A stretch of DNA of 57,832 nt from Alitabrizicola rongguiensis (GTDB lineage: Bacteria > Pseudomonadota > Alphaproteobacteria > Rhodobacterales > Rhodobacteraceae): positions 1 to 57,832 of the forward strand of contig NZ_JAKENF010000007.1 of assembly GCF_021491355.1 (NCBI RefSeq), given 5' to 3'. This document shows positions 1-57,832 of the stretch, one piece after another. The first letter of the stretch is position 1. Every line of letters begins with the position of its first letter. Under the pieces are notes generated by a model, which was given only the letters and a program-made list of their open reading frames with translations, made no database searches and was not told the origin of the DNA. Position numbers and translations under genes: made by a program.

Positions 1-99
1 GTCGAGCAGCCCTTCCGTGGCCGAGCCCCCCTCTTGCCGCGGCGGAGGCCGCTGTTCGCCTCCATGGCGCTGGCCTCGCTGATCGTCGCGGCGATCGGC
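1..99. repeat. Contig-end copy of the AT3 repeat (right edge)
   Basis: Bases 1-99 are identical to 56623-56721, and identity stops abruptly at base 100 (g here, a at 56722). Together with the 99-base match at the other contig end, this is the signature of a circular molecule cut at an assembly repeat. Confidence 0.95.
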
Positions 100-924
100 G
101 GCATGGGTGTGGTGCGGGATGGCTTTCCGGCACGCTTCGCGCCGAGCCAGATGCAGGCGCAGTATCTGGAGACGGCGGCGAGCAGTCCGTTTCGTGAGGC
201 GTGCCATACCGCAGGACCAGACTATCGATCACCCAGGGAAGCCTGCCATCTGTTCGGCTTGCCACCGAAGGTCGTCGTCCTCGGAAACAGCCACGGGGTC
301 GAACTCTCCTATGCCCTGGCCGAAGCGCTGCGCCCCCTTGGCATCGGGGTCGAGCAGCAAACGATTTCCGGTTGTCCCCCGGCCTTTGGGGCCCCCTCTG
401 ACCCTGACTATTGCCGGCCTTGGACAGAAGAAGCGGTTGCGTCCATTCTGGCAGACCCGGCCATCACGCATGTGGTGGTGAGCTATAGCGTTGCAACATG
501 GGTGGGGGGGGATCACCCCGTCGAGGAGGCGGCGATCACGGATGCGCTCGGTGCGATCCTCGATCGGTTGGCGAGCGCCAAGCATGTTATCTACGTCACG
601 CAGATGCCAACCTTGCCAAGCGACATTCACAAGATCATCACCTATTCGGGTGCCGGCGACGCCACCATCCTTCCCGGCCGATCACGGCAGGAATGGATGG
701 CCCGCAGGGCGGTCTTCGACAAGGTGATGGCACCCAATCTGGCGAGGCATGTGGTTCTGGACACAACGCCGCTTGTCTGTGACGACACGACCTGCTTCGC
801 CGGAAAGGATGGGTTGTCGTTCTACTTCGACAGTCACCATATGTCCGTCGCAGGGGCCGGGATCGTGGCGAAAGCGATCTTGCCGCTGCTTGGAGTGGAG
901 GCTGTGACGGGGCATGAGTGGTAG
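1..924 (+). CDS. AT3-SGNH acyltransferase, copy B, C-terminal part (5' end cut by contig edge)
   Basis: This open frame runs in from base 1 with no start codon and ends at TGA 922-924. The first 33 codons match the end of the membrane acyltransferase-3 (AT3) domain of copy A at 55639-57579. The rest is a periplasmic SGNH esterase/acetyltransferase domain, with a block-I motif LGNSHG and a C-terminal DSHH motif (Asp-His of the triad). AT3-SGNH proteins usually O-acetylate cell-surface glycans: the AT3 part brings the acyl group across the membrane and the SGNH part transfers it. The missing N-terminus is at 57692-57832 plus 843 bases absent from the contig; the frames agree, giving about 635 residues. 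Its SGNH domain is clearly diverged from that of copy A. Confidence 0.9.
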   Translation, partial: VEQPFRGRAPLLPRRRPLFASMALASLIVAAIGGMGVVRDGFPARFAPSQMQAQYLETAASSPFREACHTAGPDYRSPREACHLFGLPPKVVVLGNSHGVELSYALAEALRPLGIGVEQQTISGCPPAFGAPSDPDYCRPWTEEAVASILADPAITHVVVSYSVATWVGGDHPVEEAAITDALGAILDRLASAKHVIYVTQMPTLPSDIHKIITYSGAGDATILPGRSRQEWMARRAVFDKVMAPNLARHVVLDTTPLVCDDTTCFAGKDGLSFYFDSHHMSVAGAGIVAKAILPLLGVEAVTGHEW

Positions 925-1141
925 CCGGAACTTCCGCTTCGCGGGCTCGCGCCTGAACGGAAGAGCGTCACGGAGCCTCGAAGATCAGGATATGCCAATG
1001 ATGGGATGATAGGGTGCAAATCTCGGAAATCATTTTGTAATTGATATCTACTGGCTCCATAAAAGGTTGTGAATTGTTGCATCGAGTCTGACCGGCGGGA
1101 ACTGGCCCCCCCTTAAGGGCGGCCACCCTGATACATGACCC

Positions 1142-2257
1142 TTATCCCCTCGCCCGAGCCGCCCCGAACCGCCGCCGCATCTCGAGCGCTGGCGCTTCGA
1201 TGAGATGCCAGGACAGGACGGCGCAGATCAGGGTCAGCGGCAGGGCGAGGGCGATGTTCAGCCCCGGGCCCATCGGCCCCCAGAGCCAGATGACCAGGCC
1301 CTGTAGCGGGAAGGCATAGACATAGATCCCGTAGCTGTAATCGCCGATGCGGTTGTAGCCGAGGATCGCGCCGCGCGGGATGAAGGCCAGCCAGAAGGTG
1401 CCGTAACCGATCGCCAGAGCCAGGACCGGCGGGAAGGCGGTCGTGCCATGGGCAAGCCAGGTCAGGAGCGCCAGAGCCGCCAGGATCGGCAGCGACAGGG
1501 GCATGCGGTCGCGGATGGCATAGAAGGTCGTCCCGATCGCGAAGGGCAGCGAGAGGCGGTGCAGGCTGTCGAGTTTCGGATGAAGGTCGAGGCCCGCGAA
1601 GTGATAGGCTGCCCAGGCGAGGTAGAAGCCCGCAAGGAAGACGAACAGCCGCCGCCGGTCGCGGAAGGCCCCGGCGATGCCGATCAGGAAGATGCCCCCA
1701 TAGCAGGCCACTTCATAGAACAGGGTCCAGATCGAGCCTTCGACCGCCGGATAGGGATTGGTCTCGAACACGCCGGGAAGCTCGTAGGCCGGCGAGACGA
1801 GAAGCATGTTCTTCGGCACGAATTCCAGGAACTCCCGGTCGCGGAAATACTCTGCCAGCGGCAGCGAGGTGACGGCCGGCCCCATCACCAGCGCGACGAG
1901 CAGGAGCGAGACCAGAAGGCCCGGAAACAGGCGCAGGCCACGGGCGGCGACGAATTGCGCAAGGCTTTCCGACCGGGCGAAGCTCGCTGCGATCAGGTAG
2001 CCCGAGATCACGAAGAAGACGTCGACCGCCAGCGAGCCGAGCGACTTGCCGAAGAACCCCTCCAGCGGCTCGGCTGCTCCCGGTCCGAGGCTGAGCGGAT
2101 AGGCATGCGACACCAGCACCGCCGTCGCGGCGAGCGCCCGGATGAGGTTGAGGTTGTTGTCACGCCCGCGGGCCACCTCGGCCAGTTTCGGGTTACGCAC
2201 TGCTGCCAGCAAGGTGGTCCTGCTCCTGTCCTGCGCGTTCAATCCCACTTCAAGCAC
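1142..2257 (-). CDS. Acyltransferase 3 family membrane protein (OafA-like)
   Basis: This is a 371-residue polytopic protein of the acyltransferase-3 family, which transfers acyl groups (usually acetyl) to surface sugars. After an N-terminal tail of about 35 residues comes the family motif NLIRALAATAVLVSHAY, with Arg40 and His51 at the usual Arg-(10)-His spacing; the His is the expected catalytic residue. About ten hydrophobic segments follow. There is no SGNH extension, unlike the 55639 gene. The start used is GTG at 2257; a shorter start within the tail cannot be excluded. It is divergent from the adenylation-ACP-AT3 fusion at 2514 and has much higher GC than it. Substrate unknown; a role in EPS O-acylation is inferred from context. 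Confidence 0.88.
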   Translation of the reverse strand: MLEVGLNAQDRSRTTLLAAVRNPKLAEVARGRDNNLNLIRALAATAVLVSHAYPLSLGPGAAEPLEGFFGKSLGSLAVDVFFVISGYLIAASFARSESLAQFVAARGLRLFPGLLVSLLLVALVMGPAVTSLPLAEYFRDREFLEFVPKNMLLVSPAYELPGVFETNPYPAVEGSIWTLFYEVACYGGIFLIGIAGAFRDRRRLFVFLAGFYLAWAAYHFAGLDLHPKLDSLHRLSLPFAIGTTFYAIRDRMPLSLPILAALALLTWLAHGTTAFPPVLALAIGYGTFWLAFIPRGAILGYNRIGDYSYGIYVYAFPLQGLVIWLWGPMGPGLNIALALPLTLICAVLSWHLIEAPALEMRRRFGAARARG

Positions 2258-2513
2258 GGACTGCTGAAGCAGCAGAAAGACTATATCTGTAAGCCTAGTA
2301 TGATCGGTGGTGGTGCCAAAAATTTGTCCAAGAGGGTGTGTATATGCCGCGCAGAGAGGAGCGCAAGCATCGTCATGTCAGGCTATCAGACGGACGTTGC
2401 CCCCTTGGTATTGGCGTGTCATTCTGCGGCGCGGCATGAGCCTGCCCATCGACTTGGGGTGTAAGGCAATAACACTCTGACGACAATTTGCGACGAACTG
2501 ACTGGACGATCAT

Positions 2514-5159
2514 ATGTCGATGAATGTGTTCTGGGATCTTCAGAATGTCCCGAGGGAAGCACCTGCGCTCATCGTCCCGGGACATCCAGCCGTCAGCTAT
2601 GGAATGCTGGCGACATTGGCAGAAGACTGGAAGAAACAACTTTTGGAAATGGCTGCCGGTCGGCGGCCAATAGTGGCACTCGAATTCTCAACGAGGGTAG
2701 AAGCAGTTGCCGCCTATCTGGGGGCATTGCAAGCGGAGTTGCCGGTGCTCGCCCTTGAGCCGGGGCAACTGGCTACCAGTTCTGCACTTCAGCATCGCTG
2801 GCAGCCAGAAATACGTATAGCCGAGCACCTAGGAACGCTGGTCGCCAGCGAAAACGCCGCGCCCGCTGTGGCGGCTGATCCGCACCCAGACTTACGCCTT
2901 CTCCTGTCTACCTCTGGCAGCACGGGTGATCCGAAGCTCGTCAGACTTTCGGCGCGGAACATCGACAGCAATGCGCGATCGATTGCCGAGTATCTAGCTA
3001 TAACCGTAACTGATCGGGCAATGACGACATTGCCCATGTTCTATTCCTACGGCCTTTCCGTTCTGAATTCCTATCTAGCGTCAGGGGCGGCTCTGATCCT
3101 TACCGAGCGATCTGTGGTTGATCCGGCCTTCTGGAGGGAGTTCAGCCACCACGATGCTACAAGCCTAGCTCTGGTGCCACACCAGTTTGATCTCCTTGAT
3201 CGCAATGGCTTCTCAGAGAGAGATTTGCCTAAGCTGCGCTATATTACACAAGCTGGCGGAAAGCTTCCGACCGAGACTGTGCGCCGCTTTCACGCGATGG
3301 GCATCAAGGCGGGCTGGGACCTTGTTCTGATGTATGGTCAGACCGAAGCCGCCCCCCGCATTTCCTATGTTCCACCAGAAGCGCTGCCCGGCGCCGCCGA
3401 CACAATTGGGCGTGCTATCCCGGGAGGTCACCTGAGGCTGGAAGATGAGGCCGGGGTAGAAATCACCCGCCCCGGCATTCCCGGCGAACTCATCTATGAA
3501 GGGCCCAACGTGATGATGGGCTATGCCGAAACACGAGAGGATCTTGCTCGCAATCCGGAAGTTGATCAGCTCCGAACTGGCGACATCGCAGAGCTCACAA
3601 ATGCTGGCCTTTTTCGCATTGTTGGACGGCTCAAACGCTTCGTGAAGTTATTCGGACTGAGACTTAGCCTAGACCAAATCGAAGCCTTCTTGTGTGACAG
3701 TGGTATCCCTGCGCATGCAGTTACTGTCGACGACAACCTTGTGATTCTACACGAGAAAAATGGACAAGGCACGGCAGCTCGAGAAGCTGTGGCCGCCAAA
3801 TACGAACTGCCGCTAGCTGTGATCCATACAGGATACCTGAAGGAGCCACCTTTACTCACATCGGGAAAAACCGACCACAAGACACTCCGACTAATCGCAT
3901 CAGAGGTATTGGCTGAAGCTGGAAATCAAAAGCAAGCGCAGAAAGGTGAAACCATTGCCGAGGCGCTAAGGGCAGCAACACGCAGCCCGGCAGTCACCCC
4001 AAAGGACAGCTTCGCGACCCTCGGTGGTGACTCGCTCAGTTATCTGCAGATGCAGATGGCGCTAGAGCATCGGCTTGGCCACGCACCGAACGGCTGGGAG
4101 ACCATGAGTCTTGAACAACTTGAGGCTCTTGATCCCATCAGCCCTTCGTCAGCGCAGCGGACACCCATCGGCATCGATGTTGTGCTAAGGCTTCTCGCAA
4201 TCTGTCTGGTGGTTGGCCAGCATGCAACAGACTATCCGCTTTACGGTGGAGTATGGATGCTAATCGCTATAATGGGCTATTCCGCAGCTCGCTTCCAATT
4301 TCACTTGATCATAGAGGGCAAAGCACTGCGTCTTGCATGGAGGATGCTATACCCCATCGTTCCGTTATACTTCATGTTGCTACTGGCCTATGGAATGTTT
4401 CGCAAAGAGGTGCCGAACAGCAGCATCCTACTATATGGAAACTATGAACTTTGGCCAAAAGGATCATTACTGACTGTCTACTGGTTTGTAAGCCTTTATG
4501 TTCAGATTGTTGCAATACTAATGCTAACCTCCCTAATAGGGCCTATTCGAAGGGAATTGGGGAGGTCACCATGGCGAATGGCTATGCTTGCAATGCTACC
4601 GCTTCTTGCTCTCACATCCGCTCTCACCTTGCTACCTGGCATGATTGACAAAGATAATATTGCGATTTTCCCATTGTTGCATTACCCAACTCGCGGCCTG
4701 GTGGAATGTCTGCCAATCTTCGTCATTGGTTGGATGATACAAAAGGCGAAAGGAAATCTGCAAACAGCAATCACATGCATTTTAGCCATAACAACTTTGC
4801 TTATCTTTACAAAAATCTCAGATGGAACTGCCCCTGCATTATTTCTAACCTTAACAGTAATACTGTTAGCAATAAATCCAACAGTAGAGATTCCAATAGG
4901 TTGGTCTCGAAAAATTCAGCAGCTTGCAGGAGTAACGCTTTTCGTCTATCTCTTGCACGAAGTAGTTATATATAGCCTCGATGGACTGAAAATGCCGCAG
5001 CCTATAAGAATGATTTTTGCAATTATATTATCATTCATTGCTGCGCTTGCCTCTAAAAAGATCTTCGAGTGTGTTGACCGCGGTGCGACGAGGCTTGTTA
5101 CAGGAGTGCTAGGACGGCGCAGTCTCCGGTCAGACAGCCGGTTCTCGGGTATGAGGTGA
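2514..5159 (+). CDS. Adenylation domain - carrier protein - AT3 membrane acyltransferase fusion
   Basis: This is an 881-residue, three-part protein. Residues about 10-460 are an acyl/aminoacyl-AMP synthetase domain, with STSGSTGDPK (132-141), YGQTEA (274-279), RTGD (354-357) and a C-terminal SGKTDHK (450-456) carrying the catalytic Lys. Residues about 480-540 are a carrier domain with GGDSL (504-508), Ser507 being the phosphopantetheine site. From about 552 it is a polytopic AT3 domain starting IDVVLRLLAICLVVGQH, with the usual Arg/His pair (His570). Inferred function: activate a small carboxylic or amino acid, load it onto the built-in carrier and pass it to the membrane domain for transfer to a surface glycan, in principle like the separate Dlt proteins. 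The substrate is unknown. Low GC suggests a different origin from its neighbours. ATG 2520 is an alternative start. Confidence 0.9.
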   Translation: MSMNVFWDLQNVPREAPALIVPGHPAVSYGMLATLAEDWKKQLLEMAAGRRPIVALEFSTRVEAVAAYLGALQAELPVLALEPGQLATSSALQHRWQPEIRIAEHLGTLVASENAAPAVAADPHPDLRLLLSTSGSTGDPKLVRLSARNIDSNARSIAEYLAITVTDRAMTTLPMFYSYGLSVLNSYLASGAALILTERSVVDPAFWREFSHHDATSLALVPHQFDLLDRNGFSERDLPKLRYITQAGGKLPTETVRRFHAMGIKAGWDLVLMYGQTEAAPRISYVPPEALPGAADTIGRAIPGGHLRLEDEAGVEITRPGIPGELIYEGPNVMMGYAETREDLARNPEVDQLRTGDIAELTNAGLFRIVGRLKRFVKLFGLRLSLDQIEAFLCDSGIPAHAVTVDDNLVILHEKNGQGTAAREAVAAKYELPLAVIHTGYLKEPPLLTSGKTDHKTLRLIASEVLAEAGNQKQAQKGETIAEALRAATRSPAVTPKDSFATLGGDSLSYLQMQMALEHRLGHAPNGWETMSLEQLEALDPISPSSAQRTPIGIDVVLRLLAICLVVGQHATDYPLYGGVWMLIAIMGYSAARFQFHLIIEGKALRLAWRMLYPIVPLYFMLLLAYGMFRKEVPNSSILLYGNYELWPKGSLLTVYWFVSLYVQIVAILMLTSLIGPIRRELGRSPWRMAMLAMLPLLALTSALTLLPGMIDKDNIAIFPLLHYPTRGLVECLPIFVIGWMIQKAKGNLQTAITCILAITTLLIFTKISDGTAPALFLTLTVILLAINPTVEIPIGWSRKIQQLAGVTLFVYLLHEVVIYSLDGLKMPQPIRMIFAIILSFIAALASKKIFECVDRGATRLVTGVLGRRSLRSDSRFSGMR

Positions 5160-5195
5160 AGTCCTGGCTGCAAGCAGTGCGTTCCAAAGGTGAGG

Positions 5196-6206
5196 TCAGG
5201 AATGAAAGAAGACCCAACGTCGAAGCACTGGCTGCAGCAGTAATGCGATTGGCAGACATAACAGGACGATAGCGGCAGCTGAGAACCAGATCGCTATCTG
5301 TTTGGCGATTTCATCTGAAGGTTGAGGCAGAGCAGAAGCAACGCGCACCAAGTAGATGTGCAAGGCAAAGATAGTCAACGTATTGAACGAAATGCTCCGC
5401 GCTAGGCGGGTGGCCGGAATCTGCGCAGCAAGAGACATGGTTGCAACCGATCCAGAGAGCGCTGCGAGAAGAAAGAGTAGACCATTCTTGCCAAATTCCG
5501 CTCCATTTATGTTTGTAGGGCCATTTAGGATGGAGATTCCGACAAGAAGTAAAATGGTTACGATGGAGGTTGCTATAGCTGCGCGCGGCGCTTCAACAAA
5601 GGACGCTAGCGATTCGTAGTGCTGGCGAAACTGATATCCAAAAAATATCATGGCGCTTCCTGTGCCGGCGATCTCGATGTCCCAAGGTAACCTAGGTCCG
5701 TGATAGAGAAAAGCCACGGAAGCGTAAGCAAGGATTACTACCCAGCCAAAGATAGTTCCTAAGCGTGACGATATGTAGACCGCTAACCAAGTTCCTATCA
5801 TTGAAGATACTAGGTAAGGGAAATACCACAGTGGTTGGTTCTGATGCACAAGTCCATTCTTCTGTCCTGCCACCCCATAAAATGAGCCCCAAACCGCTGG
5901 CAAGGGAGATATCAGGCTACGATGGGCCACGATAGAGCCAACCCACCAAATCGTAATAGCTATTAAGCTAAAAAATACGTAGGCGCGCAGGTATGGTCCA
6001 ATCCAGCGTCTGAGGAGGCCCTGAATGCCGATAAAGCGGAAATCATTTGGCAGAAGGAAACCCGTAATGAAGAGAAAAGCTGGAACATGAAATGCATAGA
6101 TAATGCTCTTGCCGTAGATTGGACCATAGACGTAATGAAAATGGCCAAGAACAACCAAGAAAATCAGTATGGCCTTTGCGTTGTCTATCCATGTAATTCG
6201 TTGCAT
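5196..6206 (-). CDS. Acyltransferase 3 family protein, fucose-4-O-acetylase-like type
   Basis: A 336-residue polytopic membrane protein. Its N-terminus, WIDNAKAILIFLVVLGHFH, is the form of the AT3 signature with Asp/Lys and His found in the fucose-4-O-acetylase-like branch (COG3594 type), rather than the Arg-His form of OafA. The start at 6206 was chosen because GGA lies 7 bases upstream and the motif begins eight residues in; the open frame continues upstream to 6314, but that stretch is uncharacteristic. Its stop faces the stop of the fusion gene at 2514-5159, 36 bases away. It shares the low GC of that gene. Probably acetylates a repeat-unit sugar; the acceptor is unknown. Confidence 0.85.
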   Translation of the reverse strand: MQRITWIDNAKAILIFLVVLGHFHYVYGPIYGKSIIYAFHVPAFLFITGFLLPNDFRFIGIQGLLRRWIGPYLRAYVFFSLIAITIWWVGSIVAHRSLISPLPAVWGSFYGVAGQKNGLVHQNQPLWYFPYLVSSMIGTWLAVYISSRLGTIFGWVVILAYASVAFLYHGPRLPWDIEIAGTGSAMIFFGYQFRQHYESLASFVEAPRAAIATSIVTILLLVGISILNGPTNINGAEFGKNGLLFLLAALSGSVATMSLAAQIPATRLARSISFNTLTIFALHIYLVRVASALPQPSDEIAKQIAIWFSAAAIVLLCLPIALLLQPVLRRWVFFHS

Positions 6207-6328
6207 TTTTGTTCCGAGCATGGTCTTGGATGTGACGATAGAAGTTGTCTCGATGCGGATAATTTTGGTTTGGTCTTGACAGAGCATGATTTGTCTTATG
6301 TCCACAATGGTCAAGGCTTCGAACCTCG

Positions 6329-7240
6329 ATGATCTATCCTGCCGCTTTCGTCACTGCTGTCATTCCCGCCTTCAACCGGGCGCCCTCGATCCGCGCGGCG
6401 GTGGAAAGCGTGCTGGGGCAGACCTTCCGCGATTTCGAGCTGATCGTCGTGGATGACGGGTCTTCGGACGGCACGGCCGAGGCGCTGGCGGGGATCACCG
6501 ATCCGCGCTTCCGGCTGGTTGTCCATCCGCAGAACCGCGGGGTCAGCGCCGCCCGCAACACCGGCATCCGCGAGGCCCGGGGCAGATGGGTCGCCTTTCA
6601 GGACAGCGACGACGAATGGCTGCCCGAGAAGCTGGAAAAGCAGATGGCGCGCATTGCCGCCGCGGGGCCGGATTGCGTCGGCGCCTATTGCGGCATGGTC
6701 ATCGTCGGAACTGCCGAGGCGGGCAGCGCGGGCGGGTCGGAACGCTACCATCCGGGGCCGGAAGTCGGTCCGCGCGAGGGCGATATCCTCGATACGCTTC
6801 TGGGCGAGAGCCTCATCAGCACCCAGACGCTGGTGGCCCGGCGCGACCTGCTGGAACAGGTGGGCGGCTTCGACGAAAGCCTGCCGGCGCTGGTCGACTG
6901 GGACTGCGTACTGCGGCTGGCCCGGCTTGGTCCCTTCGCCTTCGTCGACGAGCCGCTGGTGCGGCAGTATTTCTCGGACAACAGCATCACGAAGTCGCGG
7001 CAGAAGCGCGCCTTCGCCCGCGAGCGGGTGGTGGCCAAGAACCTCGACCTGCTGAAGGAGCGGCCTGCCCTGCTGTCCCGACATTACCGCTCGATCGCCG
7101 GCGAGCGGCGCCGGCTGGGCGACATTACGGGCGCGCGGGCGGCGCTGGCCGAGGCGCGGAAGCTCTCTCCCTTCGATGCCAGGCTCTGGCTGCTGTCGGC
7201 CTGGCTGGCGGGACAGGGATTGTTCGCACGGACGGCATGA
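6329..7240 (+). CDS. Glycosyltransferase family 2
   Basis: A 303-residue cytoplasmic GT-A enzyme. The N-terminal VTAVIPAFNRAPSIRAAVESV, the VVDDGSSDGT nucleotide-binding loop (about residues 40-50), NRGVSAARNTG and the QDSDDEW metal-binding region identify GT2. The C-terminal third contains a helix-rich segment without membrane spans. High GC resumes with this gene. Its promoter region lies against the start of the divergent AT3 gene at 5196-6206. It probably adds one sugar to the lipid-linked EPS repeat unit; donor and acceptor cannot be read from sequence. Confidence 0.9.
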   Translation: MIYPAAFVTAVIPAFNRAPSIRAAVESVLGQTFRDFELIVVDDGSSDGTAEALAGITDPRFRLVVHPQNRGVSAARNTGIREARGRWVAFQDSDDEWLPEKLEKQMARIAAAGPDCVGAYCGMVIVGTAEAGSAGGSERYHPGPEVGPREGDILDTLLGESLISTQTLVARRDLLEQVGGFDESLPALVDWDCVLRLARLGPFAFVDEPLVRQYFSDNSITKSRQKRAFARERVVAKNLDLLKERPALLSRHYRSIAGERRRLGDITGARAALAEARKLSPFDARLWLLSAWLAGQGLFARTA

Positions 7241-7380
7241 TCCTAGGAAACTGCCTATATTGGCGACATTGTCGGGATAATCAAATCTGACGGAAGCTAT
7301 TAACTTCCTATTAAGCAACACCGTGCGAAGTCTTGAGGAGGTCGAACCGACCCCTGTCGTGACTGGTTCCGGGTTGTCAG

Positions 7381-8445
7381 ATGCAGAAGCCGTCCTTCGA
7401 CATTCTCACGATCTGCTTCTCGGGTGAAATCGACCTGTTGCGCCTGCAGGCCCGGTCGCTTGCCGCCTTCTTCCCGCCGGATCTGGTCAACCGCATCCTT
7501 GTCGTGGTGAACGATGCGGATGAGGCGGCCTGCTTGCGGGCAATCGAGGCGCTGCGCCCCGAATACGGCCCTCATGCCGACAGGCTTTGCCTCCTGCGCC
7601 CGGCCGATCTGCTCACCACCCGGGCGCGCGGGATCGACCGTCTGCACCAGATCGCCTTGCGCCTGCCGGGGCGACGGCGGGAGGGCGGGTGGAAAGGCAA
7701 TCGCGGCTGGGTCGTGCAGCAGGCGCTGAAGCTGGCGGCGGCGCGGGCCGTCACGGCACCCATGGTGCTGATCCTCGATGCCAAGAACCATTTCCTCAAA
7801 CCGGTCGTCGTGGCGGATCTGGTCGCGGCCGATGGTCGCCCGCGGTCGCGGCTGCAGCGGCACGAGGGTGAGGAGCGCTGGCGCTGGATCCGCGCTTCTT
7901 ACGCCGCGCTTGGTCTGACGCCGCCAGTGCAGGGAACACTCCTGCCCCCGACGGTCACGCCCTGCGTGCTGCCGGCGGACATGTTCCGCCAGGTGCTGGC
8001 CGCGATCGAGGCACGGGTCGGGCCGGTCGAGCTGTTCTTCCTCAAGCGGCGCAGCGCTGCGACCGAATTCTTCCTGATCCACGCCGCGGCCGAGCATTTC
8101 ATCGCGCCGAGAGAGGCACTTTTCGCCGAAGGGCTCTTCGCCTCGGGCACGATTTTCCGTTCGACCCCGGCCGCAGAGGTCGACCGCCTGCTGGCCCGGG
8201 CCGAGGCGGGGGAAGAGACGATGCTCGGCGTTCATCGTGCCCGCATCCGCGGGTTGCCCCCCGGGCAGGCCGCCCGGCTCGAGGCGGTATGGCACAAGGC
8301 GGGGCTGTTGAAGCCCGGCGAGAGGTTCCGCGATATCTTCCCGGTGCCGGATCCCGCGCCCGAGGATCAGGAGCGGTTCCAGGCCCCCGAAAGCCTTGCA
8401 GGGTCGCCGCCCATCACCAGCCAGGCCATCCTGCCCGCCCGGTAA
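7381..8445 (+). CDS. DUF6492-like putative glycosyltransferase
   Basis: A 354-residue soluble protein beginning FDILTICFSGEIDLLRLQARSLAAFF, resembling the GT-A-like DUF6492 proteins found in surface-polysaccharide loci. A central WKGNRGWVVQQALKL and VLILDAKNHFL segment could supply the sugar-nucleotide and metal contacts (the DAKN stretch sits where a DxD motif is expected). No signal peptide or membrane span. Its 3' end overlaps the convergent GT2 gene at 8367-9275 by 79 bases, a long tail-to-tail overlap. The assignment as glycosyltransferase rests on context and fold-type resemblance only. Confidence 0.75.
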   Translation: MQKPSFDILTICFSGEIDLLRLQARSLAAFFPPDLVNRILVVVNDADEAACLRAIEALRPEYGPHADRLCLLRPADLLTTRARGIDRLHQIALRLPGRRREGGWKGNRGWVVQQALKLAAARAVTAPMVLILDAKNHFLKPVVVADLVAADGRPRSRLQRHEGEERWRWIRASYAALGLTPPVQGTLLPPTVTPCVLPADMFRQVLAAIEARVGPVELFFLKRRSAATEFFLIHAAAEHFIAPREALFAEGLFASGTIFRSTPAAEVDRLLARAEAGEETMLGVHRARIRGLPPGQAARLEAVWHKAGLLKPGERFRDIFPVPDPAPEDQERFQAPESLAGSPPITSQAILPAR

Positions 8446-9275
8446 AGCCGGATCCGGGCCAGGCCGAGGAAGGCGCGCCAGCGGTTGCCGGCGCCCGAGA
8501 CCCTATCCGAGGCCAGCACCTTCGGCAGTTCCGCTAGGATCGAGGGCGCCATGGCCAAAGTCTTGATCAGGAAACGCAATCTGCCGCGCGGCTGTTCGCG
8601 GGCCTCGGCGAAGTCATGGCCCATATGCCGGTCCCATTTCTTGGTCAGCTGGGCGAAGTCGCTGCGCGCCGGGTGGAAGATGCGCATTTCGGGCACATAG
8701 CGGATGCGATAGCCAAGGGCGGTGGCCCGCTGGCCCCAGTCGCGATCCTCGGCGATCTTGATGCCGGCAAAGGGGCCGACCGCCTGCAGCACGGGCGGGC
8801 GCAGCGCCAGGTTGCAGGTCACGGTGAATCCCATGTCGCGAATGTAGCGCTCGATCTGGTAGCCGAAGATGCTTTCATAGGCCTCGACCTCGGTCATATG
8901 CGCGGGGTCGGCCACACCGACCCGCACGTCGCCGCCGGCGATCTGCACCGTGGGATCGTAAAAGGTCTCGGCCACGGCGGCGACCCAACCACGATCGGCG
9001 ACGCAATCGGCATCGATGAAGGCGATGACATCGCCGCTGCTGACCGCAGCGCCAAGGTTGCGCGCCGGCCCCGGGCCGGGCGTGCGCTCCTGAAGTAGCT
9101 TCGTGCCCGGAAAGGCGGCGCAGACCGCCTCGGGCATCTCGCCGGACCCGTTATCGACGACGGTCACCTCGTCGGGGCGGCGTGTCCCCTCCCAGACCGA
9201 GCGCAGGCAGCGCTCCAGCGCGGCGGGCTGGTTCAGATGCGGGATGACGACCGAGATCCGCATGGGTTCAGACAT
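8367..9275 (-). CDS. Glycosyltransferase family 2
   Basis: A 302-residue GT2 enzyme. It has RISVVIPHLNQPAALERCLRSV at the N-terminus, the VVDNGS loop, the PGPARNLGAAV motif and FIDADC (DxD) near residue 90. It ends in a basic, helix-rich tail without a clear membrane anchor. The start at 9275 overlaps the stop of the upstream gene (9268-10260) by 8 bases, so the two are very probably co-transcribed and translationally coupled. The downstream end overlaps the convergent 7381-8445 gene. Likely an EPS repeat-unit glycosyltransferase of unknown specificity. Confidence 0.9.
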   Translation of the reverse strand: MSEPMRISVVIPHLNQPAALERCLRSVWEGTRRPDEVTVVDNGSGEMPEAVCAAFPGTKLLQERTPGPGPARNLGAAVSSGDVIAFIDADCVADRGWVAAVAETFYDPTVQIAGGDVRVGVADPAHMTEVEAYESIFGYQIERYIRDMGFTVTCNLALRPPVLQAVGPFAGIKIAEDRDWGQRATALGYRIRYVPEMRIFHPARSDFAQLTKKWDRHMGHDFAEAREQPRGRLRFLIKTLAMAPSILAELPKVLASDRVSGAGNRWRAFLGLARIRLYRAGRMAWLVMGGDPARLSGAWNRS

Positions 9276-10260
9276 GCCCCATTCGCCATTCGGCGCGCCG
9301 GTCCCAGATCTCGCCCCAGACCCGGGCCTGTTCCCCTGCCCCCTTGCGCAGGCCGAGCCGCGACATCAGCGCGAAGGCGCGGCTGCGCACCGCGGGCTGC
9401 AGCGCGAAGAGCGCCGAGGCGATCGGGCGTTGCCAGGCCGGGAAGTGGCGCTGGATCAGGTCATGCTTGGCGCGCAGGAGCCGCACCATCTTGTCGCTGC
9501 GGACCTGCTGCGAGGCGCCGTTGTAATGGATGATGACCGCCTCGGGCGTGACGCGGGGCTTGGCGCCGATCTGCGCCTCGGCCCGCAGGCAGAGGTCGGC
9601 CTCTTCCCCATACATGAAGAAGACCGGATCGAAGCCGCCAAGCGCGTCCCAGTCGGCGCGCGAGATCAGGAAGAGGCAGCCCGTCACGATATCGACCTGC
9701 CGCTCGGTCGAGCGGTCCCAGCCGCCATAGCCTTCGGGGTTGAAGAAGGGCGTGTTGCGGAACACGGCGCTCAGCCCGGTCGTGCCGCAGATCACCGACC
9801 AGAGTGTCATCCGCCGCCAACAGGAGGCGGCGTTGAGGCTGCCATCGGCAAAGACGGTGCGCCCGCCCCAGATGCGGGCCTCCGGGGTCTTTCGCGCGAA
9901 GGCGAGGAGCTTGTCCAGCGCCCCGTCCAGCACCACGGTGTCGGGGTTCAGGAGCAGCAGATATTCGCCCTTCGCGTGTGTCGCGGCGATGTTGTTGGCC
10001 TTGGCAAAACCGTGGTTCACCTGCTCTGCCAGAAGCATGACATCGGGAAATTCGGCGGCGATCGCGGCGGCAGAGCCATCGGAAGAGGCGTTGTCGAGGA
10101 CGATCAGTTCATGGGGAACCGAGGTCTGTTCCCTGACCGAGCGCAGGCAGTCCAGCGTCATCTCGCGGGTGTTGTAGCTGATGACGAGGATCGAAACGAC
10201 CGGGCGGACAGGCGGGGAAACCGGCATCGGGATGGGGTCGGGCTGTGGCATCGCGTGCAT
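9268..10260 (-). CDS. Glycosyltransferase family 2, rhamnosyltransferase-like
   Basis: A 330-residue GT2 enzyme of the type common among rhamnosyltransferases (WbbL/RfbF-like). It has VVSILVISYNTREMTLDCLRSV, VLDNASSDGS, NHGFAKANNIAA and the LLLNPDTVV metal motif near residue 105, then FFMYGEEADLCLRA as the catalytic-acid region. The first 20 or so residues are Pro-rich, and a start at a downstream Met is possible. It heads a two-gene operon with 8367-9275. A 480-base divergent intergenic region separates it from the VPLPA-CTERM gene at 10741. Specificity is not provable from sequence. Confidence 0.88.
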   Translation of the reverse strand: MHAMPQPDPIPMPVSPPVRPVVSILVISYNTREMTLDCLRSVREQTSVPHELIVLDNASSDGSAAAIAAEFPDVMLLAEQVNHGFAKANNIAATHAKGEYLLLLNPDTVVLDGALDKLLAFARKTPEARIWGGRTVFADGSLNAASCWRRMTLWSVICGTTGLSAVFRNTPFFNPEGYGGWDRSTERQVDIVTGCLFLISRADWDALGGFDPVFFMYGEEADLCLRAEAQIGAKPRVTPEAVIIHYNGASQQVRSDKMVRLLRAKHDLIQRHFPAWQRPIASALFALQPAVRSRAFALMSRLGLRKGAGEQARVWGEIWDRRAEWRMGHV

Positions 10261-10740
10261 TCCAGATCGAGTTGCCGCAACGCAGCAAAACCTCTCGCAT
10301 CCCCCTTAATCTCCTTACGGGAAAGCGACTTTCAGATCAAGTCACCACGCTTCTGGCGGCAGGTGGCCCCCCCCGCGCCGGGCGCCGAATCAACAGGTCG
10401 TGATCGGCGAGAAACGGCGTGCCCCTGGCGGGAAAAGGGAAGTGGTCCTTCTCGCCCGTCATGGAAGGTCTCGAAAAAACGTCAGAAAATTTCTGCCGCA
10501 TTTCTGCCGCATTGTTTACGCAGCCGCGACAAAATCTGCTGGGGGAGCGCGATAATTCGTCCACGGCTACAGACACAACCTGTGGTGGTGGTGCGCGGGG
10601 CTGGAGGCACATCTTTGCTGTGCTGCAGAATGCGCCTTCGAAATGCCGTTTTCTGTTAGGACTGATGGCGACAATATGTTAAGAATGAGGCGGGACCCGA
10701 GCTTCGGGATAACCAGGCCAACGCAACCATTTGGAACAGT
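10261..10740. promoter_or_regulatory. Divergent intergenic region (GT2 / VPLPA-CTERM gene)
   Basis: About 480 bases lie between two divergent genes, so both promoters must be here. Visible items are an 11-base tandem repeat (ttctgccgcat twice, 10491-10512), a GCGACAAAA element at 10526-10534 followed by a GATAAT, and a short hairpin cccgagcttcggg at 10697-10709. GGA at 10733-10735 serves the GTG start at 10741. I could not assign -35/-10 boxes with confidence, and I see no convincing gene in it. Confidence 0.5.
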
Positions 10741-11403
10741 GTGAACAACATGGGAATGATTAAATCGATCGCTCTTGCCGCGGGCATCAGTGCAGTTGCG
10801 GCGCTTGGCGCCCAGGCTGCGACCGTCACCATCGATAGCTCGCCGGACATCGCCAGCCTCAAATCTGGCTCGCTCAGCCTGCCGGGCGGCACCTCCGTCG
10901 TCTCGGCGCCCTATCTGGGCTACGGCGTCATCAAGTCGGACTCCGACCCGAAGGTCGGCGGCTCGGTTGCAAAGTCGCCCTATGGCGATGACACGACCGG
11001 CTACTGGTTCGTCGAAGGCCGTGAGAACGACGAGGACTATCCGGTCAACTCGCCGGCCATCCTGGCGTTCAAGTCGATCCGCACCGCCTTCAGCATGCTC
11101 TGGGGTTCGCCGGACGTCTATAACGACCTCGTTCTGACCCTGGGCGGTGTCGAAGTGCTGCGCATCAACGGCAGCACGCTTGGCGGCACCGCGAGCGGTT
11201 CGGTCACCACCGAAGGCCCGACCTCGTGGATCTCGATCACCGGCGTGAAGTTCGACGGCGTGCAGTTCTCCTCGCAGGTCGATCCCTTCGATCGCAACGC
11301 CTTCGAATTCGGCAACATCGCCGCGGTTCCGGTTCCGGCCGCTGGCCTGATGCTGCTCGCTGGTCTGGGCGGTCTGGCTGCCGTGCGTCGTCGCAAGGCC
11401 TGA
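10741..11403 (+). CDS. VPLPA-CTERM sorted surface protein (small)
   Basis: A 220-residue exported protein. Residues 1-27 form a signal peptide (lysine, hydrophobic core, AQAA cleavage region). The C-terminus has the tripartite exosortase sorting signal: V196-PVPA, a hydrophobic stretch (LMLLAGLGGLAAV) and a basic tail RRRKA. That is the VPLPA-CTERM type recognised by exosortase D, encoded at 41273-42880. The body (residues 28-195) is rich in Gly, Ser and Asp and looks like an all-beta domain, as in other PEP-CTERM-like proteins of unknown function. The GTG at 10741 was chosen for its GGA spacing; ATG 10750 is the alternative. A strong terminator follows directly. Confidence 0.88.
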   Translation: MNNMGMIKSIALAAGISAVAALGAQAATVTIDSSPDIASLKSGSLSLPGGTSVVSAPYLGYGVIKSDSDPKVGGSVAKSPYGDDTTGYWFVEGRENDEDYPVNSPAILAFKSIRTAFSMLWGSPDVYNDLVLTLGGVEVLRINGSTLGGTASGSVTTEGPTSWISITGVKFDGVQFSSQVDPFDRNAFEFGNIAAVPVPAAGLMLLAGLGGLAAVRRRKA

Positions 11404-11420
11404 TCCTTCCGGATCTCGAC

Positions 11421-11460
11421 AAAAGCGAAGGGCCGGGATTTTCCCGGCCCTTTTGCTTTT
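11421..11460 (+). terminator. Rho-independent terminator after the VPLPA-CTERM gene
   Basis: A stem of gggccggga / tcccggccc with a short T-rich loop is flanked by aaaagc on the left and gcttt on the right, so the stem can extend, and a T-rich run follows. It ends the 10741 gene. Because the flanks are A-rich on one side and T-rich on the other, it can also act on the minus strand for the operon ending at 11508. Confidence 0.88.
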
Positions 11461-11507
11461 CTGCCCTCCGGCGATGCGAGAGGGTCTCTCCCGCAGCCTG
11501 TCGGTGG

Positions 11508-12356
11508 TCAGTAGGAATAGGCGTCGTAGCTCTGGTGCTTGTCGAGATAGCGGCACTTGTTCAGCACCACGCCCAGGACATTGGTCTGCGCCGCCAGTTC
11601 GCGCTCGCAATGATCGACCTCGGCGATCGATGTCGCCCCTGCTGCCGCAACGATCAGCACGCAATCCACCCGCCGGGCAAAAGCCATCACGTCATCGCCC
11701 ACCTGTGTCGGCGGCAGATCGACGATCAGCAGGTCGGGGGCATAGCGCCGCTCGATCTCGGCCAAAGTGGTTTCAGCCGTCGGCGCGTGCAAGAGTTCGG
11801 CCGAGTTCCGCACCGCGGCATGGTTGGTGGCGATCGCCAGGTTGAGGCCGCGCACCCGGGCCAGATGATCTGCCACATCCGCCCCGCCGTCGAGCGTCTT
11901 GGAGAACTGGTGGCGGGTCTGCAGCTCGAGCGTCCGCTCCATCGACGGGCGGCGCAGGTCAAGCTCGACCACCACGGTGCGCAGTTCCGGCTGGCGGGCC
12001 AGGCTGAAGGCCAGGTTGAGGCACATCATCGTCTTGCCGCAGGCCGGGTCGGGTGAGGTGATCGCCAGGCGTTTCCACCCCTGGGCGCGCATCTGCTGAA
12101 GCACCCGCGTGCGGATGACGTCGAAGGCCGTCGCGGCCGGGCCGGGAATGTTGGTCACGATCCGGTGCTTGGCCAGCACCTTGGACGGGATCACTACTTC
12201 CGAGAGGGCGTCCCAGGCGGCAGGGGCCGTCCCGGTCGCGGCTGCGGGAGATGGGCTGCCGGGCTGGGTCGCGGCTTGCGGCGCGGCGGCGGTTCCGGGA
12301 ACCTTGCCCTCGCGGGCGGCGCGGGCCTTGCTGATGGCGGACTGGATGCGTTCCAT
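11508..12356 (-). CDS. Tyrosine autokinase (BY-kinase, CpsD/Wzc C-terminal type)
   Basis: A 282-residue cytoplasmic P-loop kinase. It has a Walker A-like SPDPACGKT (101-109), the Walker A' ELDLRRPS (131-138) typical of bacterial tyrosine kinases, a Walker B LLIVDLPP (209-216), and a C-terminal tyrosine cluster (Tyr270, 277, 280, 282) for autophosphorylation. BY-kinases cycle with a Wzc/Wzz-type membrane partner to control polymer length and export. Here that partner is the separate gene at 12372-13916, whose stop lies 15 bases upstream, as in split CpsC/CpsD or EpsF/EpsG systems. The first 50 residues are an Ala/Pro-rich linker. It is the last gene of the 14809-11508 operon. Confidence 0.9.
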   Translation of the reverse strand: MERIQSAISKARAAREGKVPGTAAAPQAATQPGSPSPAAATGTAPAAWDALSEVVIPSKVLAKHRIVTNIPGPAATAFDVIRTRVLQQMRAQGWKRLAITSPDPACGKTMMCLNLAFSLARQPELRTVVVELDLRRPSMERTLELQTRHQFSKTLDGGADVADHLARVRGLNLAIATNHAAVRNSAELLHAPTAETTLAEIERRYAPDLLIVDLPPTQVGDDVMAFARRVDCVLIVAAAGATSIAEVDHCERELAAQTNVLGVVLNKCRYLDKHQSYDAYSY

Positions 12357-12371
12357 CTTCTGTCTCCTTCC

Positions 12372-13916
12372 TCAGGTTGCCGAGCCGAGCGTGGCCACAA
12401 AGCCCGCCATGCCGGACTTGTCCATCAGTCTCGCGATCAGCAGATCGAGCGGCAGATAGAAGACATGGATCGCATAAAGCGTTGCGGGAATGCCGATGAG
12501 CCCCAGCAGCAATCCGAGCGAGATGACCGTGCGCCGGACCGTCGTCTCGCGCGCGGTGCGGATATAGGGCACGGCGCCGAAGGGCTGGATGCCGAGACGC
12601 GAAGACAGGTCGCTCGGTCGCTGGATCGAGCGGTTGAGCAGTTCGAGCAGCAGCACGACCGCCAGGCCGAGGCCCATGCCCGCGCCGACAGAGGCCGCGG
12701 CGATCAGCGGCCGGTTCGGACTGGTCGGGGCTCCCGGCACGGTCGCCTGTTCGATCACGGTGATCCGCTGGCCTTTCGACATGGCCTCGATCCGGTCGCC
12801 GGTCGCGGCCGTTGCCTGGCGTTCGAGCGCCTGGCTGTATTGCAGCTGGATCGACTTGTAGTCGCGGTCAAGCACGTCAAGCGCGATGGCATTGGCCGGC
12901 GTCGCGTCGATCGAGGTCTTGAGCTGTTCGAGTTCGGCCTCGATCTGCTTCTTCTGCTCGACCTTCGCGGCAATCTGCGTGTCGAGGTCCGAGAGCTGGA
13001 TATCGAAAGCCGAGGGTTGCCCCTCGCCCTGCGTCGCCCCCATCTGCTGGGCGACCACGCCTTCAAGCTGGGTGATCTGTGCCTGCAGCACCTTGATCTT
13101 GGGGTTCGCCGGCGCATAGACCAGAAGCGCGGTGGCGAGCTGGCGCTGAAGATCCTGCAGCTTCTTCTCCTCGGGGCTCCGCGGCTCGTTGCTCACCTCG
13201 CCGACCTGGCCAGTCCGGTTGAAAAGATCGATCAGCTTTGAGCGCCGTTCGTTCAGGTCGGTCAGGTCGCGGTCAAGCTGCGTCAGCCGCTCCTGCTGGG
13301 AATCCTGGCGGGCACGGCGGTAGGACAGGCTGTCGGGCAGCGCGTCCTTGTTGGCGAGCTTGAACTCGAGGATCTTCTGGCTCTGCCGGGCCATGTCCTC
13401 GTTCAGCCGGGCGACCTCCTGGTCGAAGAATTCCAGTGTCTGGCCCGAGGCCTGGCTGCGCATCGCCACGCTGGCCTGCAGGATCTGGGTGACGATGTCA
13501 TTCGTCACCTCCGCCGACATCTGCGCCGAGGCCGCCGAGAAGGAGATCGTCACGAAACTGCCCGACCGCTTGACCAGGATGCGGTTGCGCATGTCCGTCA
13601 CGATCTGGTCGGGGGTCATGCCGGGCATGTTCTTGTAGATGTTGAGCCGGCGCGCCATGTCGAGCAGGTTGGCTCGGGTCGAGAGCTGTTGCTGCACGAT
13701 CTTGAGCGTCTCGCTTACCTTCGCCGAAACGGTGGAGGCCGCCAGTTCGCCGGGGATCTGCGGGCTTTCGACCAGAAGCGTCGCCTGCGCCTCGTAGGAG
13801 GGTGGCAGGATATAGGCCAGCGTGATGCCGATGGCCGAAACCGCTACCGCGATGATCGCGAAATAATGGATGCGCCGGAGGAAGCGCGAGAAGTAGAACT
13901 TGAGATCGAAATTCAT
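12372..13916 (-). CDS. Polysaccharide chain-length determinant (Wzz domain, GumC/EpsF-like)
   Basis: A 514-residue inner-membrane polysaccharide co-polymerase. It has an N-terminal span (residues about 18-36, FAIIAVAVSAIGITLAYIL), a Wzz domain, a long periplasmic coiled-coil region (about 150-370), a proline-rich PGAPTSPNRPL motif and the second span (about 410-430). A further hydrophobic C-terminal segment follows, and there is no kinase domain. Length and layout fit the XrtA/EPS-type chain-length proteins. The kinase function is in the next gene (11508-12356). Its ATG overlaps the stop of the upstream ATPase gene by 4 bases. It organises polymerisation and export with the Wzy-like (25097-26563) and OPX (46014-46607) proteins. 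Confidence 0.92.
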   Translation of the reverse strand: MNFDLKFYFSRFLRRIHYFAIIAVAVSAIGITLAYILPPSYEAQATLLVESPQIPGELAASTVSAKVSETLKIVQQQLSTRANLLDMARRLNIYKNMPGMTPDQIVTDMRNRILVKRSGSFVTISFSAASAQMSAEVTNDIVTQILQASVAMRSQASGQTLEFFDQEVARLNEDMARQSQKILEFKLANKDALPDSLSYRRARQDSQQERLTQLDRDLTDLNERRSKLIDLFNRTGQVGEVSNEPRSPEEKKLQDLQRQLATALLVYAPANPKIKVLQAQITQLEGVVAQQMGATQGEGQPSAFDIQLSDLDTQIAAKVEQKKQIEAELEQLKTSIDATPANAIALDVLDRDYKSIQLQYSQALERQATAATGDRIEAMSKGQRITVIEQATVPGAPTSPNRPLIAAASVGAGMGLGLAVVLLLELLNRSIQRPSDLSSRLGIQPFGAVPYIRTARETTVRRTVISLGLLLGLIGIPATLYAIHVFYLPLDLLIARLMDKSGMAGFVATLGSAT

Positions 13917-14809
13917 TCCGCCTGTCTCTCTATTCGCCGGGCCCCTCCCCCGAAGAAGACCCCGTCGTCCAGCACCCGCTGGACCGTTACTCGCATGACA
14001 CGCTTGTTATTGCCGGTAAAGGCGTAGACCAGCGCAAGATCGCAGAGCTGGTTCACAAGTCGCGGAACCCCGCCCGTTGCCTGATAAATCAGCTCGCTCG
14101 CCGCCATAGAGAAGAGCGCCGTCTTGGCGCCGGCCACCTTCAGACGGTGGGCGATGTAATGGCGCACCGTCGCCTCGTCCATCGCGTTGAGGTGGAAATG
14201 GGCCGAAACCCGCTGAGCGAACTGCGTCATGTCGGGCCGGAGCACGATGTCGCGCAATTCCGGCTGACCGACGAGCAGAAGCTGCAGGAGCTCATCCTTG
14301 TTGGTGTTGATGTTGGTGAACATCCGTAGTTCTTCGAGCGCCGAGCGGTTGAGGTTCTGCGCCTCGTCGAAGATCAGGAGCACCCTGCGCCCTTGGGCAT
14401 ATTCCTCGATCAGCCGCGCCTGGAACTGCGCGAAGAGATCGACATAGGAGGTGTTCGGATCGGCGGGCCAGCCGAGCGCCATCAGCACCCACCGCAGAAG
14501 CTCACCCCGGTCGCCCTGGGCGTTCGAGACGAGGCCCACCTTGATATCCTCGCCGAGCGAGCGCAGCAGGTATTGCAGGAGCGTGGTCTTGCCCGCACCG
14601 ACCTCGCCGGTGATGAGGGTGATCGGTGCCTTGGTCAGAAGCCCATATTCCAGCATCGTGTAGGTCCAGCGATGCATGGGCGACCAGAACATGAAGTCAG
14701 GATCGGGCTGAAGCGAAAACGGCCGTTCCCTGAGCCCGAAATGCTCATTGTAGATATCGAGGGAACTGCCCATCTCGCGCGCGCCAAGCCTGCCTTCTTT
14801 GCCTGCCAT
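13913..14809 (-). CDS. ExeA-like AAA ATPase associated with exosortase/EPS loci
   Basis: A 298-residue AAA+ protein. It has the family N-terminus YNEHFGLRERPFSLQPDPDF, Walker A GEVGAGKTT, Walker B LLIFDEAQN and the sensor-like LLVGQPEL. These ATPases regularly accompany the chain-length and kinase genes in exosortase-linked EPS loci; their exact role is not known. The 4-base ATGA overlap with 12372-13916 shows tight coupling, and the three genes form one operon. The start could be the Met at 14773 (MGSSLDIYNEHFGL), which is closer to the conserved region; I kept the longer frame because neither has a decisive ribosome-binding site. Confidence 0.88.
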   Translation of the reverse strand: MAGKEGRLGAREMGSSLDIYNEHFGLRERPFSLQPDPDFMFWSPMHRWTYTMLEYGLLTKAPITLITGEVGAGKTTLLQYLLRSLGEDIKVGLVSNAQGDRGELLRWVLMALGWPADPNTSYVDLFAQFQARLIEEYAQGRRVLLIFDEAQNLNRSALEELRMFTNINTNKDELLQLLLVGQPELRDIVLRPDMTQFAQRVSAHFHLNAMDEATVRHYIAHRLKVAGAKTALFSMAASELIYQATGGVPRLVNQLCDLALVYAFTGNNKRVMRVTVQRVLDDGVFFGGGARRIERQAE

Positions 14810-14934
14810 GAACTTCTACCGATCTATCATGTCCGAAAGTGGTTCAGGGCAGGGCAATGCAGGTTGCAATATCGTCTTTTTGCGAGGGAAGGCACCCTCC
14901 AAATTCTTCAAGCCGGCGTCCAGGCCCCCGAACG

Positions 14935-14972
14935 GGGAAAAGGAACCGCCTCCCGACAGGATCGGGAGGCGG
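14935..14972 (-). terminator. Rho-independent terminator after the beta-helix gene
   Basis: Read on the minus strand, an 11-base-pair stem (ccgcctcccga / tcgggaggcgg) with a five-base loop is followed by ttcctttt. It sits seven bases beyond the stop codon of the gene at 14979-16313 and separates it from the ATPase-led operon downstream. Confidence 0.88.
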
Positions 14973-14978
14973 CGATTG

Positions 14979-16313
14979 TCAGTTGGTCAGCGCCATCGCG
15001 GCCGTTGCTTCGCTGCCCGAGACCTGGGCGCTGCCCGTCTCGTAGGCTCCGCGATCCGGGCCATCTCCGGCAGGGCGCTTGTAGTTGCGCAGGTCAACCG
15101 GCGGGGCAAAACTCTCATTCCCCGTATCGATGAAGCCACTGTCAGGTTTGGGGCGGTAATCGAACTTTGTAATATCTGTCAGCACTTTTGACGGAGAGAC
15201 GATGACAGAGTTGTCTGAGACAACCTTGTTGACAATGCCGGTGACGGTCGAAACCTTCATCGCGATATTGTTAACTATCGTCACATCGCGCGAAAGTGCC
15301 CCATCTTTCCTATGGGCAACCCTGATCCATGGATAGCCTACCTTTGCACCGTCAGTGTTGACGACCGTGTTGTTGACAATAGTCACGCCGCGGCCGCCAA
15401 CGATAGCGATGCCATGATAGGCTGTCGATGAGATCACGTTGTTAACGATGCTAATGTTGTCATACCAGCCGTCGAAGAAACCGATACCCTGCAGGCGGCA
15501 TCTATTGGCGCTCTCGACCGGGTTCGACCATTCGATGATAGCGTTGCCCTCGATCACCAAGTTCTTCACAGGCTTGCCACCCTGCGACCAGGATTGCATC
15601 CCGTCCGGATGGTTGGCGTTGATCCGGACGCAGTCGGTGATAAGGTTGCCGCGCACGACAGTGTCGTCGCCCAGGACACGCAGGCCATCCATCGAGAAAC
15701 CGCGGATCTGGTTGTTCTCGAAGACATCGCCGTCTTGCAGCAGCACGGCCGCAAATCCCAGGCCCATGAAGGACGAGTTGCGGATCGTGACATTGGAGCC
15801 GAAGCGGGTCTGGACACCCTTGATGTTCCGGTTGGCCCAAGTATCGGAATCCCAGGTGGGATAGTCTGCGGCATCCTCGGCGCTTCTGACATCCATGCCG
15901 TCAATGATGATCTGGGATGACTCGCTCACGCTGATCCTGGTCGCTCCGGCCGTATCGGGATTGCTCGGCCACAGGCTCAGGTTCTGGAGGATGAGGTTCT
16001 GGCTCCCGTTCGTGACACGGATCCACTCAAGCCGGGCCTTCTTGCCGTTCTGCGAGCGGATGGTGATCGGCGTGGCGGGGGCCTCGGCTGAGATTTCCCA
16101 GCCGTCGTAATCCCCGTCCATTAGCAGGATCGTATCCCCGGCCTGGGCCTTGGACATGGCCGCGTCCGGAGTGGAGAACGGGCAGCTCTTCGCTCCGGTC
16201 GGCGAAGCGCAAGGCGTCGCATCGCGGGGGGCAACATAGTAGGTAGCGGCGAGAGAGGGCGCACCGGCCGACAGGATCAGCCCGGTCGCAAGCAGGTAGG
16301 GACGAAGGCGCAT
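14979..16313 (-). CDS. Secreted right-handed parallel beta-helix protein (no sorting signal)
   Basis: A 444-residue exported protein. The ATG at 16313 was chosen because AGGAG lies seven bases upstream and a clean signal peptide follows (MRLRPYLLATGLILSAGAPSLA). The mature part starts ATYYVAP and consists of repeated beta-helix rungs (VTIRNSSFMGLGF, FSMDGLRVLGDDTVVRGNLITD and so on), the fold of pectate-lyase/NosD-type carbohydrate-active proteins. It is a paralogue of 37778-39232, sharing stretches such as SLWPSNP, GATRI, GFSMDGLRVLG and GKPVKNLVIEGN. Unlike that gene it stops after residue 444 without a VPLPA-CTERM tail, so it should be periplasmic or fully secreted. Likely acts on the EPS as lyase, epimerase or binding protein; the activity is unproven. 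Confidence 0.88.
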   Translation of the reverse strand: MRLRPYLLATGLILSAGAPSLAATYYVAPRDATPCASPTGAKSCPFSTPDAAMSKAQAGDTILLMDGDYDGWEISAEAPATPITIRSQNGKKARLEWIRVTNGSQNLILQNLSLWPSNPDTAGATRISVSESSQIIIDGMDVRSAEDAADYPTWDSDTWANRNIKGVQTRFGSNVTIRNSSFMGLGFAAVLLQDGDVFENNQIRGFSMDGLRVLGDDTVVRGNLITDCVRINANHPDGMQSWSQGGKPVKNLVIEGNAIIEWSNPVESANRCRLQGIGFFDGWYDNISIVNNVISSTAYHGIAIVGGRGVTIVNNTVVNTDGAKVGYPWIRVAHRKDGALSRDVTIVNNIAMKVSTVTGIVNKVVSDNSVIVSPSKVLTDITKFDYRPKPDSGFIDTGNESFAPPVDLRNYKRPAGDGPDRGAYETGSAQVSGSEATAAMALTN

Positions 16314-16823
16314 CAAGAAACTCCTAGGACAGCGGGACCCGCGAGAGCCGCGGGATTGTTTCCGCTTCAAGACATCAATCCCGCAAGGCTAGCGCGTGGC
16401 AGGTTTGCGACATTTCGGGGGCCATGGCCTCTTGTGTGAACCAGTTTCCGTCTCGGGCAAAAGCTGTCGCCAATCTAGCATCGATTCGAGCCCGCCGACA
16501 CCCGAACTCGGCAGTCTTAACAGCAGGTTGATTAAGATCATCCCACCGTTGCGGACAAAAAAACCCTGGCTTCATAATTACCGCGAAACTGGAAACAATC
16601 ATTCGTGATTTGCGGTCAGCCATTGCTTGTTTTGGCCGCGAGTCCCTGTCGCGACCCGGAATGTTTACGGGATTTTCATTGCGATTCCGGCTAAAGAAGT
16701 GTTAAGTCGAAATCTGATGCTGCGCCCTTTCAACATCCAGGACGAACGCAATTCCTCAACGCTGCATCGCTTGCAAACTTCTGATTACACAAGAATTTTC
16801 TCGAACGAGTGCGAGACAGTTGA
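16314..16823. promoter_or_regulatory. Divergent intergenic region (beta-helix / exoY)
   Basis: A 510-base region, more AT-rich than its flanks, between the divergent genes 14979-16313 and 16824-17513. It must hold both promoters. The only clear signal is AGGAG just upstream of 16313 on the minus strand. Short frames here have no ribosome-binding site or family resemblance, and I see no gene. Confidence 0.5.
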
Positions 16824-17513
16824 ATGACGGCTCATTATCCTGACCTTGTCGAGCAGGTGCAGTCGGTCCGTGTTCCGGGCCTTACGACGCATCCCGGCAC
16901 ACGGCGGGGGATTTATCGCGGTGGTCTCAAGCGCGGCTTTGATGTCCTCGCGGTGCTCGCCACCTCTTTCATCACCCTCCCCCTGATCCTTCTGATGGCC
17001 ATCTGCGTTGCGCTGGATGGCCATTCGCCCTTCTACGCGCAAAAGCGCGTGGGCCAGGGCGGGCGCGTCTTCACCATGTGGAAGCTGCGCAGCATGGTTC
17101 CCGGCGCCGATGCCAAGCTCGAGGCGCATCTGGCTGCCGATCCTGCGGCCCGCGCCGAATGGGATCACAGCCAGAAGCTCAAGAAGGACCCGCGCATCAC
17201 CCGGATTGGCCGGATCATGCGCAAATGCTCGGCCGACGAGCTGCCGCAGCTCTGGAACGTGCTGAAGGGCGACATGAGCCTTGTCGGCCCGCGTCCGATG
17301 CTGCCGGAACAGGCGCCGCTCTATCCGGGACAGGCCTATTACGCCCTGCGTCCGGGCATCACCGGCATCTGGCAGGTTTCGGCACGCAACGAGTCTTCCT
17401 TCGCGGACCGGGCGCGTTTCGATGCGACCTATGACCGCAAGCTGTCGCTCGGAACCGATCTTGGCCTCCTCTTCGCCACCGTCCGGGTGGTGCTGCGCGG
17501 AACCGGCCACTAA
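16824..17513 (+). CDS. exoY: Undecaprenyl-phosphate sugar phosphotransferase (ExoY-like initiating enzyme)
   Basis: A 229-residue monotopic membrane enzyme that starts EPS repeat-unit synthesis by transferring a hexose-1-phosphate from UDP-sugar to undecaprenyl phosphate. After a short N-terminal region comes one hydrophobic hairpin (LAVLATSFITLPLILLMAICVAL). The catalytic domain follows, with the family motifs KRGFDV, FYAQKRVGQGG, FTMWKLRSM, DELPQLWNVLKGDMSLVGPRP and PGITGIWQVSARN. The length matches ExoY of the rhizobial succinoglycan system and not the longer WbaP type. It is followed 91 bases later by the PrsT-like gene on the same strand. It is the only initiating transferase in the window, so the EPS pathway probably begins here. 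Confidence 0.93.
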   Translation: MTAHYPDLVEQVQSVRVPGLTTHPGTRRGIYRGGLKRGFDVLAVLATSFITLPLILLMAICVALDGHSPFYAQKRVGQGGRVFTMWKLRSMVPGADAKLEAHLAADPAARAEWDHSQKLKKDPRITRIGRIMRKCSADELPQLWNVLKGDMSLVGPRPMLPEQAPLYPGQAYYALRPGITGIWQVSARNESSFADRARFDATYDRKLSLGTDLGLLFATVRVVLRGTGH

Positions 17514-17604
17514 CGCGTGATCGGCCGCAGGGGACGGAGCTGTTGCTCCGGCGGCTGAGCATGCGCATGATAAGAGCGACCTCCTCAAGGAAGAGTATTC
17601 CCCT

Positions 17605-20070
17605 TTGCGTCCCCTGCCCTTCATCAAGCCGCTTCTTCTCGCCTCCCTTCTTGCCCTTTCGGCCTGCGACAGCGCCGAGGAGCGTGCCGAGAAATACTAC
17701 CAGTCAGGGATGGCGCTGCTCGAGGCCGGCGATGTCGACCGCGCCCTCGTCGAATTCCGCAACGTCTTCAAGTTGAACGGCCAGCACAAGGAGGCGCGGC
17801 TGGCCTATGCCCGCATCCAGCGCGAGCGTGGGCAGCTGCAGGATTCCTACAGCCAGTATCTGCGGCTGATCGAACAATATCCCGACACCCTCGAGGCCCG
17901 GCTCGCCTTGGCCGAGATGGCGGTCGAGAATGGCCAGTGGGACGAGGCCGAACGTCATGGCCGTGCGGCGGAAAAACTCGATCCCGCCAATATCGAGACG
18001 CGCGGCGTCGTCGCCGCCCTCAACTACCGCAAGGCGCTGCTCGACAAGAACGATGCCGATGCCAAGGCGGCCGAGGAACAGGCCCAGGCGGTGCTGGCCG
18101 AGAACCCCAATGACCTGATCGCGCGGCGGGTGGTGATCGACTACCTGACCAACCATCAGGACGATGCCGGCGCCCTGGCCCAGATCGACGCAGCGCTGGC
18201 GATCACGCCCGACCGGCTTGATCTCAACATGCAGAAGCTCCGGCTCCTGGCCCTGGCCCAGGATCAGGACGGCATCGGGGCACAGCTGAAATCGATGTAT
18301 GAGGACTTTCCCGACAACGAGGATGTCCGCAAGCTGCTGATCGCCTGGTATATCCAGCAGGGCGACAATGCCGGGGCAGAAGCGATCCTGCGCCAGCAGG
18401 CCGAGAAGAAGCCCGAGGATACGGCTGGCTGGATCACGCTTGTCCAGTTCCTGCGCCAGACCGGCGGCACCGATGCGGCCAAGGCCGAGCTGAACCGCCT
18501 GATCGCGCTCAACGACCCCAACCAGCGCCTCTACCGCGCGAGCCTCGCCACGCTCGATTTCGAGGCGGGCGGCGATCAGGCCGCCGCCATCGCCGAGATG
18601 GAGACGCTGCTGAAGGATGCGCCCTCCTCCGACCAGACCCGCAACATGAAGCTGGCGCTCGCCCAGATGCTGGTCACCACCGGAAATACCGTGGGCGCGC
18701 GCGCGCGCGTGGAAGAGGTGCTGACCGACGATCCCACCAATGTCGAGGCGCTGAAGATGCGCGCCGTCTGGCTCATCGAGGATGACAAGCCGGGCGATGC
18801 GATCCTGACGCTCCGCACCGCACTTGACCAGAGCCCGCGCGACCCCGAGATCCTGACGCTGATGGGCCAGGCCCATGAACGCGACGGCAGCCGCGAACTG
18901 GCCGGCGAACGCTATGCGCTCGCGGTCGAGGTGTCGGGCGGCGGCGTGCAGGAAAGCCTGCGCTATGCCAATTTCCTCATCGCCGACAACCGGCTCGATC
19001 CGGCCGCGGCCACGCTCGAGGACTCACTCCGGATCAATCCGGGCAATGTCGGCCTTCTGGTGCTTCTGGCCGATATCCGCATGCGCCAGAGCGACTGGCC
19101 CCGCGCCTCGACCCTGATCGGCCAGCTTCGCGCGATCGGCACGCCCGAGGCGAACAAGGCCGCCGACAATCTCGAGGCCGGCCTGATGCTGCGCCAGGAA
19201 AAGACCGACGAGACGATCGGCTTCCTTCAGGGGTTGATCGACAGCGGCAAGGCCGACAACGCCGCCGTGGCGACCATCGTCCAGACCAAGGTGCGCGGCG
19301 GCGATCTTCAGGCGGCGCGCGACTATCTCGACCAGCAGCTTGCCAAAACGCCGGACGATGCGCAGCTCCAGCTTCTGAATGCCGGGCTCTACGTGCTCGA
19401 GAACAAGCCCGACGATGCCATTGCCGCCTATCAGGCGCTGATCGCGAAATTTCCGCAAGCCGATCAGCCGGTGCGCGGGCTCTATGCGCTCCTGATGTGG
19501 CAGGGCAAGACCGACGAGGCTTCGGCCGCGCTCGACAGCGCCCTTGCCGCCAACCCGGACTCGGCCACGCTTCAGGTGATGAAGGCCGGAGAGCTGGAAA
19601 AGGCCAATGACATCCCCGGCGCGATCGCGATCTACGAGGCGCTCTATGCCAAGGATTCCAGCAACACGGTGCTGGCCAACAACCTTGCCAGCCTGATCGC
19701 CTCCTACAATGACGATCCGCAAAGCCTCGAGCGTGCCTATGCCATCGCCCGGCGTCTGCGCGGTCTGCAGGTTCCGGCCTTCCAGGACACCTATGGCTGG
19801 ATCGAATACCGCCGCGGCAATTACGAAGAAGCGCTCAGCAGTCTCGAGCCCGCCGCCAAGGGCCTGCCGCAGGACGCGCTGACCCAGTATCATCTCGGCA
19901 TGGCCTATCTTGCGCTGAAGCGGCCCGAGGATGCGAAACGGCAATTCGAGCTGGCGCTCCAGCTCGCCGGCAACAGCCCGCAGCCGCAATTCGCCGATGC
20001 CAAGGCCCAGTTGGAAAAGCTCTCCTCGGGCGCGGCGATCCAGGGCGGGTCGGGGTCGACCAGCCCCTGA
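17605..20070 (+). CDS. prsT: TPR-repeat lipoprotein of exosortase/EPS systems (PrsT-like)
   Basis: An 821-residue lipoprotein. A TTG start at 17605 follows an AAGGAAGAG ribosome-binding site and gives a signal peptide ending in the lipobox LSAC (Cys21). The mature protein is a chain of about twenty tetratricopeptide repeats. The C-terminal pattern TVLANNLASLI ... DTYGWIEYRRGNYEEAL ... QYHLGMAYLAL is the one seen in the PEP-CTERM-associated TPR lipoprotein PrsT. These proteins are thought to scaffold EPS assembly at the outer membrane or periplasm, coupling synthesis to export. It probably works with the OPX and beta-barrel proteins at 44577-46607. It is co-directional with exoY. Confidence 0.87.
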   Translation: MRPLPFIKPLLLASLLALSACDSAEERAEKYYQSGMALLEAGDVDRALVEFRNVFKLNGQHKEARLAYARIQRERGQLQDSYSQYLRLIEQYPDTLEARLALAEMAVENGQWDEAERHGRAAEKLDPANIETRGVVAALNYRKALLDKNDADAKAAEEQAQAVLAENPNDLIARRVVIDYLTNHQDDAGALAQIDAALAITPDRLDLNMQKLRLLALAQDQDGIGAQLKSMYEDFPDNEDVRKLLIAWYIQQGDNAGAEAILRQQAEKKPEDTAGWITLVQFLRQTGGTDAAKAELNRLIALNDPNQRLYRASLATLDFEAGGDQAAAIAEMETLLKDAPSSDQTRNMKLALAQMLVTTGNTVGARARVEEVLTDDPTNVEALKMRAVWLIEDDKPGDAILTLRTALDQSPRDPEILTLMGQAHERDGSRELAGERYALAVEVSGGGVQESLRYANFLIADNRLDPAAATLEDSLRINPGNVGLLVLLADIRMRQSDWPRASTLIGQLRAIGTPEANKAADNLEAGLMLRQEKTDETIGFLQGLIDSGKADNAAVATIVQTKVRGGDLQAARDYLDQQLAKTPDDAQLQLLNAGLYVLENKPDDAIAAYQALIAKFPQADQPVRGLYALLMWQGKTDEASAALDSALAANPDSATLQVMKAGELEKANDIPGAIAIYEALYAKDSSNTVLANNLASLIASYNDDPQSLERAYAIARRLRGLQVPAFQDTYGWIEYRRGNYEEALSSLEPAAKGLPQDALTQYHLGMAYLALKRPEDAKRQFELALQLAGNSPQPQFADAKAQLEKLSSGAAIQGGSGSTSP

Positions 20071-20086
20071 CGGCCATACCCGTCAG
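20067..20086. terminator. Short hairpin between convergent genes
   Basis: ctgacgg and ccgtcag form a seven-base-pair stem around a six-base loop, spanning the stop codons of the convergent genes 17605-20070 and 20083-21045. No T-tract follows, so it is at best a weak bidirectional terminator. Confidence 0.3.
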
Positions 20087-21045
20087 TCGGGCAGCCCACG
20101 CTGCCCGGCGAGTTTCTTCAGGATCACCCAGCCCAGGTCGCGGGCATTGCCCTCCTGCCCGAGCCACCGTTTGAGCCGCGGCCAGTCGCGCTTGCGCAGT
20201 GTGGTCCAGCCATAGATGCGGTTCTGCCGCAGCGCCTGCGACTGGCGCGCGGCCAGCAGGCCTTCGATCTCGGGTGTCAGTTCCCCGGTCGCCCGCAACT
20301 CTTCGGCCAGTCCCGCGTTTTGCCGGGCAATCGCCCGGTAATCGACATTGGTAACGCTGCCCGGCGAATAGGCGCCGCTGATCGCGCCGATGCGGGTCGA
20401 GAAGATGTAATGCGCCTCGCGCAGCAGGCCGAAACCCACGCCCCGGCGCAGAAGCTCGACGTAAAGCCGGTGATCCTCACCATGACGGATGCCTTCGGGA
20501 TAGCGCAGCAGCCCGCGCTCGGCGAGCGAGCGGTGATAGACCGGTTTCATCAGCCCGAGGTCGAGACCCGTCTCGGGATCGGGACGCAAAAGGTCGCTCA
20601 AAGTCAGGCGCGACAGGCTGCCCGAGGCCGGAAGCTGCTCGGGCGCCGCCTGATCCGCCGCCAGATCGTAAAGCACCGGCAGGTCGGCCACGGCCTCGAA
20701 CCCCTCGGCCTCCGCCACCGCGATCATCCGGGCAAGCCGGCCGGGGGCGAAGGCATCGTCGGCATCGAGCACCGCGATCCACGCGCCTTGCGCCGCGGCG
20801 ATCCCGGCATTGCGCGACCGCGCCGGCCCTGAATTGCGCGCGTTGCGCAGCACACGGACCTGCGGATGCACTCGCGCCAGCCCCTCGGCCACCGCCACCG
20901 TGTTATCGGTCGAGCAATCGTCGACGATCAGGACCTCGACCGCACCAACCCCCTGCCCCGCCAGCGCCGACTCCACGGCACGCGCCAGGAAAGGCGCAGC
21001 ATTCCAGGCGGCGATCACGACTGAAACCTGCGGGCGCTCCGTCAT
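20083..21045 (-). CDS. Glycosyltransferase family 2
   Basis: A 320-residue GT2 enzyme with VSVVIAAWNAAPFLARAVESAL, the IVDDCSTDNT loop, SGPARSRNAGIAAAQG and the VLDADDAF DxD region near residue 95. The C-terminus is basic and amphipathic (RKRDWPRLKRWLG), suggesting peripheral membrane contact. It is the third gene of an operon running 23137 to 20083, and its start overlaps the upstream GT4 stop by 4 bases (ATGA). Likely adds one EPS sugar; specificity unknown. Confidence 0.9.
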   Translation of the reverse strand: MTERPQVSVVIAAWNAAPFLARAVESALAGQGVGAVEVLIVDDCSTDNTVAVAEGLARVHPQVRVLRNARNSGPARSRNAGIAAAQGAWIAVLDADDAFAPGRLARMIAVAEAEGFEAVADLPVLYDLAADQAAPEQLPASGSLSRLTLSDLLRPDPETGLDLGLMKPVYHRSLAERGLLRYPEGIRHGEDHRLYVELLRRGVGFGLLREAHYIFSTRIGAISGAYSPGSVTNVDYRAIARQNAGLAEELRATGELTPEIEGLLAARQSQALRQNRIYGWTTLRKRDWPRLKRWLGQEGNARDLGWVILKKLAGQRGLPD

Positions 21046-22217
21046 GCCACAGCCTTTCCGATCACCGCGAGGATCTCCGCCTCCAGCTCCGCCGCCATCC
21101 GGGCCGTGTCGAAGCGCGCGGCCAGCCGCCGGGCCCCCTCGCCCAGACGCGCCCGCTCGGCCGGATCGGTCGCGAGCCGCCGCATCAGCGCCGCCTGCGT
21201 CGCGACATCGCCTTGCGGAAAGAGGAACCCGTTCACCCCCTCCTCGATCTGGTCGACGAGCCCGCCCGAGGCGCTGGCGAGCAGCGGCAGGCCCGCCGCC
21301 CCGGCTTCGGTCAGCGTGACGCCGAACCCCTCGACCCAGCCCCCCACCTCGCGCGAGTGCTGGAGATAGACCTGCGCGGCGGAAAGTTCCCTGGCGATCG
21401 CTTCCGGATCCAGCCGTCCGGTCAGGCGGATGCGATCCGCATGGGGGCTGGCGGCGGCCGCAGCGGCAATAGAGTCATACTCCGGCCCGAAGCCGATCAG
21501 CACCAGTTCCGCCTGCGGGAATTCCCCGGCGATCGTCTCGAAGGCGGCAAGGCTTTCGCGCATCCCCTTCTCGGCCGACATCCGCCCGACCGAGATGAAG
21601 CGCAAGGGCCCTCCCGTCGCCTGCACCGGCATCGGTCCGGCGGCGAAAAGCTCCAGCGGCGCGCCGCAGGGAATGACGCGGGTCCGCGCCGGAAGCCCGA
21701 GCGGGCGCAGCCGGTCGACCTGGTGCTGTCCGACCGCGATCAGCGCCTGCGACCGGGCCAGCACCTGCGCCAGGGCCTTTCGATAGGCGGGCGAGGCCAT
21801 CAGCGCCGAGACATCCCGCCCATGGACATGCAGGATCAGCGGCATCCCCGGCGGCAGGGCCGGGGCCACGGCAATCGCCGTCCAGGCGAAATGGCAGAGC
21901 ACCGCCTGCACCCCCGCCGCCTCGATCGCGCCCCTCGTCATGGTGATCTGCGCCGCAGACGGGCGTTCGGCGCGGGCCAGGCCGAGTTTCCGCATGATCC
22001 GTTGGGAAAGGCTTTTTTCCGACCCCGGCTGGCCGGGGATCATCCGCGTCTCAACCCCCGGCGGGGCCTGCCACCCGGCTTCCGTGCGCCAGCCCATCAG
22101 CACCGGCGTGATCTGGCGGAAAGCTTGCACCTGCCGGGCGATCCAGACCTCCGACGGTATCCCGAGGACCGGCGCGATCACCGCGACACGGGGGCCAACG
22201 ATACGGGGAGCCTTCAT
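21042..22217 (-). CDS. Glycosyltransferase family 4 (GT-B)
   Basis: A 391-residue GT-B enzyme. The N-terminal domain carries VAVIAPVLGIPSEVWIARQ. The C-terminal domain has FISVGRMSAEKGMRE, a LVLIGFGPE segment and GFGVTLTEAGAAGLPLLAS, which is the glutamate-containing EX7E donor-binding motif of GT4. ATG 22217 is preferred over the GTG three codons upstream because it forms a 4-base ATGA overlap with the preceding gene, like the overlap at its own 3' end. The three genes 23137-20083 are therefore translationally coupled. It transfers a sugar from a nucleotide donor to the repeat unit, with retention expected for GT4. Confidence 0.9.
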   Translation of the reverse strand: MKAPRIVGPRVAVIAPVLGIPSEVWIARQVQAFRQITPVLMGWRTEAGWQAPPGVETRMIPGQPGSEKSLSQRIMRKLGLARAERPSAAQITMTRGAIEAAGVQAVLCHFAWTAIAVAPALPPGMPLILHVHGRDVSALMASPAYRKALAQVLARSQALIAVGQHQVDRLRPLGLPARTRVIPCGAPLELFAAGPMPVQATGGPLRFISVGRMSAEKGMRESLAAFETIAGEFPQAELVLIGFGPEYDSIAAAAAASPHADRIRLTGRLDPEAIARELSAAQVYLQHSREVGGWVEGFGVTLTEAGAAGLPLLASASGGLVDQIEEGVNGFLFPQGDVATQAALMRRLATDPAERARLGEGARRLAARFDTARMAAELEAEILAVIGKAVA

Positions 22218-23137
22218 GCCCCCCACAGCCGCACCTTGCGTTCAAGACCCAGGACCGAGGCCAGAGCCCGGTGCCTGAGCGTGCCGCGATGCCGGATCGG
22301 ACCCATCCGCGCCAGCACGTCGAGCGCCGCCTGCCCGGTCTCCTGCCAGCCGCGGGCAAAGGCCATCCGCGCGGTGCGATACAGCGCATGCTCCAGGCTT
22401 TGGCGATGCGCGGCAAAGGGCGTGCCCTCGGTCATCGCCACAAGGCGGGCCAGCGTCTCGACATAGTTGCGCTCCTTCGCCTCCGACTTCGACCAGGAGA
22501 GGCTGTCATTGTTCTGCACGTAATAGATGCCATAGCCGCGCGGGTTATGGGCCAGCCGCGCCCGGTTCAGGAAGGCGCGCATGACCAGATCGCCGTCCTG
22601 CTGCAGCTTCACCCGTTCGTCCCAGCCCCCGATCCGCTCGACAAAACTGCGCCGCCACAGGATGGCCGAGGGGTTGACCTGGATCCCGAGCAACCAATTG
22701 GCGAATAAATATTCACAATCCAGATGTTCGGCCAATGAATCCCGCACCTCGAGGATGCGGGTCGCGTTGCGCTGGATCATCGCGGTAAAGACGATGTCCG
22801 CCCCTGTCGCCTCGGCGATACCTGCGCCTGCGGCCAGATGGTCGCCCGCGATCTCGTCATCAGCATCGAGGAACAGCACGAACTCGGCCGAGCTTACGCG
22901 CATGCCGCGGTTGCGGGCAAGGCAGGCCCCGCCGTTCTGGCCGGTCAGGACAGTGATACGATCGCCGAAGGCTTGCGCGGCAGCGACGCTGCCATCGGAC
23001 GAGCCGTCATCGACGACGATGACCTCGGCCGTGAGGCCGGGCTGGGCCAGCACGCTGTCAATCGTGCGCGGCAGCGTCGCCTCGGCATTGTAGCAGGGGA
23101 TGACGACCGCGACCCGGTTCTGGCTGTCCCTGTCCAT
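22214..23137 (-). CDS. Glycosyltransferase family 2 (paralogue of 29051 and 30013 genes)
   Basis: A 307-residue GT2 enzyme with VAVVIPCYNAEATLPRTIDSVL, VVDDGSSDGS, the unusual QNGGACLARNRGM motif and LFLDADDE. The C-terminus ends LGLERKVRLWG, and nearly the same ending closes the genes at 29051-30001 (VGLEAKVRLFG) and 30013-30954 (IGLEAKVRLWG). The three also share GACxARN and IGGWDE, so they form one expanded subfamily. It is the first gene of the 23137-20083 operon, 14 bases beyond the ABC transporter gene, which is also on this strand. Confidence 0.9.
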   Translation of the reverse strand: MDRDSQNRVAVVIPCYNAEATLPRTIDSVLAQPGLTAEVIVVDDGSSDGSVAAAQAFGDRITVLTGQNGGACLARNRGMRVSSAEFVLFLDADDEIAGDHLAAGAGIAEATGADIVFTAMIQRNATRILEVRDSLAEHLDCEYLFANWLLGIQVNPSAILWRRSFVERIGGWDERVKLQQDGDLVMRAFLNRARLAHNPRGYGIYYVQNNDSLSWSKSEAKERNYVETLARLVAMTEGTPFAAHRQSLEHALYRTARMAFARGWQETGQAALDVLARMGPIRHRGTLRHRALASVLGLERKVRLWGA

Positions 23138-23151
23138 GGCCGGCCTCCGTC

Positions 23152-24951
23152 TCAGGTTCCGGTCATCCGGCGGAAGGTCTCGTTGCCGGCGCGGAGCTCC
23201 TCATAGGTGCCCTGCGCCACGAGGCGGCCGTGTTCGAGCAGGAAGATCACGTCGCAATTCTTCACCGTGGTCAGGCGGTGCGCGATCATGATGACGGTCT
23301 TGGCGTGGCGCAGGTTGTGCACCGCCTCCATCACCGCCTGCTCCGTCAGGTTGTCGAGCGCCGAGGTCGCCTCGTCGAGGATCAGCACATCCGGATTGCG
23401 GTAAAGCGCCCGGGCAATGCCGATGCGCTGGCGCTGCCCACCCGACAGGCGCACGCCGCGCTCGCCGACATGGGTGTCATAGCCCTGCGGCAGGTCATTC
23501 ATGATGAAGTCGTGCAGGTTGGCGATCCGCGCCGCCTGCTCGATCGCGGCCCGGTCCCATTTCGCGTCCGGCTCGCCGAAGGCGATGTTGGCCGCGACGC
23601 TGTCATCGACAAGGAAGATCTGCTGCGGGACATAGCCGAGCACATCCTGCCAGCGCCGCATGTTCTGCGCCGTCAGCACCGTGCCATCGACCACGACCTC
23701 GCCCGATTGCGGCGTCAGCAGGCCCAGCATGATGTCGACCGCCGTGGTCTTGCCCGCCCCGGTGCCACCGACGATGCCGACGGTCGTGTTGGCCTCGATG
23801 GCCAGCGACAGCCCGTCCAGCGTCACCCGGTCCGTCGCCGGATAGCTGAACCGGACATCGCGCAGTTCCAGCCGGTCGTGGAGGTGGATCCGCGGGCCCT
23901 TCGTCTCGGCGGCCGTCGGCGCGCCAAGCGCCATGACCTGCATGTATTCACGATGCACCGAGTCAAGCGTGGGGGCCCCCGAACGCATCCCGGTCAGCGA
24001 GTAGTAGAGAAGCTGCGCCGCCGGGAACATCCTGAGCGCCGCGAAGGCAAAGACGCCAAGCGTCGGCAGGATGCTGGAGAGCGAACCGTCCCCGGTGACC
24101 AGAAGGATCAGGATCAGCAGCAGGATGCTGCCGAAGGCGATCGTCTCGAGCAGGTAACGCGGCATCTCGCCGATCACGTTGGTGACGCTGCCGATGCGGG
24201 CGATCTCGTAGGACGGCTTCTGGAAGCGCACCAGCGAGCGCTCCTCAAGACCGAGAAGCTTGATGTCCTTGGTCGCCCCGAAGATCTCGTGCGCGATCTT
24301 GTATTTTGCCTTGTTGGCCGCGAGCCGCACCTGGCCGAGCCGCAGCAGCCGGCGGCGGAAGCCGAAGAAGATCAGGGCATAGGAACCGAGGCAGATCAGG
24401 ATCGCGCTACCGGCCACCAGCGGATTGACCAAGAAGAGAAGAGTCGCGAGGAAGACCAGGGTGATCGCCTGCGCGATGATGCGCATGGCCGGGATCAGCG
24501 ACCCGGAGACAACCGTGTTGACCTCGCTCAGGATCGAGCGGGACAGCTGCGCGCTGTGCCTCGACAGGAACCAGGCATAGGGCTGGCGCAGATAGCCGGC
24601 CAGCAGCCGGCCGCTGATCGAATAGTTGCGCATCTGTGCAAAGCGCGAGGTGGCGATCAGTGTCGTAGCCTTCACTACCAAGCTGAAAAGCAGCATCCCG
24701 AAGACAAGGCAGCCAAGCACGATCAGGAACTGCTTCACATCCGTCATGCCCAGCCAGTGATAGAGCGCCGCGATCCGGGCGTTCTTCTCGATCATCTCGG
24801 GATTGGCGACCACCGCCAGGAACGGCATGATCGAGGCCACGCCGATCGTGTCCACCAGCGCCATGAGGATGATGAGCCCCAGAAGCAGGTAGAAGCGGCG
24901 CCGCTCATGGGCGTTCAAGAGGTCGAACAGTTTTCGGTAAGTGGCTAGCAT
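23152..24951 (-). CDS. ABC transporter, fused permease-ATPase (PglK/MsbA-type lipid-linked oligosaccharide flippase)
   Basis: A 599-residue half-transporter. Residues 1-345 are a six-span exporter domain starting ERRRFYLLLGLIILMALVDTIGVASIMPFL, which resembles PglK-type flippases. Residues 355-599 are the ATPase, with Walker A GGTGAGKTT (395-403), Q-loop VPQQ (441-444), signature LSGGQRQR (502-509), Walker B VLILDEATSALD (522-533) and His558. It works as a homodimer. With no MOP-family Wzx visible in the window, this is the best candidate for flipping the undecaprenyl-linked repeat unit (inference). It begins the run of genes that continues with GT2 22214-23137 after 14 bases. Confidence 0.9.
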   Translation of the reverse strand: MLATYRKLFDLLNAHERRRFYLLLGLIILMALVDTIGVASIMPFLAVVANPEMIEKNARIAALYHWLGMTDVKQFLIVLGCLVFGMLLFSLVVKATTLIATSRFAQMRNYSISGRLLAGYLRQPYAWFLSRHSAQLSRSILSEVNTVVSGSLIPAMRIIAQAITLVFLATLLFLVNPLVAGSAILICLGSYALIFFGFRRRLLRLGQVRLAANKAKYKIAHEIFGATKDIKLLGLEERSLVRFQKPSYEIARIGSVTNVIGEMPRYLLETIAFGSILLLILILLVTGDGSLSSILPTLGVFAFAALRMFPAAQLLYYSLTGMRSGAPTLDSVHREYMQVMALGAPTAAETKGPRIHLHDRLELRDVRFSYPATDRVTLDGLSLAIEANTTVGIVGGTGAGKTTAVDIMLGLLTPQSGEVVVDGTVLTAQNMRRWQDVLGYVPQQIFLVDDSVAANIAFGEPDAKWDRAAIEQAARIANLHDFIMNDLPQGYDTHVGERGVRLSGGQRQRIGIARALYRNPDVLILDEATSALDNLTEQAVMEAVHNLRHAKTVIMIAHRLTTVKNCDVIFLLEHGRLVAQGTYEELRAGNETFRRMTGT

Positions 24952-25096
24952 CTGGCTTCTTGGCGCGGAACTTCTGGACGTGAACGGGCGGCATGGCCGC
25001 CGATGCAGGGACGGGATCCCTTCTCGAAACGTATCTTGGCATAGTCAAGGCAAGCCCATGATGACGATGCCGAGAGTGGGATGTGGCGCAGGAATG

Positions 25097-26563
25097 TCAC
25101 CCTTTCCGGTCCTCGCGGCGATGCACATGGGCAAAACGGCTCTGAGGGAGCTCCCTCCCGGCCTCTCGAGGCGTCGGTGCCGGGCGTGGAAAGCCCGGAT
25201 CAGGTGCGGCAGGAATGGCCCGTCCCGACATGTGCGCACGGCGTGGCATATCTTGTCCAGTTTCGGCTTCGGGATTGCTTTCCGGCGCGCCCTCTTTCCC
25301 TGCGCTGCACAGCCAAAGCCCCGCGCCAAAATAGAACATCACATACGAGCCGGCGGCGCCCCAGATATGCACGGTGCTGAGCGAGAAGAGTAGTGCTGCC
25401 ACCGAGATCACATAGCCGGTGCGGATGAGGGTCTGCTCCTCGTCGAGCCCCTTGGTGCGGACGATATCCCGCAGGCCCAGCACGATCCCGCATCCCAGGA
25501 AGACCAGCGCCACGATACCATGACGCATCATGGTGAGCAGCCAGAAGTTGTCTACTGAACTGGTTAACCAGAATGGTCGTATCCAGTCATTCAAACCTAT
25601 GCCGAAGATAGGGCTGCGCCATACATTTATCATCCCGAATTCCCAGATACCAATCCTGGTCCAGGCCGAACCCGAGTTGAAGGTCAGGGTCGAGATCAGG
25701 ATGGTGACGGGCGTCCGGTTGGATAGAGCGTCGATCGTTACGTAGCCGATGACGCAGAGGATGACGAAAAGCTTCCACTTCCCACGGGTAATCTGGTCCC
25801 AGAGGATCAGGATCACCTGTAGCGCAATCGCCAGGAGCGGACCCGAGGACAGCGACATGAAGCTCATGAAGGTGGAAAAGCCCATCATCGGCAGGGCTTT
25901 GGCCAGCTGGTTGCGGTAGAGGTAGAAGAAGTTCGCGACGCCAAGCGCGCAATACATGCCGAAATGGATCGGGTGTTCGAATCCCGACTGCACGCGCTCG
26001 AGTCCCATGCGCCCATAGGCGGATCCGCCCTTTCGAGCGACGTCAAAAACCGTACCCCATAGATCAGTCCAAAGGTTAATGTTGGTGTTCAGTTCAATCA
26101 CGGCAGCGGGAAACAGGATCAGCATCGTGATGAACAATACCCTTAGGTAATGTCGAAAATCCGTAACGTTGCGGATCAAGGTGCGCCCGAGAAGATAGGC
26201 GCCAAAATGCTCAATGATGGTGATGCCCGAGAGCGCGATACGGGAAGTGCCATGATTGTAGGTCAGGCTGACCAAAATCCAGAATGCATAAAGCATGAAG
26301 AAGTAGTCTGCCATAAGCAGCCGTCCTGCTTTTCCGGAGACCAACCGCACGAAAAGCGGGACTGCAAGCACCAGAAGCAATAAGCGCGACAGAGTAAGTG
26401 TCAGCCCTCCAACGTACAGGAAGACAGGAATAATGACGGTCGCCAGGAACAGCGTGACCAGCGCCGGCGCGGTCGCGGCCTCGATGCGTCCGGCGAGGCC
26501 CGGCGCAGCGGCTGGCTCTGCCCCGGCGCGTCGGGGCGAGGAGATCACTCGCGTCGTCGTCAT
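25097..26563 (-). CDS. Wzy-like polysaccharide polymerase / O-antigen-ligase-family membrane protein
   Basis: A 488-residue polytopic inner-membrane protein with about ten to eleven spans (first at about residues 33-55) and a large periplasmic loop containing RVQSGFEHPIHFGMYCALG. It also has WTRIGIWEFGMINVWRSPIFGIGLNDW, the Arg-containing loop pattern of the O-antigen ligase/Wzy (PF04932-type) family. The last 60 residues are a polar, Pro/Arg-rich cytoplasmic tail of no recognised function. It probably polymerises the flipped repeat units. GC dips in its central part, around 25530-26150. The 145-base gap to the ABC transporter suggests a common transcript or its own promoter. Confidence 0.87.
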   Translation of the reverse strand: MTTTRVISSPRRAGAEPAAAPGLAGRIEAATAPALVTLFLATVIIPVFLYVGGLTLTLSRLLLLVLAVPLFVRLVSGKAGRLLMADYFFMLYAFWILVSLTYNHGTSRIALSGITIIEHFGAYLLGRTLIRNVTDFRHYLRVLFITMLILFPAAVIELNTNINLWTDLWGTVFDVARKGGSAYGRMGLERVQSGFEHPIHFGMYCALGVANFFYLYRNQLAKALPMMGFSTFMSFMSLSSGPLLAIALQVILILWDQITRGKWKLFVILCVIGYVTIDALSNRTPVTILISTLTFNSGSAWTRIGIWEFGMINVWRSPIFGIGLNDWIRPFWLTSSVDNFWLLTMMRHGIVALVFLGCGIVLGLRDIVRTKGLDEEQTLIRTGYVISVAALLFSLSTVHIWGAAGSYVMFYFGAGLWLCSAGKEGAPESNPEAETGQDMPRRAHMSGRAIPAAPDPGFPRPAPTPREAGRELPQSRFAHVHRREDRKG

Positions 26564-26722
26564 CAGATGCCCGTCTGCCTTCGGAATGCCGTCTCTCTGA
26601 TCTCCGGACGGTCACACATGGAAAAATTCTGTCCTCGTCCGGCCTGTCTTAGCATGACCGGCCGTCCCGATGCAGCCCCGGAAGGACCAGGGCCCGGTCA
26701 CGACCGCGTTCTGCCTGCAAAC

Positions 26723-27598
26723 TCATCGCCTCAGCCATCTCAGGACCGGATCCACGTCGATTCCGAAGCGCTCCTGGAAGCGGATGGCGCGGGGGTGGCG
26801 GAAATCCTCCTCGACCTCGGTGCCGTCGAAGCGCACCCGGCTGGCGCGGGCCGGGATCTGGCGGACCCTTATGCCCGCCCGGATCATCGCATATTTCACC
26901 AGGCTCTCGGCATGGAGCGCTTCGTTGCGGGTCTGGCAAAGCTCGACCGCCAGCCGGCCCCGCTGGCCATAGGCGGCGATCGCCCGGGCGCCCTTGGCCA
27001 CCGCGAAACGGTCGTTCATGGCGAACCAGGATTGCCAGCTGGGCAGCTGGACCAGCGCATCGGGGGCGGCGATCGCCCGCCTCACCGCCGGTGCGAGACT
27101 GTCGTGATACCGCAGGTCCGGCCGACAGAAGACGCAGATCTTCATGCCGTCCTCCAGCGCCATGCCGGTCACCATGTCGAGGGAATGCAGCTGGTGCAGA
27201 AGATTGCGCAGCGAGCGGTTGCCATCCTGCCAGAAGTCGCCATGGGCTGCGATCGTCTCGAACCAGCCGGGTTGAAGGGTATCGGGGCGCTCCAGCATCA
27301 GCCGGTCGGCCCGGAGCAGCCGGTATTCCGTCGGATCGAGCGCGCCCTTCTCACCCGATCGCGGGTTGTCGATTTCGGCCTGCTCGTAGAAATGCGCATA
27401 GACCCGGACATCGCCAAGCCGGCGGAGCGGCTCCAGCACATTGGCGGTGATGGAGGGCAGCGTGTAGCGCAACGAGCGGGTGATCCCGAAAAAGCAGATG
27501 GCCAGGCCAGGCCGCGCGCGGCTGTCAGCCCGACCCGCAGCCACGACCGCCGCAGGCAGACCCGGCCGGCTCTCCACAACGGGAGAGGAGAGCGGCAT
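26723..27598 (-). CDS. Uncharacterised protein of polysaccharide loci, possible glycosyltransferase
   Basis: A 291-residue protein I do not firmly recognise. It has LAICFFGITRSLRYTLPSITANVL near the N-terminus, a beta-strand and loop pattern resembling nucleotide-sugar-binding proteins seen in surface-polysaccharide clusters. There is a Cys/Asp-rich CVFCRPDLRYHDSL stretch in the middle, and the C-terminus is charged. There are no membrane spans or signal peptide. The start at 27598 is preferred (GGA five bases upstream); the open frame reaches 27670 but the added residues look non-coding. It is divergent from the sulfotransferase at 27779. A role in building or modifying the repeat unit is inference from position. 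Confidence 0.65.
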   Translation of the reverse strand: MPLSSPVVESRPGLPAAVVAAGRADSRARPGLAICFFGITRSLRYTLPSITANVLEPLRRLGDVRVYAHFYEQAEIDNPRSGEKGALDPTEYRLLRADRLMLERPDTLQPGWFETIAAHGDFWQDGNRSLRNLLHQLHSLDMVTGMALEDGMKICVFCRPDLRYHDSLAPAVRRAIAAPDALVQLPSWQSWFAMNDRFAVAKGARAIAAYGQRGRLAVELCQTRNEALHAESLVKYAMIRAGIRVRQIPARASRVRFDGTEVEEDFRHPRAIRFQERFGIDVDPVLRWLRR

Positions 27599-27778
27599 GA
27601 AGGTCCGGTCAGGTCTCGTCACGACCGGCCCCGACTCCGCGAAGGATGAGCATCGACGATGCGGCATCAAACAGTTTCACAGAAGCACCTTTGGAGAAAA
27701 GCATTCTACTGGTAACGTCGCACCGCAGATTTACAGACCATCTCTCGCGGGAGATTTTGACATCCATAGGGCCTGAGC

Positions 27779-28645
27779 GTGCAAATTTCATCACTGTCCC
27801 TCAAGGATACGCAATTTCATGCCGTCTCGGGCGGCCTGCGCCACCCCAACCTGCTGGTGATCGGCTGCCAGAAGGCCGGCACGACCTGGCTTCACGCGGC
27901 CCTGGCGAAATCGCGCCATTTCGCCTGCTCCTCTCCGAAGGAGCTGAACTTCTTCCTCAAGCCGGAAGCGCAGCGCGACCTTGCGGAATATCTGACGCAT
28001 TTCCCTGACCGCCCCGACGCCCGCTTCGTCATGGAAAGCACGCCCGGCTATTTCCAGCTGCCCTCGAACGGGTATGACATGGCGGCCAGCATCCGCAGCA
28101 CCCTGGGCAATCCGAAGCTAATCGTGATCTTCCGCAACCCGGTGGACCGCTATGAATCGGCCTATATCCACCATCTCGACAAGGGCCGCGTGCCCTATGT
28201 GAAGACCATTACCACCCTGAGCAACGACTACCAGATGCTGGAGCTCGGCCATTACGGCAGCATCCTGAAGCACTGGAAATCGGTCTTCCCCGACCTTGGC
28301 GTGTTCTTCTACGACGATCTCGAGGCCGACAACCTGCGCTTCGTCCGGTCGGTGATGGACTTCCTGGGCCTCGAAAACGATCTCGACCGGCGCACGATCA
28401 ACTTCCGCCGCAACAACCGCGAACGCAAGACCCGCACCATGGCGGTTCCCCCCGAGCTTGACCTGGCGACCCGGGCCGCCCTGCGGGACTATTACCGCGA
28501 CGAGATCCTGCTCCTGCAGGAGCTGACCGGCCGCGACCTCTCTCACTGGCTGCAATCCGACTGGCAGACAGGCGCGGCCCTGCGCAAGATCGGCCGGCGC
28601 CTGCGCAGGATACCCAAGTCGGTCCTGCGCCGCCTGAAGGCATGA
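27779..28645 (+). CDS. PAPS-dependent sulfotransferase
   Basis: A 288-residue soluble sulfotransferase. The 5'-phosphosulfate loop is GCQKAGTTW (29-37), and the 3'-phosphate-binding region is IFRNPVDRYESAY (117-129), with Arg119 and Ser127 in the expected places. It matches the heparan-type/bacterial sulfotransferase domain length. It should transfer sulfate from PAPS to a hydroxyl of a sugar, making a sulfated EPS, which is common in marine bacteria. The start is GTG 27779. No PAPS-synthesis genes are here, so PAPS must come from the chromosome. It is divergent from the unknown gene at 26723-27598. Confidence 0.9.
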   Translation: MQISSLSLKDTQFHAVSGGLRHPNLLVIGCQKAGTTWLHAALAKSRHFACSSPKELNFFLKPEAQRDLAEYLTHFPDRPDARFVMESTPGYFQLPSNGYDMAASIRSTLGNPKLIVIFRNPVDRYESAYIHHLDKGRVPYVKTITTLSNDYQMLELGHYGSILKHWKSVFPDLGVFFYDDLEADNLRFVRSVMDFLGLENDLDRRTINFRRNNRERKTRTMAVPPELDLATRAALRDYYRDEILLLQELTGRDLSHWLQSDWQTGAALRKIGRRLRRIPKSVLRRLKA

Positions 28646-29050
28646 GCGCCCCCAGAGCGGCCCCCCGGGACAGGCTGCCGCAAATCCGCCCGAATGCGAT
28701 GCTCTACTCGGCCCATATTGTCTTGGGTTACGTATATCGCGATGTTTCTCGGAGCCGTCATATTGGGAAGTCTGGCCGGCTATCTCGGTGCCGGCACCGC
28801 TCTTATGCTTGGCCTGCCCCCCCTCGTCGCCGCCCTGATCCTGACGGCAGGAGGGTCGATGACAACGGTGCTGGTCATGCTCGGACAGGCCAGGCATCCC
28901 TAGATCGCACAGGAGGAGGGCAGACTGCCGCATGTGCAGCCGCACGGAGGCACAAGAAGGCTCTGTTGCCGCCCCCGGAGATTGTCAGGTCCAGCTCGCG
29001 ATGTATTCTGATCCGCAGGCATTGAAGTTATTCAGGGTTTTCCACATTCG
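28646..29050. other. Intergenic region with a possible small gene
   Basis: 405 bases between the sulfotransferase and the first of two tandem GT2 genes, all on the plus strand. The only item with coding character is the small two-span frame at 28694-28903. The remaining 147 bases before 29051 presumably hold the promoter of the GT2 pair, but I could not assign boxes. Confidence 0.4.
28694..28903 (+). CDS. Possible small two-span membrane protein
   Basis: A 69-residue frame starting at ATG 28694. It contains two hydrophobic segments (ILSWVTYIAMFLGAVILGSLAGYL and LPPLVAALILTAGGSMTTVLVML) joined by a short Gly-rich turn. No family is recognised. It lacks an obvious ribosome-binding site and lies 48 bases after the sulfotransferase stop. 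It may be a real small protein or chance in GC-rich DNA. Confidence 0.35.
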   Translation: MRCSTRPILSWVTYIAMFLGAVILGSLAGYLGAGTALMLGLPPLVAALILTAGGSMTTVLVMLGQARHP

Positions 29051-30001
29051 ATGATCGACAGGCCCGCCCTTGGACGTCAGGACCTGCCGCGCCTTGCGGT
29101 CGTGATCCCCTGCTACAATTCCGCCGACTGGATCGGGCGGACGATCTCCTCCGTCCTCGACCAGGACTATCCCGACCTCGTCCTGATCGTCGCCGATGAC
29201 GGCTCGACCGATGGCTCGGCCGAGGTCGTGCGCGGCTTCGGCGAGCGGGTGATCCTGCAGACCGGCCCCAACCGCGGCGCCTGCCATGCCCGCAACCGCG
29301 GCACCGACATCGCCAGGGCGCGAGGGGCGAGCCATATCCTCTATCTCGATGCCGATGACTGGCTGGAAGGGCCGATGCTGCTGGGCGCGGCCCGGACAGC
29401 CGCGGAAACCGGTGCCGACATCGTGCTGTCGGACATGCACCTGATCCAGTATGACGGCCGCCGCGACGAACGCTTTCTCTATTCCGGCCGGGTCGAGCCT
29501 GTCGTCTTCTTCGAGGACTGGCTGCGCGGCAAGTATTTCAACCCTTCGGCCATCCTGTGGAGCCTGCCCTTCGTCGACCGGATCGGCGGCTGGGACGAGA
29601 CGCTCGCCCGGGCCCAGGACGAGGACATCTCGCTGCGCGCCATGTTCGAGAACCCGCTCATCATGAAGAACGACCACGGCGCCGCCATCCATGCACGGGT
29701 GAACCCCAACTCGGTGTCGCGCAGCGCCTCGCCCAAGGCCACGGAAAGCCGGATGCGGGTGCTGATCCAGCTGATCCACCGCCTGCCCGGCACGCCACTG
29801 GAATCGCAGAGGCGGCTTCTGGCGATCCGGCTTTACAAGCTGACCTGGGAAGCCTACCGGCTGAAGCAGTTCGAACTGGGCCGCATGGGCAAGCGCGAAC
29901 TGATCGCCATCGGCTTCACCGGCAATCCGGGGCCGTTCTGGCACAGGGCGATCTCGAAACTCGTCGGCCTCGAGGCCAAGGTGCGCCTGTTCGGGCGCTG
30001 A
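29051..30001 (+). CDS. Glycosyltransferase family 2 (tandem pair, first)
   Basis: A 316-residue GT2 enzyme with LAVVIPCYNSADWIGRTISSVL, VADDGSTDGS, NRGACHARNRG and LYLDADDWLEG. It ends in KLVGLEAKVRLFG. It is strikingly similar along its whole length to the following gene (shared GSAEVVRGFGERV/GSAEAVRAFGDRV, NPNSVSR/NPGSVSR, IGGWDE/MGGWDE), so the two arose by duplication and divergence. The acceptor-side segments differ (RGKYFNPSAILW versus TGKHFAPVAVLL), suggesting different linkages. The next start is 12 bases after this stop. Confidence 0.92.
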   Translation: MIDRPALGRQDLPRLAVVIPCYNSADWIGRTISSVLDQDYPDLVLIVADDGSTDGSAEVVRGFGERVILQTGPNRGACHARNRGTDIARARGASHILYLDADDWLEGPMLLGAARTAAETGADIVLSDMHLIQYDGRRDERFLYSGRVEPVVFFEDWLRGKYFNPSAILWSLPFVDRIGGWDETLARAQDEDISLRAMFENPLIMKNDHGAAIHARVNPNSVSRSASPKATESRMRVLIQLIHRLPGTPLESQRRLLAIRLYKLTWEAYRLKQFELGRMGKRELIAIGFTGNPGPFWHRAISKLVGLEAKVRLFGR

Positions 30002-30012
30002 ACTCTCTCCGG

Positions 30013-30954
30013 ATGAATATGAACAAAGACGCCAGCAAGACCCGCCTTTCGGTCGTGATCCCCTGCTACAACTCGCAGGACTGGATCGGTCGCGCCATCC
30101 AGTCCGCGCTTGATGCCGGCTGCGACGATCTCATCCTGGTCGTGTCCGACGATGGCTCCACCGATGGCTCGGCCGAAGCGGTGCGCGCCTTCGGCGACCG
30201 GGTGATCCTGCTCTCTGGTCCCAACCGCGGCGCCTGCCATGCCCGCAATGCCGGCATGGAGATCGCCAAGGCGAAGGGCGCAACCCATGTGCTGTTCCTC
30301 GATGCCGACGATTACCTCGAAGGCGACGCGCTCGCCGGCGCGGCCGAGGTCGCAGGCCGCACCGGGGCCGACATCATCCTGTCGCACAACCACATCCAGT
30401 TCGACGATGGCCGCCGGCTGGAACGCAGGGTCTATTCCGGCCAGGTCACGCCCGAGGACTTCTTCGAAGGCTGGATGACGGGCAAGCATTTCGCCCCGGT
30501 CGCGGTTCTTCTGCGCATCGACTTCGTCGAGAAGATGGGCGGATGGGACGAAAGCCTGAGCCGCGCGCAGGATACCGACCTGTTCCTGCGGATGATGTTC
30601 GAGCGCCCGGTCATCATGATGAACGACCGCGGCGCCGCGATCTACAACATGGTCAATCCCGGCTCGGTCTCGCGCAATGTCTCGCCCAAGTCGACCGAGG
30701 CGCGGATCCGCGTCATCAGCCGCCTCCTTGAGAAGATGAAAGGCACCTCCTTCGAGCCGCTGATGCCGCTGATGCTGCAGCGGCTCTATGGTGTCACCCG
30801 CGCTGCCTTCCAGATGAAGCAGACCGAGCTTGGCCGGAAGGGGGTCAAGGTGATGGCCGCCTATGGCTACCGCAAGCATCCCGGCACCCGCAGCCACAGT
30901 CTCCTGTCAAGCCTCATCGGGCTCGAGGCCAAGGTCAGGCTCTGGGGAAACTGA
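30013..30954 (+). CDS. Glycosyltransferase family 2 (tandem pair, second)
   Basis: A 313-residue GT2 enzyme, the tandem duplicate of 29051-30001. It has LSVVIPCYNSQDWIGRAIQSAL, VSDDGSTDGS, NRGACHARNAG and LFLDADDYLEG, and ends LIGLEAKVRLWG. The start at ATG 30013 lies just before the conserved region; ATG 30019 has better spacing to an upstream GGA and is possible. The open frame extends far upstream only by running through the other gene in another frame. Its stop lies five bases before the first parS candidate. It belongs to the same GT2 subfamily as 22214-23137. Confidence 0.9.
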   Translation: MNMNKDASKTRLSVVIPCYNSQDWIGRAIQSALDAGCDDLILVVSDDGSTDGSAEAVRAFGDRVILLSGPNRGACHARNAGMEIAKAKGATHVLFLDADDYLEGDALAGAAEVAGRTGADIILSHNHIQFDDGRRLERRVYSGQVTPEDFFEGWMTGKHFAPVAVLLRIDFVEKMGGWDESLSRAQDTDLFLRMMFERPVIMMNDRGAAIYNMVNPGSVSRNVSPKSTEARIRVISRLLEKMKGTSFEPLMPLMLQRLYGVTRAAFQMKQTELGRKGVKVMAAYGYRKHPGTRSHSLLSSLIGLEAKVRLWGN

Positions 30955-30959
30955 CCCGC

Positions 30960-30975
30960 GTTTCGCGCGCGAAAC
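30960..30975. promoter_or_regulatory. parS candidate 1 (16-bp palindrome)
   Basis: A perfect 16-base palindrome, GTTTCGCGCGCGAAAC, in the short gap between the convergent ends of GT2 30013-30954 and repA. Identical copies lie directly after parB (34978) and at 41243. Form, number and position beside parAB fit ParB binding sites, although no binding data can be read from sequence. Confidence 0.75.
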
Positions 30976-30976
30976 G

Positions 30977-32038
30977 TCAGGGCGCGTCCTTGCCCCCTGC
31001 CCTGGCCGAGACATAGCCGAGGAAGGCCTTCTCGGCCGCGCGCAACCTGGGCCGCCCCGTCGCCACCCAGTAGCCGCGCCAGTCGGCCTCGAGCGCGTAG
31101 ACATCCCAGCCCGGCGCCAGGCGGCGGGCCTCGTCCAACGCCTCGACCGAGAGCGGCGGCAGTTGCGGGCCGGCCTCCGGCCCTTCCACCACCACCGCGC
31201 GATTGGTAAAGCGGATCATGTCGCCCGGCTCTTCGGCGATCGCATAGTCCGGCAGATGATCCTCGGCGATCATCTCGCGCAGCATGGCGCGGAACACCCG
31301 GCGGGGGCTGGCCGAGCCGGATTTCTTCAGCAGCGTATCGACCGAGACGCGCCAACTCTCCTGCCGCCCGCAATGCTTGCGGGCGAGCTCATAGATCCGC
31401 CGCTCCAGAGGCTTTCTGAGGCGGAAATAGTCTCTGCTCAGCGTCAGGACCGAGCTCGACAGCACCGCGCGGAAGAGCCAGTCCGAGAGCGTCACCGCGA
31501 CCGAGATCATCCGCCCGCCGCGGGTCTTGCGCACGATCTCCCAGGCCTCGATCAGGCCGAAGCCGCGGGTGACCTCGACGCCGCCGGTGGCAAGATTCGT
31601 GGTGATGCGCGTGCCCGCCAACCGCTCGAAGCTTTCGCGCAGGCGCCGGTAGGCATCGCCGCTGGTCTCGCGGTTGGTGGCCACAAGCAGGTCATGGGCG
31701 CGCAGCGTCACCGTCCGGCTGACCTGACGGCCCGCGTTCAGCGCCGCCATCAGCTGGCTGATGCAATAGATCAGGATGTCCTTGTCATGGATCGTGGCCA
31801 GCCCCTTGACCGAGGGCGTCACCGTGATCTCGACCCCGTTATGGGCATAGGCCAGCACCCGCAGGTCAGGCCTTGTGGCGAGCGAGAAGACGGGGTGTTC
31901 CATCGTCGCCATATCGTCCTTCGGCAGCGCATCGAGAATGTCGCAGACGAAGAAATCGCCCGTCGGATGACGGTCGGGCAACAGCCCGGATAGACGCATC
32001 AGGGGGCCACCGCCCCCGCCTGCCACAGCTGTCGTCAT
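30977..32038 (-). CDS. repA: Plasmid replication initiator RepA (RPA family)
   Basis: A 353-residue initiator of the RPA family found in Rhodobacterales plasmids. Characteristic stretches are LLPDRHPTGDFFVCDILDALPKDDMATMEHPVF, SVKGLATIHDKDILIYCISQLM, HDLLVATNRETSGDAYRRLR and LRKPLERRIYELARKHCG. These correspond to winged-helix DNA-binding domains that bind iterons. The start at 32038 was chosen for AGGCAAGG just upstream; the open frame continues to 32224 but would run into the origin repeats. The iterons and DnaA box are upstream at 32178-32276, so the protein would be autoregulated at its own origin, as is usual for iteron plasmids. It is divergent from parA. Confidence 0.93.
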   Translation of the reverse strand: MTTAVAGGGGGPLMRLSGLLPDRHPTGDFFVCDILDALPKDDMATMEHPVFSLATRPDLRVLAYAHNGVEITVTPSVKGLATIHDKDILIYCISQLMAALNAGRQVSRTVTLRAHDLLVATNRETSGDAYRRLRESFERLAGTRITTNLATGGVEVTRGFGLIEAWEIVRKTRGGRMISVAVTLSDWLFRAVLSSSVLTLSRDYFRLRKPLERRIYELARKHCGRQESWRVSVDTLLKKSGSASPRRVFRAMLREMIAEDHLPDYAIAEEPGDMIRFTNRAVVVEGPEAGPQLPPLSVEALDEARRLAPGWDVYALEADWRGYWVATGRPRLRAAEKAFLGYVSARAGGKDAP

Positions 32039-32177
32039 CGCCTTGCCTGTTCTTTGCGGCACCTCTGACGGGCGCCTGCGGTTCACTGCCCGATCCCGCG
32101 ACCGTCCCGTTCTCGTGTTTGCCCAAGGCCAAACCGGCGGGATTCGTTTCGTGGTTTCGATGACACCCACGGTAAGG

Positions 32178-32186
32178 TTATCCACA
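32178..32186 (+). promoter_or_regulatory. DnaA box
   Basis: TTATCCACA, an exact match to the consensus DnaA-binding 9-mer, 25 bases before the first iteron. Host DnaA commonly assists strand opening at iteron origins. Confidence 0.7.
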
Positions 32187-32210
32187 GCCCCGGTCCAGCA
32201 TAGCTTTCGG

Positions 32211-32276
32211 GGGATCGGAGTCACTGGAGCGGGGGTTCAGAGTCGCCCTATCGTGGGTTCAGAGTCACCCAGACTT
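32211..32276. repeat. Iteron array, three units with 22-base period
   Basis: Units start at 32211 (gggatcggagtc), 32233 (gggttcagagtc) and 32255 (gggttcagagtc). The second and third share a 12-base core exactly, and the first differs at two of twelve positions. The 22-base period is two helical turns, placing the sites on one face of the DNA, as expected for RepA binding. No fourth unit is visible on either side. Confidence 0.75.
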
Positions 32277-32514
32277 CACGAGAGCAGAAATGCCCGAAGA
32301 GTTCCAAGGTGTTACCCGAAAGAGACCAGGCTTTAACAGATTCAATAACCCATCAATAACAGACAAAAAAATGCGCGACGTCCCGGATGACCACCGGCCA
32401 ACCCGGTGGAAACCACAGGAATTGCTGAGAAAATAAGGGTTTTGTGCAGGCTTTTCTTCCATGTGACATGTTTTGTGGTAGATTGCCAAAAACAACGCAC
32501 ATGAGGCAATTTTC

Positions 32515-33903
32515 ATGGCAAGGGACGCGGAAGAGCAGCCGCCCTATTTCAACATCTCGCCCGAAGCGGCGCTCTCCGAACTCGGGGCGCCGACGGCGAC
32601 ATCGGACTTTGCGGCGCTGGCCGATGCCTGTGCCCGCGGTCGCGCCGATCTTGCCAGCCGCGGCCTTGGCGAGGAAGGGCGAAAAACGCTGCGCCAGTTC
32701 TCGACCTGGGAAATCACCCGCTACCTGATCCCGGTCGCCCCCGCCCATTTCCGCCGGGTGCTGAAGCAGAACCCTGACCTGCCGCAGGGCCGCAGCGAAA
32801 CCGAAAGCGGGGCGAAGTGGTTCACCCTGGACGAGGTGCTGCGGCTGCGCGCACATTTCGCCGCCGAAGGCTCGCGCGCCAAGGAATACCTGCCCTGGCG
32901 GCCGAAGGACCTGCCGGCCAAGATCGTGGCGGTCGCGAACTTCAAGGGCGGTGTCGGCAAGACCTCGACCTGCGCGCATCTGGCCATGTCGGCGGCGCTC
33001 GACGGCTACAGGGTGCTGGTGATCGATCTCGACAGCCAGGGCTCGATGACCTCGATCTTCGGCGGCAAGGTCGCCGATGAATGGGGCACGGTCTTTCCGC
33101 TGATCGCCCGCCACTACGCCACGCATCTGCGCGCCGAGAACCAGCGGCGGCTTGACCGCAACGAGACCCCCCTGCCCCTCGACGACACGCTGAGCGAGGC
33201 GCTGAAGGTCAAGGCGGACAGCCTCATCCAGAAGACCCACTGGCCGAACATTGACCTGATCGGGGCGCAGCTGAACCTCTACTGGGCCGAGTTCCAGATC
33301 CCGGTCTGGAGGATGGCGGCGCGTGGCTGGAAGCTCTGGGATGCGCTGTCGGACATCCTCGCCGATGACGGGCTCCTGGAGAGCTACGACATCGTCTTTC
33401 TCGATACGCCCCCGGCGCTCGGCTATCTCACGATCAACGGCCTCGCGGCCTCGGACATCCTTCTGGTCCCGGTCGGCGCCTCCTTCCTCGAGTTCGACTC
33501 GACGGGCCGCTTCTTCGACATGCTCCACGCCACCTTCTCCTCGATCGAGGAGGGCGAAAACCTGGCCGCCCGGGCCTTGGGGCGCGAGGAGCTGGCCTTC
33601 GAATGGGATGCGGTGCGCGCGGTCATCACTCGCTATGACGCGGGCCAGCAGGCGGAACTGGCGGGGCTGATGCAGGCCTATCTCGGCCGGGCGCTGACCC
33701 CGTTCCGACAGGATTTCACCGCGCTCATCGGTCAGGCGGGCGAAAGGATCTCGGGCATCTATGAAGCCGACTACCGCGACTTCAACCGGGAGACCTACAT
33801 GCGCGGCCGCGAAACCTTCGACGAGACCTATGCCGCCTTCAAGAAGCTGCTGCTCGGCTGCTGGCGGCGCGACGAGCTGAAGGCGGAAGGAAAGCTCCTG
33901 TGA
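32515..33903 (+). CDS. parA: Plasmid partition ATPase ParA
   Basis: A 462-residue ParA of the long (type Ia) form. Residues 1-130 include a DNA-binding N-terminal region with the helix-rich WFTLDEVLRLRAHF. The ATPase starts KIVAVANFKGGVGKTST, with the deviant Walker A KGGVGKTS at 144-151. The Walker A' is VIDLDSQGSMTSIFGG and the Walker B is VFLDTPPALGYLTINGL. It would position the plasmid with ParB and repress its own operon through the N-terminal domain. parB follows after 58 bases, with its own GGGAGG ribosome-binding site. Confidence 0.95.
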   Translation: MARDAEEQPPYFNISPEAALSELGAPTATSDFAALADACARGRADLASRGLGEEGRKTLRQFSTWEITRYLIPVAPAHFRRVLKQNPDLPQGRSETESGAKWFTLDEVLRLRAHFAAEGSRAKEYLPWRPKDLPAKIVAVANFKGGVGKTSTCAHLAMSAALDGYRVLVIDLDSQGSMTSIFGGKVADEWGTVFPLIARHYATHLRAENQRRLDRNETPLPLDDTLSEALKVKADSLIQKTHWPNIDLIGAQLNLYWAEFQIPVWRMAARGWKLWDALSDILADDGLLESYDIVFLDTPPALGYLTINGLAASDILLVPVGASFLEFDSTGRFFDMLHATFSSIEEGENLAARALGREELAFEWDAVRAVITRYDAGQQAELAGLMQAYLGRALTPFRQDFTALIGQAGERISGIYEADYRDFNRETYMRGRETFDETYAAFKKLLLGCWRRDELKAEGKLL

Positions 33904-33961
33904 GTGCCGTAAAACAGTCTCTGATGCAGCCCTTTTCCCCATTCCGCACCGGGAGGTCCCC

Positions 33962-34975
33962 ATGGCCAAGCGCAAACGCCTGACCCCACCGCAGGAAACC
34001 TACCTTTCCGCCGGATTAGAGACGAAAGCGATGGGCTCGCCCTTCTCGATGCGGCTCTCGCCCAGCCCGCCCCTCTCGGCCGCGCCGATCGCCCATGTCG
34101 CCGCCGAGGCGGCAGCGCTGAACGCCGCGCGCGAGATTGCCGACGAGCTGGAGGCCGCCCGCGCCGAAGGGCGGATGGTGCTGAGCCTGCCGCTCGGGGC
34201 CATCGAGTCCGATCACCTCGTCCGCGACCGGCTGGTGCAGGATGACGAGGACATGGCGGCGCTGATCGAGTCGCTCCGCGCCCGCGGCCAGCAGGTGCCG
34301 ATCGAGGTCGTCGATCTGGGCGCCGGCCGCTATGGCCTGATCTCGGGCTGGCGGCGGCTGGCGGCGCTGCGCCACCTCCGGGCGGAAACCGGCGAGGCGC
34401 GCTTCGCCACCGTCCAGGCCCTGCTCCGCCGCCCCGAAAGCTCCTCCGAGGCCTATCTGGCGATGGTCGAGGAAAACGAGATCCGCGCCAATCTCGGCCA
34501 TTACGAACGCGCCCGCATCGCCGCCCGTGCCGCCGAGATGGGGGTCTATCCGGACGTGCAGACGGCACTCCGCCATCTCTTCCAGTCGGCGAGCCGCGCC
34601 AAGCGGTCGAAGATCGGCAGCTTCGTTACCCTCTACCGGGCCTTGGACCCGGTGCTGCGCTTCCCTGCCGCGATCCCCGAGCGGCTGGGGCTGGCGCTTG
34701 CGCAGGCGATCGAGGCGGATGAGACCCTAACATCGCGGATTCAGGCCCTTCTGACGCAGGCCGAGGCCACGACCCCCGCCGAAGAGCAGGGCCTTCTCAC
34801 CCGCGCCCTGCGCCCCGATGCGCCGCCTTCGGAAACTGGTCCGCGCCAGATCGCCCCCGGCCTCTGGCTGCAGCTTGCCGGCTCGCCCAGGAACCGCAGG
34901 CTGACGCTTTCGGGTCCGAAGCTCGACGAGGCCCTGCAGGCCCGGCTGGAGGACTGGCTGAAGTCGCAAGGCTGA
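33962..34975 (+). CDS. parB: Partition protein ParB
   Basis: A 337-residue centromere-binding protein. The N-terminal ParB/Srx domain contains LPLGAIESDHLVRDR, IESLRARGQQVPIEV and the CTP-binding region YGLISGWRRLAALRHL. The EENEIRANLGHYERARIAARA segment leads into the KorB-like helix-turn-helix. The C-terminal portion is Ala/Leu-rich. It is the second gene of the parAB operon, and a perfect palindromic parS candidate starts three bases after its stop, at 34978. It loads on parS as a clamp and stimulates ParA. Confidence 0.94.
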   Translation: MAKRKRLTPPQETYLSAGLETKAMGSPFSMRLSPSPPLSAAPIAHVAAEAAALNAAREIADELEAARAEGRMVLSLPLGAIESDHLVRDRLVQDDEDMAALIESLRARGQQVPIEVVDLGAGRYGLISGWRRLAALRHLRAETGEARFATVQALLRRPESSSEAYLAMVEENEIRANLGHYERARIAARAAEMGVYPDVQTALRHLFQSASRAKRSKIGSFVTLYRALDPVLRFPAAIPERLGLALAQAIEADETLTSRIQALLTQAEATTPAEEQGLLTRALRPDAPPSETGPRQIAPGLWLQLAGSPRNRRLTLSGPKLDEALQARLEDWLKSQG

Positions 34976-34977
34976 GC

Positions 34978-34993
34978 GTTTCGCGCGCGAAAC
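34978..34993. promoter_or_regulatory. parS candidate 2 (16-bp palindrome)
   Basis: GTTTCGCGCGCGAAAC directly after the parB stop codon, identical to 30960-30975 and 41243-41258. Centromere sites commonly lie downstream of parB. Confidence 0.8.
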
Positions 34994-35149
34994 AGGCGTG
35001 TCCCTGCCACAGCTTCGGGCAAAGCGCGTGCCGGATCGCTCCTGTCACCGGTTTGTCGGGCTTTTCGCCTTTTCTTCGCCGCAGTCGGCTGGTCAATTCG
35101 CCCCGTCCGATTTGACCAGCCGAATTGCCGCCGAAGCCTGAGAGTCCTG

Positions 35150-36373
35150 ATGCCTGCCTCCCCTGCCCTACCTGCGCGCCGCGTCCTGATCGTGGTGGAA
35201 AACCTGCCCGTGCCGCTTGATCGCCGGGTCTGGCTGGAAGCGACGACCCTGACCGCGCATGGCTACCATGTGAGCGTGATCTGTCCGACGGGGCGCGGCT
35301 GGGACAAGCTCTATGAGGAGATCGAGGGCGTCCATATCTACCGCTATCCCGAGCCGCCCGAGGCGCATTCCGGTGCGGTGGCCTATGCGCGGGAATACAG
35401 TTCGGCCCTGTGGCACATGTTCCGGCTGGCGAAGAAGGTGCGGCGCGAGCAGGGTTTCGACGTCATCCACGGCTGCAACCCGCCCGACCTGATCTTCCTT
35501 CTCGGCCTGCGCTATCGCCTGTCGGGCGTGCGCTACCTCTTCGACCATCACGACGTGAGCCCCGAGCTGTTCGAGGCCAAGTTCGGCAAGAAGGGCCTCC
35601 TCTACCGCGTCATGCTGCTTTGGGAGCGGATGACCTTCGCCACGGCTTCGGTTTCGATCGCCACCAATGAAAGCTTCCGCGACATCGCCATCCGCCGCGG
35701 CCATATGGCGCCGGAGGATGTCTTTGTCGTCCGTTCCGCCCCGCGGATCGAGAAGTTCGAGCTGCGCCCGCCGGTGCCCGAGCTGAAGAAGGGGACAAAG
35801 ACCCTGATCGGCTATGTCGGCGTCATCGGCCAGCAGGAGGGGATGGACCTTCTGGTCGAGGCCGCCGACCACCTGATCCGCCAGATGGGCTACAGGGACG
35901 TGCATTTCGCCATCGTCGGCTTCGGCCCCCACCTGCCCGAGGTGGAAAAGGATGTGGCGAACCGCGGTCTGGGCGACTTCTTCACCTTCACCGGTCCGCT
36001 TTACGGCGAGGATCTGCTGCGCGTGCTCAACACCGCCGATATCGGCGTCGCGCCGGATCCGAAGAACGCGATGAACGACATCTCCACCATGAACAAGATC
36101 ATGGAATACATGACGCTCGAGAAGCCCTCGGTGCAGTTTGATCTCAAGGAAGGCCGCACCTCGGCCGGCGATGCCTCGGTCTATGCCAGGGCCAATGACC
36201 CGAAGGATTTCGCGGCGAAACTCGCCTGGCTGATCGACCACCCCGAGGAGGGCCGCCGGATGGGGCAGGAGGGGCGCAAACGCGTGTTGCAGAGCCTGTC
36301 CTGGGACAGCTCGGTGCCGCATCTGCTGGCGGCCTATGACCGGATATTTGGCCGGATCGCCCGTTCCGGGTAA
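35150..36373 (+). CDS. Glycosyltransferase family 4
   Basis: A 407-residue GT-B enzyme. The N-terminus RVLIVVENLPVPLDRRVWLEATTL with VIHGCNPPDLIFLLG and FDHHDVSPELF is a well-known subtype of bacterial GT4s. The C-terminal domain has IGYVGVIGQQEGMDLLVEA and a STMNKIMEYMTLEKPSVQFD acceptor/donor region. There are no membrane spans apart from hydrophobic loops. It is the first EPS gene after the replication block, on the same strand as parAB and the ATP-grasp gene 38 bases later. It probably adds one sugar of the repeat unit on the cytoplasmic face. Confidence 0.92.
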   Translation: MPASPALPARRVLIVVENLPVPLDRRVWLEATTLTAHGYHVSVICPTGRGWDKLYEEIEGVHIYRYPEPPEAHSGAVAYAREYSSALWHMFRLAKKVRREQGFDVIHGCNPPDLIFLLGLRYRLSGVRYLFDHHDVSPELFEAKFGKKGLLYRVMLLWERMTFATASVSIATNESFRDIAIRRGHMAPEDVFVVRSAPRIEKFELRPPVPELKKGTKTLIGYVGVIGQQEGMDLLVEAADHLIRQMGYRDVHFAIVGFGPHLPEVEKDVANRGLGDFFTFTGPLYGEDLLRVLNTADIGVAPDPKNAMNDISTMNKIMEYMTLEKPSVQFDLKEGRTSAGDASVYARANDPKDFAAKLAWLIDHPEEGRRMGQEGRKRVLQSLSWDSSVPHLLAAYDRIFGRIARSG

Positions 36374-36411
36374 TCTGGCGGCACATTGTTCGTTGCCAGT
36401 GGGAGAGCATC

Positions 36412-37491
36412 GTGACGCTCGAGGAATTTGCCGCAGAGGTTTCCCGCGATCCGCCGAATGCCTATGCGATCGAACGGGGCAGCCATTTCGACGGCTATGC
36501 CCGCGCCTGCCGGGACCTCGGGCTCGAGATGCGGCGCCCCGATCCGAAGGAGGCCGGCTTCTATCGGGGCGGGCGGCTGATCGGCGAGATGCGGGGCATG
36601 GTCCCGGACCTGACCAGCGACGCGGCGGTGGCGATCTGCAAGGACAAGACGCGCGCGCTCGACCTGCTGAAGGCCGCGGGCGTGCCGACCCCGCGCTCGC
36701 AGTATTTCCCGCCTGATACAGGCTATGACGCGGCCTTGCGCCACTGGTCGGAAGGGCAGGGCGACCGCCTCGTCGTCAAGCCGAGCGACAGCTATGGCGG
36801 CGAGGGGATCACCGTCGGCGTCGCCGATGCCGACGCCTTCCGGCAGGCCTGGGATCAGGCGCGCGCAAACCTGTCCGACCCCTCGCTGCCGATCATCCTG
36901 GAAGAGCGGGTCGACGGGCTCGACGTGCGGGCGATCGTTGTCGAGGGGCGGTTCGTCTGCGCCGTGACCCGGGTGCACGCCCATGTCGTCGGCGACGGGC
37001 AGAGCACGGTGACGGAGCTTGCAGACCGAAAGAACGAAGCACGGCGGAAGATTCCCTCGCACCGAGCCCATCCGTTGCAGGTTTCGGCGCAGGGCGAGGT
37101 CGTCCTGGCCGCAGGGCAGGTCTGGTTCCTGTCCGGGCGGGCGAATATCCATCAGGGCGGCGAGGCGGTGGATGTGACGGACAGGCTGCCGGACTCGATC
37201 CGGCGCATCGCCGAGCAGGCGGCCCTCGCCATCCCCGGCCTGGGTGTCTCGGGCGTTGACCTGATTGCCGATTTCGACTCTGGCGTCGCGAAGGTCATCG
37301 AACTGAACACCTCCTGCAACTTCGACCTGCATTACTACCCGGCCCATGGCATTGCCCGGAACCCGGCGCGGGCCGTGCTGGACTGCATGGTTACCCGCGC
37401 CGATCGCGGCGTCCTCTACCGCCCGAGACGGCCGAAGGGGCTTGCCGCGCGTCTCCGGCGTCGGTTGAAGCGCCTGTTCGGGGCCGCCTGA
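36412..37491 (+). CDS. ATP-grasp ligase
   Basis: A 359-residue ATP-grasp protein. ICKDKTRALDLLKAAGVPTPRSQYF opens the preATP/ATP-binding domain, with LVVKPSDSYGGEGITVGV as the lysine-containing nucleotide loop and VIELNTSCNFDLHYY as the Mg-binding end. These enzymes form amide or other bonds between a carboxyl-phosphate and an amine (RimK, glutathione-synthase and cyanophycin-synthetase relatives). The start is GTG 36412 with GGGAGAG five bases upstream. The KNEARRKIPSHR segment lies in a loop before a putative active site. Its partner substrate is unknown. In an EPS locus it might attach an amino acid to a sugar acid, but that is a guess. Confidence 0.85.
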   Translation: MTLEEFAAEVSRDPPNAYAIERGSHFDGYARACRDLGLEMRRPDPKEAGFYRGGRLIGEMRGMVPDLTSDAAVAICKDKTRALDLLKAAGVPTPRSQYFPPDTGYDAALRHWSEGQGDRLVVKPSDSYGGEGITVGVADADAFRQAWDQARANLSDPSLPIILEERVDGLDVRAIVVEGRFVCAVTRVHAHVVGDGQSTVTELADRKNEARRKIPSHRAHPLQVSAQGEVVLAAGQVWFLSGRANIHQGGEAVDVTDRLPDSIRRIAEQAALAIPGLGVSGVDLIADFDSGVAKVIELNTSCNFDLHYYPAHGIARNPARAVLDCMVTRADRGVLYRPRRPKGLAARLRRRLKRLFGAA

Positions 37492-37777
37492 GCCCCTGTC
37501 TCCGGCCCCGAATCCATCTTGGCCGGGAAGGGTGGGCGGGAACCTGCCAATGCTGAAAACTCGGGCGGAGTCGGGGCCGCCCTGCGCGGGGTTTCGCTGA
37601 CAACCCCCGAGAATCGCCGCCCTGCATCGGCAAGCCCTCGCGCAAATCGGGACCAGGACCACAATCTGTTGCGAAATTGCGGCTGGAGGGTGGTCTGCAC
37701 CCATCGGGATGTCGCATAGGCGACGGACCACTGGTGACGGCTTACCCCGTCACGTGTCCCGCGCCCAAGGAGTTCCC

Positions 37778-39232
37778 ATGCGTCTGTCCCCAACCCTGCT
37801 CGCCGCAGGGCTGTCGTTCCTGCTCGCTTTGCCAGGAGGAGCGGCCACCCTCTATGTCGCCCCCAAAGGCGCCGTCGCCGCCAAGGCCGTCGCTGACGGC
37901 AGCAGGGCGCGCCCCTGGAAAAGCCCCGCTGCAGCGCTGGCCAAGGCCAAGCCGGGGGACACGATCGTGCTTCTCGACGGCGATCACGGCACGCTGGCGA
38001 TCAAGGACCGCAAGTTTGCCAGGGCGGTCACCATCCAGGCCGAGAACCCGCGCAAGGCCCATCTCGAGCGCATCGCGATCACCGGCACCTCCGGAAACAT
38101 GGTTTTCCGCAATCTTAGTGTCTGGCCGTCCAATCCCGCCAAGGCCGGGGCGACGCGGGTCGATGCCGGTTTTGCGACCAATGTCACCTTCGATGGGCTT
38201 GACGTGCGCAGCGCCTCGACTGCGGCGGGCTATGCCGGCTGGACCAAGGCGCAATGGGAGGGACATGCGCTCAAGGGCTTCCAGGCCCGCGGCGCGGGGG
38301 TAACGCTGAAGAACAGCACCTTTACCGGTCTGGGTTTCGGCGTCGTCATGCTGGGCAACGGCGCCACGGTCGCCGGCAACGCGGTGCGCGGTTTCTCGAT
38401 GGACGGGATCCGGGTCCTCGGCAACAACAGCACCGTGCGCGGCAACCTCATCACTGATGCGGTGCGGATCAACAAGAACCATCCCGATGCCATTCAGTCC
38501 TGGGCGCAGAACGGCAAGCCGGTGAAGGGACTGGTCATCGCCGACAACACGATCGTCGAATGGTCGTCGGCGAAGAAAAGTCCCTATCGCGCCCAGTTGC
38601 AGGGAATCGGCCTGTTTGACGGCTGGTATGAGAACCTCAAGATCACCGGCAACGATGTCGCGGTCACCGCCTATCATGGCATCGCCGTCTATGGCGGTCG
38701 GAACGTGCAGATCACCGGCAATACGGTGGTCAATGCCAAGGGCAACAAGGTGGGTTACCCCTGGATCGGGATTTTCGACAAGAAGAAGGGCCCGCCGTCC
38801 AGCAATGTGACCGTCAGCGGCAACACGGCGATGAAATATCTCGGTCTCCCTGACAGGGCCAACAAGGTGGTCTCAAGCGGGAACGGGGTGATCGCCAATC
38901 CTTCTGCGACCCTGAAGCCCATCCTCTCGGCCGTGGCATCGGGAACCGCGGTGGCCGTCATCAAGACCGCCGCCACGCCGAGCCAACTGCTGGTCCCGGA
39001 GACGGCGGTCATGATGGCCCCCCAAAATGCCATCGGAAATGCTACCGAGGCGATCCTGGCGCGAACGGCGGCCCCGGCCTTTGCCACAGCGGTTGCGTTG
39101 GAGCAGAGCGGCGGGCAGGGGGCCGCCTTGAGCCAGGCCGAAGCCGTGGCGGTGCCGCTTCCCGCGGGGCTCTGGCTGATGGCGGGCTCGCTGGCTTTGC
39201 TCCTTGGCCTGCGCCGGAACCGGACCGCGTAA
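37778..39232 (+). CDS. VPLPA-CTERM-anchored right-handed beta-helix protein
   Basis: A 484-residue exported protein. ATG 37778 follows AAGGAG at good spacing and opens a signal peptide (MRLSPTLLAAGLSFLLALPGGA). The central 350 residues are beta-helix rungs (VFRNLSVWPSNPAKAG, FSMDGIRVLGNNSTVRGNLITD, VQITGNTVVNAKG), closely matching the unanchored paralogue at 14979-16313. Unlike it, this protein has an extra C-terminal region ending in the sorting signal VPLPA (459-463), a hydrophobic span (LWLMAGSLALLLGL) and RRNRTA. XrtD (41273-42880) should cleave there and attach the protein to the cell surface. Probably a carbohydrate-binding or -modifying protein. Confidence 0.92.
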   Translation: MRLSPTLLAAGLSFLLALPGGAATLYVAPKGAVAAKAVADGSRARPWKSPAAALAKAKPGDTIVLLDGDHGTLAIKDRKFARAVTIQAENPRKAHLERIAITGTSGNMVFRNLSVWPSNPAKAGATRVDAGFATNVTFDGLDVRSASTAAGYAGWTKAQWEGHALKGFQARGAGVTLKNSTFTGLGFGVVMLGNGATVAGNAVRGFSMDGIRVLGNNSTVRGNLITDAVRINKNHPDAIQSWAQNGKPVKGLVIADNTIVEWSSAKKSPYRAQLQGIGLFDGWYENLKITGNDVAVTAYHGIAVYGGRNVQITGNTVVNAKGNKVGYPWIGIFDKKKGPPSSNVTVSGNTAMKYLGLPDRANKVVSSGNGVIANPSATLKPILSAVASGTAVAVIKTAATPSQLLVPETAVMMAPQNAIGNATEAILARTAAPAFATAVALEQSGGQGAALSQAEAVAVPLPAGLWLMAGSLALLLGLRRNRTA

Positions 39233-39240
39233 AAAAGGCT

Positions 39241-39909
39241 CTATTCAGGCAGATTTGACAAGGTTTTGCGGGATGACGGGGCGATCCACATCGCCCAGAT
39301 CCATCCCGTGACAAATCCGCCGAGATGGGTCTCCCAGGCGAGACGGCCCCCCTGCAGCACCCAGAGCGCGAGGTTGAGCAGGACAAGCCCCGCCACCCGG
39401 TTCGCTACTGGCCAGAGGGAGGTGCGGGCGCGCCGCGCCTCCTGCCCGTCCCAGGCGAGCCAGGCGCCCGCCAGCCCGAAGAGCGCCCCCGAGGCGCCGA
39501 CCATGGGTTGGGCGCTCGATGACAGCAGGCCGAAGGCCACGGCCCCGCCGAGGACCGACAGGAGCCAGACGGCCAGGAACCCGCGTGCGCCCGCCTGGTC
39601 GATCACGATCGGGCCCAGCACGAACAGGGCCGCCAGGTTGCCGATCAGATGGCCGAATCCGCCGTGCAGGACCGAATAGGTCACGAACATCGAATAGGGC
39701 TGGATCGCGTAGTTGGGGCGCCAGTCATGGAGAAGCCCCACCCAGAAGGCGAAGTTCTGGTAGGCGAGCGGACGCCAGCGCGCCGAGCCGAACAGCCCCA
39801 GATCGGCGGCCTGCAGAACGAGTTCGGGCAAGGCGAGAAGAACCGCAAGCCAGATCAGGACCGGGGGTGCCCGCCATCCCCGATGCTGCTCCTCCTTGCC
39901 TGCCCGCAC
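39241..39909 (-). CDS. Rhomboid-family intramembrane serine protease
   Basis: A 222-residue six- to seven-span protein. It has VLHGGFGHLIGNLAALFVLGP in the second span region, the active-site serine in GASGALFGLAGAW (Ser in GASG) and the catalytic His in WETHLGGFVTGW. This is the standard bacterial rhomboid set. The stop is eight bases from the stop of the convergent VPLPA-CTERM gene. It differs from rhombosortase because no GlyGly-CTERM substrates are visible in the window. A role in processing EPS or exosortase proteins is only suggested by location. Confidence 0.88.
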   Translation of the reverse strand: MRAGKEEQHRGWRAPPVLIWLAVLLALPELVLQAADLGLFGSARWRPLAYQNFAFWVGLLHDWRPNYAIQPYSMFVTYSVLHGGFGHLIGNLAALFVLGPIVIDQAGARGFLAVWLLSVLGGAVAFGLLSSSAQPMVGASGALFGLAGAWLAWDGQEARRARTSLWPVANRVAGLVLLNLALWVLQGGRLAWETHLGGFVTGWIWAMWIAPSSRKTLSNLPE

Positions 39910-40049
39910 GCCGTTCTCCTGCCTTAAAGCCCCGGCAGGATACAGCGGCGTGATTCCGCGGCGCTACGGCAAATTCTGGTGATGCGGTTGCAAATGGGGC
40001 AGGGGCGGGCGATCATGTTCGCCGGAAAGGAAAAAGGAACCGGGTCGCA

Positions 40050-40517
40050 ATGCGTCTCAAGGATTTCACCAGGTTGCGCAAGGTTCTGGTCTGGGCGAAG
40101 CGGACCTGGCTGCGCAAGGTCTGGAAGCTCGACATCGACCCGACCGTCGACATGTCGCTGTCGGCGAAGTTCGACCTGACCCATCCCAAGGGCATCCATG
40201 TCGGCGCCCATACCTATATCGCCTTCGAGGCGCGCATCCTGACCCATGACATGACCCGCAACATCCGCCGCCATACGCGGATCGGGAAGAACTGCTTCAT
40301 CGGCGGGCGGTCGCTGATCCTGCCGGGGGTCACGATCGGCGACAGCTGCATCGTCGGCGCGGGCTCGGTGGTCACGAAATCGGTGCCGTCCAACACCATC
40401 GTCGCCGGCAATCCGGCCAAGGTGATCTACAGCGGGGTCGAACTTCTGACCTATGGCCGGATCGACCCGGCCAACAAGCCGCGCAAGGATGCCGTCCTGG
40501 TCCGGGCGGCCGAGTAG
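40050..40517 (+). CDS. Hexapeptide-repeat (left-handed beta-helix) acyltransferase
   Basis: A 155-residue trimeric acyltransferase of the xenobiotic/serine acetyltransferase type. Isoleucine-rich hexapeptides are visible ([34 protein letters not shown]). The catalytic-type His lies in RILTHDM, and the usual ending is [21 protein letters not shown]. It is soluble and cytoplasmic and uses acyl-CoA, so it would acetylate a repeat-unit sugar before flipping. The SGNH hydrolase gene starts four bases after its stop on the same strand. Confidence 0.92.
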
Positions 40518-40521
40518 GCCT

Positions 40522-41241
40522 TTGCGGGCGGTCCTGCTTCTTCTGCTTCTGGTTCTCCTCGCAGGCGTGCTTTGGGCCGCAGGCCGCGCTGCGGGGCTTT
40601 ATGCTGGCGAGCCGTCCGCGCCGGCGCATCGGATACCCGATCAGGCTGCCGTTCCCGGCGAGGGGCCCTTCCGCATCGTGGCGCTTGGCACCAGCCTGAC
40701 GGCGCGGGGCGACTGGCCCGACCAGCTGGCACAGGCGCTGTCAGACTGTGCGGGGCGGCCGGTGACGGTCGAGCGGGTCGCAAAGGCAGGTGCAGGGTCG
40801 AATTGGGGGCGGGAGCAGGCGGCGGCGGTGCTTGCGCTGGCGCCCGACCTTGTCCTGATCGAGTTTGCCATCAACGATGCCGATCTGCGCGACGGCGTGT
40901 CGCTGGTCCGGGCGCGCGATAGCCATCTGGCGCTGATCGGCGCGCTTGAGGACGGGCGGCCGGCCCTTCCCTTGATGCTGATGACCATGAGCCGCGCGGA
41001 AGGTTTGCGCGGGCTCATGCGGCCCTGGCTTGGGGCGTATCATGCCCAGTATCGCGATCTGGCGGCAGGGCAGGGACTAGGTCTGATCGACCTGGCGCCG
41101 CTCTGGGCGGCCGCCCTGGCCGCGGGGCGGGGGGCAGAGCTTCTGCCCGACGGCCTGCATCCGACCGACGCGGCCGTGGCGGAGATCGCGCTGCCGGTCA
41201 TGGTCGCCCAGATCGGCCGGCTCCTGCCCGGTTGTTCGTGA
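40522..41241 (+). CDS. SGNH/GDSL-type hydrolase or acetyl esterase
   Basis: A roughly 240-residue exported or membrane-anchored protein. TTG 40522 is the chosen start, placing a strong hydrophobic segment (VLLLLLLVLLAGVLWAAG) at the N-terminus; ATG 40489 would also work and would overlap the previous gene by 29 bases. The mature part has the block-I motif IVALGTSLT (Ser in GTS), an ND-containing block (FAINDADL) and the C-terminal DGLHPTD (Asp-His). Such proteins deacylate or transacylate glycans in the periplasm. Pairing with the cytoplasmic acetyltransferase at 40050 suggests control of EPS acetylation. The third parS copy begins two bases after its stop. Confidence 0.82.
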   Translation: MRAVLLLLLLVLLAGVLWAAGRAAGLYAGEPSAPAHRIPDQAAVPGEGPFRIVALGTSLTARGDWPDQLAQALSDCAGRPVTVERVAKAGAGSNWGREQAAAVLALAPDLVLIEFAINDADLRDGVSLVRARDSHLALIGALEDGRPALPLMLMTMSRAEGLRGLMRPWLGAYHAQYRDLAAGQGLGLIDLAPLWAAALAAGRGAELLPDGLHPTDAAVAEIALPVMVAQIGRLLPGCS

Positions 41242-41242
41242 G

Positions 41243-41258
41243 GTTTCGCGCGCGAAAC
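41243..41258. promoter_or_regulatory. parS candidate 3 (16-bp palindrome)
   Basis: GTTTCGCGCGCGAAAC between the convergent SGNH hydrolase and exosortase genes, more than 6 kb from parB. The exact match to the other two copies at such a distance argues for a selected protein-binding site. Confidence 0.7.
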
Positions 41259-41272
41259 GCCGTGCGCGGTTC

Positions 41273-42880
41273 TCAGTTCGGCACGTAATCCGGCAGTTTC
41301 TTCAGCGCCAGTTCCATGAAGCGCTGCATGCGGGCATCGGCATCGGCCTCGGTTTCGCCCTGGCCAAGGGGCGTGACGAAACGCACCAGCGCGCCGTCGG
41401 CGCGGCCCATGGTCAGGCTGTCCCAGACGACCGAAGCCTTGGCCTTGTAGTCGTTGGTCATGCGCTTGCCGCGCTGTTCGAACCAGTAATAGACGATCTG
41501 CTTGGACAGGCCCTTCTGGATCACCGCGCGGTTGACGTCGAAGCTGCCATAGGCGGTGCCGGGGATGTCGACCTTGTAGGGCTCGATCGAGAAGACCTCC
41601 CATCCGCCCATGGGCAGGCAGACCTCGGGCGAGTGGATGCCCTGGCCCTCGGTCAGCTTGTCGTAATAGGCGACGAAGAAGTTGACATAGCCGGTCTCAC
41701 CCGGCGCGGCATAGGAGGCGTTGATGTAGTCATCCGCCGCCAGGACCCGGGCCACGTCCGGGGCAAGCTCGCTCGAGGCACCCGACCAGGGGCCAAGGTC
41801 GCGCGGGAACAGCATGAAGGCCTCGCGCGTCGGCTCCACCCGCTCGGGGCGCGGCACCAGCACATAGGCGGCGGCGACGGCGGTCGAGAGCACGGCGGCG
41901 GCAATCAGCCCCTTCGAGGCGGTGATGCCGAGGACGCGCGCCGCCTGGGGGCCAAAGCCCTGGAAGTCGAGGTCGATCGTGTCGGCCAGCGATTTCGGGT
42001 TGGGGGTCAGCCGCTGCAGGCCCATTGCCATGACGAACAGGATCGCGACGCAGAGAAGGAAGATCACCCAGCCTTCGAAGAAGTGCAGGAAGCCCTCGGC
42101 CTGTTCGATGCCATAGCTGTTGACCAGAATCCCGATCACGCCGATCCGGACCGAGTTCATCAGCACGGTCAGGGGCGCGGCCGACAGAAGCAGCACCGCC
42201 TTGTGCCACATCGGACCGCGATAGAGGATCGAGAACAGGTAGGAGAAACTCAGGATCGGGAAGAGGTAGCGCAGCCCCGAACAGGCCTCGGCCACCTGCA
42301 GCTTGTAGATGCCCAGGTCGATGACATTTCCTTCGAGGAAGACCGGAACGCCTGCCAGCTGCACGAACCAGACGCCGAGCTCCGACGAGATGCCTTGCAG
42401 GAAGATCGAGAGCTTCCAGTAGACGAACTGGGGCAGGGGCAGCATGAAGACGAGATGCACGACCGGCAGGAAATGCCGCTTGCCCTGCGCCCAGCCGAAT
42501 CCGGTCAGCATCACGCCGCCGACCCAGAGGATCAGGGCATAGGTGACGATGTCGGGGATCTGGACAAGGTTGCCGAAGATGCCGAAGACCAGCGCGAAGA
42601 GGATGAGCAGGATCCCCGGCCGGCGATCCGCCGGCGTGCCGGGCGGGGCAGGGGGCGTCATCCGCAGTTCGCGCAGGAACAGGTAGAGCGAGATCAGCGG
42701 GATCAGCGGCCCATGGCTGTATTCCGGCGTCGCCCAGGCCTTGCCGAGCGAGATGAAGCCGATCCAGTAGACAGGCAGGGCCGAGACGATCAACAGCGCC
42801 AGCCAGAACAGGCCGGCCGGGTTCAGCGCAACGCGCGAGGCAAGGCCGAGGGTCTTCGACGAGGGGGCGGAGACGGACAT
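41273..42880 (-). CDS. xrtD: Exosortase D (VPLPA-CTERM-specific) fused to EpsI domain
   Basis: A 535-residue membrane transpeptidase-like protease. Residues 1-340 form the eight-span exosortase domain with the catalytic Cys200 ([13 protein letters not shown]), Arg245 (MNSVRIG) and His266 (EGFLHFFEG). Residues about 345-535 are the periplasmic EpsI domain with [14 protein letters not shown]. The fused EpsI domain and the presence of two VPLPA-CTERM proteins on the same replicon (10741-11403 and 37778-39232) identify it as XrtD. It cleaves the sorting signal at the inner membrane and is thought to hand the protein to a surface attachment route tied to EPS export. It begins after a 169-base gap and is not overlapped by neighbours. 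Confidence 0.95.
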
Positions 42881-43049
42881 GCGTTACCCTGTGAATGCGC
42901 AAGACAAAGGCGCGTGAAAATATGGTCGCCGCCTCCCCCCGGATGGCTCGGGAGGAAACTACACGGAATTGCGGCCTAAATTAATCATCTCTGCGTGAAA
43001 TTTCGAGGCATGGGGCGCCAGGAAACAGCTTGTCGACGCAGCGGCGTCG

Positions 43050-44549
43050 TCAGAAACTGCCCCGGACCCGGCGCTTCAGAGCCCGCACCAGCCGCTTGAA
43101 CGAGAGACCGGCAGGTTCGGGTGGCTTTGGATTGATCGGTTCGGACAGCACCTCGGGCCAGAGGCGCAGGGCTATCTCGCGATAGATCTCGTGGTCGAGG
43201 CCGATCCGGTGACGGGGATCGGTGGCCAGCATTGCCTCCAGTGCCTCCCGGTTGTTGAAGGGGGTGAAGACCTCCTGCGCAATGTCCCATTCGAGTTGGC
43301 TCTGTGCCTGCCAGCCGCCCAGTCGGTTCTCCCAGTAGAAGAGGTCGAACAGGTTGATGCCCGACGTTTCGGCCGCCTGCACCGCCTTCGCCAGCCAGTT
43401 TTCCACCGCCTCGCGCAGGAAGGGCAGCCTGTCCCAGCCGGAATAGCGGCGCAGGAAGAAATCCGTGTCAGCGTCAGCTTCGGGCACGCCGGAGGGATAG
43501 TAATAGCAGCGCCCGATCTCGGAACAGTTGCCCTTGATCGCGACCCGGTCCTGCGGCAGGCCCTTCAGCATGCCATGGGCGATCTGGCCCCAGTCGTCCA
43601 TGTGGCTCGGGGCGGTGTTGCTCTCGTAGATGGAGGCGAAATCGGCGGGGGCTTCGGCGCGGCAGTCGATCAGGTGGTGGGTGAGGCCGAGCTTGCCGAG
43701 CAGGCGGCGCGGAACCTGGATATCGGCCGATTGCTCGTCGAGCTTGCGGTAGCGCAGCGTGTAGAAATACATCCCCGCCGCCTCGCCCTTCGTGGCGGCC
43801 AGCAGCGTGCGGGAATCGAGACCGGCGGTGAGCGGGAAGGCGAGGGGGCCGCGGCGGGCCATGCCGGCGATCGACTGGCTCAGGATCCGGGCGATCCTGT
43901 CGGCCGCCTCGGGTAGGGTGCGCGGCTGCAGGGTCGCAAAGGGCCAGTAGCGGATCTGTGCCAGATCGGCGGTGCGCAGATAGTGGTTCGGCACCAGCTG
44001 ATGGACATCCTCGTAAAGGCCGGTGCCGCAGGGCAGCCAGTGCTCGCGCTTGTTGCGCACGTAATCCGAGGCCCAGTAGTCGCGGGCACGCGCCCCGGGG
44101 GTGAGCGGCGCCACCAGCCCGAGGATCGGCGGGGACGATCCGATCGCCAGATGTCCCTTGTTCTGGCGGTAATAGACCGTGCGCAAGCCGCAGGGATCGT
44201 GGAAGACCGAGAGCCCGTCCGCACCGAAGACCAGGAGCACGAAGCGGCCGGACAGGCGGTGCAGCCCGCGAGCGAGGGCCGCAGGGTCGAGGCCGCCTGC
44301 CGCGAGATCGGACAGGATGTCGCGGTCGCTCGCTTCGGGGCGGTCGGGATCGAGGACAAAGCCCAGAAGGGCCAGTTGCGGACCGGTTTCGCCTTCGAGG
44401 ACAGTCAGCGGCAGGTTGGGATGGCGGTAGAGATGCCAAGCGCCCAAGCTCGCCTGCTGCAGGGGAGCAGGCGGGGCCGGAAGCGGGGCATCGGTCAGCA
44501 GGAACTGCCGGCGAAAGCGCAATTCGGGCGGCACGACAACTCCATCCAT
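43050..44549 (-). CDS. Asparagine-synthase-like protein without the N-terminal catalytic Cys
   Basis: A 499-residue protein. Residues about 60-190 resemble a class-II glutamine amidotransferase domain (GRFVLLVFGADGLSVFHDPCGLRTVYY). Residues about 210-470 form the ATP-pyrophosphatase synthase domain with the PP-loop FPLTAGLDSRTLLAA. The glutaminase nucleophile Cys2 is absent, since the protein starts MDGVVV, so it probably uses ammonia or a different amine, or only the synthase half is active. Related proteins occur in exosortase-linked EPS loci, where they may amidate a sugar carboxyl; this is inference. It is followed on the same strand by xrtD and preceded 27 bases upstream by the beta-barrel gene. 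Confidence 0.82.
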   Translation of the reverse strand: MDGVVVPPELRFRRQFLLTDAPLPAPPAPLQQASLGAWHLYRHPNLPLTVLEGETGPQLALLGFVLDPDRPEASDRDILSDLAAGGLDPAALARGLHRLSGRFVLLVFGADGLSVFHDPCGLRTVYYRQNKGHLAIGSSPPILGLVAPLTPGARARDYWASDYVRNKREHWLPCGTGLYEDVHQLVPNHYLRTADLAQIRYWPFATLQPRTLPEAADRIARILSQSIAGMARRGPLAFPLTAGLDSRTLLAATKGEAAGMYFYTLRYRKLDEQSADIQVPRRLLGKLGLTHHLIDCRAEAPADFASIYESNTAPSHMDDWGQIAHGMLKGLPQDRVAIKGNCSEIGRCYYYPSGVPEADADTDFFLRRYSGWDRLPFLREAVENWLAKAVQAAETSGINLFDLFYWENRLGGWQAQSQLEWDIAQEVFTPFNNREALEAMLATDPRHRIGLDHEIYREIALRLWPEVLSEPINPKPPEPAGLSFKRLVRALKRRVRGSF

Positions 44550-44576
44550 GGCCAGCTTCGGCAGTGGCGGCCCGGC

Positions 44577-45974
44577 TCAGGGGGTAAAGTCGAAGCTCCG
44601 GGCGATGGTGATGTAGAACAGCGGCGAGGTGGCGGTGCCGCCCATGCCGTCTTCCTTGTAGGTGCGGTAGCTGACGCCGGTGTCGAGGTTCCAGTCGGGC
44701 GTCAACTGGTAGTAGTAGCTCGCCGTCAGGCCGCTGCGCCAGCTCGCATCCGAGGATTGCGTGCCGTCCGCCTGGGCATAGGTGGCGGTCAGGCCGAAGC
44801 CCGAGACCTGGTTGATGCTCTGCCGGTAGTTCAGCGCCACCAGCGAGGAGAGGCTGGTTTCGTCGGTGTTCCAGGTCGTGACCTTGCGCGCCAACTGCGC
44901 CGACAGCGTGCCGGTCGGCAGTTTGCGCCGCCAGTTCAGGCTGCCGATCGGCTCGACATTGCCGAATTCGGGGTCGGTGAGGCCGAACGTGAAGGACAGG
45001 CTGCCATCGGGCAGCTCCAGCGAGCGGCCGAAGACCAGATCCGTCCGCTGCGCGCCCTCGGCATCGGTCAGGAAGGCAAGATCGGCGGTGATCGCGCCGT
45101 TCGGCATGTCGAGCGTGTAGCCGAGATTGCCGACGGGCTTGTCCACCGTGTCGTCGGGCGAGCCGATTTCTTCGGTGTTGATATGGGTCAGACCGATCGA
45201 GCCGTTGACCGTGGCCCGGGCCGAGACATCGTATTCGAAGCCGACCGTGCCGAGGGTGGTCGTGCGATAGGTCTCGACCGAATCCTGTGCATCATAGGTC
45301 GAATAGCGCAGCGAGGCGGTGGCGCGGGCCACGTCGGACAGGCGCAGGAAGGCTTTCACGCCGGCATAGGCCCGGTTGTAGTTGTAGAGATCGGGATCGA
45401 CCTGCCCTGAATAGTCGATGCCGCTGGTGCCGGCCGACAGGTTGAAGCGCAGCGGATCGCCTTCGTTGGTCTGGAGCACGATGCCCGCCCCGTAGCTCGT
45501 GCGCGTGCCGTTGCCCTGCAGGTTCTGGAAGTCCTCGGGCAGAAGGATGTCACCGTTTTCGTCGATGAAATCCTGCAGCGTCAGCGTGTCGATACTGCTC
45601 TGGACGTAGTTGGCGAAGACCGACAGGTCGGCATTTTCGCCGTTGCGGCTATAGGTGAGGTTGAAGCGCGGATCGGCGAAATCCCATTCGGTTCCGTTGG
45701 TATCGGGGGTGTTCTGAATCTGCAGCGCGCCCGACACGCCGAAATTCAGCTTCTCGATCTCGCTGTCCTTGGTGATGCCGAAGGACAGCGTCGTGGTCGA
45801 GATGGTGCTCGATCCGAGTTCGGGATAGTCGAGCTGCAGGTTGCGGCCCGTCTCCAGGCGTTCCGAAATCCCGAGCCGCATCCGCAACGCATCGATCTGA
45901 TCCTGTGCCTGTGCGATCACCGGCAAGGAAAGAGCGCCCAGAAGAAGGACGCGCGTTGCTGACTTCTTACCCAC
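44577..45974 (-). CDS. Outer-membrane beta-barrel protein of the EPS export system
   Basis: A roughly 465-residue outer-membrane protein. GTG 45974 (GAGG five bases upstream) or GTG 45980 starts a signal peptide ending VIAQAQ. The rest is a series of short amphipathic strands with aromatic girdles (GLTATYAQAD, GLTASYYYQLTPDWNLDTGVSY) and ends in a C-terminal Phe-containing strand (ITIARSFDFTP), the typical beta-barrel pattern. It resembles the barrel proteins that accompany PEP-CTERM/EPS loci. Its start lies 40 bases from the stop of the short OPX protein, so the two probably form one export operon in which this protein supplies the outer-membrane pore. Confidence 0.85.
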   Translation of the reverse strand: MGKKSATRVLLLGALSLPVIAQAQDQIDALRMRLGISERLETGRNLQLDYPELGSSTISTTTLSFGITKDSEIEKLNFGVSGALQIQNTPDTNGTEWDFADPRFNLTYSRNGENADLSVFANYVQSSIDTLTLQDFIDENGDILLPEDFQNLQGNGTRTSYGAGIVLQTNEGDPLRFNLSAGTSGIDYSGQVDPDLYNYNRAYAGVKAFLRLSDVARATASLRYSTYDAQDSVETYRTTTLGTVGFEYDVSARATVNGSIGLTHINTEEIGSPDDTVDKPVGNLGYTLDMPNGAITADLAFLTDAEGAQRTDLVFGRSLELPDGSLSFTFGLTDPEFGNVEPIGSLNWRRKLPTGTLSAQLARKVTTWNTDETSLSSLVALNYRQSINQVSGFGLTATYAQADGTQSSDASWRSGLTASYYYQLTPDWNLDTGVSYRTYKEDGMGGTATSPLFYITIARSFDFTP

Positions 45975-46013
45975 CTGCACCTCGATTTATTGTTTTTATT
46001 CTTGGACTTGATT

Positions 46014-46607
46014 CTATTCGAACAGTCGTCGTGTCGGAATAACGATCACGTCTCCCTCTGTGACGACGGTATCGAAACCTGCTGCCGTCCCGGCCTTCTC
46101 GACCTGAGTATAATCGAAATTGTAGACGGATGTCCCGCGCCGAAGCTGGATGCGCTTCTTGGCGGCGAAATTCGTCATGCCCCCCGATTGCGCCAGAACC
46201 TGAAGGAGCGTCGTGCCCGGCTCGACCTTGAGCTTTCCGGGATTGGAGAATTCGCCCATCAGGAAGATGTTCACGCCGGGCGCCTCGGCGGCCGGACCAC
46301 CCGCGGCTTTCGGGGCCGCGAGTTCGGCGATGCCCACATAGACGGTCGGCGCCGCGGCGAAGTTCGGGGTCAGTTTCTGGGTGATCTCGGCCTGCACGGC
46401 ATCGAGTCCGCGCCCCCCCGCCTGGACAAGGCCCACCAGCGGCAGCGCGATGGTGCCGTCGGGCAGCACGAGCGTCTCGCGGTTCAGCGACGGATCCTCG
46501 AGCACCTCGATGCGCAGCACATCACCGGGCTTCAGCGTATAGCCGGTCTGGGCCGAGGCCGAGGTGACGGCCATCAGGAAGCCCAGAAGGGCGATCACGT
46601 ATTTCAT
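46014..46607 (-). CDS. Short OPX polysaccharide export protein (Wza-like periplasmic part)
   Basis: A 197-residue exported protein. ATG 46607 follows AAGGAG at seven bases and begins a signal peptide (MKYVIALLGFLMAVTSASA, cleavage before QTG). The mature protein has YTLKPGDVLRIEVLEDPSL (Poly_export domain) and a SLBB-type repeat (NIFLMGEFSNPGKLKV). There is no lipobox Cys and no C-terminal alpha-helix to span the outer membrane, so it is the short OPX class that needs a separate barrel; the next gene on the strand is one. It would link the Wzc-like protein to that barrel and carry the polymer through the periplasm. Confidence 0.92.
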   Translation of the reverse strand: MKYVIALLGFLMAVTSASAQTGYTLKPGDVLRIEVLEDPSLNRETLVLPDGTIALPLVGLVQAGGRGLDAVQAEITQKLTPNFAAAPTVYVGIAELAAPKAAGGPAAEAPGVNIFLMGEFSNPGKLKVEPGTTLLQVLAQSGGMTNFAAKKRIQLRRGTSVYNFDYTQVEKAGTAAGFDTVVTEGDVIVIPTRRLFE

Positions 46608-46910
46608 GGTCCAGCTCCTTCGGACATGACGGTGGGGGCAGAAAAGCCCCGCCGTCCGATCCCCCATCTTCTTACTAGCCGGTTTGGATCGCAAAAGAAG
46701 CCCTCACGGTTCGATAATTACAAGTCGGTGGGGAATCGTAACGGCCTTGCAACAGAATGCTCCCTATTGGGGGATAATGCGACAAAACAAGGATAATCCG
46801 CCGGATTTGCGCCCAATTTCCGCCATTGGAAATGTCTACCGCTTGTCTCATGCGATCCCGGACATGTGCTGGAATCGGGGGCAGATACAGGCTGGAAGGC
46901 GGGCTGAAGG
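46608..46910. promoter_or_regulatory. Divergent intergenic region (OPX / TadE-like)
   Basis: A 303-base region between divergent genes, AT-richer than its flanks. It contains two GATAAT motifs and a GCGACAAAA element (46779-46787) that also occurs upstream of the VPLPA-CTERM gene at 10526, again followed by GATAAT. Promoter boxes could not be fixed confidently, and I see no gene. Confidence 0.45.
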
Positions 46911-47327
46911 ATGGGGAAAACCGATCGGAAACGGGGCTGGCTGGGCCGGTTCCTGAATGGCAGCGAAGGCAGTGTCACGGTTGAATTCGTGCTGTGGCTG
47001 CCACTGTTCCTGGCGCTGATCCTGGTCACCGCGGATGCCTCTCTGGCCTTTACCCGGCAGTCGAACTTCTGGACGGTCTCGCGCGATACCGCGCGCATCG
47101 TCTCGCGCCACGGGCTCGATACCGGTGAGGCCGAGCGCTATGCACGGCGCCAGGCCCGCTTCGGCGATTACACGCCCGATGTCTCGGTCCGGGTCGACAA
47201 GATCGCCTCGACCGTCACCGTCACGATCACCGGCGATGCCCAGAAGCTTGCGCCCTTCGGTGTGCTGGGGCTGGCGCTTGGCAGCACGGTTTCCGCCCAG
47301 GTGACGCAGACGCTCGAGCCCATCTGA
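46911..47327 (+). CDS. TadE-like pseudopilin/pilus assembly protein
   Basis: A 138-residue protein with a positively charged N-terminus, then GSVTVEFVLWLPLFLALILV, a TadE-type signal in which the Glu follows the processing region by a few residues and a hydrophobic helix continues. The rest is a periplasmic domain with RQSNFWTVSRDTARIVSRHG. TadE proteins are minor pseudopilins of Flp/Tad pili. The stop codon overlaps the next gene's ATG (TGATG), a tight coupling. No other Tad genes are on the replicon. Confidence 0.78.
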   Translation: MGKTDRKRGWLGRFLNGSEGSVTVEFVLWLPLFLALILVTADASLAFTRQSNFWTVSRDTARIVSRHGLDTGEAERYARRQARFGDYTPDVSVRVDKIASTVTVTITGDAQKLAPFGVLGLALGSTVSAQVTQTLEPI

Positions 47328-48931
47328 TGGCTGGCCCGAAGGCCAGCCTCGGGGCCGCGCGCCGGTTCGGTCGCGAAGAGGCCGGGGCGGGCACGGTCTT
47401 TGCCCTGTTCGGCATCACCATCTGCCTGATGCTGGCGGGAATGGCCGTCGATTACAGCAATGCCTGGCGCCAGCGCGAGATATTGCGCCTGTCCGCCGAT
47501 GTCGCGGCCCATGCCGGGGCAGGGATCCTGGCCCGCGGCGGCACGGCGGCCGGGGCCATGGTCGCGGCGAACACCGCGATCGAGCTGAACACGCCGAAGG
47601 AAAAATACGGCCGCGTCCTTTACGACGCCATCGAGGATATCCGGCCCTTCCATTACGACCTTGCCTCGAACCGCGAGATGCTGAGCGGCCCGATCAACGC
47701 GATTTCCGTCCGGCTGGAGCGCAATGAGCGGGTCCGCAACCCCGTGCCGACCTTCCTCCTGCGCCTGATCGGGCAGGATGACTGGAACATCGCGGTAGAA
47801 AGCGTCTCGGCCGTGGTGCCGACCGAGCGCTGCCAGAGCAGCGAGGGGGTCTTTGCCCATGGGCAGGTGACGTTGTCGGGCAAGTCGATGGTCGGCAAGG
47901 AGGTCTGCCTGCACAGTCAGAAGTTCGTGGCGCTGCAGCAGCCCTCCTCCTTTGCCGCCGATGCGGGGCTGAGCATGCCCGACATGGGCAGATGTGTCGG
48001 CTTCTGCGATGATTCCTCGAGCCCGGGCTACGATGCGGCCGCAGCCTCGGTGAATCTGGTCATGCCCGAGACGGCGGCGTTCATTCAGGAACTTGCCGAT
48101 AGTTTGGGCGACCCCAAGAAGCAGTCCGCCGCCGAGACGGAGTTCTTCGCCGCCCATCCGCTGGCCGGCGATCTTGCGGCGCTCGACGAACTGGGGGTCG
48201 ACACGACCAAGCTGAAGACCGGCGATGTCGTGCCGCTTTCGGCCACGCTGTTCCAGCGCGCCCGCAGCCTGCCGGCCGGGCTGGTCTACAATGTCACCTG
48301 CGGAACCGAGGAGGGCGCGGTGCTGCGCATCGGCCTTTCGGCCGAAGAGGAGGAGGCGGCGCTGATGGCCCCCGACAGCATGAGCGCCGAAGAGATGGCC
48401 ATGGTGGGCGAGGAGGGGGTCGATGGCACCCTTGCCAAGACCGTGGCCGAGACGGCTGCGGACAGGGCGCCGGAGGGCACCGACCGCGTCGTGATCGCAG
48501 GATCGGTGCTTCTGTCGAATTGCGCCTTCCATTTCACGCCCACGGCCGAGATTCGCGACGCCCTGCTGATCTCGACCCGGACCGGGCTTGATGCGGTGCT
48601 GACCGCCGCGGAGGGCGCGGTGGCCGGCGACGAGGCGCTGGCCTGCCGTGCCAGCCGCCAGTCGGTGATCATGGCGCTTGGCTCGATGACGGTTCCGGCC
48701 GGCTTCACCGCCTCGAACGCCAGTTTCGTGGTCGCGGGGTCGGTGCGGATCGGAGGCCTGCCGGAGGGGCAGCCGGCCCTGCACCGGGGGCTGGCCATCC
48801 ATTCCGGCGCAGAGGTGCAGTTTGCCGGCGCCCATTCCTTTGACTCCTGCGGATCGGGCTCGGCGACACTGCTGCCGACGCTGGATGTCATCAAGTATGT
48901 CATTCCGACCCAGACCTTCGTTTCGCAATAG
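47327..48931 (+). CDS. TadG-like exported protein
   Basis: A 534-residue protein with a TadE/G N-terminus: basic start, EEAGAGTVFALFGITICLMLAGMAVDYSNAWRQRE, containing the conserved Gly/Glu region before a single span. A large periplasmic part follows, with scattered Cys (Cys-rich CQSSEG, CVGFCDDSS, SNCAFHF, DSCGSG). I do not see a recognisable von Willebrand A domain, unlike many TadG proteins. Translation is coupled to the TadE-like gene by a one-base overlap. It probably forms an envelope complex with it. Why it sits between export genes and an acyltransferase fusion is unclear. Confidence 0.75.
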   Translation: MAGPKASLGAARRFGREEAGAGTVFALFGITICLMLAGMAVDYSNAWRQREILRLSADVAAHAGAGILARGGTAAGAMVAANTAIELNTPKEKYGRVLYDAIEDIRPFHYDLASNREMLSGPINAISVRLERNERVRNPVPTFLLRLIGQDDWNIAVESVSAVVPTERCQSSEGVFAHGQVTLSGKSMVGKEVCLHSQKFVALQQPSSFAADAGLSMPDMGRCVGFCDDSSSPGYDAAAASVNLVMPETAAFIQELADSLGDPKKQSAAETEFFAAHPLAGDLAALDELGVDTTKLKTGDVVPLSATLFQRARSLPAGLVYNVTCGTEEGAVLRIGLSAEEEEAALMAPDSMSAEEMAMVGEEGVDGTLAKTVAETAADRAPEGTDRVVIAGSVLLSNCAFHFTPTAEIRDALLISTRTGLDAVLTAAEGAVAGDEALACRASRQSVIMALGSMTVPAGFTASNASFVVAGSVRIGGLPEGQPALHRGLAIHSGAEVQFAGAHSFDSCGSGSATLLPTLDVIKYVIPTQTFVSQ

Positions 48932-49060
48932 GGCCCTGCGGATGAATGCACGTGCAGCATTGCAAGGCTTGCCCTTGGCGTCGGCTTTGGTGAAGCATGG
49001 CGGCAGCGGCCCCAGCCGTCCCGTGATCCGACACAACAAGACCCGACCCGGAGAGTGCGC

Positions 49061-50758
49061 ATGACCACCCCCAAGGCCCATAAGCCGCGCCTGACCCGCG
49101 GTCAGCGCTTCCTGCGGCTTCTGGGGTCGATCTTCGATCCGCGGGCGATCGGTCACATGGCCAAGATCGTGAACTTCTACAACACCACCCATGTCACCGA
49201 ACTGCGGCAGGCGCGGCGGGGATCCGGGCTCCATATCAGCCCGACGGCGAGCTTCGCCAATGGCCGCAACATCGAGATCGGCAACCGCGTCCATATCGGC
49301 GCGGGCTCCTTCGTCTGGGCCGGCCCCGGGCGCGGACGGATCATCCTGGGCGACGACGCGCTGATTGCGCCGGGCGTGATGCTGACGGCGGCGAATTACC
49401 GCTTCAACGACGGCAGCCCGATCAATGACCAGGCGATGGACGAGGCCGATATCACCATCGGCCGCGATGTCTGGCTGGGCTATGGCGCAGTGGTTCTGGC
49501 CGGTGCGTCGATCGGCGACGGGGCGATCGTGGGGGCGGGGGCGGTCGTGCGCGACAGCATTCCCGCCGGGGCGATCGTGGCGGGCAACCCGGCCCGCGTC
49601 ATCGGCCAGCGGACGATCCGCACGGGCGACGTGCATGTCATCGCCCAGGGCGCGGTGGCCGACCGGGATCTGCTGCGGCTGATCGCGGATGAGGTGAAGA
49701 TAGATCCGGCGCGCCTTGACCTGCCGCTGGACGAGGCCGGTATCGACAGTTTCGACCTGATCTCGCTGCGCATGGCGATCGAGGCGCGGCTTGGCGTCGG
49801 CATTCCAGACCGCGAATGGGCCGGAATAGGCTCTGTTTCCGACATTGCGCGCCTGCCGAGCCTGGCGGGCGGCGCCAAGGCCGCGGCCCCTGTCCGCGCG
49901 GCGGAGGCGGTCCCGTCCGCACAGGTCCGGCTGGCCCCGGCCCAGGTGGCCTCGGGCAAGGCGCAGCGGCATTACATGCTGAACATGCCGCAGATGGCGC
50001 TGTCGGGCCTGGGCGAATCCTGGCTGTTCAAGGAATTGGGCGACATCCACTGGGCAATGATCACCGCCTTCCTGCAAAGCCCCTCAAGCGGGATCGCCGA
50101 CGAGACCGGGGATCGTCTCTATGCCACCTTCACCCGGATCCTGCTCGAGGCGACGCCCAGCCTGCGCGGCTTCCGCGAGAATGACCTGTTCGACATTTCC
50201 TCCTCGCTCGAACGCTATGGCGCGGGGATGTTCTTCGGGCTTCATCACGTCAACGGACCCCAGGCCACCTGCCGGGCGCGGACCATGTCGACCTTCGCCA
50301 AATATGGCGAGCGGGGCGAGAATACCTCGCTCATCAAGGGCACGCCGCTGATCCCCAACCCCGAGGCGCTGCCCTCGCTGGACACACTGCCGGAGTTCGG
50401 CGCCGAATACCGCACCCGTCGCGCCGCCGATCCGGGTCCGGCGATCTTCGAATGCGATTACGAGATCCTGCCGCCGCATGACATCAACGGCGTGGGGCTT
50501 TTGTATTTCGCCGCCTATCCGACGGTCTTTGACCTCTGCTTCGAGCGGTTCGAGGGCAAGGGCTTCCTGCTTGGACACAGCACGGTCAGCAAGGACATCC
50601 TCTATTTCGCCAATTCCGAGCCGACCGAGACCCTGGTTTTCCGTCTGCACGCCCGCGAGATGGAGGACGGTCTTTTGCTCCACACAGCCTCGCTGTCGCG
50701 CAAGAGCGACGGCAAGCGCATGAGCGAAATCACCAGTCTGAAGCGGCCGCTGGTCTAA
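49061..50758 (+). CDS. Hexapeptide acyltransferase - acyl carrier protein - LnmK/Pnap_2097-like fusion
   Basis: A 565-residue, three-part protein. Residues about 55-185 are a left-handed beta-helix acyltransferase (IEIGNRVHIGAGSFVWAG, IGDGAIVGAGAVVRDSI, GNPARVIG). The usual catalytic His position reads TAANYRF, so activity may be altered. Residues about 200-265 are a carrier domain with GIDSFDL (Ser230 the phosphopantetheine site). Residues about 303-565 begin MLNMPQMALSGLGESWLFKELGDIHW and resemble the LnmK/Pnap_2097 hot-dog-type domain of biosynthetic clusters. The last resemblance is from recognition, not search. It may load and transfer an unusual acyl group. The start at 49061 is set by GGAGAG upstream; GTG 49055 is possible. 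It precedes the Gtr module with a 63-base convergent gap. Confidence 0.83.
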   Translation: MTTPKAHKPRLTRGQRFLRLLGSIFDPRAIGHMAKIVNFYNTTHVTELRQARRGSGLHISPTASFANGRNIEIGNRVHIGAGSFVWAGPGRGRIILGDDALIAPGVMLTAANYRFNDGSPINDQAMDEADITIGRDVWLGYGAVVLAGASIGDGAIVGAGAVVRDSIPAGAIVAGNPARVIGQRTIRTGDVHVIAQGAVADRDLLRLIADEVKIDPARLDLPLDEAGIDSFDLISLRMAIEARLGVGIPDREWAGIGSVSDIARLPSLAGGAKAAAPVRAAEAVPSAQVRLAPAQVASGKAQRHYMLNMPQMALSGLGESWLFKELGDIHWAMITAFLQSPSSGIADETGDRLYATFTRILLEATPSLRGFRENDLFDISSSLERYGAGMFFGLHHVNGPQATCRARTMSTFAKYGERGENTSLIKGTPLIPNPEALPSLDTLPEFGAEYRTRRAADPGPAIFECDYEILPPHDINGVGLLYFAAYPTVFDLCFERFEGKGFLLGHSTVSKDILYFANSEPTETLVFRLHAREMEDGLLLHTASLSRKSDGKRMSEITSLKRPLV

Positions 50759-50821
50759 CGATTTTTACATAATATTGCTTATCATACTTTAGCGGGGCAT
50801 AGGGACAGCAAGCAGGACCGA

Positions 50822-52165
50822 TCAACCACCCTGCTCTGCAGGCCTCAACAGCGCAAATGGCCCGATGCCGGCTCTTTGAAGCTGGGTGATCGCGTTCCTC
50901 AGGGTTTCTTCCTGGCCGTGCAGCAGGAACGGAAAGTTCCTGTGCGCCACCTCCTCGATGGTCATGTTTGCCGCGATATCCGCTTCGACCCTGGTCATGC
51001 CCTGCACCCACCAGTCGCGCCACGCGAACCCGGCCTGTATGTTCCAGGGCAGAAAGACGAGAAAGAAGATCGCGGCAGTATTCATCATGAAGCGTCGCAT
51101 CGGCACGGGACCGAAGAGTTCCAAGGCACAAAACGCCGCGAGGAGAGGCATCACTGAAAAGATCGCGTAGCGGTCCGGCATCCGGTAGGGATAGGTGCCG
51201 CGCGCTGCCGCGATCAGCACGCCCAAGGCCAGACCGGCCGCGATGAATGAGGCGAGTCCGAATGCGCGCCCGCCCGTTGCCCGCCAGTTGCGCAGGAACG
51301 CGACCAGCGATGCCGCCCCGCCGCCAAGGCAGACCAGGACGGCCAGGACGGCGAGGGGACGCTGGAAAAAGATCGATCCTGCACCGAACGCCATGGCAAA
51401 GTAGGCATTCGCGGCATGAACAAACTGCGGCCAGTTGGCCAGTGGCGGGGACCACGACGGTTTGACATAGCCGACGAAGTATAGGGCAGACGAAAGCACG
51501 GCAAGCAGCGCGCCCGCGAACATGACGCGACCGGTCCGGCGGGCTTTCGGGCCGTTGTTCCTGACCTCGTAAATGCCCGTCAGGATTGCCCAGGGAACCA
51601 TGGAACAGGCCGTGACTATTCCATTCGCCCCGGAAAGCGGCAGCAGGCAAAGACTGACCGCTGCAATCAGGCTGTCGCGAAATGCCAGTGTCGGTCCTTG
51701 GCGCAGGATCACGAAGAGCAGAAGTCCCGTCAGGAAAATCGACCAGACGAACTGGATCTGCCAGCCCCAGAGCAGGTTTTCCCAATGGCCGAGGTTGAGC
51801 AGGGCGAGAGGGAAGATGACATCAGACAACCGGATGCCACCCCTTGCCTTGACCATTGCCTGAACGAGGAGAAGGGAAAGCCACACCATGAGGCCCTGGC
51901 TGATCACCATGCCCGAGCGGAAATCCCCGGTCAGCCAGAGCGCGCAAATATAGATCAGCCTCTGGACAGGCAGCCGATGTTCATTGTTCTGGGACCAGAG
52001 CCATGAAAGGAGATCCGGTTCGTTCCCTGTCATTGCCGGGACCATGAAATAGTCCTCGTGCATGCCGATATTGGGTACCCAGGCGATCATGCTGATGATC
52101 AGCATGCCGAACAGGATGCCTGTGACCAGATGGACAGCGAGCTGTGCCGTTTCCTCCTGCTTCAC
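50822..52165 (-). CDS. Multi-span glycosyltransferase-like protein (GT-C, Gtr type)
   Basis: A 447-residue membrane protein with about ten to eleven spans. After the first span comes NIGMHEDYFMVPA (Glu37-Asp38), the acidic first periplasmic loop typical of GT-C enzymes. Further hydrophobic spans follow, and a C-terminal soluble domain of about 80 residues. Together with the GtrB-like (52162-53730) and GtrA-like (53714-54172) proteins it fits the third, serotype-specific gene of a Gtr module, which transfers a bactoprenol-linked sugar to the polymer in the periplasm. GTG 52165 is chosen because it overlaps the previous stop (GTGA). It is the last gene of the operon 55259-50822. Confidence 0.82.
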   Translation of the reverse strand: MKQEETAQLAVHLVTGILFGMLIISMIAWVPNIGMHEDYFMVPAMTGNEPDLLSWLWSQNNEHRLPVQRLIYICALWLTGDFRSGMVISQGLMVWLSLLLVQAMVKARGGIRLSDVIFPLALLNLGHWENLLWGWQIQFVWSIFLTGLLLFVILRQGPTLAFRDSLIAAVSLCLLPLSGANGIVTACSMVPWAILTGIYEVRNNGPKARRTGRVMFAGALLAVLSSALYFVGYVKPSWSPPLANWPQFVHAANAYFAMAFGAGSIFFQRPLAVLAVLVCLGGGAASLVAFLRNWRATGGRAFGLASFIAAGLALGVLIAAARGTYPYRMPDRYAIFSVMPLLAAFCALELFGPVPMRRFMMNTAAIFFLVFLPWNIQAGFAWRDWWVQGMTRVEADIAANMTIEEVAHRNFPFLLHGQEETLRNAITQLQRAGIGPFALLRPAEQGG

Positions 52166-53730
52166 TTTCGGCCCTCTGACCTGCGGGCGATATCCCGCAC
52201 CGGTGCGTAGGGCCCTGCCCCGAACCAACGGGCCCGCAATATGTCCACGAGCACCGAGGCGTATCCCTTGCCGACCTTCAGGAGCTTGAAGGTCGAAGAG
52301 CCCATGTCGAACGACCGGTTGATCCAGGAAATAGGCACTTCGGCCACGGAGTATCCCATCAGGATCGGCTGTAATCCGGTCTCTGCGTTGATCGAGAACC
52401 CTGGCGAGGTCAGCACGAGGCGCTTGGCGACGTCACGCCGGAAAAGCTTGAGGTTGTTCGTGACATCCCGGAACTGACGCCACATCAGGATCGCCGCGAG
52501 CAGGTGAAATCCGCGGTTCGAAATGATCTTCATGATCGGGTAGTTGAGCAGGATGCTGTGACGCGAGAAGCGGCTTCCGACCGCGACATCGGCCCCCGAC
52601 GCCGCGGCGTCAAACAGGTCGCGCACCTCTGGCAGAAGGTGCTGGAAGTCGCAGTCCATGGACAGGATCCAGTCCCCGGTTGCGGCATTCATCCCGTCCG
52701 TGATCGCGCGTCCCACACCGTTCGGCGGGCTTCGATAGACCGGACGAATACGGGGATCCCGAGCCGCGTAGCCAGCAATGACCTCTGCCGTCCTGTCGCG
52801 GCTATTGTCATCCACGGGGATGATCTCGTGGATGTAGTCTCCGTAAAGCTCGAGCAGCCGGTCGATCAGCGGACCGATATTCATTTCCTCGTTGTGGCAC
52901 GGAACCACGATCGAAACCTTGCCCTTGAGTGCCGCATGGTCGCAAAGCATCGGGCTCGCCACCATCTGACGCCGCGGCGGCTTCTGGGCATGAAGCAGGA
53001 TCGTCCCGGCGAACAGTTGCACCACCGGGGTATTCTCGGCGATGATCGATATGTTGCGCAGGGCGCGGATCATCCAAGGGGTGAGAGGGGCATAGACGAA
53101 GTCGGTAAAGACCGAGAACACCCGGATGAAACCGACTTCGGAAAACAGTTCGTAGAGGACAGTCCGGCTCAGCAATTCGCGGCTGTCCCGCTTCCCGAAG
53201 ATCCGGCTGGTCAGCCGCCGGAGTTTCAGCCAGGGATTCCACGGATTGCTCTCGAAGAACACCACCTGGCCGCCGGGCACGAGCAACCTGTGAACAAGGT
53301 CCAGAGTGGCGGCGACATCCTTGGCGTCCAGCATGTCGAGCCCGACGGCGCAGTCGAATTCTCCGCCATCGATATCGATGCCATCCCCTGCGACGCGAAG
53401 GATATCGACGGAGTCCGGGAGCGGCGCCTCGTCCCCATGGGGTGGGTTGTCCCGGAACGACAGGGCCACGATCGGGTTTTCGCCACGTGTTACAGCCGCG
53501 AGCTTCCGCGTGAATGCCAGATCGCCGCATCCGAAATGAAGGATCTTCTGGCCAGGCGTGAGGTGAACGAGATGGCGCACGGCCTGTGCCCGCCAAAGCA
53601 GGCGCTCTTCCCCGATCGGATCCCGCTCGACCCGATACCGATCCCTGAACTCCTCTCGACCCGCAAGCGTGTCATTGGACGTGATGCGCACTGGCATCCG
53701 GGCCCGGAACGATTCAGACACTGGCTCCAT
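52162..53730 (-). CDS. gtrB: SAM methyltransferase - GtrB-like glycosyltransferase fusion
   Basis: A 522-residue protein. Residues 1-250 are a class-I methyltransferase with the SAM motif LHFGCGDLAF (64-73) and VGLDMLDA in the motif II region. Residues 272-522 are a GT2 domain of the GtrB/dolichyl-phosphate-mannose-synthase type, with VSIVVPCHNEEMNIGP, DDNSRDRT (DDN at 307-309) and MDCDFQHLLPE, then NAETGLQPILMGY. Normally GtrB alone makes bactoprenyl-phosphate-sugar; the added methyltransferase may methylate the same sugar. ATG 53730 is the chosen start, overlapping the GtrA gene by 17 bases. The fusion is unusual. The 3' end overlaps the next start by 4 bases. Confidence 0.85.
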   Translation of the reverse strand: MEPVSESFRARMPVRITSNDTLAGREEFRDRYRVERDPIGEERLLWRAQAVRHLVHLTPGQKILHFGCGDLAFTRKLAAVTRGENPIVALSFRDNPPHGDEAPLPDSVDILRVAGDGIDIDGGEFDCAVGLDMLDAKDVAATLDLVHRLLVPGGQVVFFESNPWNPWLKLRRLTSRIFGKRDSRELLSRTVLYELFSEVGFIRVFSVFTDFVYAPLTPWMIRALRNISIIAENTPVVQLFAGTILLHAQKPPRRQMVASPMLCDHAALKGKVSIVVPCHNEEMNIGPLIDRLLELYGDYIHEIIPVDDNSRDRTAEVIAGYAARDPRIRPVYRSPPNGVGRAITDGMNAATGDWILSMDCDFQHLLPEVRDLFDAAASGADVAVGSRFSRHSILLNYPIMKIISNRGFHLLAAILMWRQFRDVTNNLKLFRRDVAKRLVLTSPGFSINAETGLQPILMGYSVAEVPISWINRSFDMGSSTFKLLKVGKGYASVLVDILRARWFGAGPYAPVRDIARRSEGRK

Positions 53731-54172
53731 CTCCCCTGGGCACCGATCCCTCTTCGTCGCCGATGAAGTTCTGCACCTTCCTCGGCAACTGCGGTGAAAA
53801 GACAAAATGCCGGCGCAGCAAGAAATTCCACGCCAGGATGAGCGGTGTTGCGACGATCTTTGCCACCAAGGGGGACAGGCCCAAATGCACCATGCCAAGG
53901 ACCAGGAGTATGGTCATTCCCGCACCGGTCGCCGCCACCGTGGCCAACATCGCGAATTCGGTCACGAACCGGCGCCGCCCCCCCCGGAAGGCCACCAGTC
54001 GGGACAGGATATAATTCGTGATCGTCCCGGCCAGGAAGCCCGGGATCAGAGCCAGCACGTAGCCATGCGGAAGCAGCGCGATGAAGACGGCAAGATCAAC
54101 GAGGAAGGATATGCCGCCGACAAAAAGGTAGAGAACGAACTGGAGAAGCGCCCCATGGCGTGAAGACAGCAT
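53714..54172 (-). CDS. gtrA: GtrA-family four-span protein
   Basis: A 152-residue membrane protein of the GtrA family. It has four hydrophobic segments, opening FVLYLFVGGISFLVDLAVFIALL, with GTITNYILSRLVAFRG after the second, and LILAWNFLLRRHFVF near the end, the family signature. GtrA is thought to flip bactoprenyl-phosphate-glucose or a similar lipid-linked sugar. ATG 54172 is used because the longer frame would overlap the epimerase gene; a 25-base gap results. It overlaps the GtrB-like gene by 17 bases, so they are co-translated. It is the second gene of the operon 55259-50822. Confidence 0.88.
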   Translation of the reverse strand: MLSSRHGALLQFVLYLFVGGISFLVDLAVFIALLPHGYVLALIPGFLAGTITNYILSRLVAFRGGRRRFVTEFAMLATVAATGAGMTILLVLGMVHLGLSPLVAKIVATPLILAWNFLLRRHFVFSPQLPRKVQNFIGDEEGSVPRGDGASV

Positions 54173-54197
54173 CGGACTGCCAAATCGCGTCGCAGAA

Positions 54198-55259
54198 TTA
54201 CCGCCGCGCGAGACATGCATCGGCAATCTCGCGAATAATGGCTGGGACGTCGTGCTTCACGCTCCAGGCAGGAAAATGTGCCCTGAACTTTGAGACATCG
54301 CTGATCCAGAAGATATGATCGCCAATGCGAGCCTCATCGAGGTAGGTCCAGTCGAGCTTTTTGCCGACGTAGGATTCCGCGAAGCCAATTGCTTCGATCA
54401 TGGAACAGTTGGACCAGATTCCCCCGCCGATATTGTAGACTTCGCCAGAGCGTGGGGCCTGGACAAACTCCCAGAAGGCCTCGACCAGATCGTGGGCGTG
54501 AAGATTGTCGCGGACCTGCTTCGCCTTGTGGCCGAAGATCCGGTAGGGCAAACCGTCGACCACCGCGCGGACGAGATAGGCGAGAAAGCCGTGAAGTTCC
54601 GCCCCGGCATGGGCAGGGCCGGTCAGGCAGCCTCCGCGAAATGCGGCCGTCGGCATGCCGAAATAGCGGCCATATTCCTGGACCATGATATCGGCCGCAG
54701 TCTTGGACGCTCCGAATACGCTGTGCAGGGTCTGATCCACACTCATCGATTCATCTATGCCCAAGGCCGAGTATGGGTGCGAAGGATCGACGACCCATCG
54801 CGTTTCGTTTTCAACGAGAGGCAGCCGGTTCGGGGTGTCGCCGTAGACCTTGTTCGTGCTGGTGAAGACGAAGGGGGCATTCGGGCAGTGCCTGCGCGCG
54901 GCCTCCAGCATGTTCAGCGTTCCGACGGCGTTTACGCCGAAATCGACCTGGGGGTCGCGGGCCGCCCAATCGTGAGACGGCTGTGCGGCCGCATGGATGA
55001 CGGCATCGACAAAGGTCCCATACCGCGCAAACAGCGCCTCTATCGCAGCCCCATCCCGAATATCGACGGAAACATGGGTATATCTCTTCAGATCACGTTC
55101 CAGCTTTTGCCGATTGGAGCTTGTGCTTGCATCCGCGCCGAAGAATTGGCTGCGCATATCGTTGTCAATGCCGACGACATCCCAACCCTTTTCATGAAAA
55201 AAACGAGCCGACTCCGAACCGACAAGTCCACCGCTGCCGGTAACAATGATCAGTGACAT
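54198..55259 (-). CDS. NAD-dependent sugar epimerase, CDP-paratose 2-epimerase (TyvE)-like
   Basis: A 353-residue short-chain dehydrogenase of the extended (GDP/CDP-sugar epimerase) class. It has a Rossmann [14 protein letters not shown], the active-site region [26 protein letters not shown], and [16 protein letters not shown] with [17 protein letters not shown], all typical of the TyvE-like branch. The Tyr of the usual YxxxK is Phe (FGASK). This is also my recollection of this branch, but it means the normal catalytic Tyr is absent. It probably makes a modified hexose for the Gtr-type side chain encoded by the next three genes. GAGG upstream of the ATG supports the start. Confidence 0.85.
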
Positions 55260-55638
55260 ATCTTGACCTCAAATCCCGGATTTTAGCGTAAGTCATGTCC
55301 GGTATCATGTCACGAAAACTCGGCAGCTGTTCGTCCCTGCTCAACACTGCATCCGCGATGGCGGCGTTGGTTTCGCAGAGATGACCTATCATGGGACGAG
55401 GCGTGCTCGCGGCAGGCGCCTGCCGTCATTTCCGACCCGCGCAGCTAGGCGCTTAGCGCCATGCCCATCCCGCGATCTGTCCCAGGAGGTCGCCGTCCTG
55501 GCGGCCTGCTGTGATGCCTATTCATCACCTGTCACCGACTGACCCGACGAAGAGCGGGATGAGGGGTGTTGGATGATGACTTGAGGCCCATGTTCGCCTA
55601 AAGAGGTCTTGGGGGGCAGACAGCATCGGGGAGATGCT
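55260..55638. promoter_or_regulatory. Divergent intergenic region (epimerase / AT3-SGNH copy A)
   Basis: A 379-base region between divergent genes that holds the promoters of both. Its last part (about 55580-55638, with gaggtcttggggggcagacagcatcgggg pattern) resembles 57640-57691 before copy B, so the duplicated acyltransferase unit included its 5' leader. GGGAG lies six bases before the ATG at 55639. I see no gene. Confidence 0.5.
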
Positions 55639-57579
55639 ATGTCCTTGTCCTATCGTCGAGAGATTGACGGCCTGCGCGCGATCGCCGTTACCTCGGTCAT
55701 TCTCTATCACGCCGGTCTTGCCCAAGTGGGGGGCGGCTATATCGGCGTCGACATCTTCTTCGTGATCTCGGGCTATCTCATCACCACGATCCTGGTGTCC
55801 GAGGCCGAAGCGGGGCATGTCTCCATCGTCCGCTTCTACGAACGGCGGGTCCGGCGGATCCTGCCGGCGCTCCTCACCGTGATCCTCGCCACCCTGCCCT
55901 TCGCCTGGGCCTGGATGCTGCCGGAGCAGTTGCGCGATTACGGCAAGAGCCTGGTCGCGGTCATGGTCTTCGCCTCGAACATCCTCTTCTGGCGTCAGAG
56001 CGACTATTTCGCCCCGGCGGCCGAGGAGAAGCCGATGCTCCACACCTGGAGCCTGGCGGTCGAGGAGCAGTTCTACGTCTTCTTCCCCCTGGTGGTGGCC
56101 CTGCTCTGGCGGTTCGGGGCCAGGCGCTTTACCCTCCTCGTCTGGGCGACGGCGCTGGTGAGCCTTGCCGTCAGCGACTGGGCCTCGCGCCATGCGCCGA
56201 CCGCCAATTTCTACCTGCTGCCGAGCCGGGCCTGGGAACTCCTCGCCGGTTCGCTCTGCGCCCTCTGGCATTTCCGCCATCCGCTCCGCGGCCATCAGGG
56301 GCTGGCGGCGCTCGGGTTGGCGATGCTGGTCGTGCCGATCTTTCTCTATACGGCCGAAACGCCCTTCCCCGGCCGATACGCGGTCGTCCCCGTGGCCGGA
56401 ACGGCCCTGGTCATCCTGTTCGCAACCTCCGGCACCTGGACTGGAAAGCTTCTCGGGTTGAAGCCGATGGTCGGGATCGGCCTCGTCAGCTACTCGGCCT
56501 ATCTCTGGCACCAGCCGCTCTTCGCCTTCGCGCGGATCCGCACGATAGGCCCTGTTCCGGCGGAACTCATGGCCGCGCTGATCCTGGCCACCTTCCTGCT
56601 CGCCGCGCTGAGCTGGCGCTTCGTCGAGCAGCCCTTCCGTGGCCGAGCCCCCCTCTTGCCGCGGCGGAGGCCGCTGTTCGCCTCCATGGCGCTGGCCTCG
56701 CTGATCGTCGCGGCGATCGGCACCGGTCTCTGGCGCACCGATGGCCTGCCCTCGCGATTGCCGCCCGAGACCTTTGCCGTGCTTGCCGAGAAGGAGGACA
56801 GGGGGATCTATCAGGCCTGCCTTGATGGCCGGCTGCACGGGCTCGCCTTCGAGGATTGCGGGCTGGGGGACGCCGCGCAGCCGAAGGCCGATTTCATCCT
56901 GATCGGAGATTCCCTGGCGGGGGCCATTGCGACGGGGCTCGGCCGTGCCGCGGAGCAGGTCAACCGCCGGGGGCTGTTCCTGGCCACCCAGGGCTGTCCC
57001 GCCCTTCTCGGGTTGGGCGGATCCTATCCGCCGCGCGCGGGCAGGTGCGAAGAGCTTCAGGACAGGATGATCGGGGTCGTGAGGGAACAGGGCGTGCGCA
57101 CCGTCTATCTGGCCAGTGCCTGGCGCGCGGTGAGGCCTGCCAATCTGTGCGCGTTTTCCCGCGCGCCCTGCGGGGCGGATCCTGAGGAGGCTGAGGCCTT
57201 CCTCAGGAAGCAGGTCTTCGCGACCCTGCATGGGCTGAGCCAATCCGTCGGGGATGTCCATATCATCGGATCGCCTCCCCGCGCCGACTTCTCGCTTCCG
57301 GATGCCGTGGCCAAGGGCCTGCTCTACGGCGACAGGTCCGATATCCGGATCGATCGGGCGGTCTGGCACCCGGCCTTCTTCCTCGAGACGCTGGACGCCG
57401 CCCGGGGCGAGTTCACCTCCTACATCGATCTCGAACCCAGCTTCTGCGACGGTGACATCTGCTTTCTGTCACGGAATGGAATGCCGCGATTTGTCGATGC
57501 GACCCACATGACCCGCAGGCAGGCGCTTGAGCTGGCAGAGGTCCTGAAGCCGAGCCTGCTGGCTGGTCGGGGCCAGTGA
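55639..57579 (+). CDS. AT3-SGNH O-acyltransferase, copy A
   Basis: A 646-residue protein. Residues about 5-345 are the ten-span AT3 domain starting [22 protein letters not shown] (Arg13, His24 at the usual spacing). This is followed by an eleventh span and the periplasmic SGNH domain (about 400-646), with FILIGDSLAG as block I and DATHMT as the Asp-His motif. Proteins of this layout O-acetylate polysaccharides on the periplasmic face. A GGGAG ribosome-binding site supports ATG 55639. The AT3 coding segment 55681-56721 is base-for-base identical to the corresponding part of copy B, while the SGNH domains have diverged. Confidence 0.95.
   Translation: MSLSYRREIDGLRAIAVTSVILYHAGLAQVGGGYIGVDIFFVISGYLITTILVSEAEAGHVSIVRFYERRVRRILPALLTVILATLPFAWAWMLPEQLRDYGKSLVAVMVFASNILFWRQSDYFAPAAEEKPMLHTWSLAVEEQFYVFFPLVVALLWRFGARRFTLLVWATALVSLAVSDWASRHAPTANFYLLPSRAWELLAGSLCALWHFRHPLRGHQGLAALGLAMLVVPIFLYTAETPFPGRYAVVPVAGTALVILFATSGTWTGKLLGLKPMVGIGLVSYSAYLWHQPLFAFARIRTIGPVPAELMAALILATFLLAALSWRFVEQPFRGRAPLLPRRRPLFASMALASLIVAAIGTGLWRTDGLPSRLPPETFAVLAEKEDRGIYQACLDGRLHGLAFEDCGLGDAAQPKADFILIGDSLAGAIATGLGRAAEQVNRRGLFLATQGCPALLGLGGSYPPRAGRCEELQDRMIGVVREQGVRTVYLASAWRAVRPANLCAFSRAPCGADPEEAEAFLRKQVFATLHGLSQSVGDVHIIGSPPRADFSLPDAVAKGLLYGDRSDIRIDRAVWHPAFFLETLDAARGEFTSYIDLEPSFCDGDICFLSRNGMPRFVDATHMTRRQALELAEVLKPSLLAGRGQ
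55681..56721. repeat. Exact repeat within the AT3 domain (source of the contig ends)
   Basis: The 1041 bases between 55681 and 56721 are matched exactly at both edges by the contig ends (57734-57832 and 1-99). The interior 843 bases (55780-56622) are presumably present a second time in the molecule but collapsed in the assembly. The repeat ends sharply at both sides, near the start codon and before the SGNH region. Confidence 0.92.
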
Positions 57580-57691
57580 GGATGGCAGGGATGACTCAGG
57601 GGAAAAGGGGACCGAAGGCGTTGCGTGAAGACTCGGCCCCTGGGGTCCTGTAGGGTCTTCCGGGGGGCAAAACAGCATCTGGGGAGATGCC

Positions 57692-57832
57692 ATGTCCTTG
57701 ACGTATCGGCGAGAGATCGACGGGCTTCGGGCCATCGCCGTTACCTCGGTCATTCTCTATCACGCCGGTCTTGCCCAAGTGGGGGGCGGCTATATCGGCG
57801 TCGACATCTTCTTCGTGATCTCGGGCTATCTC
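57692..57832 (+). CDS. AT3-SGNH acyltransferase, copy B, N-terminal part (3' end cut by contig edge)
   Basis: ATG 57692 follows a GGGGAG ribosome-binding site and reads [26 protein letters not shown], the same N-terminus as copy A with one change in the first seven residues. The frame runs to the window end at codon 47 and, after the 843-base collapsed segment, continues in frame at base 1. It is the 5' part of the gene whose 3' part is 1-924. The upstream region also resembles that of copy A, showing that leader and gene were duplicated together. Confidence 0.9.
57734..57832. repeat. Contig-end copy of the AT3 repeat (left edge)
   Basis: The last 99 bases are identical to 55681-55779, and the match breaks at 57733 (c) versus 55680 (g). 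With 1-99 this gives equal 99-base overlaps at both contig ends, which suggests an assembly graph with overlap length 99. Confidence 0.95.

Follow-up and report, generated by a model that had tools for sequence, protein, structure and literature searches.

A probable self-loading acyltransferase: fusion of adenylation, carrier and AT3 membrane domains in Alitabrizicola rongguiensis and other bacteria

Alitabrizicola rongguiensis encodes an 881-residue protein in which an adenylation (A) domain, a phosphopantetheine carrier (PCP) domain and an AT3 membrane domain follow one another in a single chain. Its gene occupies positions 2514 to 5159, on the forward strand, of the window, the whole 57,832-nucleotide stretch of contig NZ_JAKENF010000007.1 that was analysed. 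We think it probable that this protein is a self-loading trans-membrane acyltransferase, which activates an acid, loads it on Ser507 and transfers it by its AT3 domain to the outside of the cell. The A domain would adenylate a small carboxylic acid (a hydroxy-, oxo- or dicarboxylic acid being likelier than an amino acid) and then load it, in thioester linkage, on the phosphopantetheine carried by Ser507. The phosphopantetheine arm, about 50 residues before the AT3 domain, would take the role of free acyl-CoA, entering the AT3 pore from its cytosolic opening and bringing the thioester to His570, and the acyl group would pass to an acceptor at the outer face, here probably a sugar polymer or lipid-linked repeat of an XrtA-type EPS locus. 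No description of an AMP-binding/PP-binding/AT3 fusion was found in open-licence PMC full text, a scope outside which many subscription papers fall, and the A-PCP-AT3 fusion is apparently a previously undescribed variant of the AT3 family.

Each part of the chain carries recognizable active-site features. The A domain (residues 1-463, positions 2514-3902) matches Pfam AMP-binding over residues 117-337 (E 3.7e-43), contains the motifs STSGSTGDPK, YGQTEA, RTGD and SGKTDHK, beginning at residues 132, 274, 354 and 450, and has the A10 lysine, Lys452, at 3867-3869. The carrier domain (residues 481-540, positions 3954-4133) matches Pfam PP-binding over residues 481-522 with 22.5 bits against a cut-off of 20.8, and has Ser507 at 4032-4034. 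With the A core motifs, the A10 lysine, the carrier serine and both Pfam cut-offs passed, this half of the protein is an NRPS-like A-PCP unit. The AT3 domain (residues 553-873, positions 4170-5132) carries Arg559 (4188-4190), His570 (4221-4223), Tyr812 (4947-4949) and His815 (4956-4958), all on the forward strand. Ser507, Lys452, Arg559, His570 and Tyr812 are each invariant in 21/21 aligned fusions, namely this protein and 20 others from loci L022-L045, the alignment omitting a near copy (L036), the second copy in L042, a truncated protein (L041) and two that have no AT3 part (L039 and L044). The first-pass annotation had described a single chain of adenylation, carrier and AT3 parts, a layout that the open reading frame, Pfam, the conserved residues and the AT3 profile match confirm; the synthetase motifs, Ser507 and the Arg/His pair (Arg559-x10-His570) that it quoted were all located as described. 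The AlphaFold model of the whole protein (pLDDT 85.4) has a pTM of 0.51, a value at which it makes no prediction of the relative placement of the domains.

Pfam gives no match for the AT3 part of this protein, even at E 10. However, a profile of fused AT3 domains (14 sequences, namely this protein and 13 relatives) aligned by hhalign with a profile of 24 Pfam-positive AT3s at 97.6% (E 2.8e-12, 296 columns). The negative controls, six membrane proteins of other kinds, entered as single sequences and hence a weaker test than alignments, reached 0.0-0.1% against the fused profile and 0.0-0.6% against the ordinary one. The fusions of L076, L079 and L080 match Pfam Acyl_transf_3 above the cut-off, and their AT3 domains share a supported clade with that of A. 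rongguiensis; in L079 and L080 AMP-binding, PP-binding and Acyl_transf_3 all exceed their cut-offs. Modelled alone, the AT3 part is mainly helical and confidently predicted (pLDDT 87.8, pTM 0.86). A fold search of this model against solved structures gave no useful match (best E 0.67), and a viral structure library gave one that is suggestive only, to an unnamed protein of 637 residues (E 6e-3, probability 1.00, TMq 0.57). Profile similarity thus points to a divergent AT3 (PF01757) domain with 10 TM helices. Like OafB, OatA and OacB, it combines the profile match with R-x10-H in TM1 (R559/H570, in 21/21 fusions) and YLxH in TM9; unlike its PF01757 kin, it follows an N-terminal A-PCP unit and usually has no acidic residue three positions before the TM1 arginine. 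The sole exception to R-x10-H that was noticed is the truncated copy of L041 (1-2400), from a metagenome-assembled genome, which has glycine at the arginine site.

The fusion is not confined to this strain, and the uniqueness attributed to it from the sequence was overstated. A filter on the carrier and TM1 motif yielded 62 ORFs, of which 53 were distinct; these, the A. rongguiensis protein (making 54) and three more gave 57 A-PCP-AT3 proteins for comparison, which belong, with few exceptions, to the Alphaproteobacteria and Actinomycetota. The combination recurs in two phyla. A scan of genome contigs returned 48 loci, 24 that contain fusions, whole or truncated (L022-L045), and 24 with stand-alone ligases (L046-L069). 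The AT3 part matched 11/295 genomes of the family, its own included, and all 13 matches lay in frames of at least 828 residues; the AT3 profile matched 5/385 genomes of the class, again with its own, where five candidates were scored in most genomes, and 11/199 genomes of the family of a Microbacterium, two of these 11 being short partial matches. Matches were also present in 103 plasmid records. All 12 that were examined hold full-length fusions, annotated merely as AMP-binding protein or AMP-dependent synthetase. One plasmid (L137) is labelled Roseateles and is an unverified betaproteobacterial record. Sphingomonas solaris (L042, 5674-12292) has two fusions with different A types and an AT3-like gene between them. 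A candidate for a natural split version, L039, where an AT3 gene lies beside an A-PCP gene, was rejected: the contig is short and a putative transposase gene follows.

In the window, the fusion gene lies among AT3, SGNH, GT2/glycosyltransferase and XrtA-type EPS genes. Its convergent neighbour, AT3b (5196-6314, reverse strand), is an AT3 acyltransferase with a Pfam score of 75.2 bits. A second AT3 gene, AT3a (1142-2257, reverse strand; Pfam), has a normal GC3 and is 54% identical to a relative in the EPS locus of the congeneric genome G299. At 1-924 on the forward strand is an SGNH domain (Pfam, 124 bits). The contig is exactly as long as the window, and this domain is probably what remains of an AT3-SGNH protein truncated where the contig begins. 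As parts of AT3-type genes occur at both contig ends (1-924 and 57710-57832), the assembly perhaps broke at repeated AT3-SGNH genes. The XrtA/PEP-CTERM-type EPS genes (11508-14809, reverse strand) encode a tyrosine autokinase, a chain-length determinant and an associated ATPase, with TIGR03018, TIGR03007 and TIGR03015 as best NCBIfam matches, all three below the curated cut-offs. GC3 is 0.52 in the fusion gene and 0.50 in AT3b, compared with 0.61-0.90 in the 44 remaining called ORFs, in gene calls that favour high-GC3 frames. Searches of the six congeneric genomes, of which two are 83% and 87% complete, found neither gene. In G299, seven further genes of the region have relatives (AT3a, three glycosyltransferases, the kinase, the chain-length protein and the ATPase), partly rearranged, without the fusion or AT3b. 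On these grounds the two genes appear to be strain-specific and newly added to the EPS locus, perhaps gained together.

These neighbours make EPS a plausible acceptor for the A. rongguiensis protein, as the first-pass annotation had supposed, and a fusion of the same clade with 54% identity (L027) adjoins genes for a Wzx-type protein, a pyruvyl transferase and a glycosyltransferase. As a rule for the family the EPS target did not hold: there was no EPS cluster in the 12 annotated plasmid neighbourhoods, and importer genes were found instead beside other fusions. ABC importer genes of the FbpA/FbpB, iron-type kind lie near 10/48 fused loci (L030, L031, L033, L035, L036, L133, L134, L135, L141 and L142), a count that includes near-copies (L033/L035/L036 and L133/L142); they accompany 8/9 of the actinobacterial loci and 2/39 of the others, the latter in Pararhizobium and Paracoccus. 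For most of these 48 loci the surroundings covered reached about 5-15 kb per side, and for several (L071, L074, L075, L122 and L141 among them) one side or both were shorter than 3 kb. As importer genes adjoin nearly all the actinobacterial fusions, the acceptor may differ between branches. The FbpA proteins beside fusions form two lineages that are only about 26-29% alike, and the link between importer and fusion may have arisen more than once. Among other neighbours, glutaredoxin and MerR-type regulator genes occur at L135 (6614-7892) and L137 (10537-11775), near the fusion in each case, and on a plasmid of Rhizobium sp. Kim5 (L131, 14959-22594) the fusion is followed by AAA ATPase, YcaO-like and TfuA-like genes, a possible RiPP context.

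The strongest alternative keeps the same carrier-to-AT3 chemistry in cis and places the acyl group elsewhere: on a lipid of the membrane, on a different glycan of the envelope, or on a small molecule that is secreted and perhaps connected with metal uptake. The gene would then have entered the EPS locus by horizontal transfer. The importer genes and their two FbpA lineages are in keeping with this, as are the several plasmid copies that have no evident partner genes and the foreign composition of the A. rongguiensis gene. Against it stand the AT3, SGNH and glycosyltransferase genes that the fusion adjoins here and the gene neighbours of L027, and we regard a non-EPS acceptor for this protein as possible, though the less likely case.

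Trees of the two ends of the protein indicate that its modules have been exchanged. The fused AT3 domains fall in two supported clades, the first of 47 rows, including the A. rongguiensis protein (support 100/98), and the second of 10 fused rows and one stand-alone protein (support 100/99), nested among stand-alone AT3s; supported branches force at least two changes. In the tree of A domains, made by a quick method, 49 fused A domains group together within the stand-alone ligases, a second clade comprises L080, L081, L042b, L146 and L151, L123 is alone, and L076 and L079 lie elsewhere, in a place flagged as a possible long-branch artefact; four changes are needed here, of which only two are forced by supported branches. 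The trees disagree with each other and give five A/AT3 combinations, A types 1 and 2 occurring with both AT3 types and type 3 with the first. The clearest swaps are L032, L045 and L145, which have an A domain beside the clade of the A. rongguiensis protein and an AT3 domain of the other type. Two AT3 lineages are thus joined to at least three types of A domain. In three pairs of proteins dN/dS was 0.11-0.39 in the A, PCP and AT3 parts, which indicates purifying selection on all three. An origin of the fusion by chance or assembly artefact was rejected, given this selection and the recurrence of the architecture in two phyla. The repeated joining of a carrier to an AT3 domain argues for a carrier that feeds the AT3 domain in cis, and the hand-off within one chain that had been proposed from the sequence remains the best reading of these repeatedly re-assembled modules. 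We lean towards the view that a branch of AT3 enzymes changed its donor from acyl-CoA to a carrier arm on the same chain, and that such enzymes were built more than once with at least three kinds of A domain, so that acids without a CoA ester could be exported and attached.

At position -3 from the TM1 arginine, part of the DxxR motif that lies by the cytosolic CoA site, 23/24 ordinary AT3s have Asp, Glu or Asn, compared with 5/54 fused proteins; these five belong without exception to the second AT3 type. Kinship among the proteins makes these counts non-independent. The 24 controls were drawn from 32 candidates (30 loci and the two AT3 genes of the A. rongguiensis region) after six below the Pfam cut-off (L097 and L104-L108) and two near-copies (L094 and L096) were dropped. 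Arg/His tallies over the 54 fusions are circular, as the selection filter demanded R/K-x10-H, whereas the Asp position was not a criterion; L038 and L072, which are full-length and fail the filter, and L130 and L041, whose N-terminal end is cut, lie outside the 54. In the A. rongguiensis protein position -3 is Val and position -4 is Asp; in all, 21/54 fused proteins, this one included, have one of the three residues Asp, Glu and Asn at -4, which weakens the contrast. Asp is present at -3 in three stand-alone proteins akin to the second fused AT3 type, L147, L148 and L150 (L150 with Lys in place of Arg). The Asp of DxxR is reported to be dispensable in OacB in the part of that study drawn on (PMC12423673), so its absence does not exclude membership of the AT3 family. 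A carrier arm has no adenosine part, a difference that the loss of the acid would fit, and we take the loss as moderate evidence of a donor switch. RxxR in TM3, found in 13/54 fused proteins and 19/24 ordinary AT3s in an uncertain register, was set aside as a mark of such a switch, the counts being mixed.

It could also be that the AT3 half still draws on free acyl-CoA, that the A-PCP half makes its thioester for another enzyme and that the fusion serves co-localisation or regulation only. The TM1 Arg/His pair is kept in the fusions, and in simulations of OafB, as described in PMC9833829, these residues contact or lie near acyl-CoA, Arg14 and Arg74 contacting the 3'-phosphate; basic residues also remain near TM3 of the fused domains. 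However, both halves have been assembled repeatedly, the DxxR acid is kept in the stand-alone AT3 relatives and absent from most fused proteins, and an unsystematic look through the annotated neighbourhoods showed no recurring acyl-PCP partner, and we consider an acyl-CoA donor improbable. Donor channelling from the fused carrier is also compatible with the spacing of the parts, there being 48-96 residues between the carrier Ser and the TM1 Arg (median 53, n=53) under a filter that permitted 40-160. As AcpS was the only phosphopantetheinyl transferase found in a search of the genome, priming of the PCP is not assured.

The acid that is activated can be approached through the A domain. Foldseek placed the N-terminal part with ANL enzymes, including oxalate-CoA ligase, HitB and MatB, among the best 50 of 1099 matches, and in the A4 region LPMFYSYGLS lines up with the LPLFHVHGL of one such enzyme, oxalate-CoA ligase, which is of the small-acid CoA type. 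In this alignment Ser178 occupies the position of an Asp of LgrA, which we take to be the amino-group-binding Asp of A domains for alpha-amino acids. Residues 174-185 contain no Asp or Glu in 49/49 fused A domains of this lineage and 24/24 stand-alone ligases, and Met273 and Arg282 are invariant in the same two sets. The best NCBIfam match of the fusion protein is ligase_PEP_1 (TIGR03098; E 5.1e-44, 150.6 bits, below its cut-off of 592). The stand-alone ligases that lie near FabG-type reductase and LuxE/LuxC genes have pocket residues in common with the fused A domain; both these and ligase_PEP_1 differ from the fusion in being separate ligases with no AT3 domain. At three such loci of the same A lineage (L049, L061 and L066), LuxC is close in 3/3, a FabG-type reductase and LuxE were each present in the two checked, and one has a PP-binding gene. 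Two of these three ligases match the model of the 2-oxoglutaryl-ACP ligase AmcH below its cut-off; AmcH is not among the 25 NCBIfam models listed for the fusion protein. Our best guess is a hydroxy-, oxo- or dicarboxylic acid, and amino acids, which had been put forward beside other acids as cargo, are not supported, given Ser178 and the absence of acidic residues around it. L076 (6476-10501) and L079 (7694-11791) encode chains of about 1350 residues in the order Condensation-A-PCP-AT3, in effect an NRPS module with a membrane acyltransferase at its end; their A domains carry the Asp typical of amino-acid A domains, and the PCP of L076 is visible only as an LGTDSL motif. A Dlt-like aminoacyl transferase, its A domain loading an amino acid such as D-alanine or glycine for a polymer, would explain a layout that mirrors DltA-DltC-DltB and AlmE-AlmF-AlmG (PMC12148441, PMC12930378) and the Asp at the 178 position in L076 and L079, but is very unlikely given the 49/49 A domains without Asp or Glu at 174-185, the alignment of A4 with oxalate-CoA ligase, and the invariant Met273 and Arg282 common to 24/24 stand-alone ligases.

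The Dlt system, as presented in PMC12148441, keeps activation, carrier and transfer on separate proteins, with the carrier DltC feeding the MBOAT protein DltB. DltA-DltC-DltB(-DltX-DltD) thus resembles the fusion in ATP-dependent activation, a phosphopantetheine carrier, a membrane transferase fed by that carrier and a polymer outside; it differs in its separate proteins, its MBOAT transferase and its D-Ala cargo, the fusion being one chain with a domain that is AT3 by profile and probably having no amino acid as cargo. This contrast had already been drawn by the first-pass annotation, and both the Dlt source and the AT3 profile match bear it out, but it made no mention of two other parallels. 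One is the epsilon-poly-L-lysine synthetase Pls, described in PMC8117764 as a single-chain A-T-membrane enzyme, with A and T domains and membrane helices and without a normal C or TE domain; according to that source it is a polymerase with six TM helices and three soluble acetyltransferase-like domains, whereas the fusion has an AT3 domain and no soluble acetyltransferase-like domains were seen in it. The other is AlmE-AlmF-AlmG, in which an A enzyme, a carrier and a transferase decorate lipid A, in the account of PMC12930378 as separate proteins and with glycine as cargo. The sphingan glyceryl transferase was considered as a parallel and set aside. By analogy, the hand-off from carrier to AT3 domain in cis is best read as the AT3 counterpart of the step from DltC to DltB.

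In many bacteria the glycans of the cell surface are decorated by AT3 proteins, which are described as users of acyl-CoA; in the part of a review of the family drawn on here, the donor is given as acyl-CoA rather than ACP, and the fusions named are those with SGNH and alanine-racemase domains (PMC9558356). If a carrier-fed branch of this family exists, as we infer, its pore would accept a phosphopantetheine arm without the adenosine part, and a wider range of acids could be placed on glycans. Such a protein would be a modular enzyme for polymer tailoring, in which the A domain is swapped and the AT3 domain kept, and the record of swapped modules makes donor channelling directly testable.
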